Shown here piece by piece: positions 1 through 64,000 of a DNA stretch of 64,000 nt. The stretch is from NCBI GenBank assembly GCA_938044775.1, contig CALIOE010000037.1:1-64000 (forward strand), in the 5' to 3' direction. Position numbers and translations under genes: made by a program. Source of the DNA: an uncultured Rhizobiaceae group bacterium. GTDB lineage: Bacteria; Pseudomonadota; Alphaproteobacteria; Rhizobiales; Rhizobiaceae. Every line of letters begins with the position of its first letter. Within the stretch, counting starts at the first letter, position 1. The notes beneath the pieces are model-generated. The model was not told the origin of the DNA, searched no databases, and worked only from the letters and a program-made list of their open reading frames with translations.

Positions 1-1
1 C

Positions 2-1897
2 TTCGTACACACCGCTCCTGGTCACGGCCGCGATGACTTTGAGATCTGGACAGCAAAAGCGCAGGATCTCGAGGCCAGGGGTATCTCATCCGCGATCCCG
101 TTTACCGTCGCCGATGACGGTACCTACACATCCGATGCCCCCGGTTTCGAGGGCGCCTGTGTCATCAATGACAAAGGCAAAAAGGGCGATGCCAACCAGA
201 AGGTTATTACCGCATTGATCGAAGCAAACAATCTGTTTGCCCGCGGCCGTCTGAAACATGAATACCCGCATTCCTGGCGCTCGAAGAAGCCCATTATCTT
301 CCGCAACACCCCGCAGTGGTTTGTTCATATGGACAAGAACGTGGTGTCTGACAAAGGTACGTTGCGCGAGACTGCGCTTGCAGCCATCGAAGATACCCGT
401 TTTGTTCCGGGCCGCGGCAAAACGCGTCTGCATGGCATGATCGCCGACCGCCCCGACTGGGTCCTATCTCGTCAGCGCGCCTGGGGAGTTCCCATCACGG
501 TTTTCCGCCACACGCAATCCGGGCAGGTGATTCCGGGGCCGGATTTCGGCAAGTCTGACGATCTTGCTGCCCGGATCAAAGATGCCTTCACACAAGAGGG
601 CGCCGACGCGTGGTATGCCGAGGGTGCCAGGGAGCGCTTTCTTGATGGCTTCGTCAATGACATGGAAAACTGGGAGAAGGTTGATGACATTCTCGATGTC
701 TGGTTCGATTCCGGCTCCACCCACGCATTTTGCCTGGAGCAGCGAGACGATCTGAAATGGCCGGCGGACGTTTATCTGGAAGGTTCGGACCAGCACCGTG
801 GATGGTTCCATTCGTCTCTCCTGGAAAGCTGTGGAACCCGTGGTCGTGCACCTTATGATACCGTTCTGACGCACGGCTTCACGATGGCCGAAGACGGTCG
901 AAAGATGTCCAAATCGCTGAACAATCAGGTCTTCCCGCAGGAGATCATCAAGCAATATGGTGCCGATATTTTGCGCCTTTGGGTGTCTTCCGTCGATTAT
1001 ACCGAGGATCAACGTATCGGTCCGGAGATCATCAAGACTGCCGTGGATGCCTATCGCAAAGTGCGCAACACGCTGCGCTGGATGCTCGGTACGCTGACAC
1101 ATTTCGAGGGCGACGAGATTGCAGTTTCCGACATGCCGGAACTGGAGCGGCTGATGCTGCACCGCATTGCAGAGTTGAATCAGGATGTCCGCAAAAGCTA
1201 TGATGCTTTTGATTTCAAACGTGTTTTTGCACAGCTTTCCAACTTCATGAACATCGAGCTCTCGGCTTTTTATTTCGACATCCGCAAAGATGCGCTCTAT
1301 TGCGACGCCCCGTCGTCCAATCGTCGCAAGGCGGCTTTGTACGTCGTGTCACAGCTGTTCGATTGTCTAACGGCCTGGATGGCGCCACTGCTGTGCTTCA
1401 CCATGGAAGAAGCGTGGCGGGAGCGGAACGCCGATGCAGGTTCCGTCCATCGTCGTCAGTTCCCCGATGTGCCAGACGAGTGGCGAGACGATTCGCTGGC
1501 CGCCAAATGGCAGAAAGTGCGGACAGTCCGCCGTGTTGTGACAGGCGCGCTTGAAGTGGTCCGGCAGTTGCCGAAAGACGATCCGGCGCATATCGGTTCA
1601 TCGCTGGAAGCGTCACCGGTGGTGCATATCTCGAGTGCTGAATTACTGGCATCGCTTGAAGGTCTGAACATGGCGGATATTTGCATTACCAGTTCGATCG
1701 AGATCACCGACGCTCCTGCACCCGCCGACGCCTTTTCAATTGACGAAGTCGAGGGAGTGGCTGTTGTGCGGCGCAAGGCACAGGGCAAGAAATGCGCTCG
1801 GTCGTGGAAAATTTTGCCCGAAGTTGGTTCTGATCCGGATTATCCCGACATCACCTTGCGCGATGCGGCGGCCATGCGGGAGATCGATGCCGCCTAA
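2..1897 (+). CDS. ileS: Isoleucyl-tRNA synthetase, 5' end outside window
   Basis: Frame is open from base 2 ([16 protein letters not shown]); contains KMSKS motif ([10 protein letters not shown]) and [12 protein letters not shown]. Confidence 0.97.
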
Positions 1898-2060
1898 AGG
1901 CTGGTAAACAGTCGGTTAACGATCAACACATATGTTGCGATCCAGCAACGCCGATTGGTTGCAAAGCCGACTTTGAGGCCGTATTTTGGAATCTGTCTAA
2001 ATAGGGCCGCATTTTGGTGGCCTTGACACTGTCGAGCGGCGCTCACTTTGGGGACAAAGG

Positions 2061-2789
2061 TTGAAACCGATGTTGAACACGAAAATCTTCAAATCCTGCA
2101 CGACGCTTATGGCGACACTTTCGCTCGCAGTCATGGCGGGCTGCACGGGGACTTCGACTTACGGTACCGGTGTAACGCAGGAAGCGCAGTTGCTGAAAGA
2201 TGTGACCAATATGGTGGCTCTTGGCAGCAGCGAGAAGAAAAAGCCCATCAATTACCAACCTCGTCCAGGACTCATTGCTGCACCTGCAGGTGCTCAATTA
2301 CCGGCTCCGTTGGAAGATGCGAACGATGGTGAAGCCGGGTATTTCCCGCAGGATCAGGAAGCGGTCCGGCAGCGGTTGCTGCGCGAGAGCGAGTCCAGAG
2401 ATCCTGTCGTGCGGCGCAATGCGCTGGCTGAGCTGAAGCGCCGCTACAAGCCTGAAGCGGGCACCACAAATTATTACGAAGATGATTCGACCCGTGTAGC
2501 CCGATTGAAACGCTCCCCGCGTGACATCAACGGCAACGATGTCAGCCCAGAGCTGATCAAGCGTCAACGGGAAGAGTTCCTCAAAAAGAAGGCCGAAATT
2601 AACGGCGTTCGCGGAGCCGCGCCCCGAAAGTATCTGACCGAACCGCCTCGCGAATATCGTACACCGGCCGAAACGGCCGCGATTGGCGCAACCGGTGAAC
2701 GAGAGAAAACGGACGCCGAGAGAAACCGCACGACGTTTCTCGATAACAGCCGCGAAAAAGGCATTTTTGGTAGAGACGACGACGAATAA
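2061..2789 (+). CDS. Putative lipoprotein of unknown function
   Basis: N-terminal signal with lipobox-like LAVMAGC; charged low-complexity remainder. Confidence 0.75.
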   Translation: MKPMLNTKIFKSCTTLMATLSLAVMAGCTGTSTYGTGVTQEAQLLKDVTNMVALGSSEKKKPINYQPRPGLIAAPAGAQLPAPLEDANDGEAGYFPQDQEAVRQRLLRESESRDPVVRRNALAELKRRYKPEAGTTNYYEDDSTRVARLKRSPRDINGNDVSPELIKRQREEFLKKKAEINGVRGAAPRKYLTEPPREYRTPAETAAIGATGEREKTDAERNRTTFLDNSREKGIFGRDDDE

Positions 2790-2816
2790 GACATTGTTTT
2801 CGTGACATTCCGCCGG

Positions 2817-3251
2817 CTACGAATGCCGCTTCGGCGCAAAAAATTCCCTCAACAGAGTTTCCGAATCGCTCTGGGCCAGACCTGAATAGGTATCGGGCTT
2901 GTGGTGACAGGTGCTCTGGTCAAAAAACCGCACTCCATTGATCACCGCGCCGCCCTTCGTGTCTTCAGCCCCAAAGTACAGCCGTCTGATCCGGGCAAAA
3001 GAAATGGCACCGGCACACATCGTGCAGGGTTCGAGCGTGACATAGAGATCAAAAGCGGGGAGCCGCTGGCTCCGCATCTGCCGGCAGGCTTCACGGATCA
3101 CGAGGATTTCGGCATGGGCGCTTGGATCGTTAAGTTCCAGGGTGCGATTGCCAGCCCGGGCAACCACCTTGCCGCCACTGACCAGAACCGCGCCCACCGG
3201 CACTTCGCCCCGCCCCGCGGCGAGACGAGCCTCTTCCAGGGCGCATTCCAT
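2817..3251 (-). CDS. tadA: tRNA-specific adenosine deaminase (start assigned to MECALEEAR; longer ORF begins at 3389)
   Basis: HAEI and PCTMCAGA zinc deaminase motifs. Confidence 0.93.
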   Translation of the reverse strand: MECALEEARLAAGRGEVPVGAVLVSGGKVVARAGNRTLELNDPSAHAEILVIREACRQMRSQRLPAFDLYVTLEPCTMCAGAISFARIRRLYFGAEDTKGGAVINGVRFFDQSTCHHKPDTYSGLAQSDSETLLREFFAPKRHS

Positions 3252-3346
3252 GAAATTTTCCGCCAATGCCACCTCCTGATCCCAAACTGCAACATGTCGA
3301 TCATTAGGCTCTCGCACAACCGCGGGTTGGATGGTAGGGACCACAC

Positions 3347-4342
3347 ATGGACACATCCGGTCACAAACACAAAGCGAGTGATGAGGCATCCGCTCAAAAG
3401 GGCGCTGCCGGAGAACGCATCGCCAAGCGCATGGCGCGTGCGGGGCTGTGCTCGAGACGGGAAGCGGAACGTTGGATCGAAGATGGCCGCGTCCGCGTCA
3501 ACGGCAAGCCTCTGGCCAGTCCGGCTTTCACAGTCACGGAGCACGACCGCATTGAAGTCGATGACAAATTGCTTCCCACGGCAGAGCGTACAAGACTCTG
3601 GTTGCTCAACAAGCGAGCCGGACAAGTTACCACTTCACACGACCCTGAAGGGCGCTTGACGGTATTTGAACGCCTCCCAAAAGATCTCCCCCGGGTCTTG
3701 TCGGTTGGACGGCTCGACATCAATACTGAAGGTCTTTTGCTGCTGACGAATGATGGTGGACTTGCTCGGGCGCTTGAATTGCCGTCAACCGGTTGGCTGC
3801 GCCGTTACCGGGTCCGGGCTCACGGCTCCATCACGCAGGAACAACTTGACACGCTGCAGGACGGTATTGCGGTGGATGGTGTGCTGTATGGAGCAATAGA
3901 AGCAACTCTTGAACGGCAGCAGGGCAGTAATGTCTGGATCACGTTTGCCATGCGTGAAGGCAAAAACCGCGAGGTCAAAAGAGTTCTTGCAGCTCTTGAT
4001 CTGACGGTAAACCGGTTGATCCGGGTTTCATATGGTCCATTTCAACTCGGCGACCTGGAGCCTGGCGCTGTGCGCGAAGTGCGTGGCCGAACTCTGCGCG
4101 AGCAGCTCGGTGCGAAACTGATCGTCAGTTCCGGCGCTGACTTTGATTCTCCGCTGCAGGAGAAGCCCAAGGTTAACGCGAGCAAAAAGAACACCAACAA
4201 AAACAAGAAACCGCGCAAGTCGCGTGAAGAAAAGCAGTCGGATGCTCTTGCGCGTCTGGACACGCGTCCGCAGCGGTCTGGCGACAAGACCGGAAAGCCA
4301 ATGAAAAACAGGGGCAAAAGCCGTGCGGATCGTCGGCGGTGA
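3347..4342 (+). CDS. rluB: Pseudouridine synthase, RsuA/RluB family, with basic C-terminal tail
   Basis: S4 domain (RMARAGLCSRREAERWIEDGRVRVNG) and GRLDINTEGLLLLTNDG. Confidence 0.93.
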   Translation: MDTSGHKHKASDEASAQKGAAGERIAKRMARAGLCSRREAERWIEDGRVRVNGKPLASPAFTVTEHDRIEVDDKLLPTAERTRLWLLNKRAGQVTTSHDPEGRLTVFERLPKDLPRVLSVGRLDINTEGLLLLTNDGGLARALELPSTGWLRRYRVRAHGSITQEQLDTLQDGIAVDGVLYGAIEATLERQQGSNVWITFAMREGKNREVKRVLAALDLTVNRLIRVSYGPFQLGDLEPGAVREVRGRTLREQLGAKLIVSSGADFDSPLQEKPKVNASKKNTNKNKKPRKSREEKQSDALARLDTRPQRSGDKTGKPMKNRGKSRADRRR

Positions 4343-4883
4343 ATTTCGTGGGCGCCGTCTGGCAGAGCCCAAAGACAAATCCATTCGGCCAACCACGGAT
4401 CGCAACCGTGAAAGCCTTTTCAACATTCTCAGCCATTCCTGGTCCCAAAAACTCGACAACGTCGATGTTCTGGATCTTTTTTCCGGAACCGGCGCCTTGG
4501 GGCTGGAGGCGCTCTCGCGTGGTGCGCAGCATGTCACGTTTATTGAGGAAAGTGCTGCCGGTTGTGCGCTCTTGCGGGCCAATGTTGAGACGTTGGATAT
4601 CGCTGACCGCACCAGGATCGTGCGCAGCAGGGCGCAAAGAGCTGCCTCTGCCTATCAGTTCAGCAGCTTCGACCTGGTGTTTGCGGACCCACCCTATGGG
4701 AAAAGGCTGGGTGAAAATGCTGTTTCGGCTTTTGCGAAGCGCGGGTTACTTAACGACGGGGCGCTTGTGGTTTTGGAGGAGCGCCACGATTGCCTGCCGG
4801 ATGACATTGAGGGGTTTGCGAAACACGACGTTCGCCGCTTCGGGGAGACCGCGATAGGCTTTTTTGTCTACGTTGTGACATGA
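4323..4883 (+). CDS. rsmD: 16S rRNA (guanine(966)-N(2))-methyltransferase
   Basis: MRIVGGEFRGRRL, DLFSGTGALGLEALSRGA, FADPPYG motifs. Confidence 0.95.
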   Translation: MRIVGGEFRGRRLAEPKDKSIRPTTDRNRESLFNILSHSWSQKLDNVDVLDLFSGTGALGLEALSRGAQHVTFIEESAAGCALLRANVETLDIADRTRIVRSRAQRAASAYQFSSFDLVFADPPYGKRLGENAVSAFAKRGLLNDGALVVLEERHDCLPDDIEGFAKHDVRRFGETAIGFFVYVVT

Positions 4884-5016
4884 TGCTCGCCTGCCTCGCG
4901 GTGTGATGACGGAAAATTAAAGTGCACGACCGCAACCTCGTCCTATATTGATGCGTAACTGAATCGTGACGCCCTTGCCCCCATGAGGGCACACTTTCAA
5001 ACAAGAGAGATCACAC

Positions 5017-6429
5017 ATGCCGCGCTTCCGCTCTTCGTTCCTGTCCGCTCTCGCTGTCTCCACCATTCTGGCTGGACCTACGATTGCGCCAACGGCCTTT
5101 GCAGCAAACACCACCGCTGGCGCCTCTGCCAGTGATGAACTGAAAGGTCCCGACGTCACGACATTCACACTGGATAATGGTATGCAGGTCGTGGTCATAC
5201 CCGACCGCAGGGCGCCGGTTGTAACCCACATGGTTTGGTACAAGGCAGGTTCCGCCGATGAACCGCCGGGCAAATCCGGAATTGCCCACTATCTCGAACA
5301 TCTCATGTTCAAAGGCACCAAGACCACCAAAAACGGCGAGTTTTCCGCCAAGGTGGCCGAGATTGGCGGTCAGGAAAACGCCTTCACTTCAACCGACTAC
5401 ACCGCATATTTTCAGAGGGTTACACCGGCGGTGCTGGAGGAAATGATGCGTCTTGAGGCAGACCGGATGGAAAACCTGGTCCTGACCGATGAGAAGATCC
5501 TCCCCGAGCGTGAGGTTATTCAGGAGGAGCGGGCATCGCGTACCGAAAGCAACCCGGGCTCACTTTTGCGTGAAGCGATGAACGCGGCGCTTTACCAGAA
5601 TCACCGCTACGGAATTCCCATCATTGGCTGGGAACACGAGGTTAACAGCCTGACCAAAGACGATGCGATCGCCTTCTACGACAAGTTTTATACACCCAAC
5701 AACGCCATATTGGTGGTTGCCGGAGATGTGGATGCCGAGACAGTCAGGACACTGGCACAAAAGACTTACGGCAAGGTCAAACGCAGGGCTGAGCCTGGAA
5801 AGCGAATGCGTCCCAGCGAACCGCCGCCGCGGGCAGCCCGGCGGGTTGAGTTATCTGACAAACGGGTCAGAACACCGTCGTTCAGCCGCACCTATCTGGC
5901 CGATTCCTACACCACGGCGGAAAAGGGCGAAGCTGAAGCACTCGACGTGTTAAGCGAAATTCTCGGCGGAGGATCGACCAGCCGGATGTACAGAAAACTC
6001 ATCGTCGAGCAGAAAATCGCTTCCAGCTCCGGCGCCTACTACCAGGGCAGTTCGCTCGATCTGACGGAATTTGGAGTTTACGGCACTCCTCGACCCGGCA
6101 CCACCTTGCCCGAAATAGAAAAAGCGACTGACGCAGTCCTGGCCAACCTTTTGAAAGAAGGTGTAACCCAAAAAGAAGTCGACAGGGCGACCAACCGCCT
6201 GATCAAGTCTTCGATGTTCGCTCAAGACAGCCAGTCCACCTTGGGGCGCATCTACGGTGCGTCTCTCACACTTGGCCTCTCTATTGAGGATATCGAAACA
6301 TGGACCGACCGTGTCAGTGAAGTGACTGTAGAAGACGTGAACAAAGTGGCGCGCAAGTACATCGATCTCAAACGCTCGGTTACAGGCTATCTGACCCCGG
6401 AAGCGAAGACAGAAGGCCAGGAGGGCTGA
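5017..6429 (+). CDS. M16 family metallopeptidase, exported, zinc motif present
   Basis: Signal peptide; HYLEH (HxxEH) motif; pitrilysin-type sequence. Confidence 0.95.
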   Translation: MPRFRSSFLSALAVSTILAGPTIAPTAFAANTTAGASASDELKGPDVTTFTLDNGMQVVVIPDRRAPVVTHMVWYKAGSADEPPGKSGIAHYLEHLMFKGTKTTKNGEFSAKVAEIGGQENAFTSTDYTAYFQRVTPAVLEEMMRLEADRMENLVLTDEKILPEREVIQEERASRTESNPGSLLREAMNAALYQNHRYGIPIIGWEHEVNSLTKDDAIAFYDKFYTPNNAILVVAGDVDAETVRTLAQKTYGKVKRRAEPGKRMRPSEPPPRAARRVELSDKRVRTPSFSRTYLADSYTTAEKGEAEALDVLSEILGGGSTSRMYRKLIVEQKIASSSGAYYQGSSLDLTEFGVYGTPRPGTTLPEIEKATDAVLANLLKEGVTQKEVDRATNRLIKSSMFAQDSQSTLGRIYGASLTLGLSIEDIETWTDRVSEVTVEDVNKVARKYIDLKRSVTGYLTPEAKTEGQEG

Positions 6430-6432
6430 ATT

Positions 6433-7737
6433 ATGAAACGCATACTGACATTGCTCACTGCCTCACTGCTGATATTTGTTACCACCACGATTGCCCGGGC
6501 GGTTGATATTCAGACCGTGGTCAGCCCCAAAGGCGTCAAGGCTTTGCTGGTGGAAGACTATACAGTGCCGTTGATAGCGCTTTCTTTCGCTTTCAAAGGC
6601 GGTTCCACCCAAGACGCCGAGGGGCGGGAAGGGACGGCGAACCTGCTGACCACCCTGCTTGATGAGGGCGCCGGCGATATCAAAAGTCAGGCGTTCCAGG
6701 CGCGCCTGGACGACATCGGCATGAAGTACCGTTTCAGGGCGGGCCTGGACGATTTTTCCGGTGGAATTACAACCATTGCCAATCTCTCGGAGGAGTCTTT
6801 TGAGACCCTGCGCCTGATGCTTAATGAGCCACGGTTTGATCCCGAACCAATTGAGCGGATGAAGGCTTCTCTTCTCAACTCCCTGCGATCACAGCAAACC
6901 GACCCGGGTGCCATCGCCGCCCGTGCATGGAGCAAAAGTGTATTTGGTGACCACCCCTACGCTCGGCCAACACAAGGGACCGTTGACTCTGTCGAGGCGA
7001 TCGAAACGGCCGATCTTGCCAAATACCGCGAAAGCGTGTTCGCCCGCGATAATTTGGTCATTGGCGTTGTTGGCGCAATAGACGCTGAAAAACTGAAAGC
7101 GGTTCTCGACAGTGTGTTTGGTGACCTTCCGGAAAATTCAGCTTTGAAGCAGGTTCGCGAGTTTGCCGGTGCAGCGGCTGAAAATGTACAGGTGGATCTG
7201 GCTGTACCTCAGACCAATATCAGAATGGCTTTACCTGGTCTAAAGCGCGACGACCCCGACTTCTATGCGGCATATCTCGCCAATTACATTCTTGGTGGCG
7301 GCTCGTTTAGTTCACGCCTTTACGACGAAGTACGTGAAAAGCGCGGACTGGCCTATGGCGTCTACAGTTACCTCGCAACCTATGATCACGCCGGGCTTGT
7401 GGGCGCCGGTTCAGCAACCAGGGCCGACCGTGCCGGGCAAACGGTTGAAGTCATGGTGTCCGAAATGGAACGCTTCGGCAACGAAGGACCAACCGAGGAG
7501 GAGCTGGAAAAGGCCAAGAAATATATCATTGGCAGCTATGCGATTGGCAATCTCGACACATCCAACAAGATTGCAGGCGTACTCGTGGCGATCCAGCAAG
7601 CCGACCTTGGCCTCGACTACATTACTAAACGTAAGGACTATCTCGAAGCGGTCACCCTGGATGATGTCAGACGGGTTTCCAAGCGTCTGTTTGCGAACAA
7701 GCCGACGATCGTGACCGTGGGACAAAAGGCCGAGTAG
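6433..7737 (+). CDS. M16 family peptidase-like protein lacking the HxxEH motif
   Basis: Homologous architecture; HxxEH replaced by GTANLLTTLL; signal peptide. Confidence 0.93.
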   Translation: MKRILTLLTASLLIFVTTTIARAVDIQTVVSPKGVKALLVEDYTVPLIALSFAFKGGSTQDAEGREGTANLLTTLLDEGAGDIKSQAFQARLDDIGMKYRFRAGLDDFSGGITTIANLSEESFETLRLMLNEPRFDPEPIERMKASLLNSLRSQQTDPGAIAARAWSKSVFGDHPYARPTQGTVDSVEAIETADLAKYRESVFARDNLVIGVVGAIDAEKLKAVLDSVFGDLPENSALKQVREFAGAAAENVQVDLAVPQTNIRMALPGLKRDDPDFYAAYLANYILGGGSFSSRLYDEVREKRGLAYGVYSYLATYDHAGLVGAGSATRADRAGQTVEVMVSEMERFGNEGPTEEELEKAKKYIIGSYAIGNLDTSNKIAGVLVAIQQADLGLDYITKRKDYLEAVTLDDVRRVSKRLFANKPTIVTVGQKAE

Positions 7738-7739
7738 AG

Positions 7740-8603
7740 ATGGCTGATCCAACAATAGGTTTGGCGCTGGGTGGTGGCGGCGCTCGCGGATTCGCTCATA
7801 TCCATGTGCTTGAGGCCCTGGACGATATGGGGCTGAAACCCTGCGTCATGAGCGGTACCTCAATCGGGGCCGTTATGGGAGCGGGCTATGCCGGTCCCAT
7901 GAACGGTGCCGAAATTCGCGACTACGTGCTGTCGACATTTACCAACAGCAAGGAAGTCATTGCCAGGTTCTGGCGCATGCGACCGGGCAGTGTCAGCGAT
8001 ATTTTCGGCGGATCCCGCACCGTGTTGGGCAACATTGATCCAGAACGCGCATTGCGGGCATTTTTGCCCGAACAGGTTCCCGCTACGTTTGAAGAACTGG
8101 CAATCCCGTTTCAGGTCGTGAGCACCGACTTCTACGGTCAGAAAACTGCAGTGTTTTCTGAGGGTGATCTGGTGCAGGCCGTTGCGGCATCTGCGGCTCT
8201 GCCTGCCATTTTCAAACCAGTGATGCGCGATGATGTGGCCTATGTGGATGGCGGCTTGCAAAATGCGCTGCCCTACGAGTTGCTGTTTGACCATTGCGAT
8301 ATTGTTGTCGCTGTTGATGTGGTGGGAGGCCCTTTGCGAAAATCCAGGCCAACACCATCGCGTCTGGAGAGTCTTTTTGGTTCCAGCCAATTGATGATGC
8401 AGGCAACGACCCAGTTGAAGTGCAGAATGCAGCCGCCTCACGCCATGATTGTTCCGCCCGTCAGCGGTATCGGTGTCATGGACTTTCTCAAGGCCCGGCG
8501 AATCCTTGAAGACACCGACCCCACCTACGACCTGGCACGGTGCGCAATCGAAAACGCGTTAGAGGCCCATGTGAGAGGCGGCGAGCAACTTGCCGCAGAG
8601 TGA
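7740..8603 (+). CDS. Patatin-like phospholipase family protein
   Basis: GGGGARGFAHI and GTSIG nucleophile motif; DGG at the dyad. Confidence 0.94.
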   Translation: MADPTIGLALGGGGARGFAHIHVLEALDDMGLKPCVMSGTSIGAVMGAGYAGPMNGAEIRDYVLSTFTNSKEVIARFWRMRPGSVSDIFGGSRTVLGNIDPERALRAFLPEQVPATFEELAIPFQVVSTDFYGQKTAVFSEGDLVQAVAASAALPAIFKPVMRDDVAYVDGGLQNALPYELLFDHCDIVVAVDVVGGPLRKSRPTPSRLESLFGSSQLMMQATTQLKCRMQPPHAMIVPPVSGIGVMDFLKARRILEDTDPTYDLARCAIENALEAHVRGGEQLAAE

Positions 8604-8706
8604 GAATGGCTGACTCCGATATCCGGATGCGCCATTTGCCCACTTGCAACCGCCGTTATTTCATGAGGAAATGCCGTTCAATCCGGTCAATCAGACACGC
8701 ATACAG

Positions 8707-9609
8707 ATGACGCTTTTTCATGGGCTCTCCGCCTTTCCCATCACGCCTGCTGATAGCCATGGCAAAGTTGATACCATTGGTCTGGAGCGCCTGATTGAGC
8801 GATTGGCGGATGCCGGCGTCGACTCAATCGGACTGCTCGGCAGCACAGGCACCTATGCCTATCTGACCCGATCGGAAAAGCGCCGCGCAATTCAGGCGAC
8901 CGTTGATGTTCTTGACGGGCGGATTCCCCTGATCGTCGGGATCGGCGCGCTTCGCACGGACGCTGCGCAACAACTGGCCTGCGATGCTCGGGATGCAGGC
9001 GCAGATGGATTGCTGCTGGCGCCGGTGTCATACACACCGTTGACGGAAGACGAAGCGTATCAACACTACCTTTGCGTGGCCGGCGCGACGGACCTTCCAC
9101 TCTGCATTTACAACAATCCGGGCACCACACATTTTCAGTTCACCGTCACCCTCATTGAGCGGCTGGCAGCGGTTTCAAACATCGCAGCGGTCAAAATGCC
9201 GCTGCCTCAAAATGACGCCTTTTCAATCGAGCTGGAGCAGCTGCGAACGAACACGCCGGAAAGTTTTGCCGTTGGCTATAGCGGTGACTGGGGCTGTCCC
9301 AAGGCTCTGCTTGCCGGAGCAGACGCCTGGTACAGTGTTGTGGGTGGTCTGTTTCCGGCTTCAGCGCTACAGCTGACGCGCGCCGCGCAAGCAAGAAATG
9401 TTGAAGAGGTGCAGCGCATTGAGAGACATTTTTATCCGCTTTGGGAGCTGTTGAGAGAGTTTGGCGGTCTCAGAGTCATGTACGCCGCCGCAAATATTTT
9501 GTCGCTTACAGATGCGTCACCGCCACGCCCGATTCTGCCCCTAAAGACCGCAGATCAGGAGCGTGTCGCTGCGGCGATTGGCACCCTGAACGCGTTGCAG
9601 CGGACCTAG
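8707..9609 (+). CDS. Dihydrodipicolinate synthase family protein (ORF open from 8644)
   Basis: LLGSTGTYAYLTRSEKRRAI, CIYNNPGTT, AVKMPLP; DHDPS/NAL fold. Confidence 0.9.
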   Translation: MTLFHGLSAFPITPADSHGKVDTIGLERLIERLADAGVDSIGLLGSTGTYAYLTRSEKRRAIQATVDVLDGRIPLIVGIGALRTDAAQQLACDARDAGADGLLLAPVSYTPLTEDEAYQHYLCVAGATDLPLCIYNNPGTTHFQFTVTLIERLAAVSNIAAVKMPLPQNDAFSIELEQLRTNTPESFAVGYSGDWGCPKALLAGADAWYSVVGGLFPASALQLTRAAQARNVEEVQRIERHFYPLWELLREFGGLRVMYAAANILSLTDASPPRPILPLKTADQERVAAAIGTLNALQRT

Positions 9610-9645
9610 CGCCGAGCGGCCGACCAGAGGACGGAAGCAACCGCC

Positions 9646-10059
9646 ATGAACTCAGAGAACGAAAACTCTGCCTCCCCGTTTCAATCCATCGGGGCGATCG
9701 ATTACACCGTCATCATTGTCCGCGACCTGAAGGCGATGAAGCGTTTCTATGAAGACATTCTCAAATTCCCTGTCTTTAGAGAGCTGTCAGAAAACTGGAT
9801 CGAATACCAGATCGGTGGAAACACGCTGGCTTTGTCGAGACCCGGGCTGACGGCATCGGATGCGCCGGTGCCGTTCGGCACAGCAGCGCTTCAATTGGCG
9901 TTCAAGGTTTCTCTAGAGTCGGTTGACGCTTGTGCCAGGGAACTCGAGCAAAGAGGCGTCGAACTGGTCTCACCTCCGACAAACCGTGAATTTGGGCATC
10001 GGACTCTGTTTTTTCGTGATCCGGACGGCAATCTTCTGGAAATCTTTGCAGACATCTAA
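9646..10059 (+). CDS. VOC family (glyoxalase/bleomycin resistance) protein
   Basis: DYTVIIVRDLKAMKRFYEDILKF and FRDPDGNLLEIF. Confidence 0.92.
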   Translation: MNSENENSASPFQSIGAIDYTVIIVRDLKAMKRFYEDILKFPVFRELSENWIEYQIGGNTLALSRPGLTASDAPVPFGTAALQLAFKVSLESVDACARELEQRGVELVSPPTNREFGHRTLFFRDPDGNLLEIFADI

Positions 10060-10083
10060 GCCGTGTATCGTCACCTGCAATTG

Positions 10084-11541
10084 TCAGTGTCGGGATTGCC
10101 CGACGCCTATTCCCGCGCCCTTGCCGGACGTAAACGGCGATTGAGATGTTGGCGGAGGATGATGATGATCGTCGGCGTCTTCACGCTCGGCACGTTCTGG
10201 CAAGGTCTTCACAACGCGAAAGCACACGATGACCGACAGCACACCGAAGACCACGGCACCAAGGCCCCAACCTGCGACTACGCCTTCTGCTCCGTAGTTT
10301 TGTCCAACATATACGAACGGCACGACCCCTAATGTCGCACGGCCCCAGTTGAACAGAGTTGCATAGAGTGGAAAACCAAGATTGTTGAAGGCGGAGTTGG
10401 CGACAAACAGCGCTCCGTTGAACAGGAAGCTGCCGGCCACGAACAGGCAGAACAGCCGCACCAGGCTGGCGGCATCACCGGTTGCGCCAAACAGGGCGAC
10501 CAGCAGCGAGCTGCCGATCGCCAGCAATGCCCAGACAGAGAGGCAGTAGATCAGGGTAAACAGCAGAGCGTCGCGCAAAGTCTGGGTAATACGCGGGAAC
10601 AACTTGGCGCCGTAGTTTTGGCTGACGATTGGCCCCACAGCCCCGGACAAGGCGAAAATGACACCGAATGCCACGGGCAAAATGCGGCCAATGATTGCCC
10701 AACCGGCGACCGCGTCATCACCAAAGCCGGCAACAGCGCTTGTCACATATGCATTGCCCACGGGAGTTGCGAGCTGAGTCGCGACAGCAGGAAGCGCGAT
10801 GCCCATAAACGGGCGCAGGGCGGCCATAAGAGTCACCAGATTCAGCGGACCCAGCATGCGGTGAACCTTTTGCACGCCCCATAAGCCGACGCATACCAGG
10901 ATCACGCGGACAAGAAATGTGGCGGTGGCAGCGCCGTAGATGCCCATGTCCAATCCAAAAATGAAGATCGGGTCCAGCACCAGCGCAGCCATTCCGCCAC
11001 TCAGCGTCACCCACATGGCGCGTTGTGGGTCGCCTTTTGCGCGCAACAGAGCGCCAAGGCACATGCCAATTCCCAGAAGCGGAATGGATGGAACAACGAT
11101 CTGCATGAATCCCAGAGCCAGCTCCAGCGTTTCCCCTCTGGCACCGAGCAGATTGAGGCACCAGCGCAGCGAAGGAAACAGAGCAACGGCGAAGGCAATG
11201 GTGGCCAGCGCCATCAACAACAGGGACGCTGTGGTCAGTTCGCCGGCCTTCTTGGCATCATCTGCACCAAGCGCGCGCGCTACCAGAGCAGCGGCGGCAA
11301 TGCTGATGCCGATGCAAATGGAGATCGAAAAGAACATGATCGTTGCCGCATATCCAATTGCCGCGGCAAGTTCTTGCTGACCCAGCAGCGAAATATAGAG
11401 AAGATTGATGGCATCGACGACGAAGATGGCGACCAGGCCAATTGAGGCTGTCGACGTCATCACAACCACGTGGCGCATTGTGCTCCCGGTGGTGAAGGTC
11501 GCCGTGCTGGTGACGGTAGGGCCGCCCTTCGGTGGAGCCAT
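10084..11541 (-). CDS. MATE family efflux transporter
   Basis: Multi-TM protein with MATE-like repeats (AINLLYISLLGQQELAAAIGYA; PVGNAYVTSAVAGFGDDAVAGW). Confidence 0.92.
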   Translation of the reverse strand: MAPPKGGPTVTSTATFTTGSTMRHVVVMTSTASIGLVAIFVVDAINLLYISLLGQQELAAAIGYAATIMFFSISICIGISIAAAALVARALGADDAKKAGELTTASLLLMALATIAFAVALFPSLRWCLNLLGARGETLELALGFMQIVVPSIPLLGIGMCLGALLRAKGDPQRAMWVTLSGGMAALVLDPIFIFGLDMGIYGAATATFLVRVILVCVGLWGVQKVHRMLGPLNLVTLMAALRPFMGIALPAVATQLATPVGNAYVTSAVAGFGDDAVAGWAIIGRILPVAFGVIFALSGAVGPIVSQNYGAKLFPRITQTLRDALLFTLIYCLSVWALLAIGSSLLVALFGATGDAASLVRLFCLFVAGSFLFNGALFVANSAFNNLGFPLYATLFNWGRATLGVVPFVYVGQNYGAEGVVAGWGLGAVVFGVLSVIVCFRVVKTLPERAEREDADDHHHPPPTSQSPFTSGKGAGIGVGQSRH

Positions 11542-11969
11542 CAGGTGGCGAACAGGGCGTTCATATCGGCAAAGGCCTTAAATTCGAGCGCATTGCCGGA
11601 GGGGTCTAGCAGAAAAAAGGTGGCCTGCTCGCCGGGCTGACCTTCAAACCTGATGCGCGGTTTGATGATCCAACGTGTATCGTCACGCGCGATCAGACGC
11701 TCACTCATGGCCTTCCAGTCATCCATGCGCAAAACGACACCAAAATGCGGGACCGGCACGGCATCGCCGTCTACCGGCGCGCTTGTTTCGATTCCCGTCT
11801 CCATGCCTTCTTTGTAGTGGGCAACGATCTGGTGTCCGTGCAGGTCAAAGTCAATCCAATGATCGCTTTCGCGACCGGTGCCGGCGCCAAGAGCCTGGGT
11901 GTAGAATTCCCTGGCCGCCTCAAGATCGTGGACAGGAAAGGCGAGATGAAATGGAGTGAGATCGCTCAT
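11541..11969 (-). CDS. VOC family protein, COG3565-like
   Basis: [23 protein letters not shown] and [14 protein letters not shown]. Confidence 0.9.
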
Positions 11970-11999
11970 GGAAAAGGCTTTCTGATGGTTCCTGGAGCA

Positions 12000-13826
12000 C
12001 TATTGTGCTGCCTCGCTGCTTTGTCCAGAGGCTTCCCGAAGCGCCTCCTTGGTTTCATCACCGACCGGCCTGGCGGCGCGCCTGGGCTGAATGAGCGGTT
12101 CCGGTACAGGCTTTGAATGCAGCTTTTCGCGCCCGGCATAGATGCCGTCTTTCATCTGTATTTCAAGCCGCTCCAGATCGCGCTGACGGACATCGTCGAC
12201 GATCAACTGCGCATCTTCGCGGGAATGGCCAAGCCCTTCCAAAAGATTACGACCCAGAACCAGGGCGGATTCGAAAGTCTCACGTATCTGGTAGGTGACG
12301 CCTTTCTCCAGCAACTCCAGAGCGTGACCGCGATCATAGGAGCGTACATAGAGTTTCTTGTCGGGGTACTCGCGGGAGATCAACTCCTGTATGCGATCTG
12401 TGGTCGTTTGCTCCTGCGTGCAGATCGTGACGATTTCGGCAGCTTCAATACCTGCTGCGCGCAGTACATCTTTTCGCGTTCCGTCGCCGAAATAAATGCG
12501 AAACCCGAACCGCTCGGCCTGCCGGATACGCTCGGCGGAATTGTCCAGCACGGTGATATCGCAGCCTCCGGCAAGCAGCGTCTGCGCGGCAATCTGTCCC
12601 ATACGCGAAAAGCCGACCATCAGAATCTGGGCGCCGGCGCCGTGGAAATCTTCATCCATTTCTTCGCGGTCGGCGGACTTTAACAGCAGTGATCCGAGCT
12701 TGACGGACAAGGGTGTTAACGCCATCGACAGGGTTACTGCAGCAATCAGAAACGAGGATTCCTGCTGCGTCAGAATGCCTGCGGCTAGAGCAGCCGAGAA
12801 CAGGACAAAGCCAAACTCCCCGTGTTGCGGCAGGACAAATCCAACCCGTACTGCGTCATTGTGGTTCGATCCGAAGAACCGGCAAAGCCCGTAGATGACA
12901 GCCGCCTTGGTCGCCAGCGCCAGGGGCACCACCGCCAGGATCAGCAGCATGTTGTCCCACACCACCTGCAGGTTTACGGCCAGTCCCACGGCGACAAAGA
13001 AGAGGCCGAGCAGGATACCGCGGAAAGGTTCGATATCGGCTTCAAGCTCATGCCGATAGCTTGACTCTGCCAGCATGACGCCGGCTATGAAGGCCCCCAT
13101 TGCCATCGAAAGCCCTGCGAACTGCATCAACAGTGCGGATCCCAGCACGACAAACAGAGCGGCGGCGATCATGGCCTCGCGGGCTCCGGTATTGGCGATC
13201 AGTCCAAACAGCGGCGTCAGTGCGTAGCGGCCGATCAGAACGAGAGCGACGAGGCAACCCAGTGCTGTGCCTGCGCCGATGAGACTGTCGCTTGTCAGCT
13301 CCATGCTACCGGCTGCGATCAGGGGAACCGCTACCAGCAACGGGGCGATCGCAAGATCCTGAAACAACAGGATACTGAAAGCTCGCTTCCCATAAGGCAG
13401 GCGGTCGTCACCGCTCTCTTCGAGCAATTGCAACGCAAAGGCCGTTGATGAAAGGGCCAGACCGAATCCCACAACCAGGGCAGCCCCGGGTTCGAAATAT
13501 ACAGCCCATGCGGCAAAGGCGATGATCAACCCGCTTAAAAAGACCTGGGCTGCACCAAGCCCGAAAATTTCGCGACGCATGTCCCAGAGCCGGCTGGGCT
13601 TGAGCTCCAGTCCGATGATAAAGAGGAGAAACACCACACCTATCTCGGCAAAGTGCAGCACCTCTTCGCCGTCAGAAATGACGCGCAGCAGCGGTCCGAT
13701 CACAATTCCCGCGGCCAGGTAACCCAGCACCGTGCCCAGACCAATCTTCTTGAACAGGGGAGCGGCAATGACCGCGCCACCGAGCAGGATGGCAGCATCG
13801 AGGAACATGTTGGTTTCAGTGGCCAT
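12000..13826 (-). CDS. CPA2-family monovalent cation:proton antiporter (KefB/KefC-like) with TrkA-N domain
   Basis: Multi-TM antiporter plus ILMVGFSRMGQIAAQTLLAGG Rossmann domain. Confidence 0.93.
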   Translation of the reverse strand: MATETNMFLDAAILLGGAVIAAPLFKKIGLGTVLGYLAAGIVIGPLLRVISDGEEVLHFAEIGVVFLLFIIGLELKPSRLWDMRREIFGLGAAQVFLSGLIIAFAAWAVYFEPGAALVVGFGLALSSTAFALQLLEESGDDRLPYGKRAFSILLFQDLAIAPLLVAVPLIAAGSMELTSDSLIGAGTALGCLVALVLIGRYALTPLFGLIANTGAREAMIAAALFVVLGSALLMQFAGLSMAMGAFIAGVMLAESSYRHELEADIEPFRGILLGLFFVAVGLAVNLQVVWDNMLLILAVVPLALATKAAVIYGLCRFFGSNHNDAVRVGFVLPQHGEFGFVLFSAALAAGILTQQESSFLIAAVTLSMALTPLSVKLGSLLLKSADREEMDEDFHGAGAQILMVGFSRMGQIAAQTLLAGGCDITVLDNSAERIRQAERFGFRIYFGDGTRKDVLRAAGIEAAEIVTICTQEQTTTDRIQELISREYPDKKLYVRSYDRGHALELLEKGVTYQIRETFESALVLGRNLLEGLGHSREDAQLIVDDVRQRDLERLEIQMKDGIYAGREKLHSKPVPEPLIQPRRAARPVGDETKEALREASGQSSEAAQ

Positions 13827-13942
13827 CAGTGCTTTCGTGTTCGAGTGCTGGTGTTGCCCCATCTTTTGGACGAAACATCGACAATCGCAAGGGGCTGCAA
13901 CGGCGGACGACCGAGATCGGCCAATAGCCCGGGATCGGCCCG

Positions 13943-14707
13943 TCAACCAGTCCCAAAAATTCTGACAAAGTAAACCAGAGACAGAATGAGGCCGAAACCG
14001 ATGACGCCGGACTTTAGATAGGACTCGTTAACCCGCCGTGCCAGTCGGGCACCGAGATAACCGCCGACGGTACTGCCCGCCATCATAGTGGCAGCCTCAG
14101 GCCATGCAATGATGCCACCGATGCCAAACACCAGAATACTCAGGATCGTGAAGCTGGTAGCCAGGAGGTTCTTCAGGCTGTTGGCCACATGGAACGAAGT
14201 AAATCCCAGTATCTGAACGACAGCCAGCAGGATGATACCGAGACCTGCGCCAAAGTACCCTCCATAAATCGAGAACACGAACAGGTTTCCGTAGACCAGA
14301 TGACGGCTCGATTTCCATCCAGACTGCCGTACCAGTGCGCGTCGGAGGCGTTCTCCAAAGGCGAACAGTCCAGTTGCGATGAGGATCAAAAACGGGATCA
14401 GGAATTCGAACAGGACGGGGTCAGAGACCAGAAGAAGGACTGAGCCCGTTATGGCTCCGAGCCCTGAAACGATCACCAGTGGAAAGATTGCCGGGCCTAT
14501 TTCCGCAAGCTCCTGCCTGTAAGCCGGCAGGGCCGCCGCGTTTGACGGCAGCATTGCAAGATAGTTTGTCGCGTTGGCCACCACAGGCGGGAGCCCCGCT
14601 GCCATGAGTGCCGGAAATGTAAACAGCGTGGCGCCTCCGGCCACCGCGTTCCAGGCTCCGCCTATGAATCCAACAGCGATCAGGAACAGAATCAATTCGG
14701 CTGACAT
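13943..14707 (-). CDS. TauE/SafE family sulfite exporter-like permease
   Basis: FIGGAWNAVAGGATLFTFPALMAAGLPPVVANATN motif. Confidence 0.93.
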   Translation of the reverse strand: MSAELILFLIAVGFIGGAWNAVAGGATLFTFPALMAAGLPPVVANATNYLAMLPSNAAALPAYRQELAEIGPAIFPLVIVSGLGAITGSVLLLVSDPVLFEFLIPFLILIATGLFAFGERLRRALVRQSGWKSSRHLVYGNLFVFSIYGGYFGAGLGIILLAVVQILGFTSFHVANSLKNLLATSFTILSILVFGIGGIIAWPEAATMMAGSTVGGYLGARLARRVNESYLKSGVIGFGLILSLVYFVRIFGTG

Positions 14708-14750
14708 GTGCGGTGCTCCTGGATTGTGACAGCGCAGTGGTAGTTCAAAC

Positions 14751-14779
14751 ATTGTTATGACAAAAACGAATTGTTATGA
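14751..14779. promoter_or_regulatory. Direct repeat ATTGTTATGA x2 in the TauE/LysR divergent promoter
   Basis: Identical 10-mers at 14751-14760 and 14770-14779, 19 bp start to start. Confidence 0.5.
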
Positions 14780-15681
14780 TCTCAGCCATGAAAAATTACG
14801 AACGCTTGATTCCTCAGAGTGACCTGCTGCGAACCTTTCTTTCGGTGGCCGAAAACGAAAACGTCACGCGGGCAGGGGAAGCGCTGGGTCGCACCCAATC
14901 GGCAGTGAGCGTTCAGATTCGCCGACTTGAAGACGCTCTTTGTGTCACACTGTTCGAAAGACAGGCTCGAGGTATGGTTCTCACCTCAGAGGGGCAGAAG
15001 CTGTTACCGGCGGCCCACCGCGTGATAACCGAGCTCCAGGAGATTGGTACCCTGTTTGAAACGCGGCTGAGCGGCCGCATCAGGGTTGGTCTCCCCGATG
15101 ACTACTCCGATACAGTGCTGGAACACACACTGGTCGAGTTTGCGAAGAGCCATTCCGGCGTGGAAATTATCACTCAATCGGGATGTTCTTCCGGTTTTCC
15201 GGAATTGGTTCGTCGCAACGAGCTGGATGTCGCAGTGTGGTCTGGACCGGACCCGACAACTGGCGATATCGTTTCCAGCGAGGGAAATTCCTGGGTCCTC
15301 AGCAAAACTCTCGATTTGGATAGCGACGCCCCGGTGCCGCTGGCCGTTCTCGACCGAAATTGTTGGTGGTCTGATCTGCCTCAGGGCGCTCTCAGTCGTG
15401 TGGGCAGGAAGTGGAAGGTTGTCTATTCCAGCCCAAGTTTCGCAAGCCTGAAAACGGCCGTGGCCGCTGGCCTCGCCGTAAGCGTGTTGCCAACGAGTGC
15501 CGTCACACCCTCGATGCGACAACTGACGAAGAAGGACGGATTTCCCAGGCTGCCTGATTCGAAGCGCTCGATCATAATCGCTGAACAGGCCCCTGAGGAT
15601 CTTGCTCTTGCAATGGCGGCAGCACTCAGGAAAGCCATTGGACAGATACAATCCGGAGGACGTCGGCGCCATCGCTCTTGA
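14776..15681 (+). CDS. LysR family transcriptional regulator (start may be 14788)
   Basis: N-terminal wHTH LLRTFLSVAENENVTRAGEALGRTQSAVSVQIRRLED. Confidence 0.95.
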   Translation: MISAMKNYERLIPQSDLLRTFLSVAENENVTRAGEALGRTQSAVSVQIRRLEDALCVTLFERQARGMVLTSEGQKLLPAAHRVITELQEIGTLFETRLSGRIRVGLPDDYSDTVLEHTLVEFAKSHSGVEIITQSGCSSGFPELVRRNELDVAVWSGPDPTTGDIVSSEGNSWVLSKTLDLDSDAPVPLAVLDRNCWWSDLPQGALSRVGRKWKVVYSSPSFASLKTAVAAGLAVSVLPTSAVTPSMRQLTKKDGFPRLPDSKRSIIIAEQAPEDLALAMAAALRKAIGQIQSGGRRRHRS

Positions 15682-15779
15682 AGCAGCGGCAGCGACCGCC
15701 TATTGAAAGCTGATTGCCGTGAAGGGCAACAGTTTTACGGATAGTGTAGGTGAAAGCCGAAACCCTCGACAGGACCAGC

Positions 15780-17117
15780 ATGGATTTTGACCTCGCGCCG
15801 TTACAGGACCGGGCCGTTTCACTCGTGGAGGCGGCGAAAAAAGCTGGTGCCGATGCGGCCGACTCGGTTGTTGCAGCCAGTCGCTCGAGCGGCGTTGATG
15901 TTCGTGACGGTAAGATTGAGGAGACCGAGAGCTCTGAAAACAATGCTTTTGTCTTGCGGGCATTTGTTGGCGATCGCTCGGCATCCGTATCGGCAAACCT
16001 AACCGGTGCCGCGGATACGCTCGCCGAGCGGGTTGTCGCCATGGCCAGGGTCTCACCCGAGGATCCGCATGGCGGTCTGGCTGACTCCGAACTGCTGTCA
16101 GCAGAGATTCTCGATCTCGACTTATTCGACTCCAATCATGTCTCATTTGACGAGATGCGAGACAATGCCATGGCATGCGAGGCAGCCGCCCTGTCCGTCA
16201 AAGGTGTCAGCAAATCATCTGGCGCTGGATTCTCGCAGGGGATCGGAGGTTCGGTGTTGGCCACCAGCCACGGTTTCGTTGGCGCCTATGCAGCCACCAG
16301 GTTTTCAGCGTCGGTCTCTGTTGTTGCGGGCGAAGACACAGCGATGGAAAGGGACTACGATTTTGACAGCCGACGTCATCGTGGGGATTTGCGCAACGTC
16401 GAGGAAATCGGACGAGTCGCCGGAGAGCGTGCTGCAAAGAGGGTAAATCCGAAACGCGTTGATACCCAGACAGCGACAATTGTCTATGACCCTCGTGTGG
16501 CTCGAGGGTTGGTTTCACATCTCGCGAGCGCCATCAACGGCTCTTCTATCGCACGAAAGACCAGCTTTTTGCGCGACGATATGGGCAAGCAGATTTTTGC
16601 GCAGGGTGTTGCCATTGTTGACGAGCCGCTTCTGCCAAGGGGGCTTTCTTCGCGGCCCTTCGATGCGGAAGGCGTTGGGAACGATGACATCAGACTGATT
16701 GATGACGGCGTTTTGCAATCCTGGGTTCTCGATAGTGCAACAGCGAGGGAACTCGGTCTGATAACAAACGGTCGTGCGAATCGTGCCGGCAGTGGCACGT
16801 CTCCGGGAACCAGCAACACGACGTTGCTTCCCGGCAGCCGTTCTCCGGAAGACATGATTGCCGATCTGACAACCGGCTTTTACGTCACAGAGCTAATCGG
16901 TCAGGGCGTAAACATGATTACAGGCGATTACTCCCGTGGGGCCAGCGGATTTTGGATCGAACATGGCGAGATAACCCACGCAGTGAGCGAGGTAACGATC
17001 GCCAGCAACCTGCGCGATATGTTTGCTCGATTGGAACCCGCCAATGACCTCGACAAGTCATTCGGTACCAACGCACCGACCATCGCGATTGAGGGCATGA
17101 CAATTGCCGGATCATGA
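15780..17117 (+). CDS. pmbA: TldE/PmbA family metallopeptidase
   Basis: C-terminal GVNMITGDYSRGASGFWIEHGEITHAVSEVTIA typical of TldE/PmbA. Confidence 0.95.
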   Translation: MDFDLAPLQDRAVSLVEAAKKAGADAADSVVAASRSSGVDVRDGKIEETESSENNAFVLRAFVGDRSASVSANLTGAADTLAERVVAMARVSPEDPHGGLADSELLSAEILDLDLFDSNHVSFDEMRDNAMACEAAALSVKGVSKSSGAGFSQGIGGSVLATSHGFVGAYAATRFSASVSVVAGEDTAMERDYDFDSRRHRGDLRNVEEIGRVAGERAAKRVNPKRVDTQTATIVYDPRVARGLVSHLASAINGSSIARKTSFLRDDMGKQIFAQGVAIVDEPLLPRGLSSRPFDAEGVGNDDIRLIDDGVLQSWVLDSATARELGLITNGRANRAGSGTSPGTSNTTLLPGSRSPEDMIADLTTGFYVTELIGQGVNMITGDYSRGASGFWIEHGEITHAVSEVTIASNLRDMFARLEPANDLDKSFGTNAPTIAIEGMTIAGS

Positions 17118-17910
17118 TCAGGATGAAGCCGATCTGGAACTGCTTAAAGATCTGGGCAGCGAGGCCGGTGCCATCGCCATGCGGTATTTCCGAAAGAATC
17201 CCGAAGTCTGGACAAAAGAGGGTGATTCTCCGGTCAGCGAGGCAGACTTTGCGGTCGATTCATTCCTCAAGGAAAAACTGCTTCAGGCCCGCCCGGAGTA
17301 TGGCTGGTTGTCGGAGGAAACCGATGACAACGATGAACGGCTGAATGCCAGGCGTGTCTTTGTGGTAGATCCGATTGACGGCACGCGCGGATTTATTGGT
17401 GGCATGGATCAATGGTGCGTAAGCATTGCAGTGGTGGAAGACCGGCGTCCTGTGGCCGGTATTCTGGAATGTCCGGCCTTGAACGAAAGCATCACGGCAT
17501 TTCATGGCGACGGTGCACGACTGAACGGCGCTGCGATTGCATTCGATACCAGTCCGAAACAGAAAGTCGTTATGACCGGCCCACGGGCTTTCACCAGAGC
17601 TGTCGGTGATGGTCTGCCTGAGGAGGTTGAAAAGACTCCCTTTGTGCCATCGTTGGCATATCGCATTGCGCTGGTAGCAATGGGTCGGGTAGACGTCGCG
17701 CTGGCCCGGGCCAGTGCCAATGACTGGGATCTCGCCGCGGCCGATTTGATTGCTCATGAGGCAAATGCGCGACTAAGTGATCTTGAGGGAAACGACCTTG
17801 CCTACAATTGCCGATCGACGCGGCATGGCGCATTGGTCGCGTCCTTCAGAGAACGACATGACGAAATGCTTGATCTCGCGCGACAGGCCATGGATAACCG
17901 CAAAGGTTGA
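17104..17910 (+). CDS. cysQ: 3'(2'),5'-bisphosphate nucleotidase / inositol monophosphatase family (TTG start)
   Basis: DPIDGTRGFIGG and WDLAAADLI motifs. Confidence 0.88.
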   Translation: MPDHDQDEADLELLKDLGSEAGAIAMRYFRKNPEVWTKEGDSPVSEADFAVDSFLKEKLLQARPEYGWLSEETDDNDERLNARRVFVVDPIDGTRGFIGGMDQWCVSIAVVEDRRPVAGILECPALNESITAFHGDGARLNGAAIAFDTSPKQKVVMTGPRAFTRAVGDGLPEEVEKTPFVPSLAYRIALVAMGRVDVALARASANDWDLAAADLIAHEANARLSDLEGNDLAYNCRSTRHGALVASFRERHDEMLDLARQAMDNRKG

Positions 17911-17949
17911 ATGGTGCTGAAGGCGCTTTAGAAATTGGAGTTGATTGTC

Positions 17950-18186
17950 ATGAACGACAACAAATCAAACAAACAGCTGCTTCATTTGGTGTTCGGTGGT
18001 GAACTGGAAAGTCTGAAAGGTGTGACTTTTCGGGATCTGGACGACCTTGATGTTGTCGGGATTTTTCCTGATTTTGCCAGCGCACGCACCGCGTGGAAAG
18101 CCAAAGCGCAATCAACCGTGGACAACGCTCACATGCGGTATTTCATCGTCCATCTTCACAAACTTCTCGACCCTGAAAACGACTGA
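17950..18186 (+). CDS. DUF4170 domain protein
   Basis: 78 aa; sequence and location between cysQ and kdtA match the conserved rhizobial small protein. Confidence 0.85.
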   Translation: MNDNKSNKQLLHLVFGGELESLKGVTFRDLDDLDVVGIFPDFASARTAWKAKAQSTVDNAHMRYFIVHLHKLLDPEND

Positions 18187-18239
18187 TTTCCGCTGTAACG
18201 CGCAATAGGTCATCCTCTTATGCGAAACCGGTACCGGAT

Positions 18240-19601
18240 TTGAACAATCTTTGGGCACGCTCGGCTCTTCGGCTCTACCGCACTGTCGGTTCGGTTGCTT
18301 ATCCATTTCTGGGTCCGCTGCTGCGGGCCCGTGCGCGCAAAGGCAAGGAAGATCTTGAGCGGCGCGGTGAACGTTACGGTTATGCCTCTTGGAAGCGCCC
18401 GGAAGGTCCACTGATCTGGCTTCACGCAGCCAGTGTTGGTGAATCACTCGCCATTTTACCGCTGATCGAGCGAATCGACAGCTTCAGCATCAATATTGTG
18501 CTGACAACAGGTACCGTAACCTCAGCTAACGTCGCAGAAGAGCGGTTACCGCGCCGTGTCATGCATCAATATGTGCCCCTGGATATGAAGCGCGCCATAA
18601 CGCGGTTCCTCGATCACTGGCAGCCCGATCTGGCAATATTTGCAGAATCCGAGATTTGGCCGACAACAATCCAGGAACTTGCGGCGCGCAATGTTCCCCA
18701 AATTCTGGTCAATGCACGCATGTCGGACCGGTCGAACAAACGTTGGGCCAAACGCCCGGCCCTGGCACAAACGATTTTTGGCTCGTTTTCCCAGGTCATT
18801 GCGCAATCCGAGGTGGACGGCGAACGCTTTCGAGAATTGGGCTCTCCATGGGTCACGGTGGTTGGAAACCTGAAGATCGATGTGGGAGTGCCCAATGCTG
18901 ACCCCCAGTTGGTCAACAATATTCTCGCAATGATTGGCGGGCGGCCCACTTGGATTGCGGTATCGACCCACCGGGGGGAAGAGGAAAGTGTTGCTGAGAC
19001 TCACCGGCTGCTGAAGGCTCATGTCCCGGACATCTTGACGATTTTGGTGCCCCGTCATCCAGACCGCGCCGATGAGGTGCGCAGCGCTCTGGGAGAGCTG
19101 GGAATGAATGTCGTCAGCCGCAGTACGGGTGATGCCATTAATGGCAAGACCGACGTCTTTTTGGGGGACACAATTGGGGAAATGGGCCTCTATTTGCGGC
19201 TTTCAAAGATCGCTTTCATGGGAAAATCGCTGAAACATGAAGGTGGGCAAAATCCCATCGAGCCGGTGATGACAGGAGCTGCGATCCTGTCTGGACGGTA
19301 CGTGCAAAACTTCCGCGATACCTATCAGGCGCTGCTCGAGGCCGGGGGAGTCCGTCTGGTCAAGGATGAGCGAATGCTGGCAAGTCACGTCCTGCATCTG
19401 CTGCGCAACGGCAAGGATCTGGCAGACATGCAAAAGGCTGCAAGTGATACTGTGGCAGGAATGACAGGAGCGCTGAATCGTTCCGTGGAAGCTCTGGAGC
19501 CCTATGTTATGCCGCTTCGGGTCAAGGTTGGCCTTGAGCGCCGAGCCGGACAGGAGGATGATTTGGACGGCGACGAGCCGATCGGTCGTCGAAACGCATG
19601 A
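18240..19601 (+). CDS. waaA: 3-deoxy-D-manno-octulosonic acid transferase (TTG start)
   Basis: LIWLHAASVGE, FAESEIWPT, GKSLKHEGGQNPIEP motifs. Confidence 0.95.
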   Translation: MNNLWARSALRLYRTVGSVAYPFLGPLLRARARKGKEDLERRGERYGYASWKRPEGPLIWLHAASVGESLAILPLIERIDSFSINIVLTTGTVTSANVAEERLPRRVMHQYVPLDMKRAITRFLDHWQPDLAIFAESEIWPTTIQELAARNVPQILVNARMSDRSNKRWAKRPALAQTIFGSFSQVIAQSEVDGERFRELGSPWVTVVGNLKIDVGVPNADPQLVNNILAMIGGRPTWIAVSTHRGEEESVAETHRLLKAHVPDILTILVPRHPDRADEVRSALGELGMNVVSRSTGDAINGKTDVFLGDTIGEMGLYLRLSKIAFMGKSLKHEGGQNPIEPVMTGAAILSGRYVQNFRDTYQALLEAGGVRLVKDERMLASHVLHLLRNGKDLADMQKAASDTVAGMTGALNRSVEALEPYVMPLRVKVGLERRAGQEDDLDGDEPIGRRNA

Positions 19602-20632
19602 GCGAAGCCCCTCCGTTCTGGTTTGATCATCCCGGCATTCTGGCATGGGCACTGGCACCGTTCGGTGCTGTTTACGGCCGGATTACCGCTCGCAGGATGA
19701 AGGCTGAGAGCAAATTTGTGCCCGACCTGCCAGTGTTCTGCATCGGCAACCTCATCGTTGGTGGCGCGGGCAAGACGCCTACAGCAATTGCAGTTTCGCA
19801 GATTGCCCGATCGGCCGGTCTGAATCCGGGTTTTCTGAGCCGAGGCTACGGCGGCAGCATACACGGTGCCGCACGTGTTGATCCTGAAAAGCACAACGCC
19901 CGCGATGTGGGCGACGAAGCCCTTTTGCTGTGTCGGCACGCGCCGGTTGTCGTATCCGCTGACCGGGTGGTTGGAGCGAAGCTCTTGCAGGAGGCCGACA
20001 TTGACCTGATCATTATGGATGACGGGTTCCAGAATCCAGGCCTTCGGAAGGATTATTCGCTGGTCGTCATCGATACACGTCGCGGCGTAGGCAATGGGTT
20101 CTGCATGCCGGCGGGGCCGGTGCGAGCCGATTTACGCACTCAGATGTCAGCGGCCTCTGCGATCCTGCTGATCGGTCAGGAACAGGGTTCAGCCAGAATT
20201 GTACGCATGGCCGCTAAAATGGCAAAACCGATCCTGACCGCACGCACCGCAGTGTCAAATCCCAAAAGATGGCAGGACATTAAGGTCCTCGCCTATGCGG
20301 GTATTGCCGATCCGGAGAAGTTTTATGCCAGTCTTGAATCGGTGGGCGCCGAGCCTGTTGTCCGTCGGAGCTTTCCGGATCATCACCCGTTATCCGACGA
20401 TGAATGCGCCGAACTGTTGGGCAGCGCAAAGAGCGAAGGCTTGACACTTGTAACGACAGAAAAAGATGCGGCCCGCCTCAAAGGCACTGGTGCGCGACAG
20501 GACGAATTGCTGGCAGCCTCGAGGCTGCTGAAAGTGAAGTTGGTGTTCGAAAATCCAAAAATGGTAGAGATGACGCTGCGTGATACTGTGCGTCTGGCGC
20601 GTGAATATCGGCTATCAAGCGCTACCCGCTGA
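19598..20632 (+). CDS. lpxK: Tetraacyldisaccharide 4'-kinase
   Basis: GNLIVGGAGKTPTAIAV, MDDGFQNP motifs. Confidence 0.96.
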   Translation: MSEAPPFWFDHPGILAWALAPFGAVYGRITARRMKAESKFVPDLPVFCIGNLIVGGAGKTPTAIAVSQIARSAGLNPGFLSRGYGGSIHGAARVDPEKHNARDVGDEALLLCRHAPVVVSADRVVGAKLLQEADIDLIIMDDGFQNPGLRKDYSLVVIDTRRGVGNGFCMPAGPVRADLRTQMSAASAILLIGQEQGSARIVRMAAKMAKPILTARTAVSNPKRWQDIKVLAYAGIADPEKFYASLESVGAEPVVRRSFPDHHPLSDDECAELLGSAKSEGLTLVTTEKDAARLKGTGARQDELLAASRLLKVKLVFENPKMVEMTLRDTVRLAREYRLSSATR

Positions 20633-20636
20633 ACCT

Positions 20637-20861
20637 TTATCCAGCAGTAACGCTTGCGCGCTGTTCGGCTTCCAGTGAGGCCGCGGCGTCGGTGTAGGCT
20701 TCCTGGCGTTTCCAACTCCAGTAGCGAAGTTCATCAAGCGGGATATTCTTTCCCGTAACCGAACACACCACATGAGTCCCCGGAACAAGGACCTGGAAAT
20801 CCGATTCAAGATACTTCACCTTGGCGAGGCTTGAATTGCCCGCATTGATCCGGTTCAGCAT
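20637..20861 (-). CDS. DUF2093 domain protein
   Basis: AKVKYLESDFQVLVPGTHVVCSVTGKNIPLDELRYWSWKRQEAY. Confidence 0.85.
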   Translation of the reverse strand: MLNRINAGNSSLAKVKYLESDFQVLVPGTHVVCSVTGKNIPLDELRYWSWKRQEAYTDAAASLEAEQRASVTAG

Positions 20862-20917
20862 GTCGTTCCTCCTTGAGGACATTTTAGCACAAAGATGGCG
20901 CTGTGGCTCAAGTCTTT

Positions 20918-22771
20918 CTAGCGGCGACCGAAGAGCCGTTCAATATCTGCCAGTTTGAGTTCGATATAGGTCGGTCTGCCATGGTTGCATTGACCCGAAT
21001 TTGGCGTGGCCTCCATATCGCGCAGGAGGTGGTTCATTTCCGCGGGCAGGAGCCGGCGGCCAGATCGTACAGATCCATGGCAGGCCATGGTGGCGGCCAC
21101 ATGGTCAATTTTTTCACCAACAAGCGATGCTGATCCCCACTCGGATATTTCATCGACCAGATCACGCAGCAGAGCCTTGCTGTCCACCTCGCCCAACAGG
21201 GCGGGCGTCTCGCGGACAGCAACCGCTCCGGGACCGAAAGCTTCGATCGTGAGGCCAAACTGCTTCAGCGTGTCTGTGTGATCGAGCAGACGGTTGGCGT
21301 CTTCTTCCGGCATATCGACAATGTCGGGGATCAGCAGCATCTGTCCGGCAACGCCATCCGCCGCGATTTGGGCTTTCATGCGCTCGTAGACCAGTCGTTC
21401 ATGAGCGGCGTGCTGGTCAACAATGACAAGACCGTCATCGGTCTGTGCAACGATGTAGTTCTTGTGCAATTGGGCCCGCGCAGCGCCAAGCGGCAGTGCC
21501 TGGCCAACTTGTTCATCCTCAAGCGGCTCACGAATGTCGGCGGCTGGTGCGCTGGTGGCAGCGAAGGCGGCCTGCCCGTTCTCGGCAAAACCGGAGCCTG
21601 CTTCCTGTTCGACGGGGCGGTTAGGAGACGTTGTCCAGTCGTAGGCAGCGTTGCCAGTTGGGTGGTGCGTCCCGGTCGCATCAAATTTGAAGTTGGAACT
21701 CGAGGCCGTGGGCGGGCCGTCCGAACGGCCTGGCCTGAATGCGTCCAGCATGCTGCCGGCGCCCTCCGTAGAAGCCCGATGTCCCGCGCCCGAGATCGCC
21801 TGCCGCAAGGCTCCGACAATTAGCCCGCGCACAAGTCCGGCATCTCGAAACCGGACTTCGGCCTTTGCGGGATGTACGTTAACATCCACAAGTTTTGGAT
21901 TGATACCAATGAACAAGGCGACCACCGGGTGACGGTAGCGTGACAGAAAGTCAGCATAAGCGCCCCGTATGGCACCCGTCAGTTGTCTGTCTCGCACGGG
22001 GCGACCATTCACGTAGACAAACTGCTGTAGTTGATTGCCGCGATTGTATGTCGGCAGGGCAGCATAGCCCGCCAACGTCACACCTTCGCGCTCAGCTTCA
22101 ATCGCCAAAGCGTTGTCGCAGAACTCCTTACCGAGAACCTGCTCCAGTCGTCTCAGAAGGGCCGTGTCCCCTGATACGCTGGGATACTCACCTGCCTGCC
22201 GATCACTTCCGGACACCGAGAACCGGATTTCGGGGTGAGCGAGGATGGTGCGCTTGACCACATCGGTTACCGCATTTGCTTCAGCGCGGTCTGTTTTGAG
22301 AAACTTCAACCGTGCCGGCGTGGCGTAGAAAAGGTCTGCGACTTCCACAACCGTACCCTGATTTAACGCCGCGGGCTTCAGAGGACTCACTACTCCACCC
22401 TCCACGCGGATTTCCCAACCGCTGGCAGATCCGGCTGTGCGGCTGCGGATGCACAACCTTGAGATGGACCCGATTGAGGGAAGCGCTTCTCCGCGAAAAC
22501 CCAGCGATTGAATGTTCAGCAAATCATCTGTCAGCTTCGAAGTGCAGTGCCGTTCAACTGCGAGCTCCAGGTCAGCAGCATCCATGCCCTGGCCATTGTC
22601 GGTTATCCGGATGAGGTTTTTCCCACCGCCCGCTGTTACAATCTCGATACGCGTAGCGCCTGCGTCTACCGCGTTGTCCAGCAGTTCCCGCACAACACTG
22701 GCCGGCCGCTCGATGACCTCACCGGCGGCGATCTGATTGACCATGTTCTCGCTGAGGCGTCTAACCGGCAT
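20918..22771 (-). CDS. mutL: DNA mismatch repair protein MutL
   Basis: [34 protein letters not shown] motifs. Confidence 0.97.
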
Positions 22772-22860
22772 GGTTGGAGGATTACTGGAATCAGGGGTTG
22801 ATCGGATGCACACAATGCCCTGAAAATACGGCTCAATAAAGCAAAGCCGGGGCGTAAGTT

Positions 22861-23919
22861 GTGTATCAGAATAGTGCGAAGGTGGAGGATGTTTCGTTCA
22901 TCGGCCACGGCCTCTCCCGTCCCGAATGTGCCGTTGGCCACACCAGTGGCCTGGTATTCACACCCGATTGGACTGGAGACGGAGGGATCAGCGCGATCTT
23001 TCCAGACGGAGCAGTACGTCGACATTTGGCGACCAATTGGTCAACGGTGGCACGTGCAGCCGGGCTTGATGAACCGCTCAGGCCAAATGGTATTTGTCTT
23101 CTGCCCGGTGGTGGGTTCCTGCTGGCACACCTTGGCGCAGAGCGCGGCGGTGTTTTCCATCTTGAGCCCAATGGTACCGTCTCGCCATTTCTTCTTGAAG
23201 TCGATGGCCATCCGCTGCCGCCGAGCAACTTCGTCACCCGGGACGAAGCCGGTCGGACCTGGATAACTGTTTCCACCCGGAAGACACCGCGCGCCGCAGC
23301 CTACCGCTCGGATGTAGCGGATGGTTTCATCGTGTTGATCGACAACGATGGTGCCCGGATCGTGGCGGATAATCTTGGTTACACCAACGAGTGCATGATG
23401 CACCCCGACGGCAAAAGGCTGTTTGTGAACGAGACGTTTTCCCGGCGGCTGACTTCGTTCACAGTCGCAAGTGACGGTAGCTTGAGCGACCGCACATTGG
23501 TAGCGCAGTTCGAAGCCGGCACCTATCCTGACGGTCTTGCGTTCGATGAGCACGGAGATGCCTGGATCACTTCTATCGTCTCCAATCGAGTTTTAAAGGT
23601 CGGCAAGGGCGGACAGGTCAGCACGTTTCTCGAAGATGTAGACCCCGGCCACCTGGAATGGGTTGAGAAGGCCTGGTGTGATCACACCATGGGCCGGCCT
23701 CATCTGGACAAGGCTGCGGGCAGGCGCCTGCGCAATATCTCCAATCTTGCCTTTTGTGGTCCATCACTGAACCGGGCAGTGCTCGGCTGTCTGCTGGGAC
23801 AAGAATTGGCCGTCATAGATATGCCCGTACGCGGTTTTCCACCTGGCCACTGGACATGCGACATTGCGCCTTTATTAAAGGCGTTGAAAATCAAGCCTCT
23901 CGCCGGATCCTCTGTATGA
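22861..23919 (+). CDS. SMP-30/gluconolactonase/LRE family protein (GTG start)
   Basis: Beta-propeller repeats; [28 protein letters not shown]. Confidence 0.88.
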
Positions 23920-25031
23920 AAAACAAACCAATGTCGATCGCCATTTTGCCGGGAGACGGCATTGGCGAGGAAATCACCAAGCCCTGTGTAAAGCTTCTTC
24001 AACAGGCTCTGGCAAAGGTTGGAGAAGCACCGTTGATTGAGCGTTGGCTGGAAGCCGGGGCCGGCGCCTATACAAAGCTTGGCGAAGCCCTGCCGCAAAC
24101 GACGATCGATGGCTGTCGTTCTGCTGATGCAATACTTCTCGCGGCCATGGGTGACCCTTCTGTTCGCTATCCCGATGGCACGGAGATCATTCCCCAGATC
24201 GACCTGCGGTTCGAGCTGGAACTCTATGCAGGCGTGCGACCAGTTCGCTCTGTCAAAGGCGTCAAGGGACCGCTCGCCGACCCGCGCGGCGACAAACTCG
24301 ATTTTGTACTGGTGCGAGAATCCACAGAAGGATTGTTTGCCTCTGTAGGCAAGGGCACCCGCGACGAGCTTCAGGCAACTGACACGCAGGTCATTACCCG
24401 CAAAGGGACGGCACGGGTCAGTGATTTTGCCTTTCGCTTAGCACAACAGCGCAAGGAAAAAGGCCACCCCGGCGAGCTGACCTGCGTGGACAAGGCTAAT
24501 GTTTTCAAGTCGATGGCGTTCTTCCGAGATGTTTTTGATGAAGCGGCAGCAGCCTATCCCGACATAACCCGTCGTTACGGATACGTGGATGCAGTTGCCC
24601 TTGAGATGGTGCGTCGTCCGTGGATCTATGATGTCATGGTCACAGAAAACATGTTTGGCGACATTCTTTCCGACCTTGCTGCAGGATTGATCGGAGGTCT
24701 TGGAATGGCTCCCTCCGCTGACATTGGCGATGATCATGCAGTATTCCAGCCTTGCCATGGTTCTGCTCCGGATATTGCGGGCTCAGGCAAAGCAAATCCG
24801 ACCGCCATGTTTCTTTCCGGTGCGATGATGTTTGAATGGTTGGCCGGAGAGAAAAATAACCCAGCTGCCGGTAAGGCGGGACGCATGATTGTCGCAGCCG
24901 TCGACGACGCTTATGCCGACGGATCACTGGTTTCGACCGAACGCGGCGGCAATGCGGGTGTTGTAGAAATATCTGACGCCGTCGGCGCCGCGCTGGATGC
25001 GCTCGAACCGGCTGACAGGCGGATTTCCTGA
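23916..25031 (+). CDS. Isocitrate/isopropylmalate dehydrogenase family protein
   Basis: [36 protein letters not shown] motifs; 4-bp overlap with upstream gene. Confidence 0.92.
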
Positions 25032-25034
25032 CCG

Positions 25035-26075
25035 GTGAGTGACAAGCTCAGAGTCGCGGTCGCGGGAACGGGCTACTTCAGTCAGTTTCATTTTGATGCC
25101 TGGGCACGTTGCCCAGAGGTCGAGGTGGTTGGCGTCGCGGACCTTGATATCGTTTCCGCGCGCTCCCGGGCGAGCTCGGCCGGGGCCAAAGCCTATTCCG
25201 ACGTGGAAACAATGCTTGAAGTCACAAAACCTGATCTTCTGGATATCATCACGCCCTCGCACACCCATCCCAAGATGATTGAGCTCGGCGCGGCCGCAGG
25301 CGTCAATATGGTTTGTCAAAAACCATTCTGCGGCGATCTGAAGACGGCTCGACATTGTGTCTCGATCGCTGAAGAAGCCGGTGTGGACCTTATTGTGCAT
25401 GAGAACTTTCGCTTCCAGCCTTGGTATCGAGAAGCCAGGAAGTTTCTGGATAACGGCGGATTGGGGGAACTCTACCAGATCACCATGCGCCTGCGCCCGG
25501 GTGACGGGCAGGGAGCGCAGGCCTATCTCGCCCGTCAACCTTACTTCCAGAAAATGGAGCGCTTCCTGGTTCATGAGACAGCTGTGCATCTGGTGGATGT
25601 GGCGCGTTACCTAATCGGACCGGTGGAGAGCGTCTGGGCCGACCTGCGACGCCACAACCCCGTTATTGCCGGCGAGGATGCGGGCATCGTCGTATTGTCC
25701 TTTGGGGGCAATGTACGAGGCATTATTGACGGCAACCGGAACTCGGACCACGTGGCCGAGAACCGCCGGCGCACCATGGGTGAAATGGTGATAGAGGGCG
25801 AGAATGGCGTTCTGGAACTTGACGGCGACGGGGCACTGACTTTTCGAGCTCAGGGAGAAAACACAAAGCAGCCAGTCGCTTTTGATTGGAGTGACCAGGG
25901 GTTTGGTGGCGACTGTGTATTCAATTTCACGCGTCACGTGGTTGCCCACTATTGTGACGGTGCGGTGCTGGAGAACCGCGCTGCCGATTATCTGGTGAAT
26001 CTGAAAATTGAAGAGGCGGTCTACCAGTCAGCTCAAGATGGAGTAAAGCGGGAGTTGGGCGCTGATGGCAATTGA
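25035..26075 (+). CDS. Gfo/Idh/MocA family oxidoreductase (GTG start)
   Basis: N-terminal VAVAGTGYFSQFH Rossmann motif, DIITPSHTHP, CQKPF. Confidence 0.93.
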   Translation: MSDKLRVAVAGTGYFSQFHFDAWARCPEVEVVGVADLDIVSARSRASSAGAKAYSDVETMLEVTKPDLLDIITPSHTHPKMIELGAAAGVNMVCQKPFCGDLKTARHCVSIAEEAGVDLIVHENFRFQPWYREARKFLDNGGLGELYQITMRLRPGDGQGAQAYLARQPYFQKMERFLVHETAVHLVDVARYLIGPVESVWADLRRHNPVIAGEDAGIVVLSFGGNVRGIIDGNRNSDHVAENRRRTMGEMVIEGENGVLELDGDGALTFRAQGENTKQPVAFDWSDQGFGGDCVFNFTRHVVAHYCDGAVLENRAADYLVNLKIEEAVYQSAQDGVKRELGADGN

Positions 26076-26147
26076 TCGACTGGCGAGAGCAAGTGGCAAG
26101 TCCTTTCTGCAACCGTCGCCGTGCGGCGGGTGTCCAAATAGGCTCGC

Positions 26148-27014
26148 TTATTGCATCTGACGCTCACGCCACATCATGTAGATGCCGGATACCACGATCA
26201 GCAATGCGCCGCACAGGGTAGCGACTTCCGGACGTTCGTCGAAGATAACCACGCCGAAAATCAGCAAGAAAATCAGCCTGGTATAGCGAAAGGGTGAGAC
26301 AATTGAGACTTCGGCCATTCGGATTGAGGCGATTAGCAGCATATATCCCATCGAACCGAGCCCAACCATGCATACAACAAGCACCCAGTTTGCATTTTCT
26401 GGAAGAAAACCATCACCGCTGAAAACGACCCAGCCGATTGCGAAGGGAAGGGCGGCAGCCATTGTGAATGTAGCCAGGCTGGTGGATGCCATATCGGGAG
26501 GCGTCATTCGGGTCACCAGATCGCGGACAGACAGACCCACCATCGACATGACGGCCCAGAGCACTGATGCATCAAATTGATTCCCGGCTGGGCGAATGAT
26601 CAGCAGAACTCCCAGGAATCCGATCAGGATGGCTGTCCAGCGTCGCCAGCTGACTTTCTCCCCCAGAAACAGAACCGCGCCCATGGCAACCAGCAGAGGG
26701 CTCGCCTGAAGAATGGCGCCAACCGTCGAAAGTGGAACCAATGCCAGCGCCAGAACCATTCCGACCATGCCGACGACTTCGGCCAGATAGCGCATCAGAA
26801 GAACCGGAGCAAAGACCCGGGAATCGATAAGGCTATGCCCTTGCACTTTCGCGATGAGAGCAAAGGCGATCAGGCCGCCGGCCATCAATAGAAACATGAC
26901 CTGCGCGGGTGAAATGATCCCGGCTGCGGTTTTTATCAGGCTGTCGGCAATGGCAAAGGCTCCCATTGCGAGGACCATGAGGGTTATCCCTTGCGCATTG
27001 TTTTGTTTGATCAC
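26148..27014 (-). CDS. DMT (EamA) family transporter
   Basis: Ten-TM EamA-like protein; LVAMGAVLFLGEKVSWRRWTAILIGFLGVLLI. Confidence 0.93.
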   Translation of the reverse strand: MIKQNNAQGITLMVLAMGAFAIADSLIKTAAGIISPAQVMFLLMAGGLIAFALIAKVQGHSLIDSRVFAPVLLMRYLAEVVGMVGMVLALALVPLSTVGAILQASPLLVAMGAVLFLGEKVSWRRWTAILIGFLGVLLIIRPAGNQFDASVLWAVMSMVGLSVRDLVTRMTPPDMASTSLATFTMAAALPFAIGWVVFSGDGFLPENANWVLVVCMVGLGSMGYMLLIASIRMAEVSIVSPFRYTRLIFLLIFGVVIFDERPEVATLCGALLIVVSGIYMMWRERQMQ

Positions 27015-27036
27015 GCGGGTGCTGTGCTCCGGAACG

Positions 27037-27055
27037 GTTAAGCGAGAGGCTTAAC
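27037..27055. promoter_or_regulatory. Perfect inverted repeat GTTAAGC-N5-GCTTAAC upstream of the DMT transporter
   Basis: Arms 27037-27043 and 27049-27055. Confidence 0.4.
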
Positions 27056-27300
27056 TTGAAGAATGGAGCAGTGATAGAGGCGCGTTCAATTCAGCTGATC
27101 CCCCGAACCTTGCCATTCTGTGAGATACAGTTCCAGGCGAGCCTGTCCGAACCAAAAGCAACTGCAGCTCACCAGAGTCTGAACTCATACCCACAACCAA
27201 TCATACACTCTGTTGGGGCGGCAGTTGTATGCAGCATCGTTGTGTTGCTAACCTGCGCGCTCTTACGGGTAATTCTGGGACGCCTTGCGTAAATCACTGA

Positions 27301-27852
27301 ATGTCGGATGAAAATCAAACGCTTGAGAGCCTGATGGCCCTGACTGCAGGCGGTGATCGCTCAGCCTTTCAAACGCTGTACGAACGCTGTTCTGCGAAAC
27401 TATTTGGCATAATTCTGCGTATTCTCAAGAACAGACAAAAGTCAGAGGATGTTCTCCAGGATGTATTCCTCAAGATCTGGCAGAAGGCCGGGAGCTACGA
27501 TCCAGGACAGGGGCGACCCATTACCTGGATGGCGACGATCGCCCGCAATCGTGCAATCGACATCATTCGCGCGACCCGCCCCGAAACTACCGTGGACGAG
27601 CCGGGTGATGAGGAAGAGATGTTCAGATTGGGCGCCCAGGATGCTGAGTCTGTGGACGTGACCGAGCTGGAATCCCTGCGGTTCTGCCTCGGCGAAATGA
27701 AGGAAGACGATAGAAACTACGTGCTCCTTGCCTATTACGAGGGGTACTCGCGTGAGGAACTGGCCGAGAGGTTTGATGCACCAGTTGGAACCATCAAAAC
27801 GCGACTGCGTCGCGGGTTGATTGCATTGCGAACCTGTCTTGAAGCGGCGTAA
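27301..27852 (+). CDS. ECF-type sigma-70 family RNA polymerase sigma factor
   Basis: Region 2 (SEDVLQDVFLKIWQKAGSYDPGQGRPITWMATIARNRAID) and region 4 (GYSREELAERFDAPVGTIKTRLRRGL). Confidence 0.95.
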   Translation: MSDENQTLESLMALTAGGDRSAFQTLYERCSAKLFGIILRILKNRQKSEDVLQDVFLKIWQKAGSYDPGQGRPITWMATIARNRAIDIIRATRPETTVDEPGDEEEMFRLGAQDAESVDVTELESLRFCLGEMKEDDRNYVLLAYYEGYSREELAERFDAPVGTIKTRLRRGLIALRTCLEAA

Positions 27853-27866
27853 ACGGATGATGAAGA

Positions 27867-28649
27867 ATGAGCAGTGAAGAAAAACAGCTCGACGCCGCCG
27901 AATTTGTGATCGGCACGTTACCGTCGGGTGAAAAGGCAGCCTTTGAGGCGGATCTTGCAGTTGATGCAGATTTGCAGGCCGACGTCACGTATTGGGAAAG
28001 AACGCTTGGCACGCTGGGTTCAATCGTGTCTCCAGTCACGCCTTCCCCAGATGTTTGGGATCGCATAAAAAGCAGTCTCCCTGAACAGGGTGCAAATGTC
28101 GTATCCATCGAAACGGTTTTGCCGAGCGACGGGAACACCCGCAGCGCGACACCAGCAAATGACAACCAGCTGGCAGCCTTGAAGCGCAGCCGCGGACGCT
28201 GGCGCCTCGGTGCCATTGCAGCAACTGTGGCGGCCATCGGTTTTGGTGGGCTGATTGCAAATGAACGGGTTGGTTTCCTTCCCAGCGACGTGTTACCGGG
28301 CCAGCTTGCAGGCAAAGAATATATCGCCGTTGTTCAGGCCGATGCCGAGAATCCAGCCTTAATCGTCAAAGTAAACGGATTGACCGGCGGCGTGACAGTG
28401 CGTCAGGTAGGGGTCAAGAGGCCGGACGATAAAAGCCTGGAACTCTGGTACATACCCGTGGGAACAAACAACGTCGTTTCTGTTGGGCTGGTGGGCGAAG
28501 GCGAGATTGACCTCAAGGACCTGCCCACCAACAAAGGCGATACACTGGCCATCTCTCTGGAACCGAAGGGCGGTTCCCCAACCGGCGTTGCCACCGGACC
28601 GGTGATCTATTCAGGAAAACTCATCGAAGATGTGGACGCGGCGGAGTAG
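27867..28649 (+). CDS. Anti-sigma factor, RskA-like
   Basis: N-terminal cytoplasmic domain, one TM, C-terminal RskA-like domain (SLELWYIP); follows sigma gene. Confidence 0.9.
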   Translation: MSSEEKQLDAAEFVIGTLPSGEKAAFEADLAVDADLQADVTYWERTLGTLGSIVSPVTPSPDVWDRIKSSLPEQGANVVSIETVLPSDGNTRSATPANDNQLAALKRSRGRWRLGAIAATVAAIGFGGLIANERVGFLPSDVLPGQLAGKEYIAVVQADAENPALIVKVNGLTGGVTVRQVGVKRPDDKSLELWYIPVGTNNVVSVGLVGEGEIDLKDLPTNKGDTLAISLEPKGGSPTGVATGPVIYSGKLIEDVDAAE

Positions 28650-28656
28650 GGGCGGA

Positions 28657-29211
28657 TTACCCTGATTTTACGGGGCCGTCAGGTTTGAAAGTGAGCGCGA
28701 GCCCGTTGATGCAATGGCGGTTTCCAGTGGGAGCGGGACCATCTTCGAAAATATGACCCTGGTGTCCTTCACAGCGTATGCAATGCACTTCCGTACGCGG
28801 TAGAAACAACCCAAAGTCGGTTTTCGTGCCCAAGGCCCCTTTGATGCCCTCATAGAAACTCGGCCAACCGGTTCGGCTGTCGAACTTGGTTTCCGACCGA
28901 TAGAGTGGCAGATCGCATCCACCGCAGTGAAACGTTCCAACTCGTTTTTCCTGGTCCAATGGGCTCGAAAATGGCGGTTCCGTCGCTTCCTTGCGCAATA
29001 CGAGGTATGAATTTTCGGAAAGAATCTGACGCCATTCCTCATCAGTCTTTACGATTTTCACGATTTTTTCCGGCATAAGCTTGGCACCGAAATCGGTCGC
29101 TGTGGCCAGCGGGTCATTCGCGGCTTCAGCGACCCGCATGCCGTGCATACTCGCTCCGGTAAGGCCAACCATAACGGCGGCGCCACCCAATAAGAAATTG
29201 CGACGCTGCAT
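28657..29211 (-). CDS. msrB: Peptide-methionine (R)-S-oxide reductase with Tat-type signal
   Basis: MQRRNFLLGG Tat signal; CGGCDLPLY, GWPSF, CIRCEGH, RHCINGLAL. Confidence 0.96.
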   Translation of the reverse strand: MQRRNFLLGGAAVMVGLTGASMHGMRVAEAANDPLATATDFGAKLMPEKIVKIVKTDEEWRQILSENSYLVLRKEATEPPFSSPLDQEKRVGTFHCGGCDLPLYRSETKFDSRTGWPSFYEGIKGALGTKTDFGLFLPRTEVHCIRCEGHQGHIFEDGPAPTGNRHCINGLALTFKPDGPVKSG

Positions 29212-29301
29212 GAGCTTCTCCCTGCTTCAGCCATATCCTTGACCCTATATAATTGGGCCAGCTCGGATAGAAAATCATTCTTTCTCACATGATAGTGAGG
29301 T

Positions 29302-29709
29302 CTAACCGCTGGTTATGGCGCGCGTGATCCAGGCCCCGACAAAGGCGCTGGTGCCGGTCAGGATTGTTCCCCAGGTCAGATCAACCAGGGCTACGGTGAT
29401 CGTATACCCCTTCAGCGTTGCCAAATTCGTAAAATCGTATGTCGCATAGCAGAAGAAACCAAAAAGAGCGCCGTAGAGTGCGGCGTGCCACAGATTGCCG
29501 CTGTCGAGAGCCGGCTTTACCGCGAATATGATCACACCGATCAGATAGACCAGATAGAACACAACGGCCACACCAGCCCGAAACTCGTCGAGGAGAATCG
29601 GGCCAATCTGGTCACGGTAAAACGTCGTTGCAACACGTGTAAGCCAGACGAAATCAATGGCAAAAAACACAATCATTGTGGCAAGGTAGGCGACGATCAA
29701 ACGGGTCAT
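29302..29709 (-). CDS. DUF2177 family membrane protein
   Basis: DFVWLTRVATTFYRDQIGPIL, FFCYATYDFTNLATLKGY. Confidence 0.9.
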   Translation of the reverse strand: MTRLIVAYLATMIVFFAIDFVWLTRVATTFYRDQIGPILLDEFRAGVAVVFYLVYLIGVIIFAVKPALDSGNLWHAALYGALFGFFCYATYDFTNLATLKGYTITVALVDLTWGTILTGTSAFVGAWITRAITSG

Positions 29710-29792
29710 GAACGGATCCGGTCAGTTTACGTTGAGATTACACTATCAGTAACGGCGCAGACGTCGACCGGGTTCCCCAGAGGAAGCTGAAA

Positions 29793-30425
29793 TTGGACTT
29801 TGAGATCAAAAAAGTTGGCCGGCACGAGGTGCTTTACGTGATGGCCACCGAGGCTGAATATCGCGCGGCCCTTCGGACCCGGTTCAAGCCTCTCATCTGT
29901 CAGGTCGGTCCGGTGGAGGCGGCTATGCACACGGCGATGGCGCTGTCGGGGAGGAAGGTCGACCTTGTGGTTTCACTCGGTAGCGCTGGATCACAGACAT
30001 TGGAGCAGGCGAGGGTCTATCAGGTGTCGAGCGTTTCTTACCGCGACATGGACGCATCAGCATTCGGTTTTGAGAAAGGTGTTACGCCATTTCTCGATCT
30101 GCCGGCAACCGTGACGCTCGATCACACGATCCCCGCGCTCCCTGCAGCCAGCCTCAGTACCGGCGCCAATGTGGTTTCCGGGGAGGCCTACGCCGATATA
30201 GGGGCGGACATGGTCGATATGGAGACGTGGGCGGTTATGCGAGCAGCCCACAAGGCCAGCGTCCCATTGATTGGATTACGCGGTATTTCCGATGGCGCCG
30301 AGCCGGTCAGCGAATATTCGGACTGGACGCGCTATCTGGAAGTTATCGACCAGCGTCTGAGTGAGGCCGTGGACGCGCTGGAGGCTGCGCTCGTTTCCGA
30401 CATGCTGCAACCGGGACGACACTGA
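29793..30425 (+). CDS. 5'-methylthioadenosine/S-adenosylhomocysteine nucleosidase-like (TTG start)
   Basis: VVSLGSAGS, DMVDMETWAVMRAA, LRGISDGAE motifs. Confidence 0.87.
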   Translation: MDFEIKKVGRHEVLYVMATEAEYRAALRTRFKPLICQVGPVEAAMHTAMALSGRKVDLVVSLGSAGSQTLEQARVYQVSSVSYRDMDASAFGFEKGVTPFLDLPATVTLDHTIPALPAASLSTGANVVSGEAYADIGADMVDMETWAVMRAAHKASVPLIGLRGISDGAEPVSEYSDWTRYLEVIDQRLSEAVDALEAALVSDMLQPGRH

Positions 30426-30554
30426 CTTGCAGAAGCGAGGCTTCGAACGGTGACGACGGTGCTGTTGTTTGCTCCGGCAATGTCCGCAGGTTTGCTGCTT
30501 TTTCGATCCGGAAGACCCATCGCCTGACTATTCTGGGTCTGTGGCCTGCTATCA

Positions 30555-30827
30555 ATGCTTGCAATCACAATGTCGGCAACAGGTCAGCCCTGCAATGGAC
30601 TTAGCGTTGCCATCGACACGCTGATAATTTCGTTTCAGTGCGCTGTCGTTTTTGGGTCCTTGTTGGCCAACTTTCTGATCTATGCCGCGAAAACGAAACA
30701 ATATGGAAGAAACGCGTTCGGTCTGCTGGCGATTGCCGCACTGAGCTGCGTGGCATCATATTTTCTGGTTCTGGCCCATCAGCAGTCCTGCGGTCTTGCG
30801 CGTGGTCACTGGCTGCAGCTCTTCTAG
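30555..30827 (+). CDS. Hypothetical small membrane protein
   Basis: 90 aa ORF with two predicted hydrophobic segments in otherwise empty space; no family recognised. Confidence 0.35.
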   Translation: MLAITMSATGQPCNGLSVAIDTLIISFQCAVVFGSLLANFLIYAAKTKQYGRNAFGLLAIAALSCVASYFLVLAHQQSCGLARGHWLQLF

Positions 30828-30855
30828 CTGACGGGCCGAAAGCAGCCGGGTCTGC

Positions 30856-31590
30856 TCATTCAACCGAAAATTCCTTCAGCTTCGCCTGTGCCCGTCTGGT
30901 CACCAGATATGTTACTGCCAGCGTGGCGATGATTCCAATGCCGCCCACCACATATTTGGCGATGCTCATGTCATCACCGCCGGCCTGGCCGCCGAGGCTT
31001 CCGATCCAGATGTAGAGCAGCGTGCCGGGCATGATGCCGAAGAAGGTCGCAATCTGACTGGGCCAGAAACCAACCGGCGTGAGACCCAGAAACCAGTTTT
31101 GAAGTGAAAAAGGCAGGGCCGGAGAAAGGCGCAAGAGACCCACAACCTGCCATCCGCCTTCACCAATAGCCTTATTCACCGCATTGAAGCGGGGATATTG
31201 CGCGATTTTTTCCTGCACCCGGTCGTGGAACACATAACGTGCAGCCAGAAATGAGATTGCCGATCCCAGCGTTGCACCAATGATTACCAACGGGAAACCC
31301 CAAAGGCCGTATGCCACACCGGCAGCCAGCGTGAGAAAGGACCCAGGCACTAAAACGAAGGCGGTGACGGCGTATACAACGATGAAAATCAACCAACCCA
31401 CAGCGCCAAAACCGCGTACCCATTCCTGGAACGTTGTTACCCACTCCTGAATAGGCAGAAATCGATAGGCCGCTATCAGCACGATGCCGACAGCAGCGAG
31501 CGCCAGCCATTTCTTGAAGCTCGCTCCTTTACGAGCATTTTCAGAGGGCGACCGAGTCTCGCTCATGGGGGCAGTTCCAACATTGCTCAC
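30856..31590 (-). CDS. TVP38/TMEM64 (SNARE-associated/DedA-like) family membrane protein
   Basis: FVLVPGSFLTLAAGVAYGLWGFPLVIIGATLGSAISFLAAR, LRLSPALPFSLQNW. Confidence 0.92.
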   Translation of the reverse strand: MSNVGTAPMSETRSPSENARKGASFKKWLALAAVGIVLIAAYRFLPIQEWVTTFQEWVRGFGAVGWLIFIVVYAVTAFVLVPGSFLTLAAGVAYGLWGFPLVIIGATLGSAISFLAARYVFHDRVQEKIAQYPRFNAVNKAIGEGGWQVVGLLRLSPALPFSLQNWFLGLTPVGFWPSQIATFFGIMPGTLLYIWIGSLGGQAGGDDMSIAKYVVGGIGIIATLAVTYLVTRRAQAKLKEFSVE

Positions 31591-31714
31591 GGCTATCGCC
31601 TTTGTGTCTTGTAAAACAATACGACCCTTAGTGGTGCGAAAAAGGTGAAAGAGCGACCCCTTCTGACGACCATGTGATCTATTGTCAGATTGAGGGGAAA
31701 GGACGTGAACGCAC

Positions 31715-32854
31715 TTAGTATCCTAACATCTCCGCGAGCCTGTTTCCGTGATAGCTCGAGTCGCCGAGCAATTCGCCGGCAACCTTGGCACGTTTCAGAT
31801 ACAACCCGATGTCAAATTCATCGGTCATGCCCATGCCGCCGTGCATTTGTACGCCTTCCTGTGCAGCAAGCAGGGAGACCTTCGTGGCCTTGGCCTTGGC
31901 AAGAGCGACCAGTTTCGCGGCGTCTTCAGCGCCTTCATCCAGGGACTGCAGGGCCTTCAGGGTCAATGCTTTGCAGATTTCAATTTCGGTGTAGAGATGT
32001 GCTGAGCGATGCTGCAGCGTCTGGAAGGAACCCACAGCAACGCCAAATTGCTTGCGTTCATTGATGTAGCTCAAAGTCATCCCGAAGGCCTGGGCAGCGC
32101 TGCCGGCCATTTCTGCGGCCAGCCCGGCTCGCCCGGCGTTCAGAATTTTCTCCAGCCCGTCAGCTCCAAGATCAATCTCACCAAGAACGGCATCGGCGGT
32201 TACTTCAGCGTTGTTGAAGTCAATTCTCGCGGCATTCCGGCTATCCACCATTGCCGTCTTCTCGATCTTCAACCCGTCGGTACCGGAATCGACCAGGAAC
32301 AATGTGATGCCGTTTGCCTCGCCCGGTTCGCCACTGGTGCGGGCCGAGACAATGATTTGGTCAGCAACGTGGCCGTCAGCAACAAAGGTCTTGGCGCCGT
32401 TCAGTCGAAATCCGTTACCCATACGCTCGGCCTTAAGGGCAACGCCAAGCGTTGAGTGTTTTCCACGTTCATCGTGGGCGATGGCGAAAAGTTCCTCGCC
32501 GGCAGCGATTTTCGTCAGGTGTTGTTCCTTCTGAGCCTGGGAGCCCAGAGCATTCAATGCCGTCGCGGCCATGATCGCGCTCGATAAATAAGGTGTGGCC
32601 GTCAGCTGCTTACCCATCTCCTCAGCCACAACACCCGCACCGACCATGCCAAAGTCCGCCCCGCCATACTCCTCCGGAACAAGTATTCCGGCCCAGCCCA
32701 TTGCTGCCATCTTGGCCCACAACTCACGCGAGAACCCGTCTTCCGAGCCACTGTCGCGCAGCTCGCGCAACGCTGACACAGGCGCTTCGTCTTTCAGAAA
32801 CCCGGCTGCCGATTCGCGCAGCATTTCCTGATCTTCGGTCAGTACCAATGGCAT
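31715..32854 (-). CDS. Acyl-CoA dehydrogenase (smaller of a pair)
   Basis: QMHGGMGMTDEFDIGLYLKRAK and ACAD fold sequence. Confidence 0.92.
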   Translation of the reverse strand: MPLVLTEDQEMLRESAAGFLKDEAPVSALRELRDSGSEDGFSRELWAKMAAMGWAGILVPEEYGGADFGMVGAGVVAEEMGKQLTATPYLSSAIMAATALNALGSQAQKEQHLTKIAAGEELFAIAHDERGKHSTLGVALKAERMGNGFRLNGAKTFVADGHVADQIIVSARTSGEPGEANGITLFLVDSGTDGLKIEKTAMVDSRNAARIDFNNAEVTADAVLGEIDLGADGLEKILNAGRAGLAAEMAGSAAQAFGMTLSYINERKQFGVAVGSFQTLQHRSAHLYTEIEICKALTLKALQSLDEGAEDAAKLVALAKAKATKVSLLAAQEGVQMHGGMGMTDEFDIGLYLKRAKVAGELLGDSSYHGNRLAEMLGY

Positions 32855-32867
32855 CGCATATGCTCCC

Positions 32868-34052
32868 TTAGGCATTGGGCATCTGAAGGATGTGCTTGGC
32901 GATAATCTGCAGCTGCACTTCGGATGTGCCTCCTTCAATGGAGTTACCCTTGGTACGCAGCCAGTCGCGCGCAGCCTGGCCATCATTGTTGTTGTCGGTC
33001 ATTTCCATTTCGTCCGAACCGCCGATTTCCATTTTCAACTCGTGGCGGCGCTTATTGAGTTCAGTGCCATAATATTTGAGTACTGAGGAGACAGCGCCCA
33101 GGCTTTCGCCGCCTTTAGCGCGGTCGGATACGCTTTGCAGCAACGCACCGAAGGCCAGACTGTCTATTTCGGTCTCGATCAGTTTGGCGCGCAGCAAAGG
33201 GTCGTCCAGTTGCCCAAGCGGGTTGGTGCCGATTGCCTTCACTGCGAGCTCGCCCAACGATCTCCCTTCCGACATTCCTCCAAACAGGCTGCCGATCATT
33301 TCGCGCTCGTGGGTCAACAGGTACTTGGCAACGTCCCAGCCTTTGTTTTCTTCATAAACCAGGTTCGCTTTGGGCACGCTTACGCCGTCAAAAAAGGTCT
33401 CGCAAAAGGGCGACGAACCGGAAATCAACTTAATCGGCTTGGTGCTGACGCCCTCGCTTTCCATGTCGAAGAGCACAAATGAGATGCCTTTGTGTTTGGG
33501 CGCCTCGCTGTCCGTGCGCACAAGGCAAAAAATCCAATCCGCTTTGTCAGCGTAGGAGGTCCAGATCTTCTGCCCGGTGACGACGTAGTGGTCGCCCGCG
33601 TCCTCAGCTTTGGTTCGAAGTGAGGCAAGGTCGGAGCCGGCATTGGGTTCAGAATACCCCTGGCACCATCGAATTTCGCCGCGGGCGACCTTGGGCAAGT
33701 GTTCTTTCTTCTGAGCTTCACTGCCAAATTTGAGCAAAGCTGGTCCAAGCATTGTAATGCCGAAATTGTCGTGCGGCTTGCGGGCACCAATCGCTTTCAT
33801 TTCCTGTTTCAGAACGGCGGCCTCTTCCTTTGAAAGGCCACCCCCGCCATATTCGCTCGGCCACGTGGGTACGGTCCAGCCGCGAGCCCCCATGCGTTCA
33901 AGCCAGAGCCTTTGTCCCTCGGACGTGAATTCCCATTTGCGGCCGCCCCAACACGATGTGTCCTCGGAAAGCTTGCCGTCGCGCATGTCGGCGGGGCAGT
34001 TTTCCTCAAGCCATTGACGTGTTTCGGCCCTGAACTGTTGCAGGTCACTCAT
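32868..34052 (-). CDS. Acyl-CoA dehydrogenase (larger of a pair)
   Basis: WCQGYSEPNAGSDLASL, IEGGTSEVQ motifs. Confidence 0.94.
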   Translation of the reverse strand: MSDLQQFRAETRQWLEENCPADMRDGKLSEDTSCWGGRKWEFTSEGQRLWLERMGARGWTVPTWPSEYGGGGLSKEEAAVLKQEMKAIGARKPHDNFGITMLGPALLKFGSEAQKKEHLPKVARGEIRWCQGYSEPNAGSDLASLRTKAEDAGDHYVVTGQKIWTSYADKADWIFCLVRTDSEAPKHKGISFVLFDMESEGVSTKPIKLISGSSPFCETFFDGVSVPKANLVYEENKGWDVAKYLLTHEREMIGSLFGGMSEGRSLGELAVKAIGTNPLGQLDDPLLRAKLIETEIDSLAFGALLQSVSDRAKGGESLGAVSSVLKYYGTELNKRRHELKMEIGGSDEMEMTDNNNDGQAARDWLRTKGNSIEGGTSEVQLQIIAKHILQMPNA

Positions 34053-34062
34053 GCTAGGTGTC

Positions 34063-34830
34063 TCACGTTATGGTTTGTCCGCCATCAATTACGATCTGCT
34101 GACCGTTCATATAGGAGCCAGCCTTTGATGCCAGGAATACGGCAGCACCTGCGATCTCTTCCGGCTCGCCTATACGGCCCATCGGTGTCGTAATCAGCGC
34201 CCGCTTCAAATTGTCGGGGTTTTCCCACAATGCCTTGGCGAAATCGGTCTTGATTAATCCGGGCGCGATGCAGTTAACACGCACGTTATGTGACCCGTAT
34301 TCGACCGCCATGTTGCGGGCTAACTGGAAGTCGGCAGCTTTGGAAATGCAATAGGCACCAATGATTGGAGACCCTTTGAGTCCGCCGATGGAGGACACGA
34401 TCACGATTGCCCCGTCTTTGCGCTCCAGCATTTGCGGCGAGACCATGCCGATCAGCCAATTGTTTGAAACGACGTTATTTTGCAGGATCTTGGTGAACTG
34501 CTCGTCTTCGATGTCGGCCATGGGGCCATAATAAGGGTTGGAAGCAGCATTGCAGACGAGAACATGAACATCACCAAAGTGCCTGGTGGTTTCATCGACC
34601 AGGTTTTGCAGTTCGTCCTTGGACGAGATATTGGCCGCAACCGCTAATGCCGTACCTTCGCCATGCTTTGCGTTGAGTTCGTCCGCGACTTCGACACAAG
34701 CTGCCATTTTCCGCGATGAAATAACCACCTTGGCGCCATGCACGGCCATCTCCTCGGCGATGGCTTTGCCGATGCCACGGGATGAGCCTGTAATAATGGC
34801 GGTTTTGCCCTTCAGATCGAACAGGCTCAT
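34063..34830 (-). CDS. SDR family oxidoreductase
   Basis: TAIITGSSRGIGKAIAEEM, YCISKAA. Confidence 0.95.
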   Translation of the reverse strand: MSLFDLKGKTAIITGSSRGIGKAIAEEMAVHGAKVVISSRKMAACVEVADELNAKHGEGTALAVAANISSKDELQNLVDETTRHFGDVHVLVCNAASNPYYGPMADIEDEQFTKILQNNVVSNNWLIGMVSPQMLERKDGAIVIVSSIGGLKGSPIIGAYCISKAADFQLARNMAVEYGSHNVRVNCIAPGLIKTDFAKALWENPDNLKRALITTPMGRIGEPEEIAGAAVFLASKAGSYMNGQQIVIDGGQTIT

Positions 34831-36932
34831 GATGCGTTCTCCTTGTCCCAATCGGCAAGGCTCTGGCCGCTCTCGGCCAGTTCCATCAACAGGTCGGATG
34901 GGGTCCAATGAACACCACCGGCACCATCGCTCCACTCAGATATCTTTGCGGCCACGGTTTTTAATCCCACAGACTCGGCATAATGCATCGGCCCGCCGCG
35001 CCAGCGCGGGTAGCCGTAGCCGTAATTGTAAACCACATCGATATCGCTGGCTCGAGCAGCTACGCCTTCGCCCAACACATGCGCGCCTTCGTTTGCCAAC
35101 GCAAACTGCGTGCGTTCGACGATTTCCTCGTCGGAGATCTCACGCGTGTTGATGCCGAGCTCGCTGCGCACTTCGCTGACAATGCGAGTGGCTTCGCTGT
35201 TTTCGCTGCGAGCGCGGGTTTCAGGGTCATATGTGTAGAATCCCGCGCCGGATTTCTGACCCAGGAACCCGGCCTCAACAAGCCGGTCGGCGGCTGTATA
35301 AATGCGGCTTTCGTGCTCGTCGAGTTTTTGGTCCTGGCGCGACTTGTAACCAATATCGAGGCCAGCCAGATCGCTGACGGCAAACGGCCCCATGGCCCAC
35401 CCAAAATCGGTCAATGCTTTGTCCACCTGATCCGGAGAAGCACCTTCCAGCACGAGCAAATTTGCCTGGCGCAGATAAGGCGTCAGCATCCGATTGCCGA
35501 TAAAACCGTGCCCGACCCTTGCAATAGCTGGTGTTTTGCGAGTCTTCTTGGCCATTTCCAGCGCTGTCAGCAGGGCATCGTCGGCCGTTTCATCAGCACG
35601 GACAATTTCGAGCAGAGGCATAATATTTGCGGGTGAAAAATAGTGCATACCCAATACATCGGCCGGACGGGATGTTTCGGCAGCGATTTCGTTGATGTCC
35701 AGATAAGACGTGTTGGTTGCCAGGACGGCACCCTTCTTGGCAACTGCATCCAGCTTACCGAATACTTCTTTCTTGATGGCCATAGTTTCAAATACGGCCT
35801 CAACGATCAGGTCACAGTCGGCCAGATCATCGTACGACGTCGTCCGCTCCAGTCGGGCCATTCGTTCAGCAACGCCCTCTTTTGTGATCCGTCCGCTCTT
35901 AATGCCGCGGGCCCAGTTTTTCTCCATCGTTGCAAAACCGCGGTCCAGCGCGTCTTCGGTCATTTCCAAAACGGTTACGGGAATACCCGCTTCGGCGTAG
36001 GTCATGGCGATACCTCCGCCCATGGTGCCGGCGCCGATAATGCCGACTTTTTTGACAACACGCGGATCGCCCTTAACATCTTTCGGCGGTTTGGCTGACG
36101 CCCGCTCGGCAAAGAAAATGTGACGCAGGGCCTTCGACTGGTCTGAGACCACCAGCTCCATAAAGGTAGCGCGCTCTTTCTTCATGCCTTCGTTGAATGG
36201 GATTTCATATGCCGCCCGCACGCACTCGGTCGCTCTAATGGGAGCAATCGCTCCTTTGGCCTTCCTGGCGATGGTCGGCATCGCTGCATCAAAACCGGCG
36301 GCAATGGCATCGGTCATTTCGAGCGTTACCCTGGAAAGACGGCGGTTCTCAAAATCCTGTTCCGCAATCTCATTTGCCAATGCGACAGCGGCTTCGACGG
36401 TTCCGCTGTCGACGGTTTTGTCCACAAGACCGATTTCTGCTGCTTTCGCACCCGAGACTGGCCGGCCAGACGACACCATCGTGATTGATTCGACCGGGTT
36501 CTGCAGCAGGCGCGGCAAGCGCTGTGTGCCGCCGGCTCCGGGAAGCAGGCCCAGATTGACCTCCGGGAGCCCAAGCTTTGCCTTTGCATTGGCAACCCGG
36601 TAGTGGCACGACAAAGCAACCTCCAGTCCGCCTCCCAGCGTATTTCCTTCAACCGCGGCCACAACCGGCAGAGCAGTCGCTTCGATCGTGTCGCAGACAC
36701 TTGGCAGGCCCGGCTCTTGCAACGGTTTGCCGAACTCCTTGATGTCAGCCCCCGCAATAAAGGTTCCACCCTTGCCCGCCAGTACGATCGCCTTCGCGCC
36801 GGCGTCAGAGGCCTTTTCGAGCCCAGTCACAATCCCCGCGCGAACATGATGCGACAGCGCGTTAACAGGGGGATTGTCAATCCAAAGGATCGCCACGTTG
36901 TCGCGCATTTCCAGTCCGACAGACTGCGTCAT
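34827..36932 (-). CDS. Enoyl-CoA hydratase/3-hydroxyacyl-CoA dehydrogenase fusion (FadJ/FadB-like)
   Basis: N-terminal crotonase (GGTFIAGADIKEFG) plus 3HCDH (VGIIGAGTMGGGIAMTYAEAGIPV). Confidence 0.95.
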   Translation of the reverse strand: MTQSVGLEMRDNVAILWIDNPPVNALSHHVRAGIVTGLEKASDAGAKAIVLAGKGGTFIAGADIKEFGKPLQEPGLPSVCDTIEATALPVVAAVEGNTLGGGLEVALSCHYRVANAKAKLGLPEVNLGLLPGAGGTQRLPRLLQNPVESITMVSSGRPVSGAKAAEIGLVDKTVDSGTVEAAVALANEIAEQDFENRRLSRVTLEMTDAIAAGFDAAMPTIARKAKGAIAPIRATECVRAAYEIPFNEGMKKERATFMELVVSDQSKALRHIFFAERASAKPPKDVKGDPRVVKKVGIIGAGTMGGGIAMTYAEAGIPVTVLEMTEDALDRGFATMEKNWARGIKSGRITKEGVAERMARLERTTSYDDLADCDLIVEAVFETMAIKKEVFGKLDAVAKKGAVLATNTSYLDINEIAAETSRPADVLGMHYFSPANIMPLLEIVRADETADDALLTALEMAKKTRKTPAIARVGHGFIGNRMLTPYLRQANLLVLEGASPDQVDKALTDFGWAMGPFAVSDLAGLDIGYKSRQDQKLDEHESRIYTAADRLVEAGFLGQKSGAGFYTYDPETRARSENSEATRIVSEVRSELGINTREISDEEIVERTQFALANEGAHVLGEGVAARASDIDVVYNYGYGYPRWRGGPMHYAESVGLKTVAAKISEWSDGAGGVHWTPSDLLMELAESGQSLADWDKENAS

Positions 36933-36976
36933 TTCGTTCTCCTCCCGCCGCTGCTGCGGTCGCGTTTTTTGACGGG

Positions 36977-37771
36977 CTAACGCCCTTTGAACTCGGGTTT
37001 TCTCTTTTCGACAAAGGCTTGTGCAGCCTCTTTGTGATCCTCTGTGCGCATCGACAAAACCATATGCATCGCTTCCTGATCCAGGGCTTGCGACAGTGTG
37101 CCGTGCTCTGCCAGGTTCATGTTGCGCTTCATGTAGCTAAGCGCAACCGATGGGCCATTTGCGAGCTGACTTGCCCAGTCTTCAGCTGTTTCGTCCAGTG
37201 TCTCGGCTGCAACGGCGCTGTTGACGATGCCCATATCCGCTGCTTCTGCGCCGTTGAAAACGCGGGCCAGATAATAGAGCTCTCGCGCTTTTGATGTGCC
37301 GATAATTTTTGAGAGAAACCAGGAACCGCCAAAATCACCGGATCCGCCGACGCGGGCAAAGGCAGTCGTGAATTTTGCATTCTGATCGGCCAGCCGCAGG
37401 TCACATGACAAGGCAAGAGAAAAACCTGCACCGGCACACGCCCCGTTTACAACTGCCAGCGTCGGTTTTGGCATTTCGTGCAACAGCCGAGATGATTCCA
37501 TAATGCCGCGAATGAACGCCGCTTCGGCGTCGATGCTTTGAGTGTGGCCCTTCTCGAGCCGCTCAGTCATGGCTTTGACATCACCACCGGCACAAAACGC
37601 TTCGCCCGTTCCCGTCAAAACCACACAACCGATATCTGCATCGTGCCAGCAGCGCTCAAGCATTCGTGGCAATTCGACCCACATCTCCCGCGACATGGCA
37701 TTGCGCGCCTCGGGGCGGTCGATGGTTATCCTGGCGATCCGGTTTTTGACCGCCATGCGCAGGTTTTTCAT
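36977..37771 (-). CDS. Enoyl-CoA hydratase/isomerase family protein
   Basis: TGEAFCAGGDVKAM, NGACAGAGFSLALSCDLRLA. Confidence 0.94.
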   Translation of the reverse strand: MKNLRMAVKNRIARITIDRPEARNAMSREMWVELPRMLERCWHDADIGCVVLTGTGEAFCAGGDVKAMTERLEKGHTQSIDAEAAFIRGIMESSRLLHEMPKPTLAVVNGACAGAGFSLALSCDLRLADQNAKFTTAFARVGGSGDFGGSWFLSKIIGTSKARELYYLARVFNGAEAADMGIVNSAVAAETLDETAEDWASQLANGPSVALSYMKRNMNLAEHGTLSQALDQEAMHMVLSMRTEDHKEAAQAFVEKRKPEFKGR

Positions 37772-37793
37772 TTTCGAAATCCCTTGCCAGTGA

Positions 37794-38972
37794 TCAATAG
37801 ACCTCGAACAGTCCGGCTGCGCCCATGCCGCCACCTACGCACATTGTGCAGACAACATACTTCGCGTTGCGGCGTTTGCCTTCGATTAATGCGTGACCAA
37901 CCATGCGGGCCCCGCTCATGCCGTAAGGGTGGCCGATCGAAATCGCTCCGCCGTTCACATTGAGAATTTCGTCGGGAATGCCCAGGGTGTCGCGGCAGTG
38001 CAAAACCTGCACTGCGAAAGCCTCGTTTAGCTCCCACAAATCAATGTCTTCGACTTTCAGGTTGAATCTCTCAAGCAACTTGGGCACCGCATATATCGGG
38101 CCGATGCCCATTTCGTCAGGCTCGAGGCCGGCGACAGCGACGCCTCGATAGGCCCCAAGCGGATTAATGCCGCGCTTCTCGGCATCCTTGGCTTCCATCA
38201 CCACTGCAGCGGAAGCACCATCGGACAGTTGCGAGGCATTGCCGGCAGTTATGGTCTTGTCCGGGCCCAATACGGGCTGAAGACCCTGAAGGCCCTCGAG
38301 GGTTGTGGACGGGCGGTTGCCCTCGTCCTTGTCGAGTTTGACATCTTGATTGGATGTTTCTTTGGTTTCTTTGTTGACCAGCATCATGGTTGAAGGCAGC
38401 GCCACAATCTCGTCGTCAAACTTGCCTGCTTCCTGGGCTGCGGCAGTGCGCATCTGCGACTGGTAGCCATATTCGTCCATGGATTCGCGCGAGATGCCAT
38501 AGCGATCCGCAACGACTTCTGCGGTCTCGAGCATAGACATGTAAACATGGGGATGCATGGCGATCAGGGACTTATCGACACCGACACGCATTTCACCGGT
38601 TTGGACCATTGAAATCGATTCCACACCACCACCGACACAAACGGGCATATGATCATGAACGACCTGTTTGGCGGCTGTCGCTATGGCCATCATGCCTGAC
38701 GCGCATTGGCGGTCGAGCGACATGCCTGCAACAGAAACCGGCAGACCGGCCCGCAACGCTGCCTGGCGACCAATATTGCCACCCTGTACGCCCTGCTGCA
38801 TCGCAGCACCCATCACAACGTCGTCAACCTCGCCCTTGTCGATTCCGGCACGTGCAACGGCGTGCTCAACTGCATGACCTGCCAGCGTTTGCGACGGAGT
38901 ATTGTTGAAAGCGCCGCGATAGGCCTTGCCGATTGGTGTTCGGGCGGTTGATACGATGACAGCTTCGCGCAT
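37794..38972 (-). CDS. Acetyl-CoA C-acyltransferase (thiolase); start assigned to [15 protein letters not shown]
   Basis: [45 protein letters not shown]. Confidence 0.96.
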
Positions 38973-39004
38973 GGTGTTCTCCTTCCGGTCGCGGGGGGTG
39001 CGAC

Positions 39005-39026
39005 CAACATACCGAGTAGTATGTTG
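39005..39026. promoter_or_regulatory. 22-bp perfect inverted repeat CAACATAC-N6-GTATGTTG between thiolase and SCP2 genes
   Basis: Arms 39005-39012 and 39019-39026 in a divergent promoter. Confidence 0.65.
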
Positions 39027-39093
39027 ACTATGCAGCTTGTTTTCTGCAAGGGCAAGGACAACAATATCCACCTCTTCAAAGAAAGCAGATGAC

Positions 39094-39396
39094 ATGACAC
39101 TTGAGGAAATGACCGCCGATATGGCGAAGCGCGTTGCCGACAACGGTGCGATTGATGGAAAAGTGGTAAAATTTGACTTTGGCGCCGATGGCCAGATCAC
39201 CATCGATGGTTCATCTGATCCATCCGTCGTCAACAACGACAACGGAGATGCCGACTGTACGGTCACTGTCGACAAAGACATGTTTGAAAGTATTGCAGCC
39301 GGCGAAGAAAATGCCCAGATGGCATTCATGTCGGGCAAACTGAAAGTTGACGGCGATATGGGTATCGCCATGCAACTGGGTTCGCTGCTCGGCTGA
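39094..39396 (+). CDS. SCP2 sterol-binding domain protein
   Basis: [57 protein letters not shown]. Confidence 0.95.
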
Positions 39397-39409
39397 GCAA
39401 AGGCGAAAA

Positions 39410-40570
39410 ATGGCCGTTTCAAAATCTGAAGTTCAGCAAGCGCTGTCGGGTGTCAGGGCACCGGACGGCGACAGCAACATCGTGGATCTGGGCATGGTCT
39501 CGGAACCCTTCATCACCGAGGGTGACGGAGGAGCCAAGATCATGTTCTCGCTCACTGTTCCCGCGCAGCTGGCGAAAACTCTTGAACCACTGCGCGGACA
39601 GGCCGAGAAAGCGGTGATGGCGATCGAGGGAGTGGCTTCGGTCATGGTTGCGCTGACCGCTGAGCGAAAGGCCGGGGAAGGTGTGGTAACTCCGCCGCCC
39701 ATTGCACCAAAGTCGGCACCGCCGCGATCTTTGTCTGAGCCCGCGGGACAGGCCACCACGCAACCTGGAATCCCGGGCGTCCGGCAGATCATTGCTGTCG
39801 CGTCAGGCAAAGGTGGCGTCGGCAAATCCACAACATCCATCAACCTCGCCCTGGGTCTGCAGAAGCTTGGACTGAAGGTCGGAGTGCTGGATGCCGACAT
39901 CTACGGCCCATCGATGCCACGTCTTTTGGGATTGACCGGCAAGCCGACCACACAAGGCCGTATTCTGCAGCCAATGAACGGCTACGGGTTGAAGGTCATG
40001 TCGATCGGTTTCCTGGTCGAAGAAGACACCCCGATGATCTGGCGCGGACCCATGGTGATATCGGCGCTGACGCAGATGATGCGCGAAGTGGCCTGGGGCA
40101 ACGAGGACGACCCGCTTGATGTGCTTGTCGTTGACATGCCTCCGGGAACAGGGGATGCGCAGTTGACGATGGCTCAGCAGGTGCCGCTGGCAGGTGCCGT
40201 GATCGTTTCAACACCGCAAGATTTGTCGTTGATTGATGCCCGCAAGGGACTCAATATGTTCAGAAAAGTATCGGTTCCAATTCTCGGAATCGTTGAAAAT
40301 ATGAGCACGTTCATTTGCCCCAAATGCGGAGAGCAAACGGACATTTTTGGTCACGGTGGCGCGAAGGCGGAAGCTGAAAAGCTGGGTGTAACATTCCTGG
40401 GAGAAGTTCCTTTGCACATCGATATTCGCAAGAATTCAGACGGAGGCACTCCTATTGTTGCCTCTGAACCCGATGGTGCCCATGCTGAAATTTACTCTGC
40501 AATTGCTGCTGAAGTGTGGGGGAAATTGAGTGAAGCGAAAAGCGATGGGCCAGCCATCGTTTTCGACTAG
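39410..40570 (+). CDS. apbC: Mrp/NBP35 family Fe-S cluster carrier ATPase
   Basis: [43 protein letters not shown]. Confidence 0.96.
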
Positions 40571-40581
40571 GAAAAGCGGCC

Positions 40582-41520
40582 ATGGTCGTCAATCTCACCG
40601 CCGAAGATGTCCGCAATACAGCGAACTGGCCACTGGTGATTGACGCCCTTCGTGAAGGTCACAAGGCGCCCAGACCCAGTATTGGTGACACTTTCGTAGG
40701 TGCCGATGGCCGCACCATGCTGGTGCGAAGCGCCTTTATCGGAGGCCTGGCAGCCGGTGTGAAGGCAGCCACAGTTGTACCGGACAATCCCGACCGTCAG
40801 CCTCCGCTGCCGGCGATCCATGCCCAGATAATGCTGTTTGATGATCAGACTGGTGAACTCACCGCGATTGTTGATGGCACGGAGGTGACGGCCTGGAAAA
40901 CAGCCGGCGACAGTGCGCTGGGCTGCGATCTTCTCGCCCGTCACGATGTTGAGACGCTGCTCATGATCGGGGCAGGTGCGATGGCAGAACCTTTGATCCG
41001 AGCGCATCTTTCTGTACGCCCCATGATCCGCAAGGTCATCCTCTGGAACCGGTCGCAGGGCCGCCTGGAACAGCTGAATCGGCGTTTGAACGACCTTGCC
41101 CAGACAGTTGAAATGACTCTCGATCTCGATGATTTTGTTTCGGATGCGGACGTCATTTGCTGTGCTACGATGACCAACGAGCCGGTATTGAAGGGTGGGC
41201 TGGTAGCCCCGGGATGCCATGTTGATCTTGTCGGCGCCTATAAAGCAGATATGCGCGAAGCTGATGATGAATTGCACAGGCGTGGCAGGTGGTTTGTTGA
41301 CAGTCTGGAGACGACGCTGGACCACATTGGCGAGTTGAAAATTCCAATATCGGAAGGACTCATCGACCGGGACGCCGTGCACGGTGACCTGAACGATCTG
41401 GTTGCCGGCCGCACAGGACGGAAGGATGAGAACGATATTACGGTGTTCAAGAACGGGGGAGGTGCACACCTGGATATCATGGTGAGCGATGCGCTTGTGA
41501 AGGCGCATCGTCCGGCATGA
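40582..41520 (+). CDS. Ornithine cyclodeaminase/mu-crystallin family protein
   Basis: DGTEVTAWKTAGDSALG, MIGAGAMAEPLIRAHL, HVDLVGAY. Confidence 0.9.
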   Translation: MVVNLTAEDVRNTANWPLVIDALREGHKAPRPSIGDTFVGADGRTMLVRSAFIGGLAAGVKAATVVPDNPDRQPPLPAIHAQIMLFDDQTGELTAIVDGTEVTAWKTAGDSALGCDLLARHDVETLLMIGAGAMAEPLIRAHLSVRPMIRKVILWNRSQGRLEQLNRRLNDLAQTVEMTLDLDDFVSDADVICCATMTNEPVLKGGLVAPGCHVDLVGAYKADMREADDELHRRGRWFVDSLETTLDHIGELKIPISEGLIDRDAVHGDLNDLVAGRTGRKDENDITVFKNGGGAHLDIMVSDALVKAHRPA

Positions 41521-42554
41521 GTACAAACGATCTGCCGCTCGTGTTGGATGCTGTCGATGAGCCGGTGCTGCTGGTCGACAGGGACCGCATTATCGTTCAC
41601 GCGAATCGACCCGCCGAAAATGCATTCGGGCACAGTCTTGTGGGGCAGCCTTTTGTTCGGGCGCTGCGACATCCGCAGGTTCTGGAATGTCTCGATCGGG
41701 TTCTGGCGGGCGAGGAGCGAGCGCGGACTCAGATGCGGCTCGCGCCGCCGGAACAAACGACTTACAGCGTCACCGCAGTTCATCTGGCGAGCAACAATCC
41801 TGCAGTTGCGATAACCCTTCGTGATGTTTCACCCTTGCTTGAAGCGGCCCAGATGCGCAGCGATTTTGTGGCGAATGTGAGCCATGAGTTGCGTTCTCCG
41901 CTGACCACCCTCACCGGTCTGATCGAGACTCTGCAGGGAGCGGCGAAAGATGATCCGGAGGCGCGAAGCCGCTTTCTCGAAATCATGGAGCGCGAGTCCA
42001 GCCGAATGGATCGTTTGATCGGAGACCTGCTGTCTCTGTCCAACGTCGAAGGTCAGGAACGAGTTCAACCCACCGAAATGGTCGACCTTCGCCAAATAAT
42101 CAACGGTGTCATCAGCACATTGGCAGAGCGGCGCGAGGGAAAAGACCGTGAGTTGATATTCGAATCAACCGCCGAGTTGTGCCCGGTTTTTGGAGACGCC
42201 GATCAGCTTGTGCAGGTATTTCAGAACCTGATCGAGAACGCTCTCAAATACGCCAGCCCGGAAGGCGCCGTTACGGTCACCCTGGATAATGTCGAACAGG
42301 CACCGGGATTTGGCGGCAGAGTCTGGTCCATAGCAGTCCAGGATCAGGGGGAGGGCATTCATCCCGAGCACCTGCCGCGCCTGACAGAGCGGTTCTACCG
42401 CATTGATTCCGGCAGATCGCGACAAATGGGTGGGACAGGGCTCGGGTTGGCCATCGTCAAGCACATCGTAAACCGCCATAGAGGTCGTCTGAAAATCAGC
42501 AGTGTTCTCGGTCAGGGCACACGGATCACGGTTTTGCTGCCCGAAGCGGAGTAG
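41517..42554 (+). CDS. phoR: Phosphate regulon-type sensor histidine kinase
   Basis: PAS-like N-term, H-box FVANVSHELRSPLTTLTGLIETL, HATPase; upstream of pst genes. Confidence 0.92.
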   Translation: MSTNDLPLVLDAVDEPVLLVDRDRIIVHANRPAENAFGHSLVGQPFVRALRHPQVLECLDRVLAGEERARTQMRLAPPEQTTYSVTAVHLASNNPAVAITLRDVSPLLEAAQMRSDFVANVSHELRSPLTTLTGLIETLQGAAKDDPEARSRFLEIMERESSRMDRLIGDLLSLSNVEGQERVQPTEMVDLRQIINGVISTLAERREGKDRELIFESTAELCPVFGDADQLVQVFQNLIENALKYASPEGAVTVTLDNVEQAPGFGGRVWSIAVQDQGEGIHPEHLPRLTERFYRIDSGRSRQMGGTGLGLAIVKHIVNRHRGRLKISSVLGQGTRITVLLPEAE

Positions 42555-42586
42555 CTTCAAAGCGGTTTGTCCACAACCCGCCCGAC

Positions 42587-42615
42587 TTGTCACAAAACTG
42601 TAATATGCCTGTCAC
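42587..42615 (+). promoter_or_regulatory. Candidate Pho box upstream of pstS
   Basis: Three 7-mers TTGTCAC-N4-CTGTAAT-N4-CTGTCAC with exact 11-bp period, in the phoR-pstS gap. Confidence 0.8.
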
Positions 42616-42705
42616 AAACCTTTCGCACGGGCCCCCTAAACCGGGCCCATCGAAGCCGGTGAGCGGCTTCGAACAAGATCTCAGTCGAAGATGGAAGGTT
42701 CCCCA

Positions 42706-43752
42706 ATGACTGGTATGCTGAAAACACATAAAGCACTCGCGCTCGCAGGTGCGTTCGCACTCACAACACTTGTCTCCGGAGTCGCCCACGCGCGCGACCA
42801 GATTCAGATCGTTGGCTCGTCCACGGTCTTTCCATTTTCCACGGCTGTGGCGGAGCAATTCGGACAAAACACGAAGTTTGGTACTCCGGTCGTTGAATCC
42901 ACTGGCTCGGGCGGCGGCATGAAGCTCTTTTGCGCCGGAATTGGTGAGAAAACACCAGATATTGCAAATGCTTCGCGCCGAATAAAGGAAGGTGAATTCA
43001 AAGCCTGTCGTGAAAACGGCGTTACTCCGGTCGAGGTCAAAGTCGGGTTTGACGGCATTGTTCTGGGCTCGGTCAAAGGTGGCATTGAACTGGCGCTGAC
43101 TCCGGAGCAGATTTTCCTCGCACTTGCCAAGGAAATCCCCGTAGACGGCAAACTCGTCGCTAACCCGAATATGAAATGGTCAGACGTCGACCCGTCGTTG
43201 CCAGACACCAAAATCGAAGTGCTCGGGCCTCCCCCAACATCGGGTACCCGTGACGCCTTCGCCGAACTGGCGTTGGAAGGTGGCGCCAAGAAGATTGAAA
43301 TGCTTGCCGCAATGCGTAAGCAAGACAAGAAAGCATTCGCCAAAGTCGCTCATGCCGTTCGTGAAGACGGTGTCTATATCGAAGCGGGTGAAAACGACAA
43401 TCTGATTGTCCAGAAACTGGAGGCAAACAAGAATGCCGTAGGGATATTCGGCTTTTCATTCCTGGATCAAAACTCAGACAAAATCGCCGGCGCAACAATT
43501 AACGGCAATGAGCCCACGTTCGAAAAGATTGCTGCAGGAGATTACCCCATCTCACGGTCTTTGTACTTCTATGTGAAAAAAGAACATGTGGGCGTGATTC
43601 CCGGAGTTGAGGAATTCGTTGCCGAATTCACCAACGAAAACACGTGGGGTGACGATGGCTACCTGGCTGACAAGGGATTGATTCCGCTGCCGGAAGCTGA
43701 CCGCAAGTCAGTCGCGGAAAGTGCCCAGTCTCTGACCCCGTTGTCCATGTAG
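42706..43752 (+). CDS. pstS: Phosphate ABC transporter substrate-binding protein (in-frame alternative ATG at 42691)
   Basis: Signal peptide; IQIVGSSTVFPFSTAVAEQFG; ESTGSGGGMKLFCAG. Confidence 0.95.
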   Translation: MTGMLKTHKALALAGAFALTTLVSGVAHARDQIQIVGSSTVFPFSTAVAEQFGQNTKFGTPVVESTGSGGGMKLFCAGIGEKTPDIANASRRIKEGEFKACRENGVTPVEVKVGFDGIVLGSVKGGIELALTPEQIFLALAKEIPVDGKLVANPNMKWSDVDPSLPDTKIEVLGPPPTSGTRDAFAELALEGGAKKIEMLAAMRKQDKKAFAKVAHAVREDGVYIEAGENDNLIVQKLEANKNAVGIFGFSFLDQNSDKIAGATINGNEPTFEKIAAGDYPISRSLYFYVKKEHVGVIPGVEEFVAEFTNENTWGDDGYLADKGLIPLPEADRKSVAESAQSLTPLSM

Positions 43753-43782
43753 ATTGCCATCTGGCAGGGAGCGGCTGAGCCC

Positions 43783-44760
43783 ATGACCGTTGTATCGGAA
43801 ACGACCAGTCGCTTCGGTGGGCGCCGGAGCGCCCGCCGATCCCTTGATACCATTGTCAAGGTTTTGTTGTTTGCCTGTGCAGGCGTTGCCGTCCTGACAA
43901 CCTTTGGAATTGTTCTTTCGCTGGTCTTTGAGACCTTGCGTTTTTTTGGCAAGGTTTCGTTTTTCGACTTTCTATTCGGACTCCACTGGTCACCGCAATC
44001 GGCGTTTGAGGGCGCAGGATCAGCCGGTTCGTCAGCAGACAATTCCCTTGTTTTTGGCGCCATACCACTGTTTGCCGGAACGCTGCTCATAACACTCGTC
44101 GCCATGTGCGTTGCAGCGCCGATAGGCCTGATGTCAGCAATCTACCTCTCGGACTACGCGCCTGCATGGTTTCGGAAGGTCGCCAAACCTGTCCTGGAAA
44201 TACTCGCGGGTGTGCCGACTGTGGTTTACGGGTTTTTTGCAGCATTGACGGTGGCTCCGGCTATTCGCGGATTCGGTGAGGGCTTTGGCCTGACCGTATC
44301 TTCCGAGTCGGCGCTTGCTGCAGGGCTGGTTATGGGAATCATGATCATACCGTTCGTGTCATCCCTTTCAGACGACGTTATCAATGCCGTGCCGCAGTCT
44401 CTGCGCGACGGATCTGCGGGCATGGGCGCAACAAAATCCGAAACAATCCGCAAAGTGGTATTGCCGGCTGCGCTGCCTGGAATCGTTTCAGCCATGATGC
44501 TGGCGATCAGCCGGGCCATTGGTGAAACCATGATTGTCGTAATGGCGGCCGGACTGGCGGCGAATTTGACCATCAATCCGTTGGAGGCCGTGACGACTGT
44601 AACAGTGCAGATTGTAACGCTGTTGGTGGGCGATCAGGAATTTGACAGCGCCAAAACACTGGCCGCCTTCGCGCTTGGGCTGACGCTCTTCTTCATTACG
44701 CTTGCGCTCAATTTTGTGGCTCTGCGCGTCGTACAAAAGTATCGGGAGCAATATGACTGA
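43783..44760 (+). CDS. pstC: Phosphate ABC transporter permease PstC
   Basis: ABC permease; SDYAPAWFRKVAKPVLEILAGVPTVVYGFFA. Confidence 0.94.
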   Translation: MTVVSETTSRFGGRRSARRSLDTIVKVLLFACAGVAVLTTFGIVLSLVFETLRFFGKVSFFDFLFGLHWSPQSAFEGAGSAGSSADNSLVFGAIPLFAGTLLITLVAMCVAAPIGLMSAIYLSDYAPAWFRKVAKPVLEILAGVPTVVYGFFAALTVAPAIRGFGEGFGLTVSSESALAAGLVMGIMIIPFVSSLSDDVINAVPQSLRDGSAGMGATKSETIRKVVLPAALPGIVSAMMLAISRAIGETMIVVMAAGLAANLTINPLEAVTTVTVQIVTLLVGDQEFDSAKTLAAFALGLTLFFITLALNFVALRVVQKYREQYD

Positions 44761-46093
44761 ACCGGCCCCCCAAGTAACAGGTTCCCACGTGGCGACAACT
44801 CCCGATAAAAAAGTGGATGAAGCCCGCCGGGCAAGGACTGCCAGGCGTTATGCTGCGGAACGTCGTTTCGAGTATATGGGACTAGCGGCGGTTATGAGTG
44901 CAGGTGCCTTTCTGGTCATTTTGCTATGGACAATCGTCGGCAATGCCATCCCTGCACTGACCTATAATTATGTCAGCTTGCCAATCAATCTGGAGGTCGA
45001 TGATCTCACGCAGACCAATGCAATCGAATATGATTTTCGAAAAATCGTCCGCGCTGGTTTGACCGAAGCGGTACCCAATGTCAGCGGCCGACGAGAAACG
45101 CGCAAGCTTCGCCGGATAATTTCGTCTGGTGCGGCGATCGAACTCAGAAGCGAAGTCGCATCAGACCCTTCATTGATTGGCAAAAAATCCGACATCTGGC
45201 TTCCTCTGTCCGATACGGCCGACCTTTATCTGAAGAACCTGATGGGAGATATCACTCGTCCGGAATCGCAACGCAAAATCAGCGACAGCGAGATTGGCTG
45301 GATCGATGATCTCAAGGGTCAAGGCAAGATCGAAACCCGATTTAATTCCATCTTTTTCACACACGGTGCAAGTCGTGAACCGGAAATGGCGGGCATCTGG
45401 GGCGCTGTGGTCGGTTCGTTTCTGACGCTGCTTGTTACACTTGTTCTTTCTGTTCCAATCGGGGTTGCTGCTGCCATCTATCTGGAAGAATTTGCGCCCA
45501 AAAACCGCATAACCGACATCATCGAGATCAATATCAACAACCTTGCTGCGGTTCCATCGATCGTCTTCGGTCTGTTGGGACTGAGCTTCTTTTTGGCTGG
45601 AGTGAATCTTGGGTGGTTTACAATTGGTGGCTTCTTTCCACGCTCCGCTGCTATTACAGGCGGCACCGTCCTGGCATTGATGACACTTCCTACTGTGATC
45701 ATTGCCAGCCGCGCGTCGATCAAATCGGTTCCGCCTTCCATTCGTGAGGCCGCGCTTGGAATTGGGGCCTCCAAAGTTCAGGCGACATTCCATCATGTAT
45801 TGCCGCTCGCCATGCCCGGTATCCTGACAGGAACCATCATTGGCATGGCAGGGGCTTTGGGAGAGACGGCTCCATTGCTGTTGATCGGAATGGTCGCCTT
45901 TATCGTTGATATTCCTGGCGGTCTGACTGAGCCGGCTACAGTGTTGCCGGTGCAAATATATATGTGGGCAGATTTCCCCGAGACGGCTTTCCGGCAAAAA
46001 ACCGCCGCAGCCATCATGATTCTGCTGGCCTTCCTGATATGTATGAATGCGTTTGCCGTGTGGCTGCGCAACAAATTTGAACGCCGCTGGTAA
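44753..46093 (+). CDS. pstA: Phosphate ABC transporter permease PstA with long loop after first TM (DUF3333-like)
   Basis: [33 protein letters not shown]; order within pst operon. Confidence 0.95.
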
Positions 46094-46104
46094 GAGTAGA
46101 GAAC

Positions 46105-46926
46105 ATGGATGCAATGGTTCAACCAATGACCGCCACCGCCACTCAGACCGAGACAGAGACCGAGACAGAGACGGTGAAAATCCGCAGCCGCGACGTCCAT
46201 GTTTTTTATGGCGACAATGAAGCCATAAAGGGCGTTGATCTCGACATCAAGGAAAAGCAGGTGACGGCTCTGATCGGCCCTTCGGGTTGTGGTAAGTCCA
46301 CCTTTTTGCGCTGCATCAATCGTATGAATGATACGATCGATGTCTGTCGCGTAACCGGAAAAATCGAGATTGATGGTCAGGACATCTACCAGCCTGACGT
46401 CAATGTCGTCGATCTGCGTGCCGATGTGGGCATGGTGTTTCAGAAACCAAACCCGTTTCCAAAATCAATATTCGAAAATGTTGCCTATGGACCGCGTATT
46501 CACGGTCTGGCCAAAAACAAAAACGATATGGCCGGGATTGTGGAGAAGAGCCTTAAGCGGGCAGGACTCTGGGAAGAAGTCAAGGATCGTCTGGATGAAC
46601 CGGGTACCGGCCTATCGGGCGGTCAGCAGCAGCGCCTTTGTATCGCTCGCGCCATTGCTGTGTCTCCCAGCGTGATTCTCATGGATGAGCCCTGTTCCGC
46701 TTTGGATCCGATTGCAACTGCAATTGTGGAGGAACTTATCGACGAACTCCGGCAACGCTTTACCATTGTCATCGTGACCCACTCCATGCAGCAAGCGGCT
46801 CGGGTGAGCCAGGAAACAGCCTTTTTCCATCTTGGCGACATCGTTGAAACCGGTTTCACAGACGACATATTTACCAACCCCAAAGACCCGCGCACGGAAA
46901 GCTACATCTCCGGCAAGATCGGGTGA
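46105..46926 (+). CDS. pstB: Phosphate ABC transporter ATP-binding protein PstB
   Basis: [33 protein letters not shown]. Confidence 0.97.
46147..46173 (+). repeat. 12-bp tandem repeat (accgagacagag, about 2.25 copies) encoding Thr-Glu repeats in PstB N-terminus
   Basis: Direct reading; encodes TETETETET. Confidence 0.8.
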
Positions 46927-46930
46927 GGAC

Positions 46931-47668
46931 ATGAGCATGGAAGCCAATAACGATCAGCATATCTCCAGTGCTTTCGACAAGGACCTGCGCCAGATTGAAG
47001 ACCTCGTTGTGACGATGGGCGGCCTCGTGGAAACCCAGATTGAAGAAGCCGCGGAAGTGTTGACGACCCGCGATTTAGAGCGCGGTGAGAGGCTTATTGC
47101 ATCAGACAAACGGGTTGACGAAATTGAACAAGAGATCGACTCACTTGTTGTTCGGCTTATCGCACTGCGTCAGCCAACTGCCGGAGACCTGCGCTCAGTT
47201 CTCGCAGCGTTGAAAGTTGCGGCCGATCTGGAGCGTATCGGAGATTACGCCAAAAACATCGCCAAACGGACGAAGGTCCTTGCGCAGGTGGAACCAGTCG
47301 GCTCTTCGGCAAAGAGCATACGTCGTATGTGTCTGATGGTGCGTCAAATGGTGAAAGACGTTCTCGATGCCTATCTGACACGTGATTTGGCGAGCGCCGC
47401 CGATATCCGTCTGCGTGATGAAGAAGTCGACCAGGTTCACAACAACCTTTTCCGTGCCCTTTTGACCTACATGCTGGAGGATCCGCGAAACATTACCCCC
47501 TGCATGCACCTGTTGTTCATCGCAAAAAATGTTGAGCGAATGGGCGACCATACGACATCGGTCGCCGAGCAGATCACCTATCTTGTTACCGGCGAGCTTC
47601 CCGACGAAGAACGCCCCAAAGGTGATACAACAAGCACGACGCTCATCGAACACCAGGATAGTGTCTGA
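46931..47668 (+). CDS. phoU: Phosphate signalling complex protein PhoU
   Basis: RQPTAGDLRSVLAALKVAADLERIGDYAKNIAKR, ERMGDHTTSVAEQ. Confidence 0.96.
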   Translation: MSMEANNDQHISSAFDKDLRQIEDLVVTMGGLVETQIEEAAEVLTTRDLERGERLIASDKRVDEIEQEIDSLVVRLIALRQPTAGDLRSVLAALKVAADLERIGDYAKNIAKRTKVLAQVEPVGSSAKSIRRMCLMVRQMVKDVLDAYLTRDLASAADIRLRDEEVDQVHNNLFRALLTYMLEDPRNITPCMHLLFIAKNVERMGDHTTSVAEQITYLVTGELPDEERPKGDTTSTTLIEHQDSV

Positions 47669-48370
47669 ATGAACATCTCGACGAAGGCGACGATCCTCGT
47701 GGTTGAAGATGAGACCGCCCAGCTGGAAATGCTCTGCTACAATCTGGAGAAGGAAGGTTTCCGGGTCGTGTCTGCCGAGGATGGTGAAGAAGCTCTGCTT
47801 GTGGCCAGAGAAGAACTTCCGGATGCAGTTGTCCTTGACTGGATGCTGCCATCTCTCTCAGGCATAGAGGTTTGTCGCCGATTGAAGGCAAACCCGGAAA
47901 CCAGCAACGCTCCGGTCATTATGCTGACTGCACGGGGAGAGGAAGCCGATCGCGTGCGCGGCCTGGAGACAGGGGCTGATGACTATGTTGTTAAGCCCTA
48001 CGGCGTTAGCGAGCTCATCGCTCGCATCCGAGCCCGTCTGCGGAGCAGTCGACCGTCGGCTGCAGGACAAACGCTGGGGTTTGAGGATATCGAAATCGAT
48101 ACGGAACAGCACAGAGCCAGTCGTGGAGGACGACCGCTCAAGTTGGGACCTACCGAATACCGGCTGCTGACCGTCTTTCTGGAACGGCCGAAACGGGTGT
48201 GGAGCCGCGATTCTCTGTTGGACCGCGTCTGGGGCCGGGATGCTGACGTGGATTTGCGCACCGTTGACGTTCATGTCGGCCGCTTGCGTAAGGTTTTGAA
48301 TTCCGGCGGGGCCAAGGACCTGATCCGCACCGTACGCGGTGCCGGATACTCCCTCGACGCCGAGCAATAG
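47669..48370 (+). CDS. phoB: Phosphate regulon response regulator PhoB
   Basis: REC domain (VVLDWMLPSLSGIEVCR) plus C-terminal wHTH; follows phoU. Confidence 0.95.
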   Translation: MNISTKATILVVEDETAQLEMLCYNLEKEGFRVVSAEDGEEALLVAREELPDAVVLDWMLPSLSGIEVCRRLKANPETSNAPVIMLTARGEEADRVRGLETGADDYVVKPYGVSELIARIRARLRSSRPSAAGQTLGFEDIEIDTEQHRASRGGRPLKLGPTEYRLLTVFLERPKRVWSRDSLLDRVWGRDADVDLRTVDVHVGRLRKVLNSGGAKDLIRTVRGAGYSLDAEQ

Positions 48371-48438
48371 CCACACTGGATTTTGCCAGCAGGCAATGCG
48401 ATAGGGATGGGCATGCGTTTGAGCGTCCCGGTTCCTCA

Positions 48439-49767
48439 ATGACAAAACAAGTCGCCCTTCACGATCTGTCCAGGATTTCAGCTTCGGAACGCGAGGCGTT
48501 GCTTCGCCGAGCCGAGGATAACCTTGCGCCATTCATCGAGAAGGTCGCGCCCATCATAGAGGCAGTGCAGGACAAGGGCGACGAGGCGTTGGTTGAATTC
48601 GCAGAGCGCTTTGACGGCGCGACATTTGCGGCGGACGAAATTGCCGCGGGTGACGCAGATTTCGATTCTGCTTATGAAGCACTCGACGATGCGTTCATCG
48701 ACGTACTGCGCTATTCTGCGGACAATATTCGTCGCTTCCACGAGAGACAGATGCCGGAACTCCATTGGACGATGGAAATCAGACCCGGCGCACATGTCGG
48801 GGAGAGATTTACGCCGATCGATTCTGTGGCCTGCTATTCGCCCCGGGGTAAGGGCTCGTTTCCATCTGTGACGTTGATGAGCACCATTCCAGCCAAGGTT
48901 GCCGGTGTCCCTGAAGTGATTGTCCTGACGCCTCCTGGACCGGATGGCAAGATTGACCCGGCCACGCTGGTTGCAGCTGACATTGCTGGTGTCCGCAAGG
49001 TCTACAAGGCAGGTGGTGCGCATGCCGTTGCAGCTGCGGCCTTTGGCACTGAGACTATTCCCAAATGCGTTAAAATCGAGGGGCCGGGGAGCCCCTGGCT
49101 CGCAGCGGCCAAGGTTATGCTCGCCAATCGGATCGACCCGGGCATGCCGGCTGGGCCTTCTGAAGCAATCGTTTTTGCTGATGATTCCGCCAACCCGAAA
49201 ATCGCTGCCCTGGACACGATCATTGAATCAGAACATGGCGACGACTCGTCGGTATTTTTGGTGACAACTTCTGCGAAACTTGCGGACGAAGCGCGCGACT
49301 TGATTCCGCAATATTGGGCCGAGATGAGCGACGAGCGGGTCAGCTATTCGAGCGCTGTGTTGAACAGTGGGAGTGGCGGGGTGGTCCTGTGCGAGACGCC
49401 TGATCAGGCCTATGCCTTCATCAACGATTATGCGCCTGAGCACCTGCAGATCGTATCGAAGACTCCGCACAACCATCTTTCCCATGTTCGAAATGCATCA
49501 GAGATCTTGTTGGGAGAAGACACACCCGGCTCAATCGCCAATTATATGATGGGCCCCAATTGTGTGCTGCCGACCTCCGGAGCTGCAAAAACCCGGTCTC
49601 CATTGGGTGTTATGAATTTCCTCAAGGCTTGTTCGATCGGTGAACTGAATCGCCTGGGCCTGCAGGAGATGGCACCCAAAACCAAAATATTTGCTACTTA
49701 CGAAGGGTTTGATGCCCACGCCAACGCCGTTGGCCCGTTGCGCGTCCAGGCGCGTGGAAACGAATAG
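48439..49767 (+). CDS. Histidinol dehydrogenase family protein, divergent paralogue
   Basis: HisD fold (CYSPRGKGSFPSVTLMSTIPAKVAGV, MPAGPSEAIV, APEHLQIV, DAHANAVGPLRV); some canonical residues altered. Confidence 0.9.
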   Translation: MTKQVALHDLSRISASEREALLRRAEDNLAPFIEKVAPIIEAVQDKGDEALVEFAERFDGATFAADEIAAGDADFDSAYEALDDAFIDVLRYSADNIRRFHERQMPELHWTMEIRPGAHVGERFTPIDSVACYSPRGKGSFPSVTLMSTIPAKVAGVPEVIVLTPPGPDGKIDPATLVAADIAGVRKVYKAGGAHAVAAAAFGTETIPKCVKIEGPGSPWLAAAKVMLANRIDPGMPAGPSEAIVFADDSANPKIAALDTIIESEHGDDSSVFLVTTSAKLADEARDLIPQYWAEMSDERVSYSSAVLNSGSGGVVLCETPDQAYAFINDYAPEHLQIVSKTPHNHLSHVRNASEILLGEDTPGSIANYMMGPNCVLPTSGAAKTRSPLGVMNFLKACSIGELNRLGLQEMAPKTKIFATYEGFDAHANAVGPLRVQARGNE

Positions 49768-49781
49768 AAAGACTACAAAAT

Positions 49782-51374
49782 ATGCGTAATCTCGAACTTC
49801 CAGGACGCTCGCCCGTTCATGCCACACAGGGCATGGCTGCGACTTCTCATGCTTTGGCCACACAGGTCGCGATAGATGTGTTGAAGGCCGGCGGCAATGC
49901 CCTTGACGGGGCTATCGCCGCATGCGCCGTGCAATGCGTCGTCGAGCCGGGCTCAACCGGCATTGGTGGTGACTGCTTTGCGCTCTATGCACCAGGCGGC
50001 AAAGGAATGCCGATCGCCTTCAACGGGTCGGGCCGTGCGCCGGCAGCAGCCACTCTCGAAAAGCTGCGGGAACTTGGTGTTGATGAACTGACCCGAACGT
50101 CGCCGCACTCGGTCATCGTTCCCGGTGCAGTGGACGCCTGGTGCCAGCTTAACGCCGACCACGGCAAGATGTCACTTTCCGAGCTGCTGCAACCCGCAGT
50201 CGATTATGCCCGAAACGGCTACCCGATCTCTTCCCGGGTCAATGCGGATTTTCAAAAGAACCTCGATCATCTGAACAGCAACGAAAATCTGGCACGCATT
50301 TTTTTGCCCAATGGGCAAGTGCCGGCAATCGGTACACTGCATCATCAGCCGGGCCTGGCCGACGCCCTGGAAATGATCGGTCGCGAAGGCCGTGGGGTGT
50401 TTTATGAAGGCGAACTCGCGTCCGAAATGGTGGATACATTGCAGGCGAAAGGAGGGCTTCATACACGTGAGGATTTTGCAAACGCGAAGGGAAATTACGT
50501 AACACCAATTTCTACCGACTATCGCGGCAATACGATCTGGGAATGCCCGCCTCAAGGGCAGGGCGTGATTGCTCTTTTGCTGATGAACATGATGGCGAAA
50601 GCTCCCGTCACTGACGACATGCTAAGCCCGGAGCGCATTCACCTGGAACTGGAGGCCTGCCGCCGTGGCTACGCTGCGCGCGGGGTTTATCTTGCTGACC
50701 CAACGCAATCGGACGTTCCGGTTGAAGACATACTCAGTGATGAATACGCTGCCCAATTGTACAATGACATCGATCCGGAGGCTGCTCGCCACCCTCAAGG
50801 TGCCGTTGTTCTGCCGAAGCACAAAGACACGGTGTATATCTCGGTCGTTGATAAGGACCGCAATGCCTGCTCCTTCATCAACACTCTGTTCTTCGGCTGG
50901 GGTGGTGGGATCACCACATCAAAGCACGGCATCGTACTGACCAATCGTGGTGAAGGATTTGTCCTGCAAGACGGTCATCCCAACTGCATCGCACCCAACA
51001 AGCGCCCGCTCCACACGATCATTCCAGGTATGATCCAACGCGACGGAAAGACAATTTTGAGCTTTGGCGTTATGGGCGGCGAATACCAGGCGATGGGGCA
51101 TTTGCAGTTTTTAACCCGATACATCGACTATGGGTTGGACATACAGCAAGCCCAGGATGCGCCTCGGTTCATGGTCGACCCGTTCACCGGAGAAGTCGAG
51201 ATCGAAAGCTCTGTTGCTGCTGAAACGGTGGCGGCCTTGCGGGCCAAAGGGCACAAAATCGAGGCTGCTGTCAGTCCAATCGGCGGTTCGCAAGCCATCG
51301 CGATTGACTGGGAAAACGGTGTGCTGACGGGAGGAAGCGATCCACGAAAGGACGGATGCGCAGCCGGATACTAG
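49782..51374 (+). CDS. Gamma-glutamyltransferase family protein
   Basis: VLKAGGNALDGAIAACAVQCVVEPGSTGIGGDCFALY; catalytic-region Thr-containing KDTVYISVVDKDRNACSFINTLFFGWGGG. Confidence 0.93.
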   Translation: MRNLELPGRSPVHATQGMAATSHALATQVAIDVLKAGGNALDGAIAACAVQCVVEPGSTGIGGDCFALYAPGGKGMPIAFNGSGRAPAAATLEKLRELGVDELTRTSPHSVIVPGAVDAWCQLNADHGKMSLSELLQPAVDYARNGYPISSRVNADFQKNLDHLNSNENLARIFLPNGQVPAIGTLHHQPGLADALEMIGREGRGVFYEGELASEMVDTLQAKGGLHTREDFANAKGNYVTPISTDYRGNTIWECPPQGQGVIALLLMNMMAKAPVTDDMLSPERIHLELEACRRGYAARGVYLADPTQSDVPVEDILSDEYAAQLYNDIDPEAARHPQGAVVLPKHKDTVYISVVDKDRNACSFINTLFFGWGGGITTSKHGIVLTNRGEGFVLQDGHPNCIAPNKRPLHTIIPGMIQRDGKTILSFGVMGGEYQAMGHLQFLTRYIDYGLDIQQAQDAPRFMVDPFTGEVEIESSVAAETVAALRAKGHKIEAAVSPIGGSQAIAIDWENGVLTGGSDPRKDGCAAGY

Positions 51375-51390
51375 GAACGGCCTAAAAACC

Positions 51391-52584
51391 ATGATCGATT
51401 TCACGCACACCAAACAGCTGTTTCAACTGCCCGGAAACGTCGTCTATCTCGATGGCAATTCGCTTGGCCCCTTGCCGAAGTCCGCCCCGGCGCGGATCGA
51501 GGCGATGCTGCGGGACGAATGGGGCGAGATGGTCATCCGCGGATGGAACCGTGCAGGCTGGATGCAGCAGCCCTCCAGGATTGGCAACCGGATTGCGCCC
51601 ATGATTGGAGCGCCAGAGCATAGCGTCGTTATGGGCGACACTCTGTCGATCAAGGTTTATCAGGCACTGGCGGCTGCACTTGAGTTGACGGACGACCGTA
51701 ACGTTGTCCTTTCCGACACCGGAAATTTCCCCACGGACCTCTACATGGCCGATGGCCTGCTCCGCTCCCTTGATCGTGGATATGTTCTGAAGACGGTAGA
51801 GCCGGATGCCATAGTCGATGCGATTACTGAAGAGGTTGCGGTCTTGATGTTGACGCAGGTCGACTACCGTACGGGTCGCATGCACGACATAGCAGCTTTG
51901 ACCGAACAGGCTCACTCTGTCGGCGCACTGGTCGTTTGGGATCTGGCCCATTCGGCCGGAGCTCTGCCGATTGATCTTGCCGGTTGCAATGCCGATTTCG
52001 CTGTTGGATGCACCTACAAATACCTTAACGGTGGCCCGGGCGCTCCGGCGTTCATCTATGTCCGACCCGACCACGCAAACATAGTGCGGCCAGCTCTGTC
52101 AGGCTGGCTTGGCCACGAGGCCCCGTTCGCATTCGATCGCGACTATCGCCCCGGTCTGGGCATTGAGCGCTTTCGTGTGGGCACGCCCCCGGTCATTCAG
52201 ATGGCCGCGCTGGAAGCATCTCTCGATATTTGGGAAAGTGTCGACATGGCAGACATTCGTTCGCGGTCTGTCGAGTTGAGCGAATTGTTCATCGCCGAAG
52301 TCGAAGCCCGCTGCCCGATGTTGCAACTTGCAAGTCCTCGCGACGCTGCAAGGCGTGGATCGCAGGTCTCATTCAAATTTGACAACGGTTATGCTGCTAT
52401 GCAGGCCGTTATCGCTCGCGGCCTGATTGGTGATTTTCGTGCACCGGACATTATGCGTTTCGGATTCACACCACTCTATATCGACAGCGACGACGTGCTT
52501 GCTGCAGTGGAAATCATCGACGATGTGATGTCCAGCAGGGCTTGGGATGTGCCGGAATTTCACCAGCGAATGGCGGTGACCTGA
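51391..52584 (+). CDS. kynU: Kynureninase family PLP enzyme
   Basis: VYLDGNSLGPLP, VWDLAHSAGALPIDL, CTYKYLNGGPGAPAF. Confidence 0.92.
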   Translation: MIDFTHTKQLFQLPGNVVYLDGNSLGPLPKSAPARIEAMLRDEWGEMVIRGWNRAGWMQQPSRIGNRIAPMIGAPEHSVVMGDTLSIKVYQALAAALELTDDRNVVLSDTGNFPTDLYMADGLLRSLDRGYVLKTVEPDAIVDAITEEVAVLMLTQVDYRTGRMHDIAALTEQAHSVGALVVWDLAHSAGALPIDLAGCNADFAVGCTYKYLNGGPGAPAFIYVRPDHANIVRPALSGWLGHEAPFAFDRDYRPGLGIERFRVGTPPVIQMAALEASLDIWESVDMADIRSRSVELSELFIAEVEARCPMLQLASPRDAARRGSQVSFKFDNGYAAMQAVIARGLIGDFRAPDIMRFGFTPLYIDSDDVLAAVEIIDDVMSSRAWDVPEFHQRMAVT

Positions 52585-52636
52585 CCGACCGCGAAACAAT
52601 GGTCTCGCAAGTGACGCAGATCGAACCTAAGCCGAA

Positions 52637-53191
52637 CTACGATTGCAACGGGATGCACCTGATTTCTGGACCGATGATTTTGCTTATCGCTCCACCAGTG
52701 TTTATGGCCTGATAGATCGACCTTGGTGGGCGTGCTGCATCGTCGACGCCGCGATGAACCCAGTTTCGTTCTTCTAAGGATTTCAGAGTTTGCGACAATG
52801 CGCGGTCGGTGATTGTCTGCAAGGAGCGTTTGATCTCGCTGAAATGGCTTGGTTTATGAAGCGATGTCAGAATGGGCAATGTCCATGAGCGGCGGAGCAA
52901 GTCCTGATCTTTTTCGCTGGAAATTTTGTGAACTCTGTTTGCAATTGCGGCGGCCGTAACACCAGTCTGTGTCAGTCGAAATTCAGGGCGAAGCGGATGA
53001 CCGTGACCAGGATTTCGTTCCAGCAGACCGATCCTTACAAGGTGCTCCATGCTCTGGGCGAACGCATTCCTGCCAGCGCCCGTTGCGGCCAACAATGTTG
53101 CCTGCCTTCCGGGGATGCCGTCGTGCAGGTTTGAGAGGATTGGTAGGGCCCAGGCTCTTGAAGTGATGTTGACAAGCGAATTTATGTACAT
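52637..53191 (-). CDS. HxlR-like winged-helix regulator with apparent tandem duplicated domains
   Basis: SRAWALPILSNLHDG...LVRIGLLERNPGHGHPLRPEFRLTQTG and RRSWTLPILTSLHKP...LEERNWVHRGVDDAARPPRSIYQAINTG. Confidence 0.8.
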   Translation of the reverse strand: MYINSLVNITSRAWALPILSNLHDGIPGRQATLLAATGAGRNAFAQSMEHLVRIGLLERNPGHGHPLRPEFRLTQTGVTAAAIANRVHKISSEKDQDLLRRSWTLPILTSLHKPSHFSEIKRSLQTITDRALSQTLKSLEERNWVHRGVDDAARPPRSIYQAINTGGAISKIIGPEIRCIPLQS

Positions 53192-53194
53192 AAA
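53181..53194. promoter_or_regulatory. Perfect 14-bp palindrome TTTATGTACATAAA overlapping regulator start codon
   Basis: Direct reading. Confidence 0.6.
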
Positions 53195-53195
53195 G

Positions 53196-53208
53196 TATAG
53201 TTACTATA
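53196..53208. promoter_or_regulatory. Palindrome TATAGT-T-ACTATA upstream of VOC gene
   Basis: Direct reading; adjacent to the previous palindrome. Confidence 0.55.
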
Positions 53209-53230
53209 TTTTAGTTCGTGAGGAAAGACC

Positions 53231-53623
53231 ATGTCCCTTATTTCTCCAGATGATTCAATCACAATCGCTTTGTCGGTCGAAGATCGCCACGCAAGCGCCA
53301 GGTGGTACGAAGACATGCTCGGATTTCAGGCAATTTATCACGCCGATGAAGCAGGCTGGTCGGAGCTTCAAACCAATACTGTCGGGGTGACAATTGGCCT
53401 TGGCGAACAAACCAAACCGGCACCCGGCAACTGCGTTCCCGTTTTTGGAATCGCTGATATCGACAGCGCTCGTCACAAACTCGAAAAGGCAAATGTCAAA
53501 TTTGATGGCGAAACGGATGTCGTCGAGGGCATGGTCAAGACAGCCACTTTCTATGATCTTGATGGCAACGCTCTCATGCTTGCGGAAGATCTGACCAAAA
53601 GTGCACAACCAGAGGCCGACTGA
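53231..53623 (+). CDS. VOC family protein
   Basis: IALSVEDRHASARWYEDMLGF, FYDLDGNALMLAEDL. Confidence 0.92.
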   Translation: MSLISPDDSITIALSVEDRHASARWYEDMLGFQAIYHADEAGWSELQTNTVGVTIGLGEQTKPAPGNCVPVFGIADIDSARHKLEKANVKFDGETDVVEGMVKTATFYDLDGNALMLAEDLTKSAQPEAD

Positions 53624-53718
53624 TTGTCTGACAGTCTCGGGGCCGATCAATCCGTCGAAAGCTTAGGGCAGGCATATGACTGAGCTCGACACATACGCGT
53701 TAAGCAGGAGATCAAGAC

Positions 53719-53746
53719 CCGCCATTTGGGCAAAACCAAATGGCGG
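53719..53746. terminator. Perfect 11-bp stem inverted repeat between convergent genes, possible bidirectional terminator
   Basis: CCGCCATTTGG-GCAAAA-CCAAATGGCGG; no clear T-run. Confidence 0.5.
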
Positions 53747-53833
53747 CATTCCGTCCAAAACGGCCAGTCGGTTCGAACGCAGGAAACCCAAGATACAGAT
53801 TCCCTTTTAATCACTTTTCGGCCGCACTGGCAG

Positions 53834-54439
53834 TCAGAAATTCAGGTCCGGGTACTGGTTGAGATAGATTCTGAACCAGGGGGTATAAACCGACGGATTG
53901 TGCGCGATCTCGGCACGCAGAGCCTCGCCGGTTACCCAGCGGGTCTCGCACACCTCATCAGGGTTCATGGCGACAACGAGTTCTTCTTTCGCCACGTCGG
54001 AGCGAAACATGTGGACTCTTTCTCGCTCCCAGAGGCCGCCCCCTACATCGGCGGAATATTCGACAATCAGGCGCTCATTGACGGGTAACCTGAAGCCCAG
54101 CTCTTCTTGCAGACGGCGCTGTGCAGCGACAGCAATGTTTTCGCCCCAGTGCGGATGCGTGCAGCATGTATTGGCCCACAGCCCACCACAATGGTATTTG
54201 TCCCGCGCACGGCGCTGGATCAGCAATTCGTCGCCAGAGAAAACGAAAACCGACAGCGCCAGATGATGAATCCCGAGGACATGGGCCTCGATTTTCTCAA
54301 GAGGAAACTGGGTGCCATCGTCGTTGATCCCGGGTATCATGATCGCCGGGTTGGTCGGAGCTATCGGCCAGTCACCGGTTATCTCGGCAGGGCCACTTTC
54401 GGCGTCCGGCGTCAGAAACAGCACTTCCTTTTTCAGCAT
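53834..54439 (-). CDS. idi: Isopentenyl-diphosphate delta-isomerase, type I (Nudix)
   Basis: HLALSVFVFSGDELLIQRRARDKYHCGGLWANTCCTHPHWGE. Confidence 0.95.
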   Translation of the reverse strand: MLKKEVLFLTPDAESGPAEITGDWPIAPTNPAIMIPGINDDGTQFPLEKIEAHVLGIHHLALSVFVFSGDELLIQRRARDKYHCGGLWANTCCTHPHWGENIAVAAQRRLQEELGFRLPVNERLIVEYSADVGGGLWERERVHMFRSDVAKEELVVAMNPDEVCETRWVTGEALRAEIAHNPSVYTPWFRIYLNQYPDLNF

Positions 54440-54463
54440 GGCGCCGCTCGATACAGACTGCCG

Positions 54464-55681
54464 CTAAGCGACCGCCCGCGACAGGGCACATTGCGACCAC
54501 AGCTCAGAGAGAGCATCGACCAGCGCATCGATATCTTCGGTTGTGTGGAGTGGTGTGGGTGTAATGCGCAGGCGCTCAGTGCCTTCGGGCACGGTGGGGT
54601 AGTTGATCGGCTGAACATATATCCCGTAATTGTCGAGCAGCAAGTCAGAAATGAACTTGCACTTCTTTGCATCGCCAACCATGACAGGCACGATATGGCT
54701 GTTGTTTTGCAGGTGCGGCAGTCCGATCGCGTCCAGCCGCTCGCGCAATATCCGGACATTTCTGCGCTGGCCCATTCTTTCGATCTCGCTGTTTTTGAGA
54801 TGTCGGATTGAAGCAGCAGCACCGGCTGCCAGTGCCGGAGGGAGCGCAGTGGAAAAAATAAAACCAGATGCAAAGGAACGAACAAAGTCAATCAGGTTGG
54901 ATGACGCCGTGATGTAGCCGCCCATGACACCATAGGCCTTGCCCAGAGTTCCCTGGATTACCGTTAGACGGTCCATCAAACCTTCCTGTTCGGCGATGCC
55001 GCCGCCCCGTGGGCCATACATGCCGACAGCATGGACTTCGTCCAGATAGGTCATTGCGCCATATTGTTCTGCCACATCGCAGATTTCGGCAATCGGTGCG
55101 ATATCTCCATCCATGGAGTAGACAGATTCAAACGCAACGATTTTGGCTGCTTCCGGATCGGCATCGTCGAGTTTGCGTGCCAGATCCTCCACATCATTGT
55201 GTTTCCAGATTGCCTTCGGCGCACGGCTATGTCGCATGCCTTCGATCATCGAAGCGTGATTGTCGCCATCGGAGAACACCATGGCATTTGGAATGCGCGA
55301 CGCCAAAGTACCCAACGCGGCCCAGTTGGCCACGTAGCCTGAGGTCAGCATCAGGGCCGATTCTTTGTTGTGAAGATCCGCCAGTTCCTGCTCCAGCAGG
55401 ACGTGATAGTGATTGGTGCCGGAGATATTGCGTGTGCCCCCGGCGCCGGCACCGCATTTGTCGATCGCTTCTTTCATAGCACCGGTTGTATCGGGATGTT
55501 GACCCATGCCCAGATAGTCGTTTGAGCACCAGACTGTGACGTCACTCGCGCTTCCATCCTCGGAATACCTTGTGGCGCGGGGAAATGACCCCATTTTACG
55601 TTCGAGATCGGCAAAAACCCTGTAATTGCCATTTTCGCGCAGCCCGTCCAGCTCTTCTTCAAAGTACTTTTCAAAATTCAC
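54464..55681 (-). CDS. hemA: 5-aminolevulinate synthase
   Basis: [79 protein letters not shown]. Confidence 0.97.
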
Positions 55682-55738
55682 TGGAACGTCTCCTGCTACA
55701 TAGTCCTGTCCGGCGCACGGGCGCTGGTTTATTCTAGT

Positions 55739-56053
55739 TCATTCTTCCACCACCACAACGTGCGAAGCGCACGCGTAGCCGGTCAATTTCATTATGCCGG
55801 GACCGCCAGATCCGGACAATCGCCGCAGGCCGCCATCCTGCATCTGTGACACCAAAACCACTGTGGCTCGTGCCTCCTTACCGGCGGCCATCACCGGTGC
55901 GGCATCCATATTTGCCGGAACCGGCCCATTTGCAAAGTTAAATGTTGCCGCAGCACGCAACAAAGTTAACTGTCGCATCCCAATTCGAGAGACGAATCCC
56001 GGCCGGTCCGGGCCGAAATAAGCTTCATTTACCCCCAAACAGGGCGTTAGCAT
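55739..56053 (-). CDS. Hypothetical protein
   Basis: 104 aa ORF in the hemA-selO gap; no family recognised; opposite-strand ORF also present. Confidence 0.3.
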   Translation of the reverse strand: MLTPCLGVNEAYFGPDRPGFVSRIGMRQLTLLRAAATFNFANGPVPANMDAAPVMAAGKEARATVVLVSQMQDGGLRRLSGSGGPGIMKLTGYACASHVVVVEE

Positions 56054-56286
56054 AGCAGCTGCCGGCTACCGCGTTGGTGAACATTTGGTGAGCTTGTTGC
56101 TTATGCGCGTGAACCAGACCAAGGAGAACTTGCGGTGCCATGCACCCCCTCCGGCAGGGGATTGATCACGATCGTTGAAAAGACGGCGCGGCTACCCAAA
56201 TTGAATGTGGACAGTGCAGACAATCAACCATTGCGTTTTGACGTCGCAGCGGCTTGTTTGTTGCCAATCACCAGAACGGGTGCCGA

Positions 56287-57741
56287 ATGGCGCAACAGAG
56301 CGAACAACCCCTTTTTGACTTCGACAATTCTTACGCGCGCCTGCCGGAGGGTTTCTCGGTGCGTCTCAAACCCACGTCGGTGCGCGATCCAAAGCTCATC
56401 GCGCTCAACATGCCACTGGCCGAAGAGCTTGGTCTCGATCCGGAACGATTGTCGTCGCCGGACGGCGTCGATGTTTTCTCTGGCAACGCAGTAGCGTTGG
56501 GCAGCGAGCCTCTGGCGACGGCCTATGCCGGGCATCAGTTCGGCAATTGGGTTCCGCAACTGGGCGATGGCCGGGCTCACCTGCTTGGCGAGGTGATCGA
56601 CCGCAGGGGCGTGCGTCGCGATATTCAGTTGAAGGGTTCCGGCCCGACCCCGTTTTCGCGAATGGGCGATGGGCGGGCCTGGCTTGGACCGGTTCTGCGT
56701 GAATACATCGTCAGTGAGGCGATGCATGCGCTGGGTGTGCCGACTACGCGCGCGCTGGCTGCGGTCGAGACGGGTGAACAAATTTACCGGGAAGCCGTTT
56801 TGCCCGGTGCGATTTTGACCAGGGTCTCGCGCGGCCTGATCCGGGTAGGGACGTTCCAATATTTTGCTGGTCGCCGCGATCTCGCGGCCATCAAAACGCT
56901 GGCTGACTATACGATCGACCGGCTCTACCCGGAGGCGAGAGAGGCCGACAACCCTTATCTCGCCTTTCTCGAATCCGTTGTTGCAGTGCAGGCCGAATTG
57001 ATCGCCACGTGGATGGGACTGGGCTTTATTCACGGCGTGATGAACACCGACAACATGTCGGTTGCCGGCGAAACGATCGACTACGGACCCTGTGCGTTCA
57101 TGGATTCGTTTCACCCAAATCAGGTGTTCAGTTCGATTGACGAAGCGGGACGATATGCCTTTTCCAACCAGCCCAGGGTGGCACAATGGAACCTTGTCTG
57201 CCTCGCACAATGCTTACTCCCATTGTTCGCCGAAGATGACGACCAGGCGGTTGAAATGGCCCAGGCAGCAGTTGACGCCTTATCCCCGCTTTACCTGAAA
57301 CACTATGACGAAAACATGCGCCGAAAGCTCGGTTTACCCACTCCCAACCGAGAATTGGTAGAATCCCTTTTTGCGATTATGGCGGAGCAAAATGCCGATT
57401 ACAGCCGGACTTTTAGGGCTTTGTCGACGGATATGGGCCTTGCCGCGAGGCAGGAATTTGACGATCCGGCGGCTCTCGACGAATGGCTTTCTTCCTGGCA
57501 GTCACAGGCGCTTCCGCTGCGTAACAGGCAGGCTCTCATGCTGAGCGCCAACCCGGCCCTTATTCCGCGTAACCACCGCATCGAGGAGGCCATTCAAACC
57601 GCTCTTGATGGCGATCTGTCCAGGTTTCATGACCTGAACTGTGCATTGGCAAATCCCTATGAGGAACAGGCTGAGTTTGCACATCTGGCCGAGGGGCCGA
57701 AACCTGCTGAGATCGTACGTCACACCTTCTGCGGAACCTGA
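56287..57741 (+). CDS. selO: SelO/YdiU family protein (protein adenylyltransferase family)
   Basis: FDNSYARLPEGF, YAGHQFGNWVPQLGDGRAHLLGE, LKGSGPTPFSRMGDGRAWLGPVLREYIVSEAMHALGVPTTRALA, HGVMNTDNMSV. Confidence 0.97.
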   Translation: MAQQSEQPLFDFDNSYARLPEGFSVRLKPTSVRDPKLIALNMPLAEELGLDPERLSSPDGVDVFSGNAVALGSEPLATAYAGHQFGNWVPQLGDGRAHLLGEVIDRRGVRRDIQLKGSGPTPFSRMGDGRAWLGPVLREYIVSEAMHALGVPTTRALAAVETGEQIYREAVLPGAILTRVSRGLIRVGTFQYFAGRRDLAAIKTLADYTIDRLYPEAREADNPYLAFLESVVAVQAELIATWMGLGFIHGVMNTDNMSVAGETIDYGPCAFMDSFHPNQVFSSIDEAGRYAFSNQPRVAQWNLVCLAQCLLPLFAEDDDQAVEMAQAAVDALSPLYLKHYDENMRRKLGLPTPNRELVESLFAIMAEQNADYSRTFRALSTDMGLAARQEFDDPAALDEWLSSWQSQALPLRNRQALMLSANPALIPRNHRIEEAIQTALDGDLSRFHDLNCALANPYEEQAEFAHLAEGPKPAEIVRHTFCGT

Positions 57742-57760
57742 TCCGGCGGAGCTGTGTTTT

Positions 57761-58423
57761 TCAGGCAACCGAGGCGCGAATCGCTTCGATGTTGGTTTTG
57801 TAGTGTTCCGGCGTACCGCCTTTAAAAATCGCCGAACCCGCCACCAGGACATCGGCTCCGGCATTGACGACCATGGGGGCGGTCAAGGGCGTGACCCCGC
57901 CATCAATCTCGATGTGGATGGGGCGATCGCCAATCATCTTCTTCACGCGGGCGACTTTGTCGACAACCGGTTCAATGAAGGCCTGGCCACCGAATCCGGG
58001 ATTGACCGTCATCAGCAAGACCAGGTCGAGCCGGTCGAGCACGTACTCGATAACGCTTTCTGGTGTTGATGGATTGAGCGAGACGCCCGCTTTTTTGCCC
58101 ATGTTACGGATCGCCTGCAGGGAGCGGTCCAGGTGCTTTGTCGCCTCGGCATGAACAGTGATGATGTCGGCACCGGCTTCGGCAAAGGCTTCGAGATAGG
58201 GGTCGCAGGGCTCAATCATCAAATGGCAATCGAAAATGTGGTCGACCCGCGGGCGCACAGCTTTGATGATCGGCGGACCGAAAGTGAGGTTGGGCACGAA
58301 GTGGCCGTCCATGACGTCCAGATGCACCCAGTCGGACCCGGCCGCCATGACGTCTTCGATTTCGTCGCCCAGGCGCGAAAAGTCAGCCGAAAGGATGGAT
58401 GGAGCAATGATGATGTCAGTCAC
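57761..58423 (-). CDS. rpe: Ribulose-phosphate 3-epimerase
   Basis: [45 protein letters not shown]. Confidence 0.97.
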
Positions 58424-58439
58424 AGAAATTTCCCCGTTT

Positions 58440-58461
58440 CAAACCGGTGGAAACCGGTTTG
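58440..58461. promoter_or_regulatory. Inverted repeat CAAACCGG-N6-CCGGTTTG upstream of rpe
   Basis: Arms 58440-58447 and 58454-58461. Confidence 0.4.
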
Positions 58462-58698
58462 GATGAGCAGCTTCACAGTCGTAATGCTGGACAATCGGTC
58501 TGACATCAATGGCTGGCGTCGGCTGCAAACAGGCAAATTACCGATGCCAGCCGATCTTGGCCATGCAAAGTCGTACCGGATAGCGGCTCAGACTTCCGGC
58601 TTTGGATCATCTGCAGAGCTTGCGACTTGAAGTCATGGCGCGCCCTGCCAAAAGCCTGCTATGAACAGGCCAGAGACAACCCCGATAATGGATTTTCC

Positions 58699-59142
58699 AT
58701 GAAATACCTTCACACCATGGTCCGCGTGCGTGACGTGGAAGCCTCGCTGGAGTTTTACTGCAAGCATCTGGGCCTGGAAGAGATTCGCCGTATCGATAAT
58801 GAGGGTGGCCGCTTCACCCTGATCTTTCTTGCCGCACCGGAAGACAAGGAAACTTCGGCGACCAGCCGTTCACCAGAGCTCGAGTTGACCTACAATTGGG
58901 ACGGCGATGAGAACTACGAAACAGGTCGCTCCTGGGGCCACCTTGCCTATGTTGTTGACGACATTTATGCGACCTGCCAACGGCTGATGGATGCCGGAAT
59001 TACGATCAATCGACCGCCTCGTGAAGGCCGCATGGCTTTTGTGAAGTCGCCCGACGATATTTCGATAGAGCTCCTTCAAAAGGGCGATGCACTTCCTTTG
59101 CAAGAACCTTGGAAGTCGATGGAAAACACCGGCAGCTGGTAG
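58699..59142 (+). CDS. gloA: Lactoylglutathione lyase-like VOC protein
   Basis: MKYLHTMVRVRDVEASLEFYCKHLGLEEIRR, LELTYNWDGDENYETGRSWGHLAYVVDDI. Confidence 0.92.
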   Translation: MKYLHTMVRVRDVEASLEFYCKHLGLEEIRRIDNEGGRFTLIFLAAPEDKETSATSRSPELELTYNWDGDENYETGRSWGHLAYVVDDIYATCQRLMDAGITINRPPREGRMAFVKSPDDISIELLQKGDALPLQEPWKSMENTGSW

Positions 59143-59208
59143 AATCTGTCACAGGTTTTCCACCATTTTTCAGCAGCATCTGGTGCCGGTTTCGAGTAAA
59201 AGCCGGAC

Positions 59209-59865
59209 ATGCTGCTGAATGCGTCAAATGTCGAAAAGAGTTTCGAGACCCAGGACGGACCTCTGCCGGTTCTGCGCGGCGTTGATCTGCAGCTTCGTGC
59301 AGGCCGCAAAATGGCACTCACCGGCGAATCGGGAAGCGGAAAAAGCACGTTGCTCCACCTGATAGGGGGGCTTGATCATTTCGATGCAGGATCAATCGAA
59401 ATTGATGGCGAAAGCCTTGGCGACCTGTCCGACCAGGAACGGGCGCAACTTCGCCGCGACAAGATTGGCGTTGTCTTTCAGCAATTCAATCTGATCCCGT
59501 CGTTGAACGTGATCGACAATCTTAGGTTCCATGCAAGGCTTGCCGGCCGCGAAGACCGTGTCTGGGTCGACAATCTTGCTACCCGTCTTGGACTTGCCGA
59601 CATGCTGCGGCGTTACCCCGAGCAATTGTCCGGTGGACAGCAGCAGCGCGTGGCCATTGGCAGGACGCTTGCCGCGCGGCCCAAACTCGTCCTTGCCGAC
59701 GAGCCAACCGGAAATCTGGATGAGGAGACAAGCGATACCGTTATCGATCTCATGCTTCAACTGGTCGAGGAAAGCGGTGCCGGGCTTTTGCTCGTGACCC
59801 ACTCGATGCGGCTGGCGAAGCGGATGGACGAACATTTGCATTTGCGGGCAGGCAGGGTCGCGTGA
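59209..59865 (+). CDS. ABC transporter ATP-binding protein (LolD/MacB type)
   Basis: [51 protein letters not shown]. Confidence 0.96.
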
Positions 59866-62288
59866 CAATCCGTATCGCCCTGTTGGCATTGCTGTCGCAC
59901 TGGCGAAAGAAGCCTGGCCAGCTGCTGACTCTGATCATCGGATTGTCACTGGCAACGGCTTTATGGTCGGGTGTTCAGGCGATAAATGCGGAGGCCCGCG
60001 CGAGTTATGCACGGGCTTCGGCCATCCTCGGTGAAAACAACCTCGCAAGTCTTGTGCCGGTAGACGGCAGTACTCTGCCCCTGGCCACTTTCATCAGGCT
60101 GCAGAAGTCCGGCTGGCGCACCTCGCCGGTTCTTGAGGGTCGCATGAGGGCGGGTTCCCGCTCGATTCGAGTCATCGGAATCGAGCCCCTGACGGCCCCG
60201 GCAGGGTTGGCCGGCCGGGCCATGGAGGCAGGCAATGGACCAGCCTTGAACTTGTCGGCGTTCCTCACACGGCCCGGACAGATAAGAGCGTCGCAGAAAA
60301 CCGCCGATCTCCTGACGGATTTGCCTGACCTGCCGCCGATGATCGTCAGTGAACAGATGTCAGACGGGGCCTTGCTGACTGACATCGGCGTTGCCGAACG
60401 TCTGTTGAAGAAAAGCGGACGGATTTCACGGTTACTGGTTTTGCCCGGACAGCGCGTTGATCGTTTGCCGCTTTCGGAGGCCGGGCCGGGATTGAAGCTG
60501 GTTGAACCCCAGACCGAAAGCGATGTGTCGAAGCTGACCGACAGCTTTCATCTCAACCTCACGGCCTTCGGCCTGCTGTCCTTTGTGGTCGGACTGTTCA
60601 TCGTGCACGGAACCGTTGGACTGGCATTCGAGCAGCGCCGGGGCATGTTCCGGACCTTGCGAACCATGGGGCTTTCGGCCCGTCACCTGACGGTTGCTAT
60701 GGTGATCGAATTGCTCGGTTTTGCCCTGCTTGCCGGTTCCATCGGCGTTACACTGGGCTATGTCATTGCGGCCAGCCTGCTGCCGGGCGTTGCTGCAACC
60801 CTGCGCGGGCTCTATGGGGCGGAGGTGGCCGGCGCGCTGACATTCCGGTTTGAATGGTGGGCCGCAGGGCTGGTTATCGCGTTGCTTGGAACCGCCATTG
60901 CCGCTGCCGGCAGCCTGTTGCGGCTGTGGCGTCTGCCGATCCTGGCCTCGGCGCAACCCCGCGCCTGGGCGATGATATCGGGAAGCGCGATGAAGCTGCA
61001 GGCCATCGCCGCGCTTGTGCTGCTGCTGCTGATGGCGATGTTGATCGGGTTTGGCAGCGGGCTGGTGGTGAGTTTTGCGGTCCTGGGAAGTATGCTTCTG
61101 GGTGCATCTCTGGCCCTGCCGGGCCTGTTTAGTATGGTTCTGTGGCTCGGTCAGCGGATGGCAAGGACACCGCTTGCGCAATGGTTCTGGGCGGATACCC
61201 GCCAGCAGATGCCCGGTCTTTCGCTGGCCTTGATGGCGCTGTTGCTGGCGCTGTCGGCCAATATTGGCGTCAGCACGATGGTCGGCAGTTTTCGCACCAC
61301 CTTCACCGCCTGGCTGGACCAGCGGCTGGCCTCGGAAATCTATGTGACCGCCAGGGACGAGAAGCAGGCGGAGCGACTGCGCGCGTGGCTGGAAACGCGT
61401 TCGGACGCGGTCTTACCCATCTGGAGCGTGAAACTGGACCTGGCTGGCCAGCCCGGCCAACTCTTCGGTATTGCCGATCACGCAACCTATCGTGAGAAAT
61501 GGCCGCTGATCGAAAAGCAGTCCGGTGTCTGGGATGATGTGGCCGGCGGAGCCGCCGTTCTGGTCAACGAGCAATTGTCGATCCGCGAGCAGGTCCGTAC
61601 CGGTGATCTTTTGACGCTGGCGCCGGGCCGCTCCCTGCGCATTGCCGGAATCTATTCCGACTACGGCAATCCGGCACCACAGGTCATGGTCAGTCTGGCT
61701 TTGCTCACGAAATGGTATCCGGAAGTCTCCCGTTTGCGCTACGGCGTCCGTATCGAGCCGGCGAAGGCGCCAGCGCTGATCAGCGAAATCCGCGAGGAAT
61801 TCCAGCTCGACGAAAGAAGCCTGGTCGAACAGGCGACTATCAAGGCATTCTCCGTGCGTGTATTCGAGCAGACCTTTGCTGTTACAGATGCTCTCAATGT
61901 TTTGACGCTGGCAATTGCAGGGTTCGCGATCTTCACCAGCCTGCTGACGCTGGCAACGATGCGCCTGCCGCAGCTTGCCCCTGTCTGGGCAATGGGCCTG
62001 ACGCGCCGCAAAATTGCGGTCATGGAACTGCTGCGGGCCCTGTTGCTGGCGGTTTTGACCGCGCTGGTCGCGCTGCCGGTGGGGCTGGCGCTCGCCTGGG
62101 CCTTATTGGCGCTTGTCAATGTCGAGGCCTTCGGCTGGCGCCTGCCGATGAACCTGTTTCCTGCCGACTGGTTCAGGCTCGGCCTGTTCGCTCTGCTTGC
62201 CACCCTGTTGGCTGCCGCCATTCCCGCCTGGCGTCTTTCTCGGATTGCCCCGGCCGAACTGGTCAAGGTGTTCACCAATGAACGTTAA
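59862..62288 (+). CDS. ABC transporter permease, FtsX-like domains
   Basis: 808 aa with two FtsX-like TM blocks; coupled to ATPase gene. Confidence 0.94.
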   Translation: MTIRIALLALLSHWRKKPGQLLTLIIGLSLATALWSGVQAINAEARASYARASAILGENNLASLVPVDGSTLPLATFIRLQKSGWRTSPVLEGRMRAGSRSIRVIGIEPLTAPAGLAGRAMEAGNGPALNLSAFLTRPGQIRASQKTADLLTDLPDLPPMIVSEQMSDGALLTDIGVAERLLKKSGRISRLLVLPGQRVDRLPLSEAGPGLKLVEPQTESDVSKLTDSFHLNLTAFGLLSFVVGLFIVHGTVGLAFEQRRGMFRTLRTMGLSARHLTVAMVIELLGFALLAGSIGVTLGYVIAASLLPGVAATLRGLYGAEVAGALTFRFEWWAAGLVIALLGTAIAAAGSLLRLWRLPILASAQPRAWAMISGSAMKLQAIAALVLLLLMAMLIGFGSGLVVSFAVLGSMLLGASLALPGLFSMVLWLGQRMARTPLAQWFWADTRQQMPGLSLALMALLLALSANIGVSTMVGSFRTTFTAWLDQRLASEIYVTARDEKQAERLRAWLETRSDAVLPIWSVKLDLAGQPGQLFGIADHATYREKWPLIEKQSGVWDDVAGGAAVLVNEQLSIREQVRTGDLLTLAPGRSLRIAGIYSDYGNPAPQVMVSLALLTKWYPEVSRLRYGVRIEPAKAPALISEIREEFQLDERSLVEQATIKAFSVRVFEQTFAVTDALNVLTLAIAGFAIFTSLLTLATMRLPQLAPVWAMGLTRRKIAVMELLRALLLAVLTALVALPVGLALAWALLALVNVEAFGWRLPMNLFPADWFRLGLFALLATLLAAAIPAWRLSRIAPAELVKVFTNER

Positions 62289-63342
62289 GGCAATCGCGCT
62301 GATAATGATGGCCCTGCTGCTGGTGGCCGGTCAGCTCCATGCCCAGGGGTTTGGCGGACTCGGCACCCAGGCGGAGGGTTTTGCAGTTCCCAAACGCGGT
62401 GTGCCGCTTGAATTCCCCGGGGACCATGGAGCGCATGACCAATACAGGATTGAATGGTGGTATCTGACTGCCAACCTTCAGGGTGCCGACGGCCGCGAAT
62501 ACGGCGTCCAGTGGACGCTTTTCCGTTCAGCCCTGAAACCTGGGAATGGTGAAGGCTGGTCGACGCCACAATTGTGGATGGGCCACGCTGCGCTCACGAC
62601 TCCGGACCGGCACTTTGTCGCCGAAACCCGCGCCCGGGGCGGTATTGGCCAGGCCGGCGTTACGACGAGTCCGTTCAAGGCCTGGATTGACGACTGGTCG
62701 CTGGTCGGTCGACCGGGCGGCGGCGACCAGCTCGATGCCCTGTCTGTGAAAGCCGGCAATGCGGAATTTTCGTACGACCTGGCGCTCAACGCAGAGGGTC
62801 CGCTGGTGGCCCAGGGCGAACGCGGCTATTCGGTCAAATCGCAGAGCGGAAGCGCGAGCTTCTATTATTCGCAGCCGTTCTACAGGGTAGCCGGAACCGT
62901 CAACCTGCCGGAAGGGCCGGTTCAGGTGACGGGTCAGGCCTGGCTCGACCGTGAATGGTCTTCGCAACCGCTGGACTCGGATCAACAGGGCTGGGACTGG
63001 ATATCGCTGCATCTCGACAATGGCGCCAAGGTCATGGGTTTTCAGCTGCGCAGTACCGATGGCGAGCCTTACACATCGGCCACATGGATCAACCCGGATG
63101 GCCGGCCTGAGCCGCTCGCCAATGGTGCGATTTCGATGATTCCCCTCAACACGACAGAGGTCTCCAACCGCACGGTGCCGGTTGAATGGGCCGTCAAACT
63201 GCCCGCCAGAAAACTCGATATCAGGATAAGGGCACTGAACCCCAAGGCATGGATGGCGACCAGCTTTCCCTATTGGGAGGGTCCCGTCAGCATATCGGGC
63301 AGCCATGGTGGTCGCGGCTATCTCGAGATGACCGGCTACTGA
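62278..63342 (+). CDS. Lipocalin-like/AttH (carotenoid 1,2-hydratase-like) exported protein
   Basis: FPGDHGAHDQYRIEWWYLTANL, GQAWLDREWSSQPLDSDQQGWDWISLHL; signal peptide; overlaps permease stop. Confidence 0.92.
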   Translation: MNVKAIALIMMALLLVAGQLHAQGFGGLGTQAEGFAVPKRGVPLEFPGDHGAHDQYRIEWWYLTANLQGADGREYGVQWTLFRSALKPGNGEGWSTPQLWMGHAALTTPDRHFVAETRARGGIGQAGVTTSPFKAWIDDWSLVGRPGGGDQLDALSVKAGNAEFSYDLALNAEGPLVAQGERGYSVKSQSGSASFYYSQPFYRVAGTVNLPEGPVQVTGQAWLDREWSSQPLDSDQQGWDWISLHLDNGAKVMGFQLRSTDGEPYTSATWINPDGRPEPLANGAISMIPLNTTEVSNRTVPVEWAVKLPARKLDIRIRALNPKAWMATSFPYWEGPVSISGSHGGRGYLEMTGY

Positions 63343-63357
63343 GCCCGGCCAGGCCAG

Positions 63358-63386
63358 GGGGCATGTGCGATCGAGCCAAATGCCCC
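63358..63386. terminator. Weak candidate hairpin GGGGCAT-N15-ATGCCCC between convergent genes
   Basis: Direct reading; long loop, no T-run. Confidence 0.25.
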
Positions 63387-63540
63387 TTCGGCCCGATCGC
63401 CGGCTTTGCTTGCGCAGAGGGAAGCGCACGTAAAGCCGTTCTCTCACGGCACTTGGTTTTGCGCGCAAATGCCGCTCGAACGTAACCAAACGTCATGTAT
63501 TATGCTTTAAAATCAAAATCTTCACAGTATGGCGTCAAGG

Positions 63541-64000
63541 TCAACGGGAAAACGTTTCAATCAACAGATCCGCATTTCCCGATCCGGCCAGAACCCGTTC
63601 CGCGTTGGGGATGTCGTTGCTCATGGCGCGCTGTTCTGCCGCAGCTGTATCGAGACCGTGTTCAAGCCAGCGGTTGATGAGACGACGTTTAAGCATGTCG
63701 ATTCCCGGGTTCAGAAAGACGGTCTGGCGGAAATACGGCCGCAACTGTTGCCAAGGCTCTTCGTTCAGCAACAGGTAATTGCCCTCGACGAGAAGAATGC
63801 GGTCTTTGCTGCTGACAGTTGACGCGCCGGCAATGGCGCAGTCCCGGGATCGATCGAATACAGGAATGTGAACATCGCGATCTGCATCGTTCAGTCGACT
63901 GAGCAAGTGGGCAAAGCCATCAACATCGAACGTTTCGGGTGCGCCCTTGCGCTCGAGAAGATTTCTTTGTTGCAAAATCCGGTTGTCGAGATGGAATCCG
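63541..64000 (-). CDS. Nucleoside/nucleotide kinase (uridine kinase/FrcK-like), 5' end beyond window
   Basis: Frame open to window edge: GFHLDNRILQQRNLLERKGAPETFDVDGF, LLVEGNYLLLNEEPW. Confidence 0.88.
   Translation of the reverse strand, partial: GFHLDNRILQQRNLLERKGAPETFDVDGFAHLLSRLNDADRDVHIPVFDRSRDCAIAGASTVSSKDRILLVEGNYLLLNEEPWQQLRPYFRQTVFLNPGIDMLKRRLINRWLEHGLDTAAAEQRAMSNDIPNAERVLAGSGNADLLIETFSR

Follow-up and report, generated by a model that had tools for sequence, protein, structure and literature searches.

A tandem-domain HxlR-type regulator and a divergent VOC-fold gene form a predicted two-gene module around one putative operator

The regulator, its two halves and the VOC gene

The locus lies in the window, a stretch of 64,000 nucleotides, and comprises a regulator gene on the minus strand and a divergently oriented gene on the plus strand that encodes a protein of the VOC/glyoxalase fold (Table 1). 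The original prediction covered 52637-53230, an end coordinate that also takes in the intergenic bases as far as the start of the VOC gene, and described the regulator as a protein with two HxlR-like winged-helix segments. We scanned each half alone against the PF01638 profile, for which the curated cut-off is 20.8 bits. Both halves score above it, so each has an HxlR match of its own and neither is left without a winged-helix hit, in agreement with that description. The halves also align to each other in a profile-profile comparison (72 columns, 26% identity, E = 1.1e-5), and the C-terminal half matches the QsrR and YodB structures by sequence (profile E = 7e-7 for QsrR). AlphaFold models built from 3 input sequences reached a pLDDT of 42.5 for the regulator and 48.9 for the VOC protein, and are too poor for use.

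Table 1. Positions of the genes, protein halves and predicted regulatory elements in the window.
Feature	Position	Strand	Basis or remark
Tandem-domain HxlR-type regulator, 184 aa	52637..53191	-	ORF and ~45 full-length orthologs
N-terminal HxlR-type winged-helix half	52919..53191	-	PF01638 21.5 bits; invariant GHGHPLRPE wing motif
C-terminal HxlR-type winged-helix half	52640..52918	-	PF01638 41.6 bits; TDRALS recognition helix
Divergent VOC/glyoxalase-fold gene, 130 aa	53231..53623	+	PF00903 38.6 bits
First palindrome, TTTATGTACATAAA	53181..53194		mostly conserved start region ATG-GAC-AT
Putative 21-bp operator, AAAGTATAGTTACTATATTTT	53192..53212		core TATAGT-T-ACTATA, 53196-53208 (second palindrome)
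TTGACA, probable -35 of VOC promoter	53169..53174	+	in regulator codons 6-8; promoter scan 10/12
TAAAGT, probable -10 of VOC promoter	53191..53196	+	16-nt spacer; overlaps operator edge
TAAAAT, weak -10-like site for regulator	53208..53213	-	9/12; overlaps other operator edge
Ribosome-binding site of VOC, GAGGAAAG	53220..53227	+	sequence

Orthologs were sought among 101 relatives and in genomes from the order (398), the class (385) and the phylum (399). This search returned ~45 full-length regulator orthologs with 48-74% identity, all from Alphaproteobacteria, together with three more distant homologs (L074, L080 and L081) at ~33-36% identity; no viral or phage relatives were found. The single-domain architecture of the HxlR/DUF24 family is seen in none of the orthologs, all of which carry two domains per chain, indicating that the regulator is a two-domain variant and a non-standard member of that family. 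In a tree of the halves, the N-halves form a single clade (support 99) that includes the distant proteins and a Pseudomonas aeruginosa protein described below. The core C-halves likewise form a single clade (support 99), and the distant C-halves fall without resolution beside single-domain HxlR proteins. Since the N-halves and the core C-halves each form a clade, the two-domain form is old and probably arose once.

The match of the VOC protein to PF00903 lies above the cut-off of that profile (20.6 bits). The metal ligands of FosA are numbered H7, H64 and E110. In a weak alignment to FosA, residues T11, V69 and M116 of the VOC protein fall at these ligand positions, as they do in its orthologs, and by this comparison the canonical His/Glu metal ligands are absent. 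Because the protein lacks these ligands, we consider a role in binding or sequestering a molecule likelier than catalysis of the glyoxalase, FosA or dioxygenase type. The VOC gene is preceded by a ribosome-binding site, and none is seen in the sequence upstream of the regulator start. Two further observations concern the surroundings of the gene. Downstream of it lies a perfect 11-bp inverted repeat, CCGCCATTTGG-gcaaaa-CCAAATGGCGG (~53724-53751), with no T run after it, and a second VOC-like ORF of 171 aa, which by eye resembles lactoylglutathione lyase, occurs at 58627-59142 in an unrelated context.

A palindromic putative operator overlapping two predicted promoters

Two adjacent palindromes had been pointed out in the promoter shared by the two genes. 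Both TTTATGTACATAAA and TATAGTTACTATA are present and perfect; when the bases of the 70-bp gap were shuffled, an even palindrome of 14 bp arose in 0.7% of cases, an odd one of 13 bp in 2.6% and both together in 0.025%. Alignment of 43 orthologs at the start codon bears out part of the expectation that these palindromes are conserved: of the two, only the second is. The first is perfect in 1 of the 43, the window itself, with arm mismatches ranging from 0 to 5. It reflects the conserved start ATGGACAT, and its proposed role as an operator is not supported. The conserved block occupies positions -21 to -1 on the regulator strand (AAARTATAGTNACTATAYTTT) and constitutes a 21-bp palindrome centered on the second palindrome, with the consensus AAARTATAGT-N-ACTATAYTTT. 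Across the 43 orthologs, the arms of the 13-bp core differ by 0.95 mismatches on average, versus 3.7-5.4 at six shifted positions. Among the distant homologs, L080 (~36% protein identity) retains TATAGTTACTATA, and L074 and L081 retain only parts of the palindrome. Of the two palindromes, it is the second that is the probable operator.

In the window's genome, the operator core occurs once at no more than 1 mismatch, at this locus, and a reversed control pattern occurs 12 times, a difference that may reflect simple oligonucleotide bias. The core was also rarer than its reversed control in all six genomes compared (G000 and five others; for example, 1 versus 12 and 1 versus 40). Of the two half-sites, the near one is the tighter, with 11 deviations versus 31 in the far one. 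This mild asymmetry may reflect the overlap with the promoter instead of unlike halves of the regulator.

The putative operator overlaps the predicted -10 element on both strands. The TTGACA/TAAAGT pair assigned to the VOC gene, with a perfect TTGACA and an imperfect -10, outscores every other promoter-like site in the region, and its -35 element lies inside the coding sequence of the regulator. All 43 orthologs have TTGTCAA at positions +17 to +23 of the regulator gene, synonymous sites included (NTT-GTC-AAN, codons 6-8); these sequences share ancestry, and a naive product of probabilities is not usable as a p-value. The residue at codon 6 varies among L, F, I and V, yet the codon always ends in TT, and codon 7 is always GTC, whose share of the valine codons in the rest of these genes is 27%. 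At every other degenerate codon between 2 and 90, conservation of the third position is 81% at most. In one ortholog (L053), the regulator frame starts 32 nt downstream and the DNA block with TTGTCAA has not moved. In this ortholog, the constraint on the DNA is separable from that on the protein. Another ortholog (L125) has a 9-nt insertion, equal to three codons or about one helical turn, between the start codon and TTGTCAA, and the -35/-10 spacing is therefore not universal. The pattern indicates that regulator codons 6-8 are frozen at the DNA level and hide the probable -35 box of the VOC promoter, a feature that goes beyond the original prediction.

Distribution and probable mobility of the gene pair

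The expectation that the VOC neighbor would be conserved is borne out: a divergent VOC ortholog is present at every tandem ortholog whose upstream DNA was read. The VOC orthologs of the core set are 65-84% identical, and the start-to-start distance between the two genes is usually 38-41 bp and at most 72. Distance matrices of the regulator and the VOC protein correlate with r = 0.70, a value reached by none of 2000 permutations, of which none exceeded 0.22. The VOC gene was found in 12 of 151 genomes, and the regulator is present in 11 of those 12. In the exception (G005), the VOC ortholog (L130, G005:C4:23344-23694) has lost both regulator and operator, and it is the only orphan seen. That the two genes are rarely separated is explained in part by the -35 box in the regulator codons, which ties them together physically. 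When ORFs from 26 neighborhoods were clustered, only the regulator and the VOC gene (with its antisense shadow) were common to them, and the next best gene occurred in 5. Since nothing else is shared by these neighborhoods, the regulator and VOC genes constitute an inherited two-gene module placed in many contexts. Its occurrence is patchy: within the order, 23 of the 398 genomes carry it, and within the class, 14 of 385.

A distant pair, whose regulator is 30% and whose VOC protein is 42% identical to those of the window, resides in a class 1 integron on a P. aeruginosa plasmid (L131, NZ_CP131793.1, 217230-225730). Its neighbors are qnrVC1 on one side and, on the other, an IS110 element followed by qacEdelta1-sul1, with intI1 adjacent. 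The 8.5 kb of this context contain exactly two GTTAGGC core sites, one at either end of the pair; since 40 of 200 shuffles yielded two or more such sites by chance, it is their position, and not their number, that counts. The attC site of this copy seems to be interrupted by IS110, and the GTTAGGC ends and the context fit a gene cassette. The window locus itself showed neither flanking repeats nor cassette-like ends or an integron context. The gene order around the kynureninase gene is not kept in the genus, and an empty-site comparison was without result. The module is probably horizontally mobile, and at the window locus it is the distribution of the pair that suggests as much. The integron context of the distant relative, along with membership in the VOC family, points to detoxification as a possible function of the VOC protein.

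On Phaeobacter inhibens plasmids (L133, NZ_CP081226.1), the regulator gene is frameshifted at a run of G, the VOC gene and the operator are intact, and genes for two site-specific integrases and a TniQ protein flank the pair.

Proposed mode of action and comparison with known systems

Autoregulation combined with control of the VOC gene, as originally suggested, is very likely given the HxlR halves, the conserved VOC partner and the conserved palindrome in the shared promoter. We propose that the regulator binds the single 21-bp palindrome over the -10 and start regions of both divergent promoters and that, when bound, it would repress its own gene and the VOC gene. A small-molecule ligand, sensed without a conserved cysteine, would release the regulator, and the metal-free VOC protein would then bind, sequester or convert that molecule. 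A local repressor with autoregulation is suggested because a genome-unique palindrome covers both -10 regions and a near-obligate target is adjacent; we regard repression of both genes as highly probable.

In DNA-bound HxlR, the recognition helices are 34.8 Å, or about 10 bp, apart (PMC7835342). The half-sites of the putative operator are likewise ~10 bp apart, so that one pair of winged helices would fill it. The two winged helices of one chain could provide this pair, which would make the regulator a natural single-chain HxlR dimer. Such a dimer is physically possible, since an engineered HxlR-cpYFP-HxlR chain, in which helix 5 is joined to helix 1', is functional (PMC7835342). A literature search on tandem or "two HxlR" proteins, in which subscription papers fell mostly outside the search, found only this engineered sensor. 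We put the chance that the operator-filling pair consists of the two halves of one chain at about even, and this is the arrangement that we favor by a narrow margin. The complete account, a mobile, self-contained two-gene module with a local repressor, ligand release, VOC action and single-chain binding, seems to us reasonably probable. A bolder version, in which the single-chain HxlR pseudo-dimer and the metal-free VOC protein constitute a minimal mobile and inducible resistance module against an unrecognised toxic small molecule, with a relative in a clinical integron, is doubtful.

The most serious competing explanation is that the tandem protein is an ordinary homodimer in which one half per chain, probably the N-half, reads the palindrome and the other serves to dimerize or to sense the ligand; the proposed repression and control of the VOC gene would be unchanged. 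The near symmetry of the operator, set against an identity of only 26% between the halves, suits a homodimer equally well or better. Likewise, the N-half is far more conserved than the C-half (mean column identity 75% versus 56%), and the ~25 residues that separate G77 of the N-half from W103 of the C-half are few for a full helix 5 plus a full helix 1. However, the C-half has the better HxlR score, D129, R130, A131, L132 and S133 of its recognition helix are invariant in the ortholog alignment and its wing is conserved, so it still resembles a DNA-binding domain; moreover, one operator offers only one pair of half-sites. We consider a homodimer quite plausible while leaning away from it and toward single-chain binding.

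It is unlikely that the regulator activates the VOC gene instead of repressing it. The family founder, HxlR of Bacillus subtilis, is a single-domain dimeric activator that turns on hxlAB in response to formaldehyde, sensed via Cys11-Lys13 (PMC7835342), and the VOC promoter has a short spacer and an imperfect -10. However, the putative operator is located at the predicted -10 and further downstream, a position from which a bound protein obstructs polymerase, the perfect -35 needs no activator, and the Cys11-Lys13 pair is absent. A thiol-based quinone or electrophile sensor of the YodB/QsrR/CatR type, controlling a VOC dioxygenase such as CatE, is very improbable: the C-half is closest in sequence to QsrR and YodB, and ring-cleavage dioxygenases belong to the QsrR and CatR regulons (PMC6798810), but an alignment of 48 tandem proteins contains no conserved cysteine column, the N-terminal sensing position of such switches included, and the VOC protein lacks the metal ligands that a ring-cleavage dioxygenase requires.

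The analysis replaces an isolated guess with a defined module of two genes and one operator found in dozens of genomes, and the regulator offers a clean case for asking how a dimeric repressor family turns monomeric. As the integron copy demonstrates, resistance genes can be traveling companions of the pair, which makes its substrate worth finding.

Among known systems, QsrR, YodB and CatR are sequence relatives of the C-half that repress detoxification genes, with regulons that include ring-cleavage dioxygenases, themselves proteins of the VOC fold. The QsrR operator is GTATA-N5-TATAC, a pattern that the palindromic putative operator at the target promoter described here would fit as GTATA-GTNAC-TATAC. 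Those regulators, however, are single-domain homodimers with an N-terminal sensing cysteine, whereas the present regulator has two domains and no conserved cysteine, and its VOC partner is without a canonical metal site. VOC proteins of the FosA/bleomycin-resistance type share the fold and the PF00903 family, with weak similarity to FosA; fosfomycin-type chemistry is not expected given the residues aligned with its ligands. HxlR of B. subtilis (7bzd) belongs to the same winged-helix family but differs in its single domain, its activating role and its formaldehyde-sensing residues. An architectural parallel is the engineered sensor FAsor, which likewise places two HxlR units in one chain. FAsor is artificial and carries the same HxlR copy twice, separated by a fluorescent protein, whereas the regulator described here has diverged halves and almost no linker, and it may be a naturally occurring equivalent of such engineered single-chain sensors.
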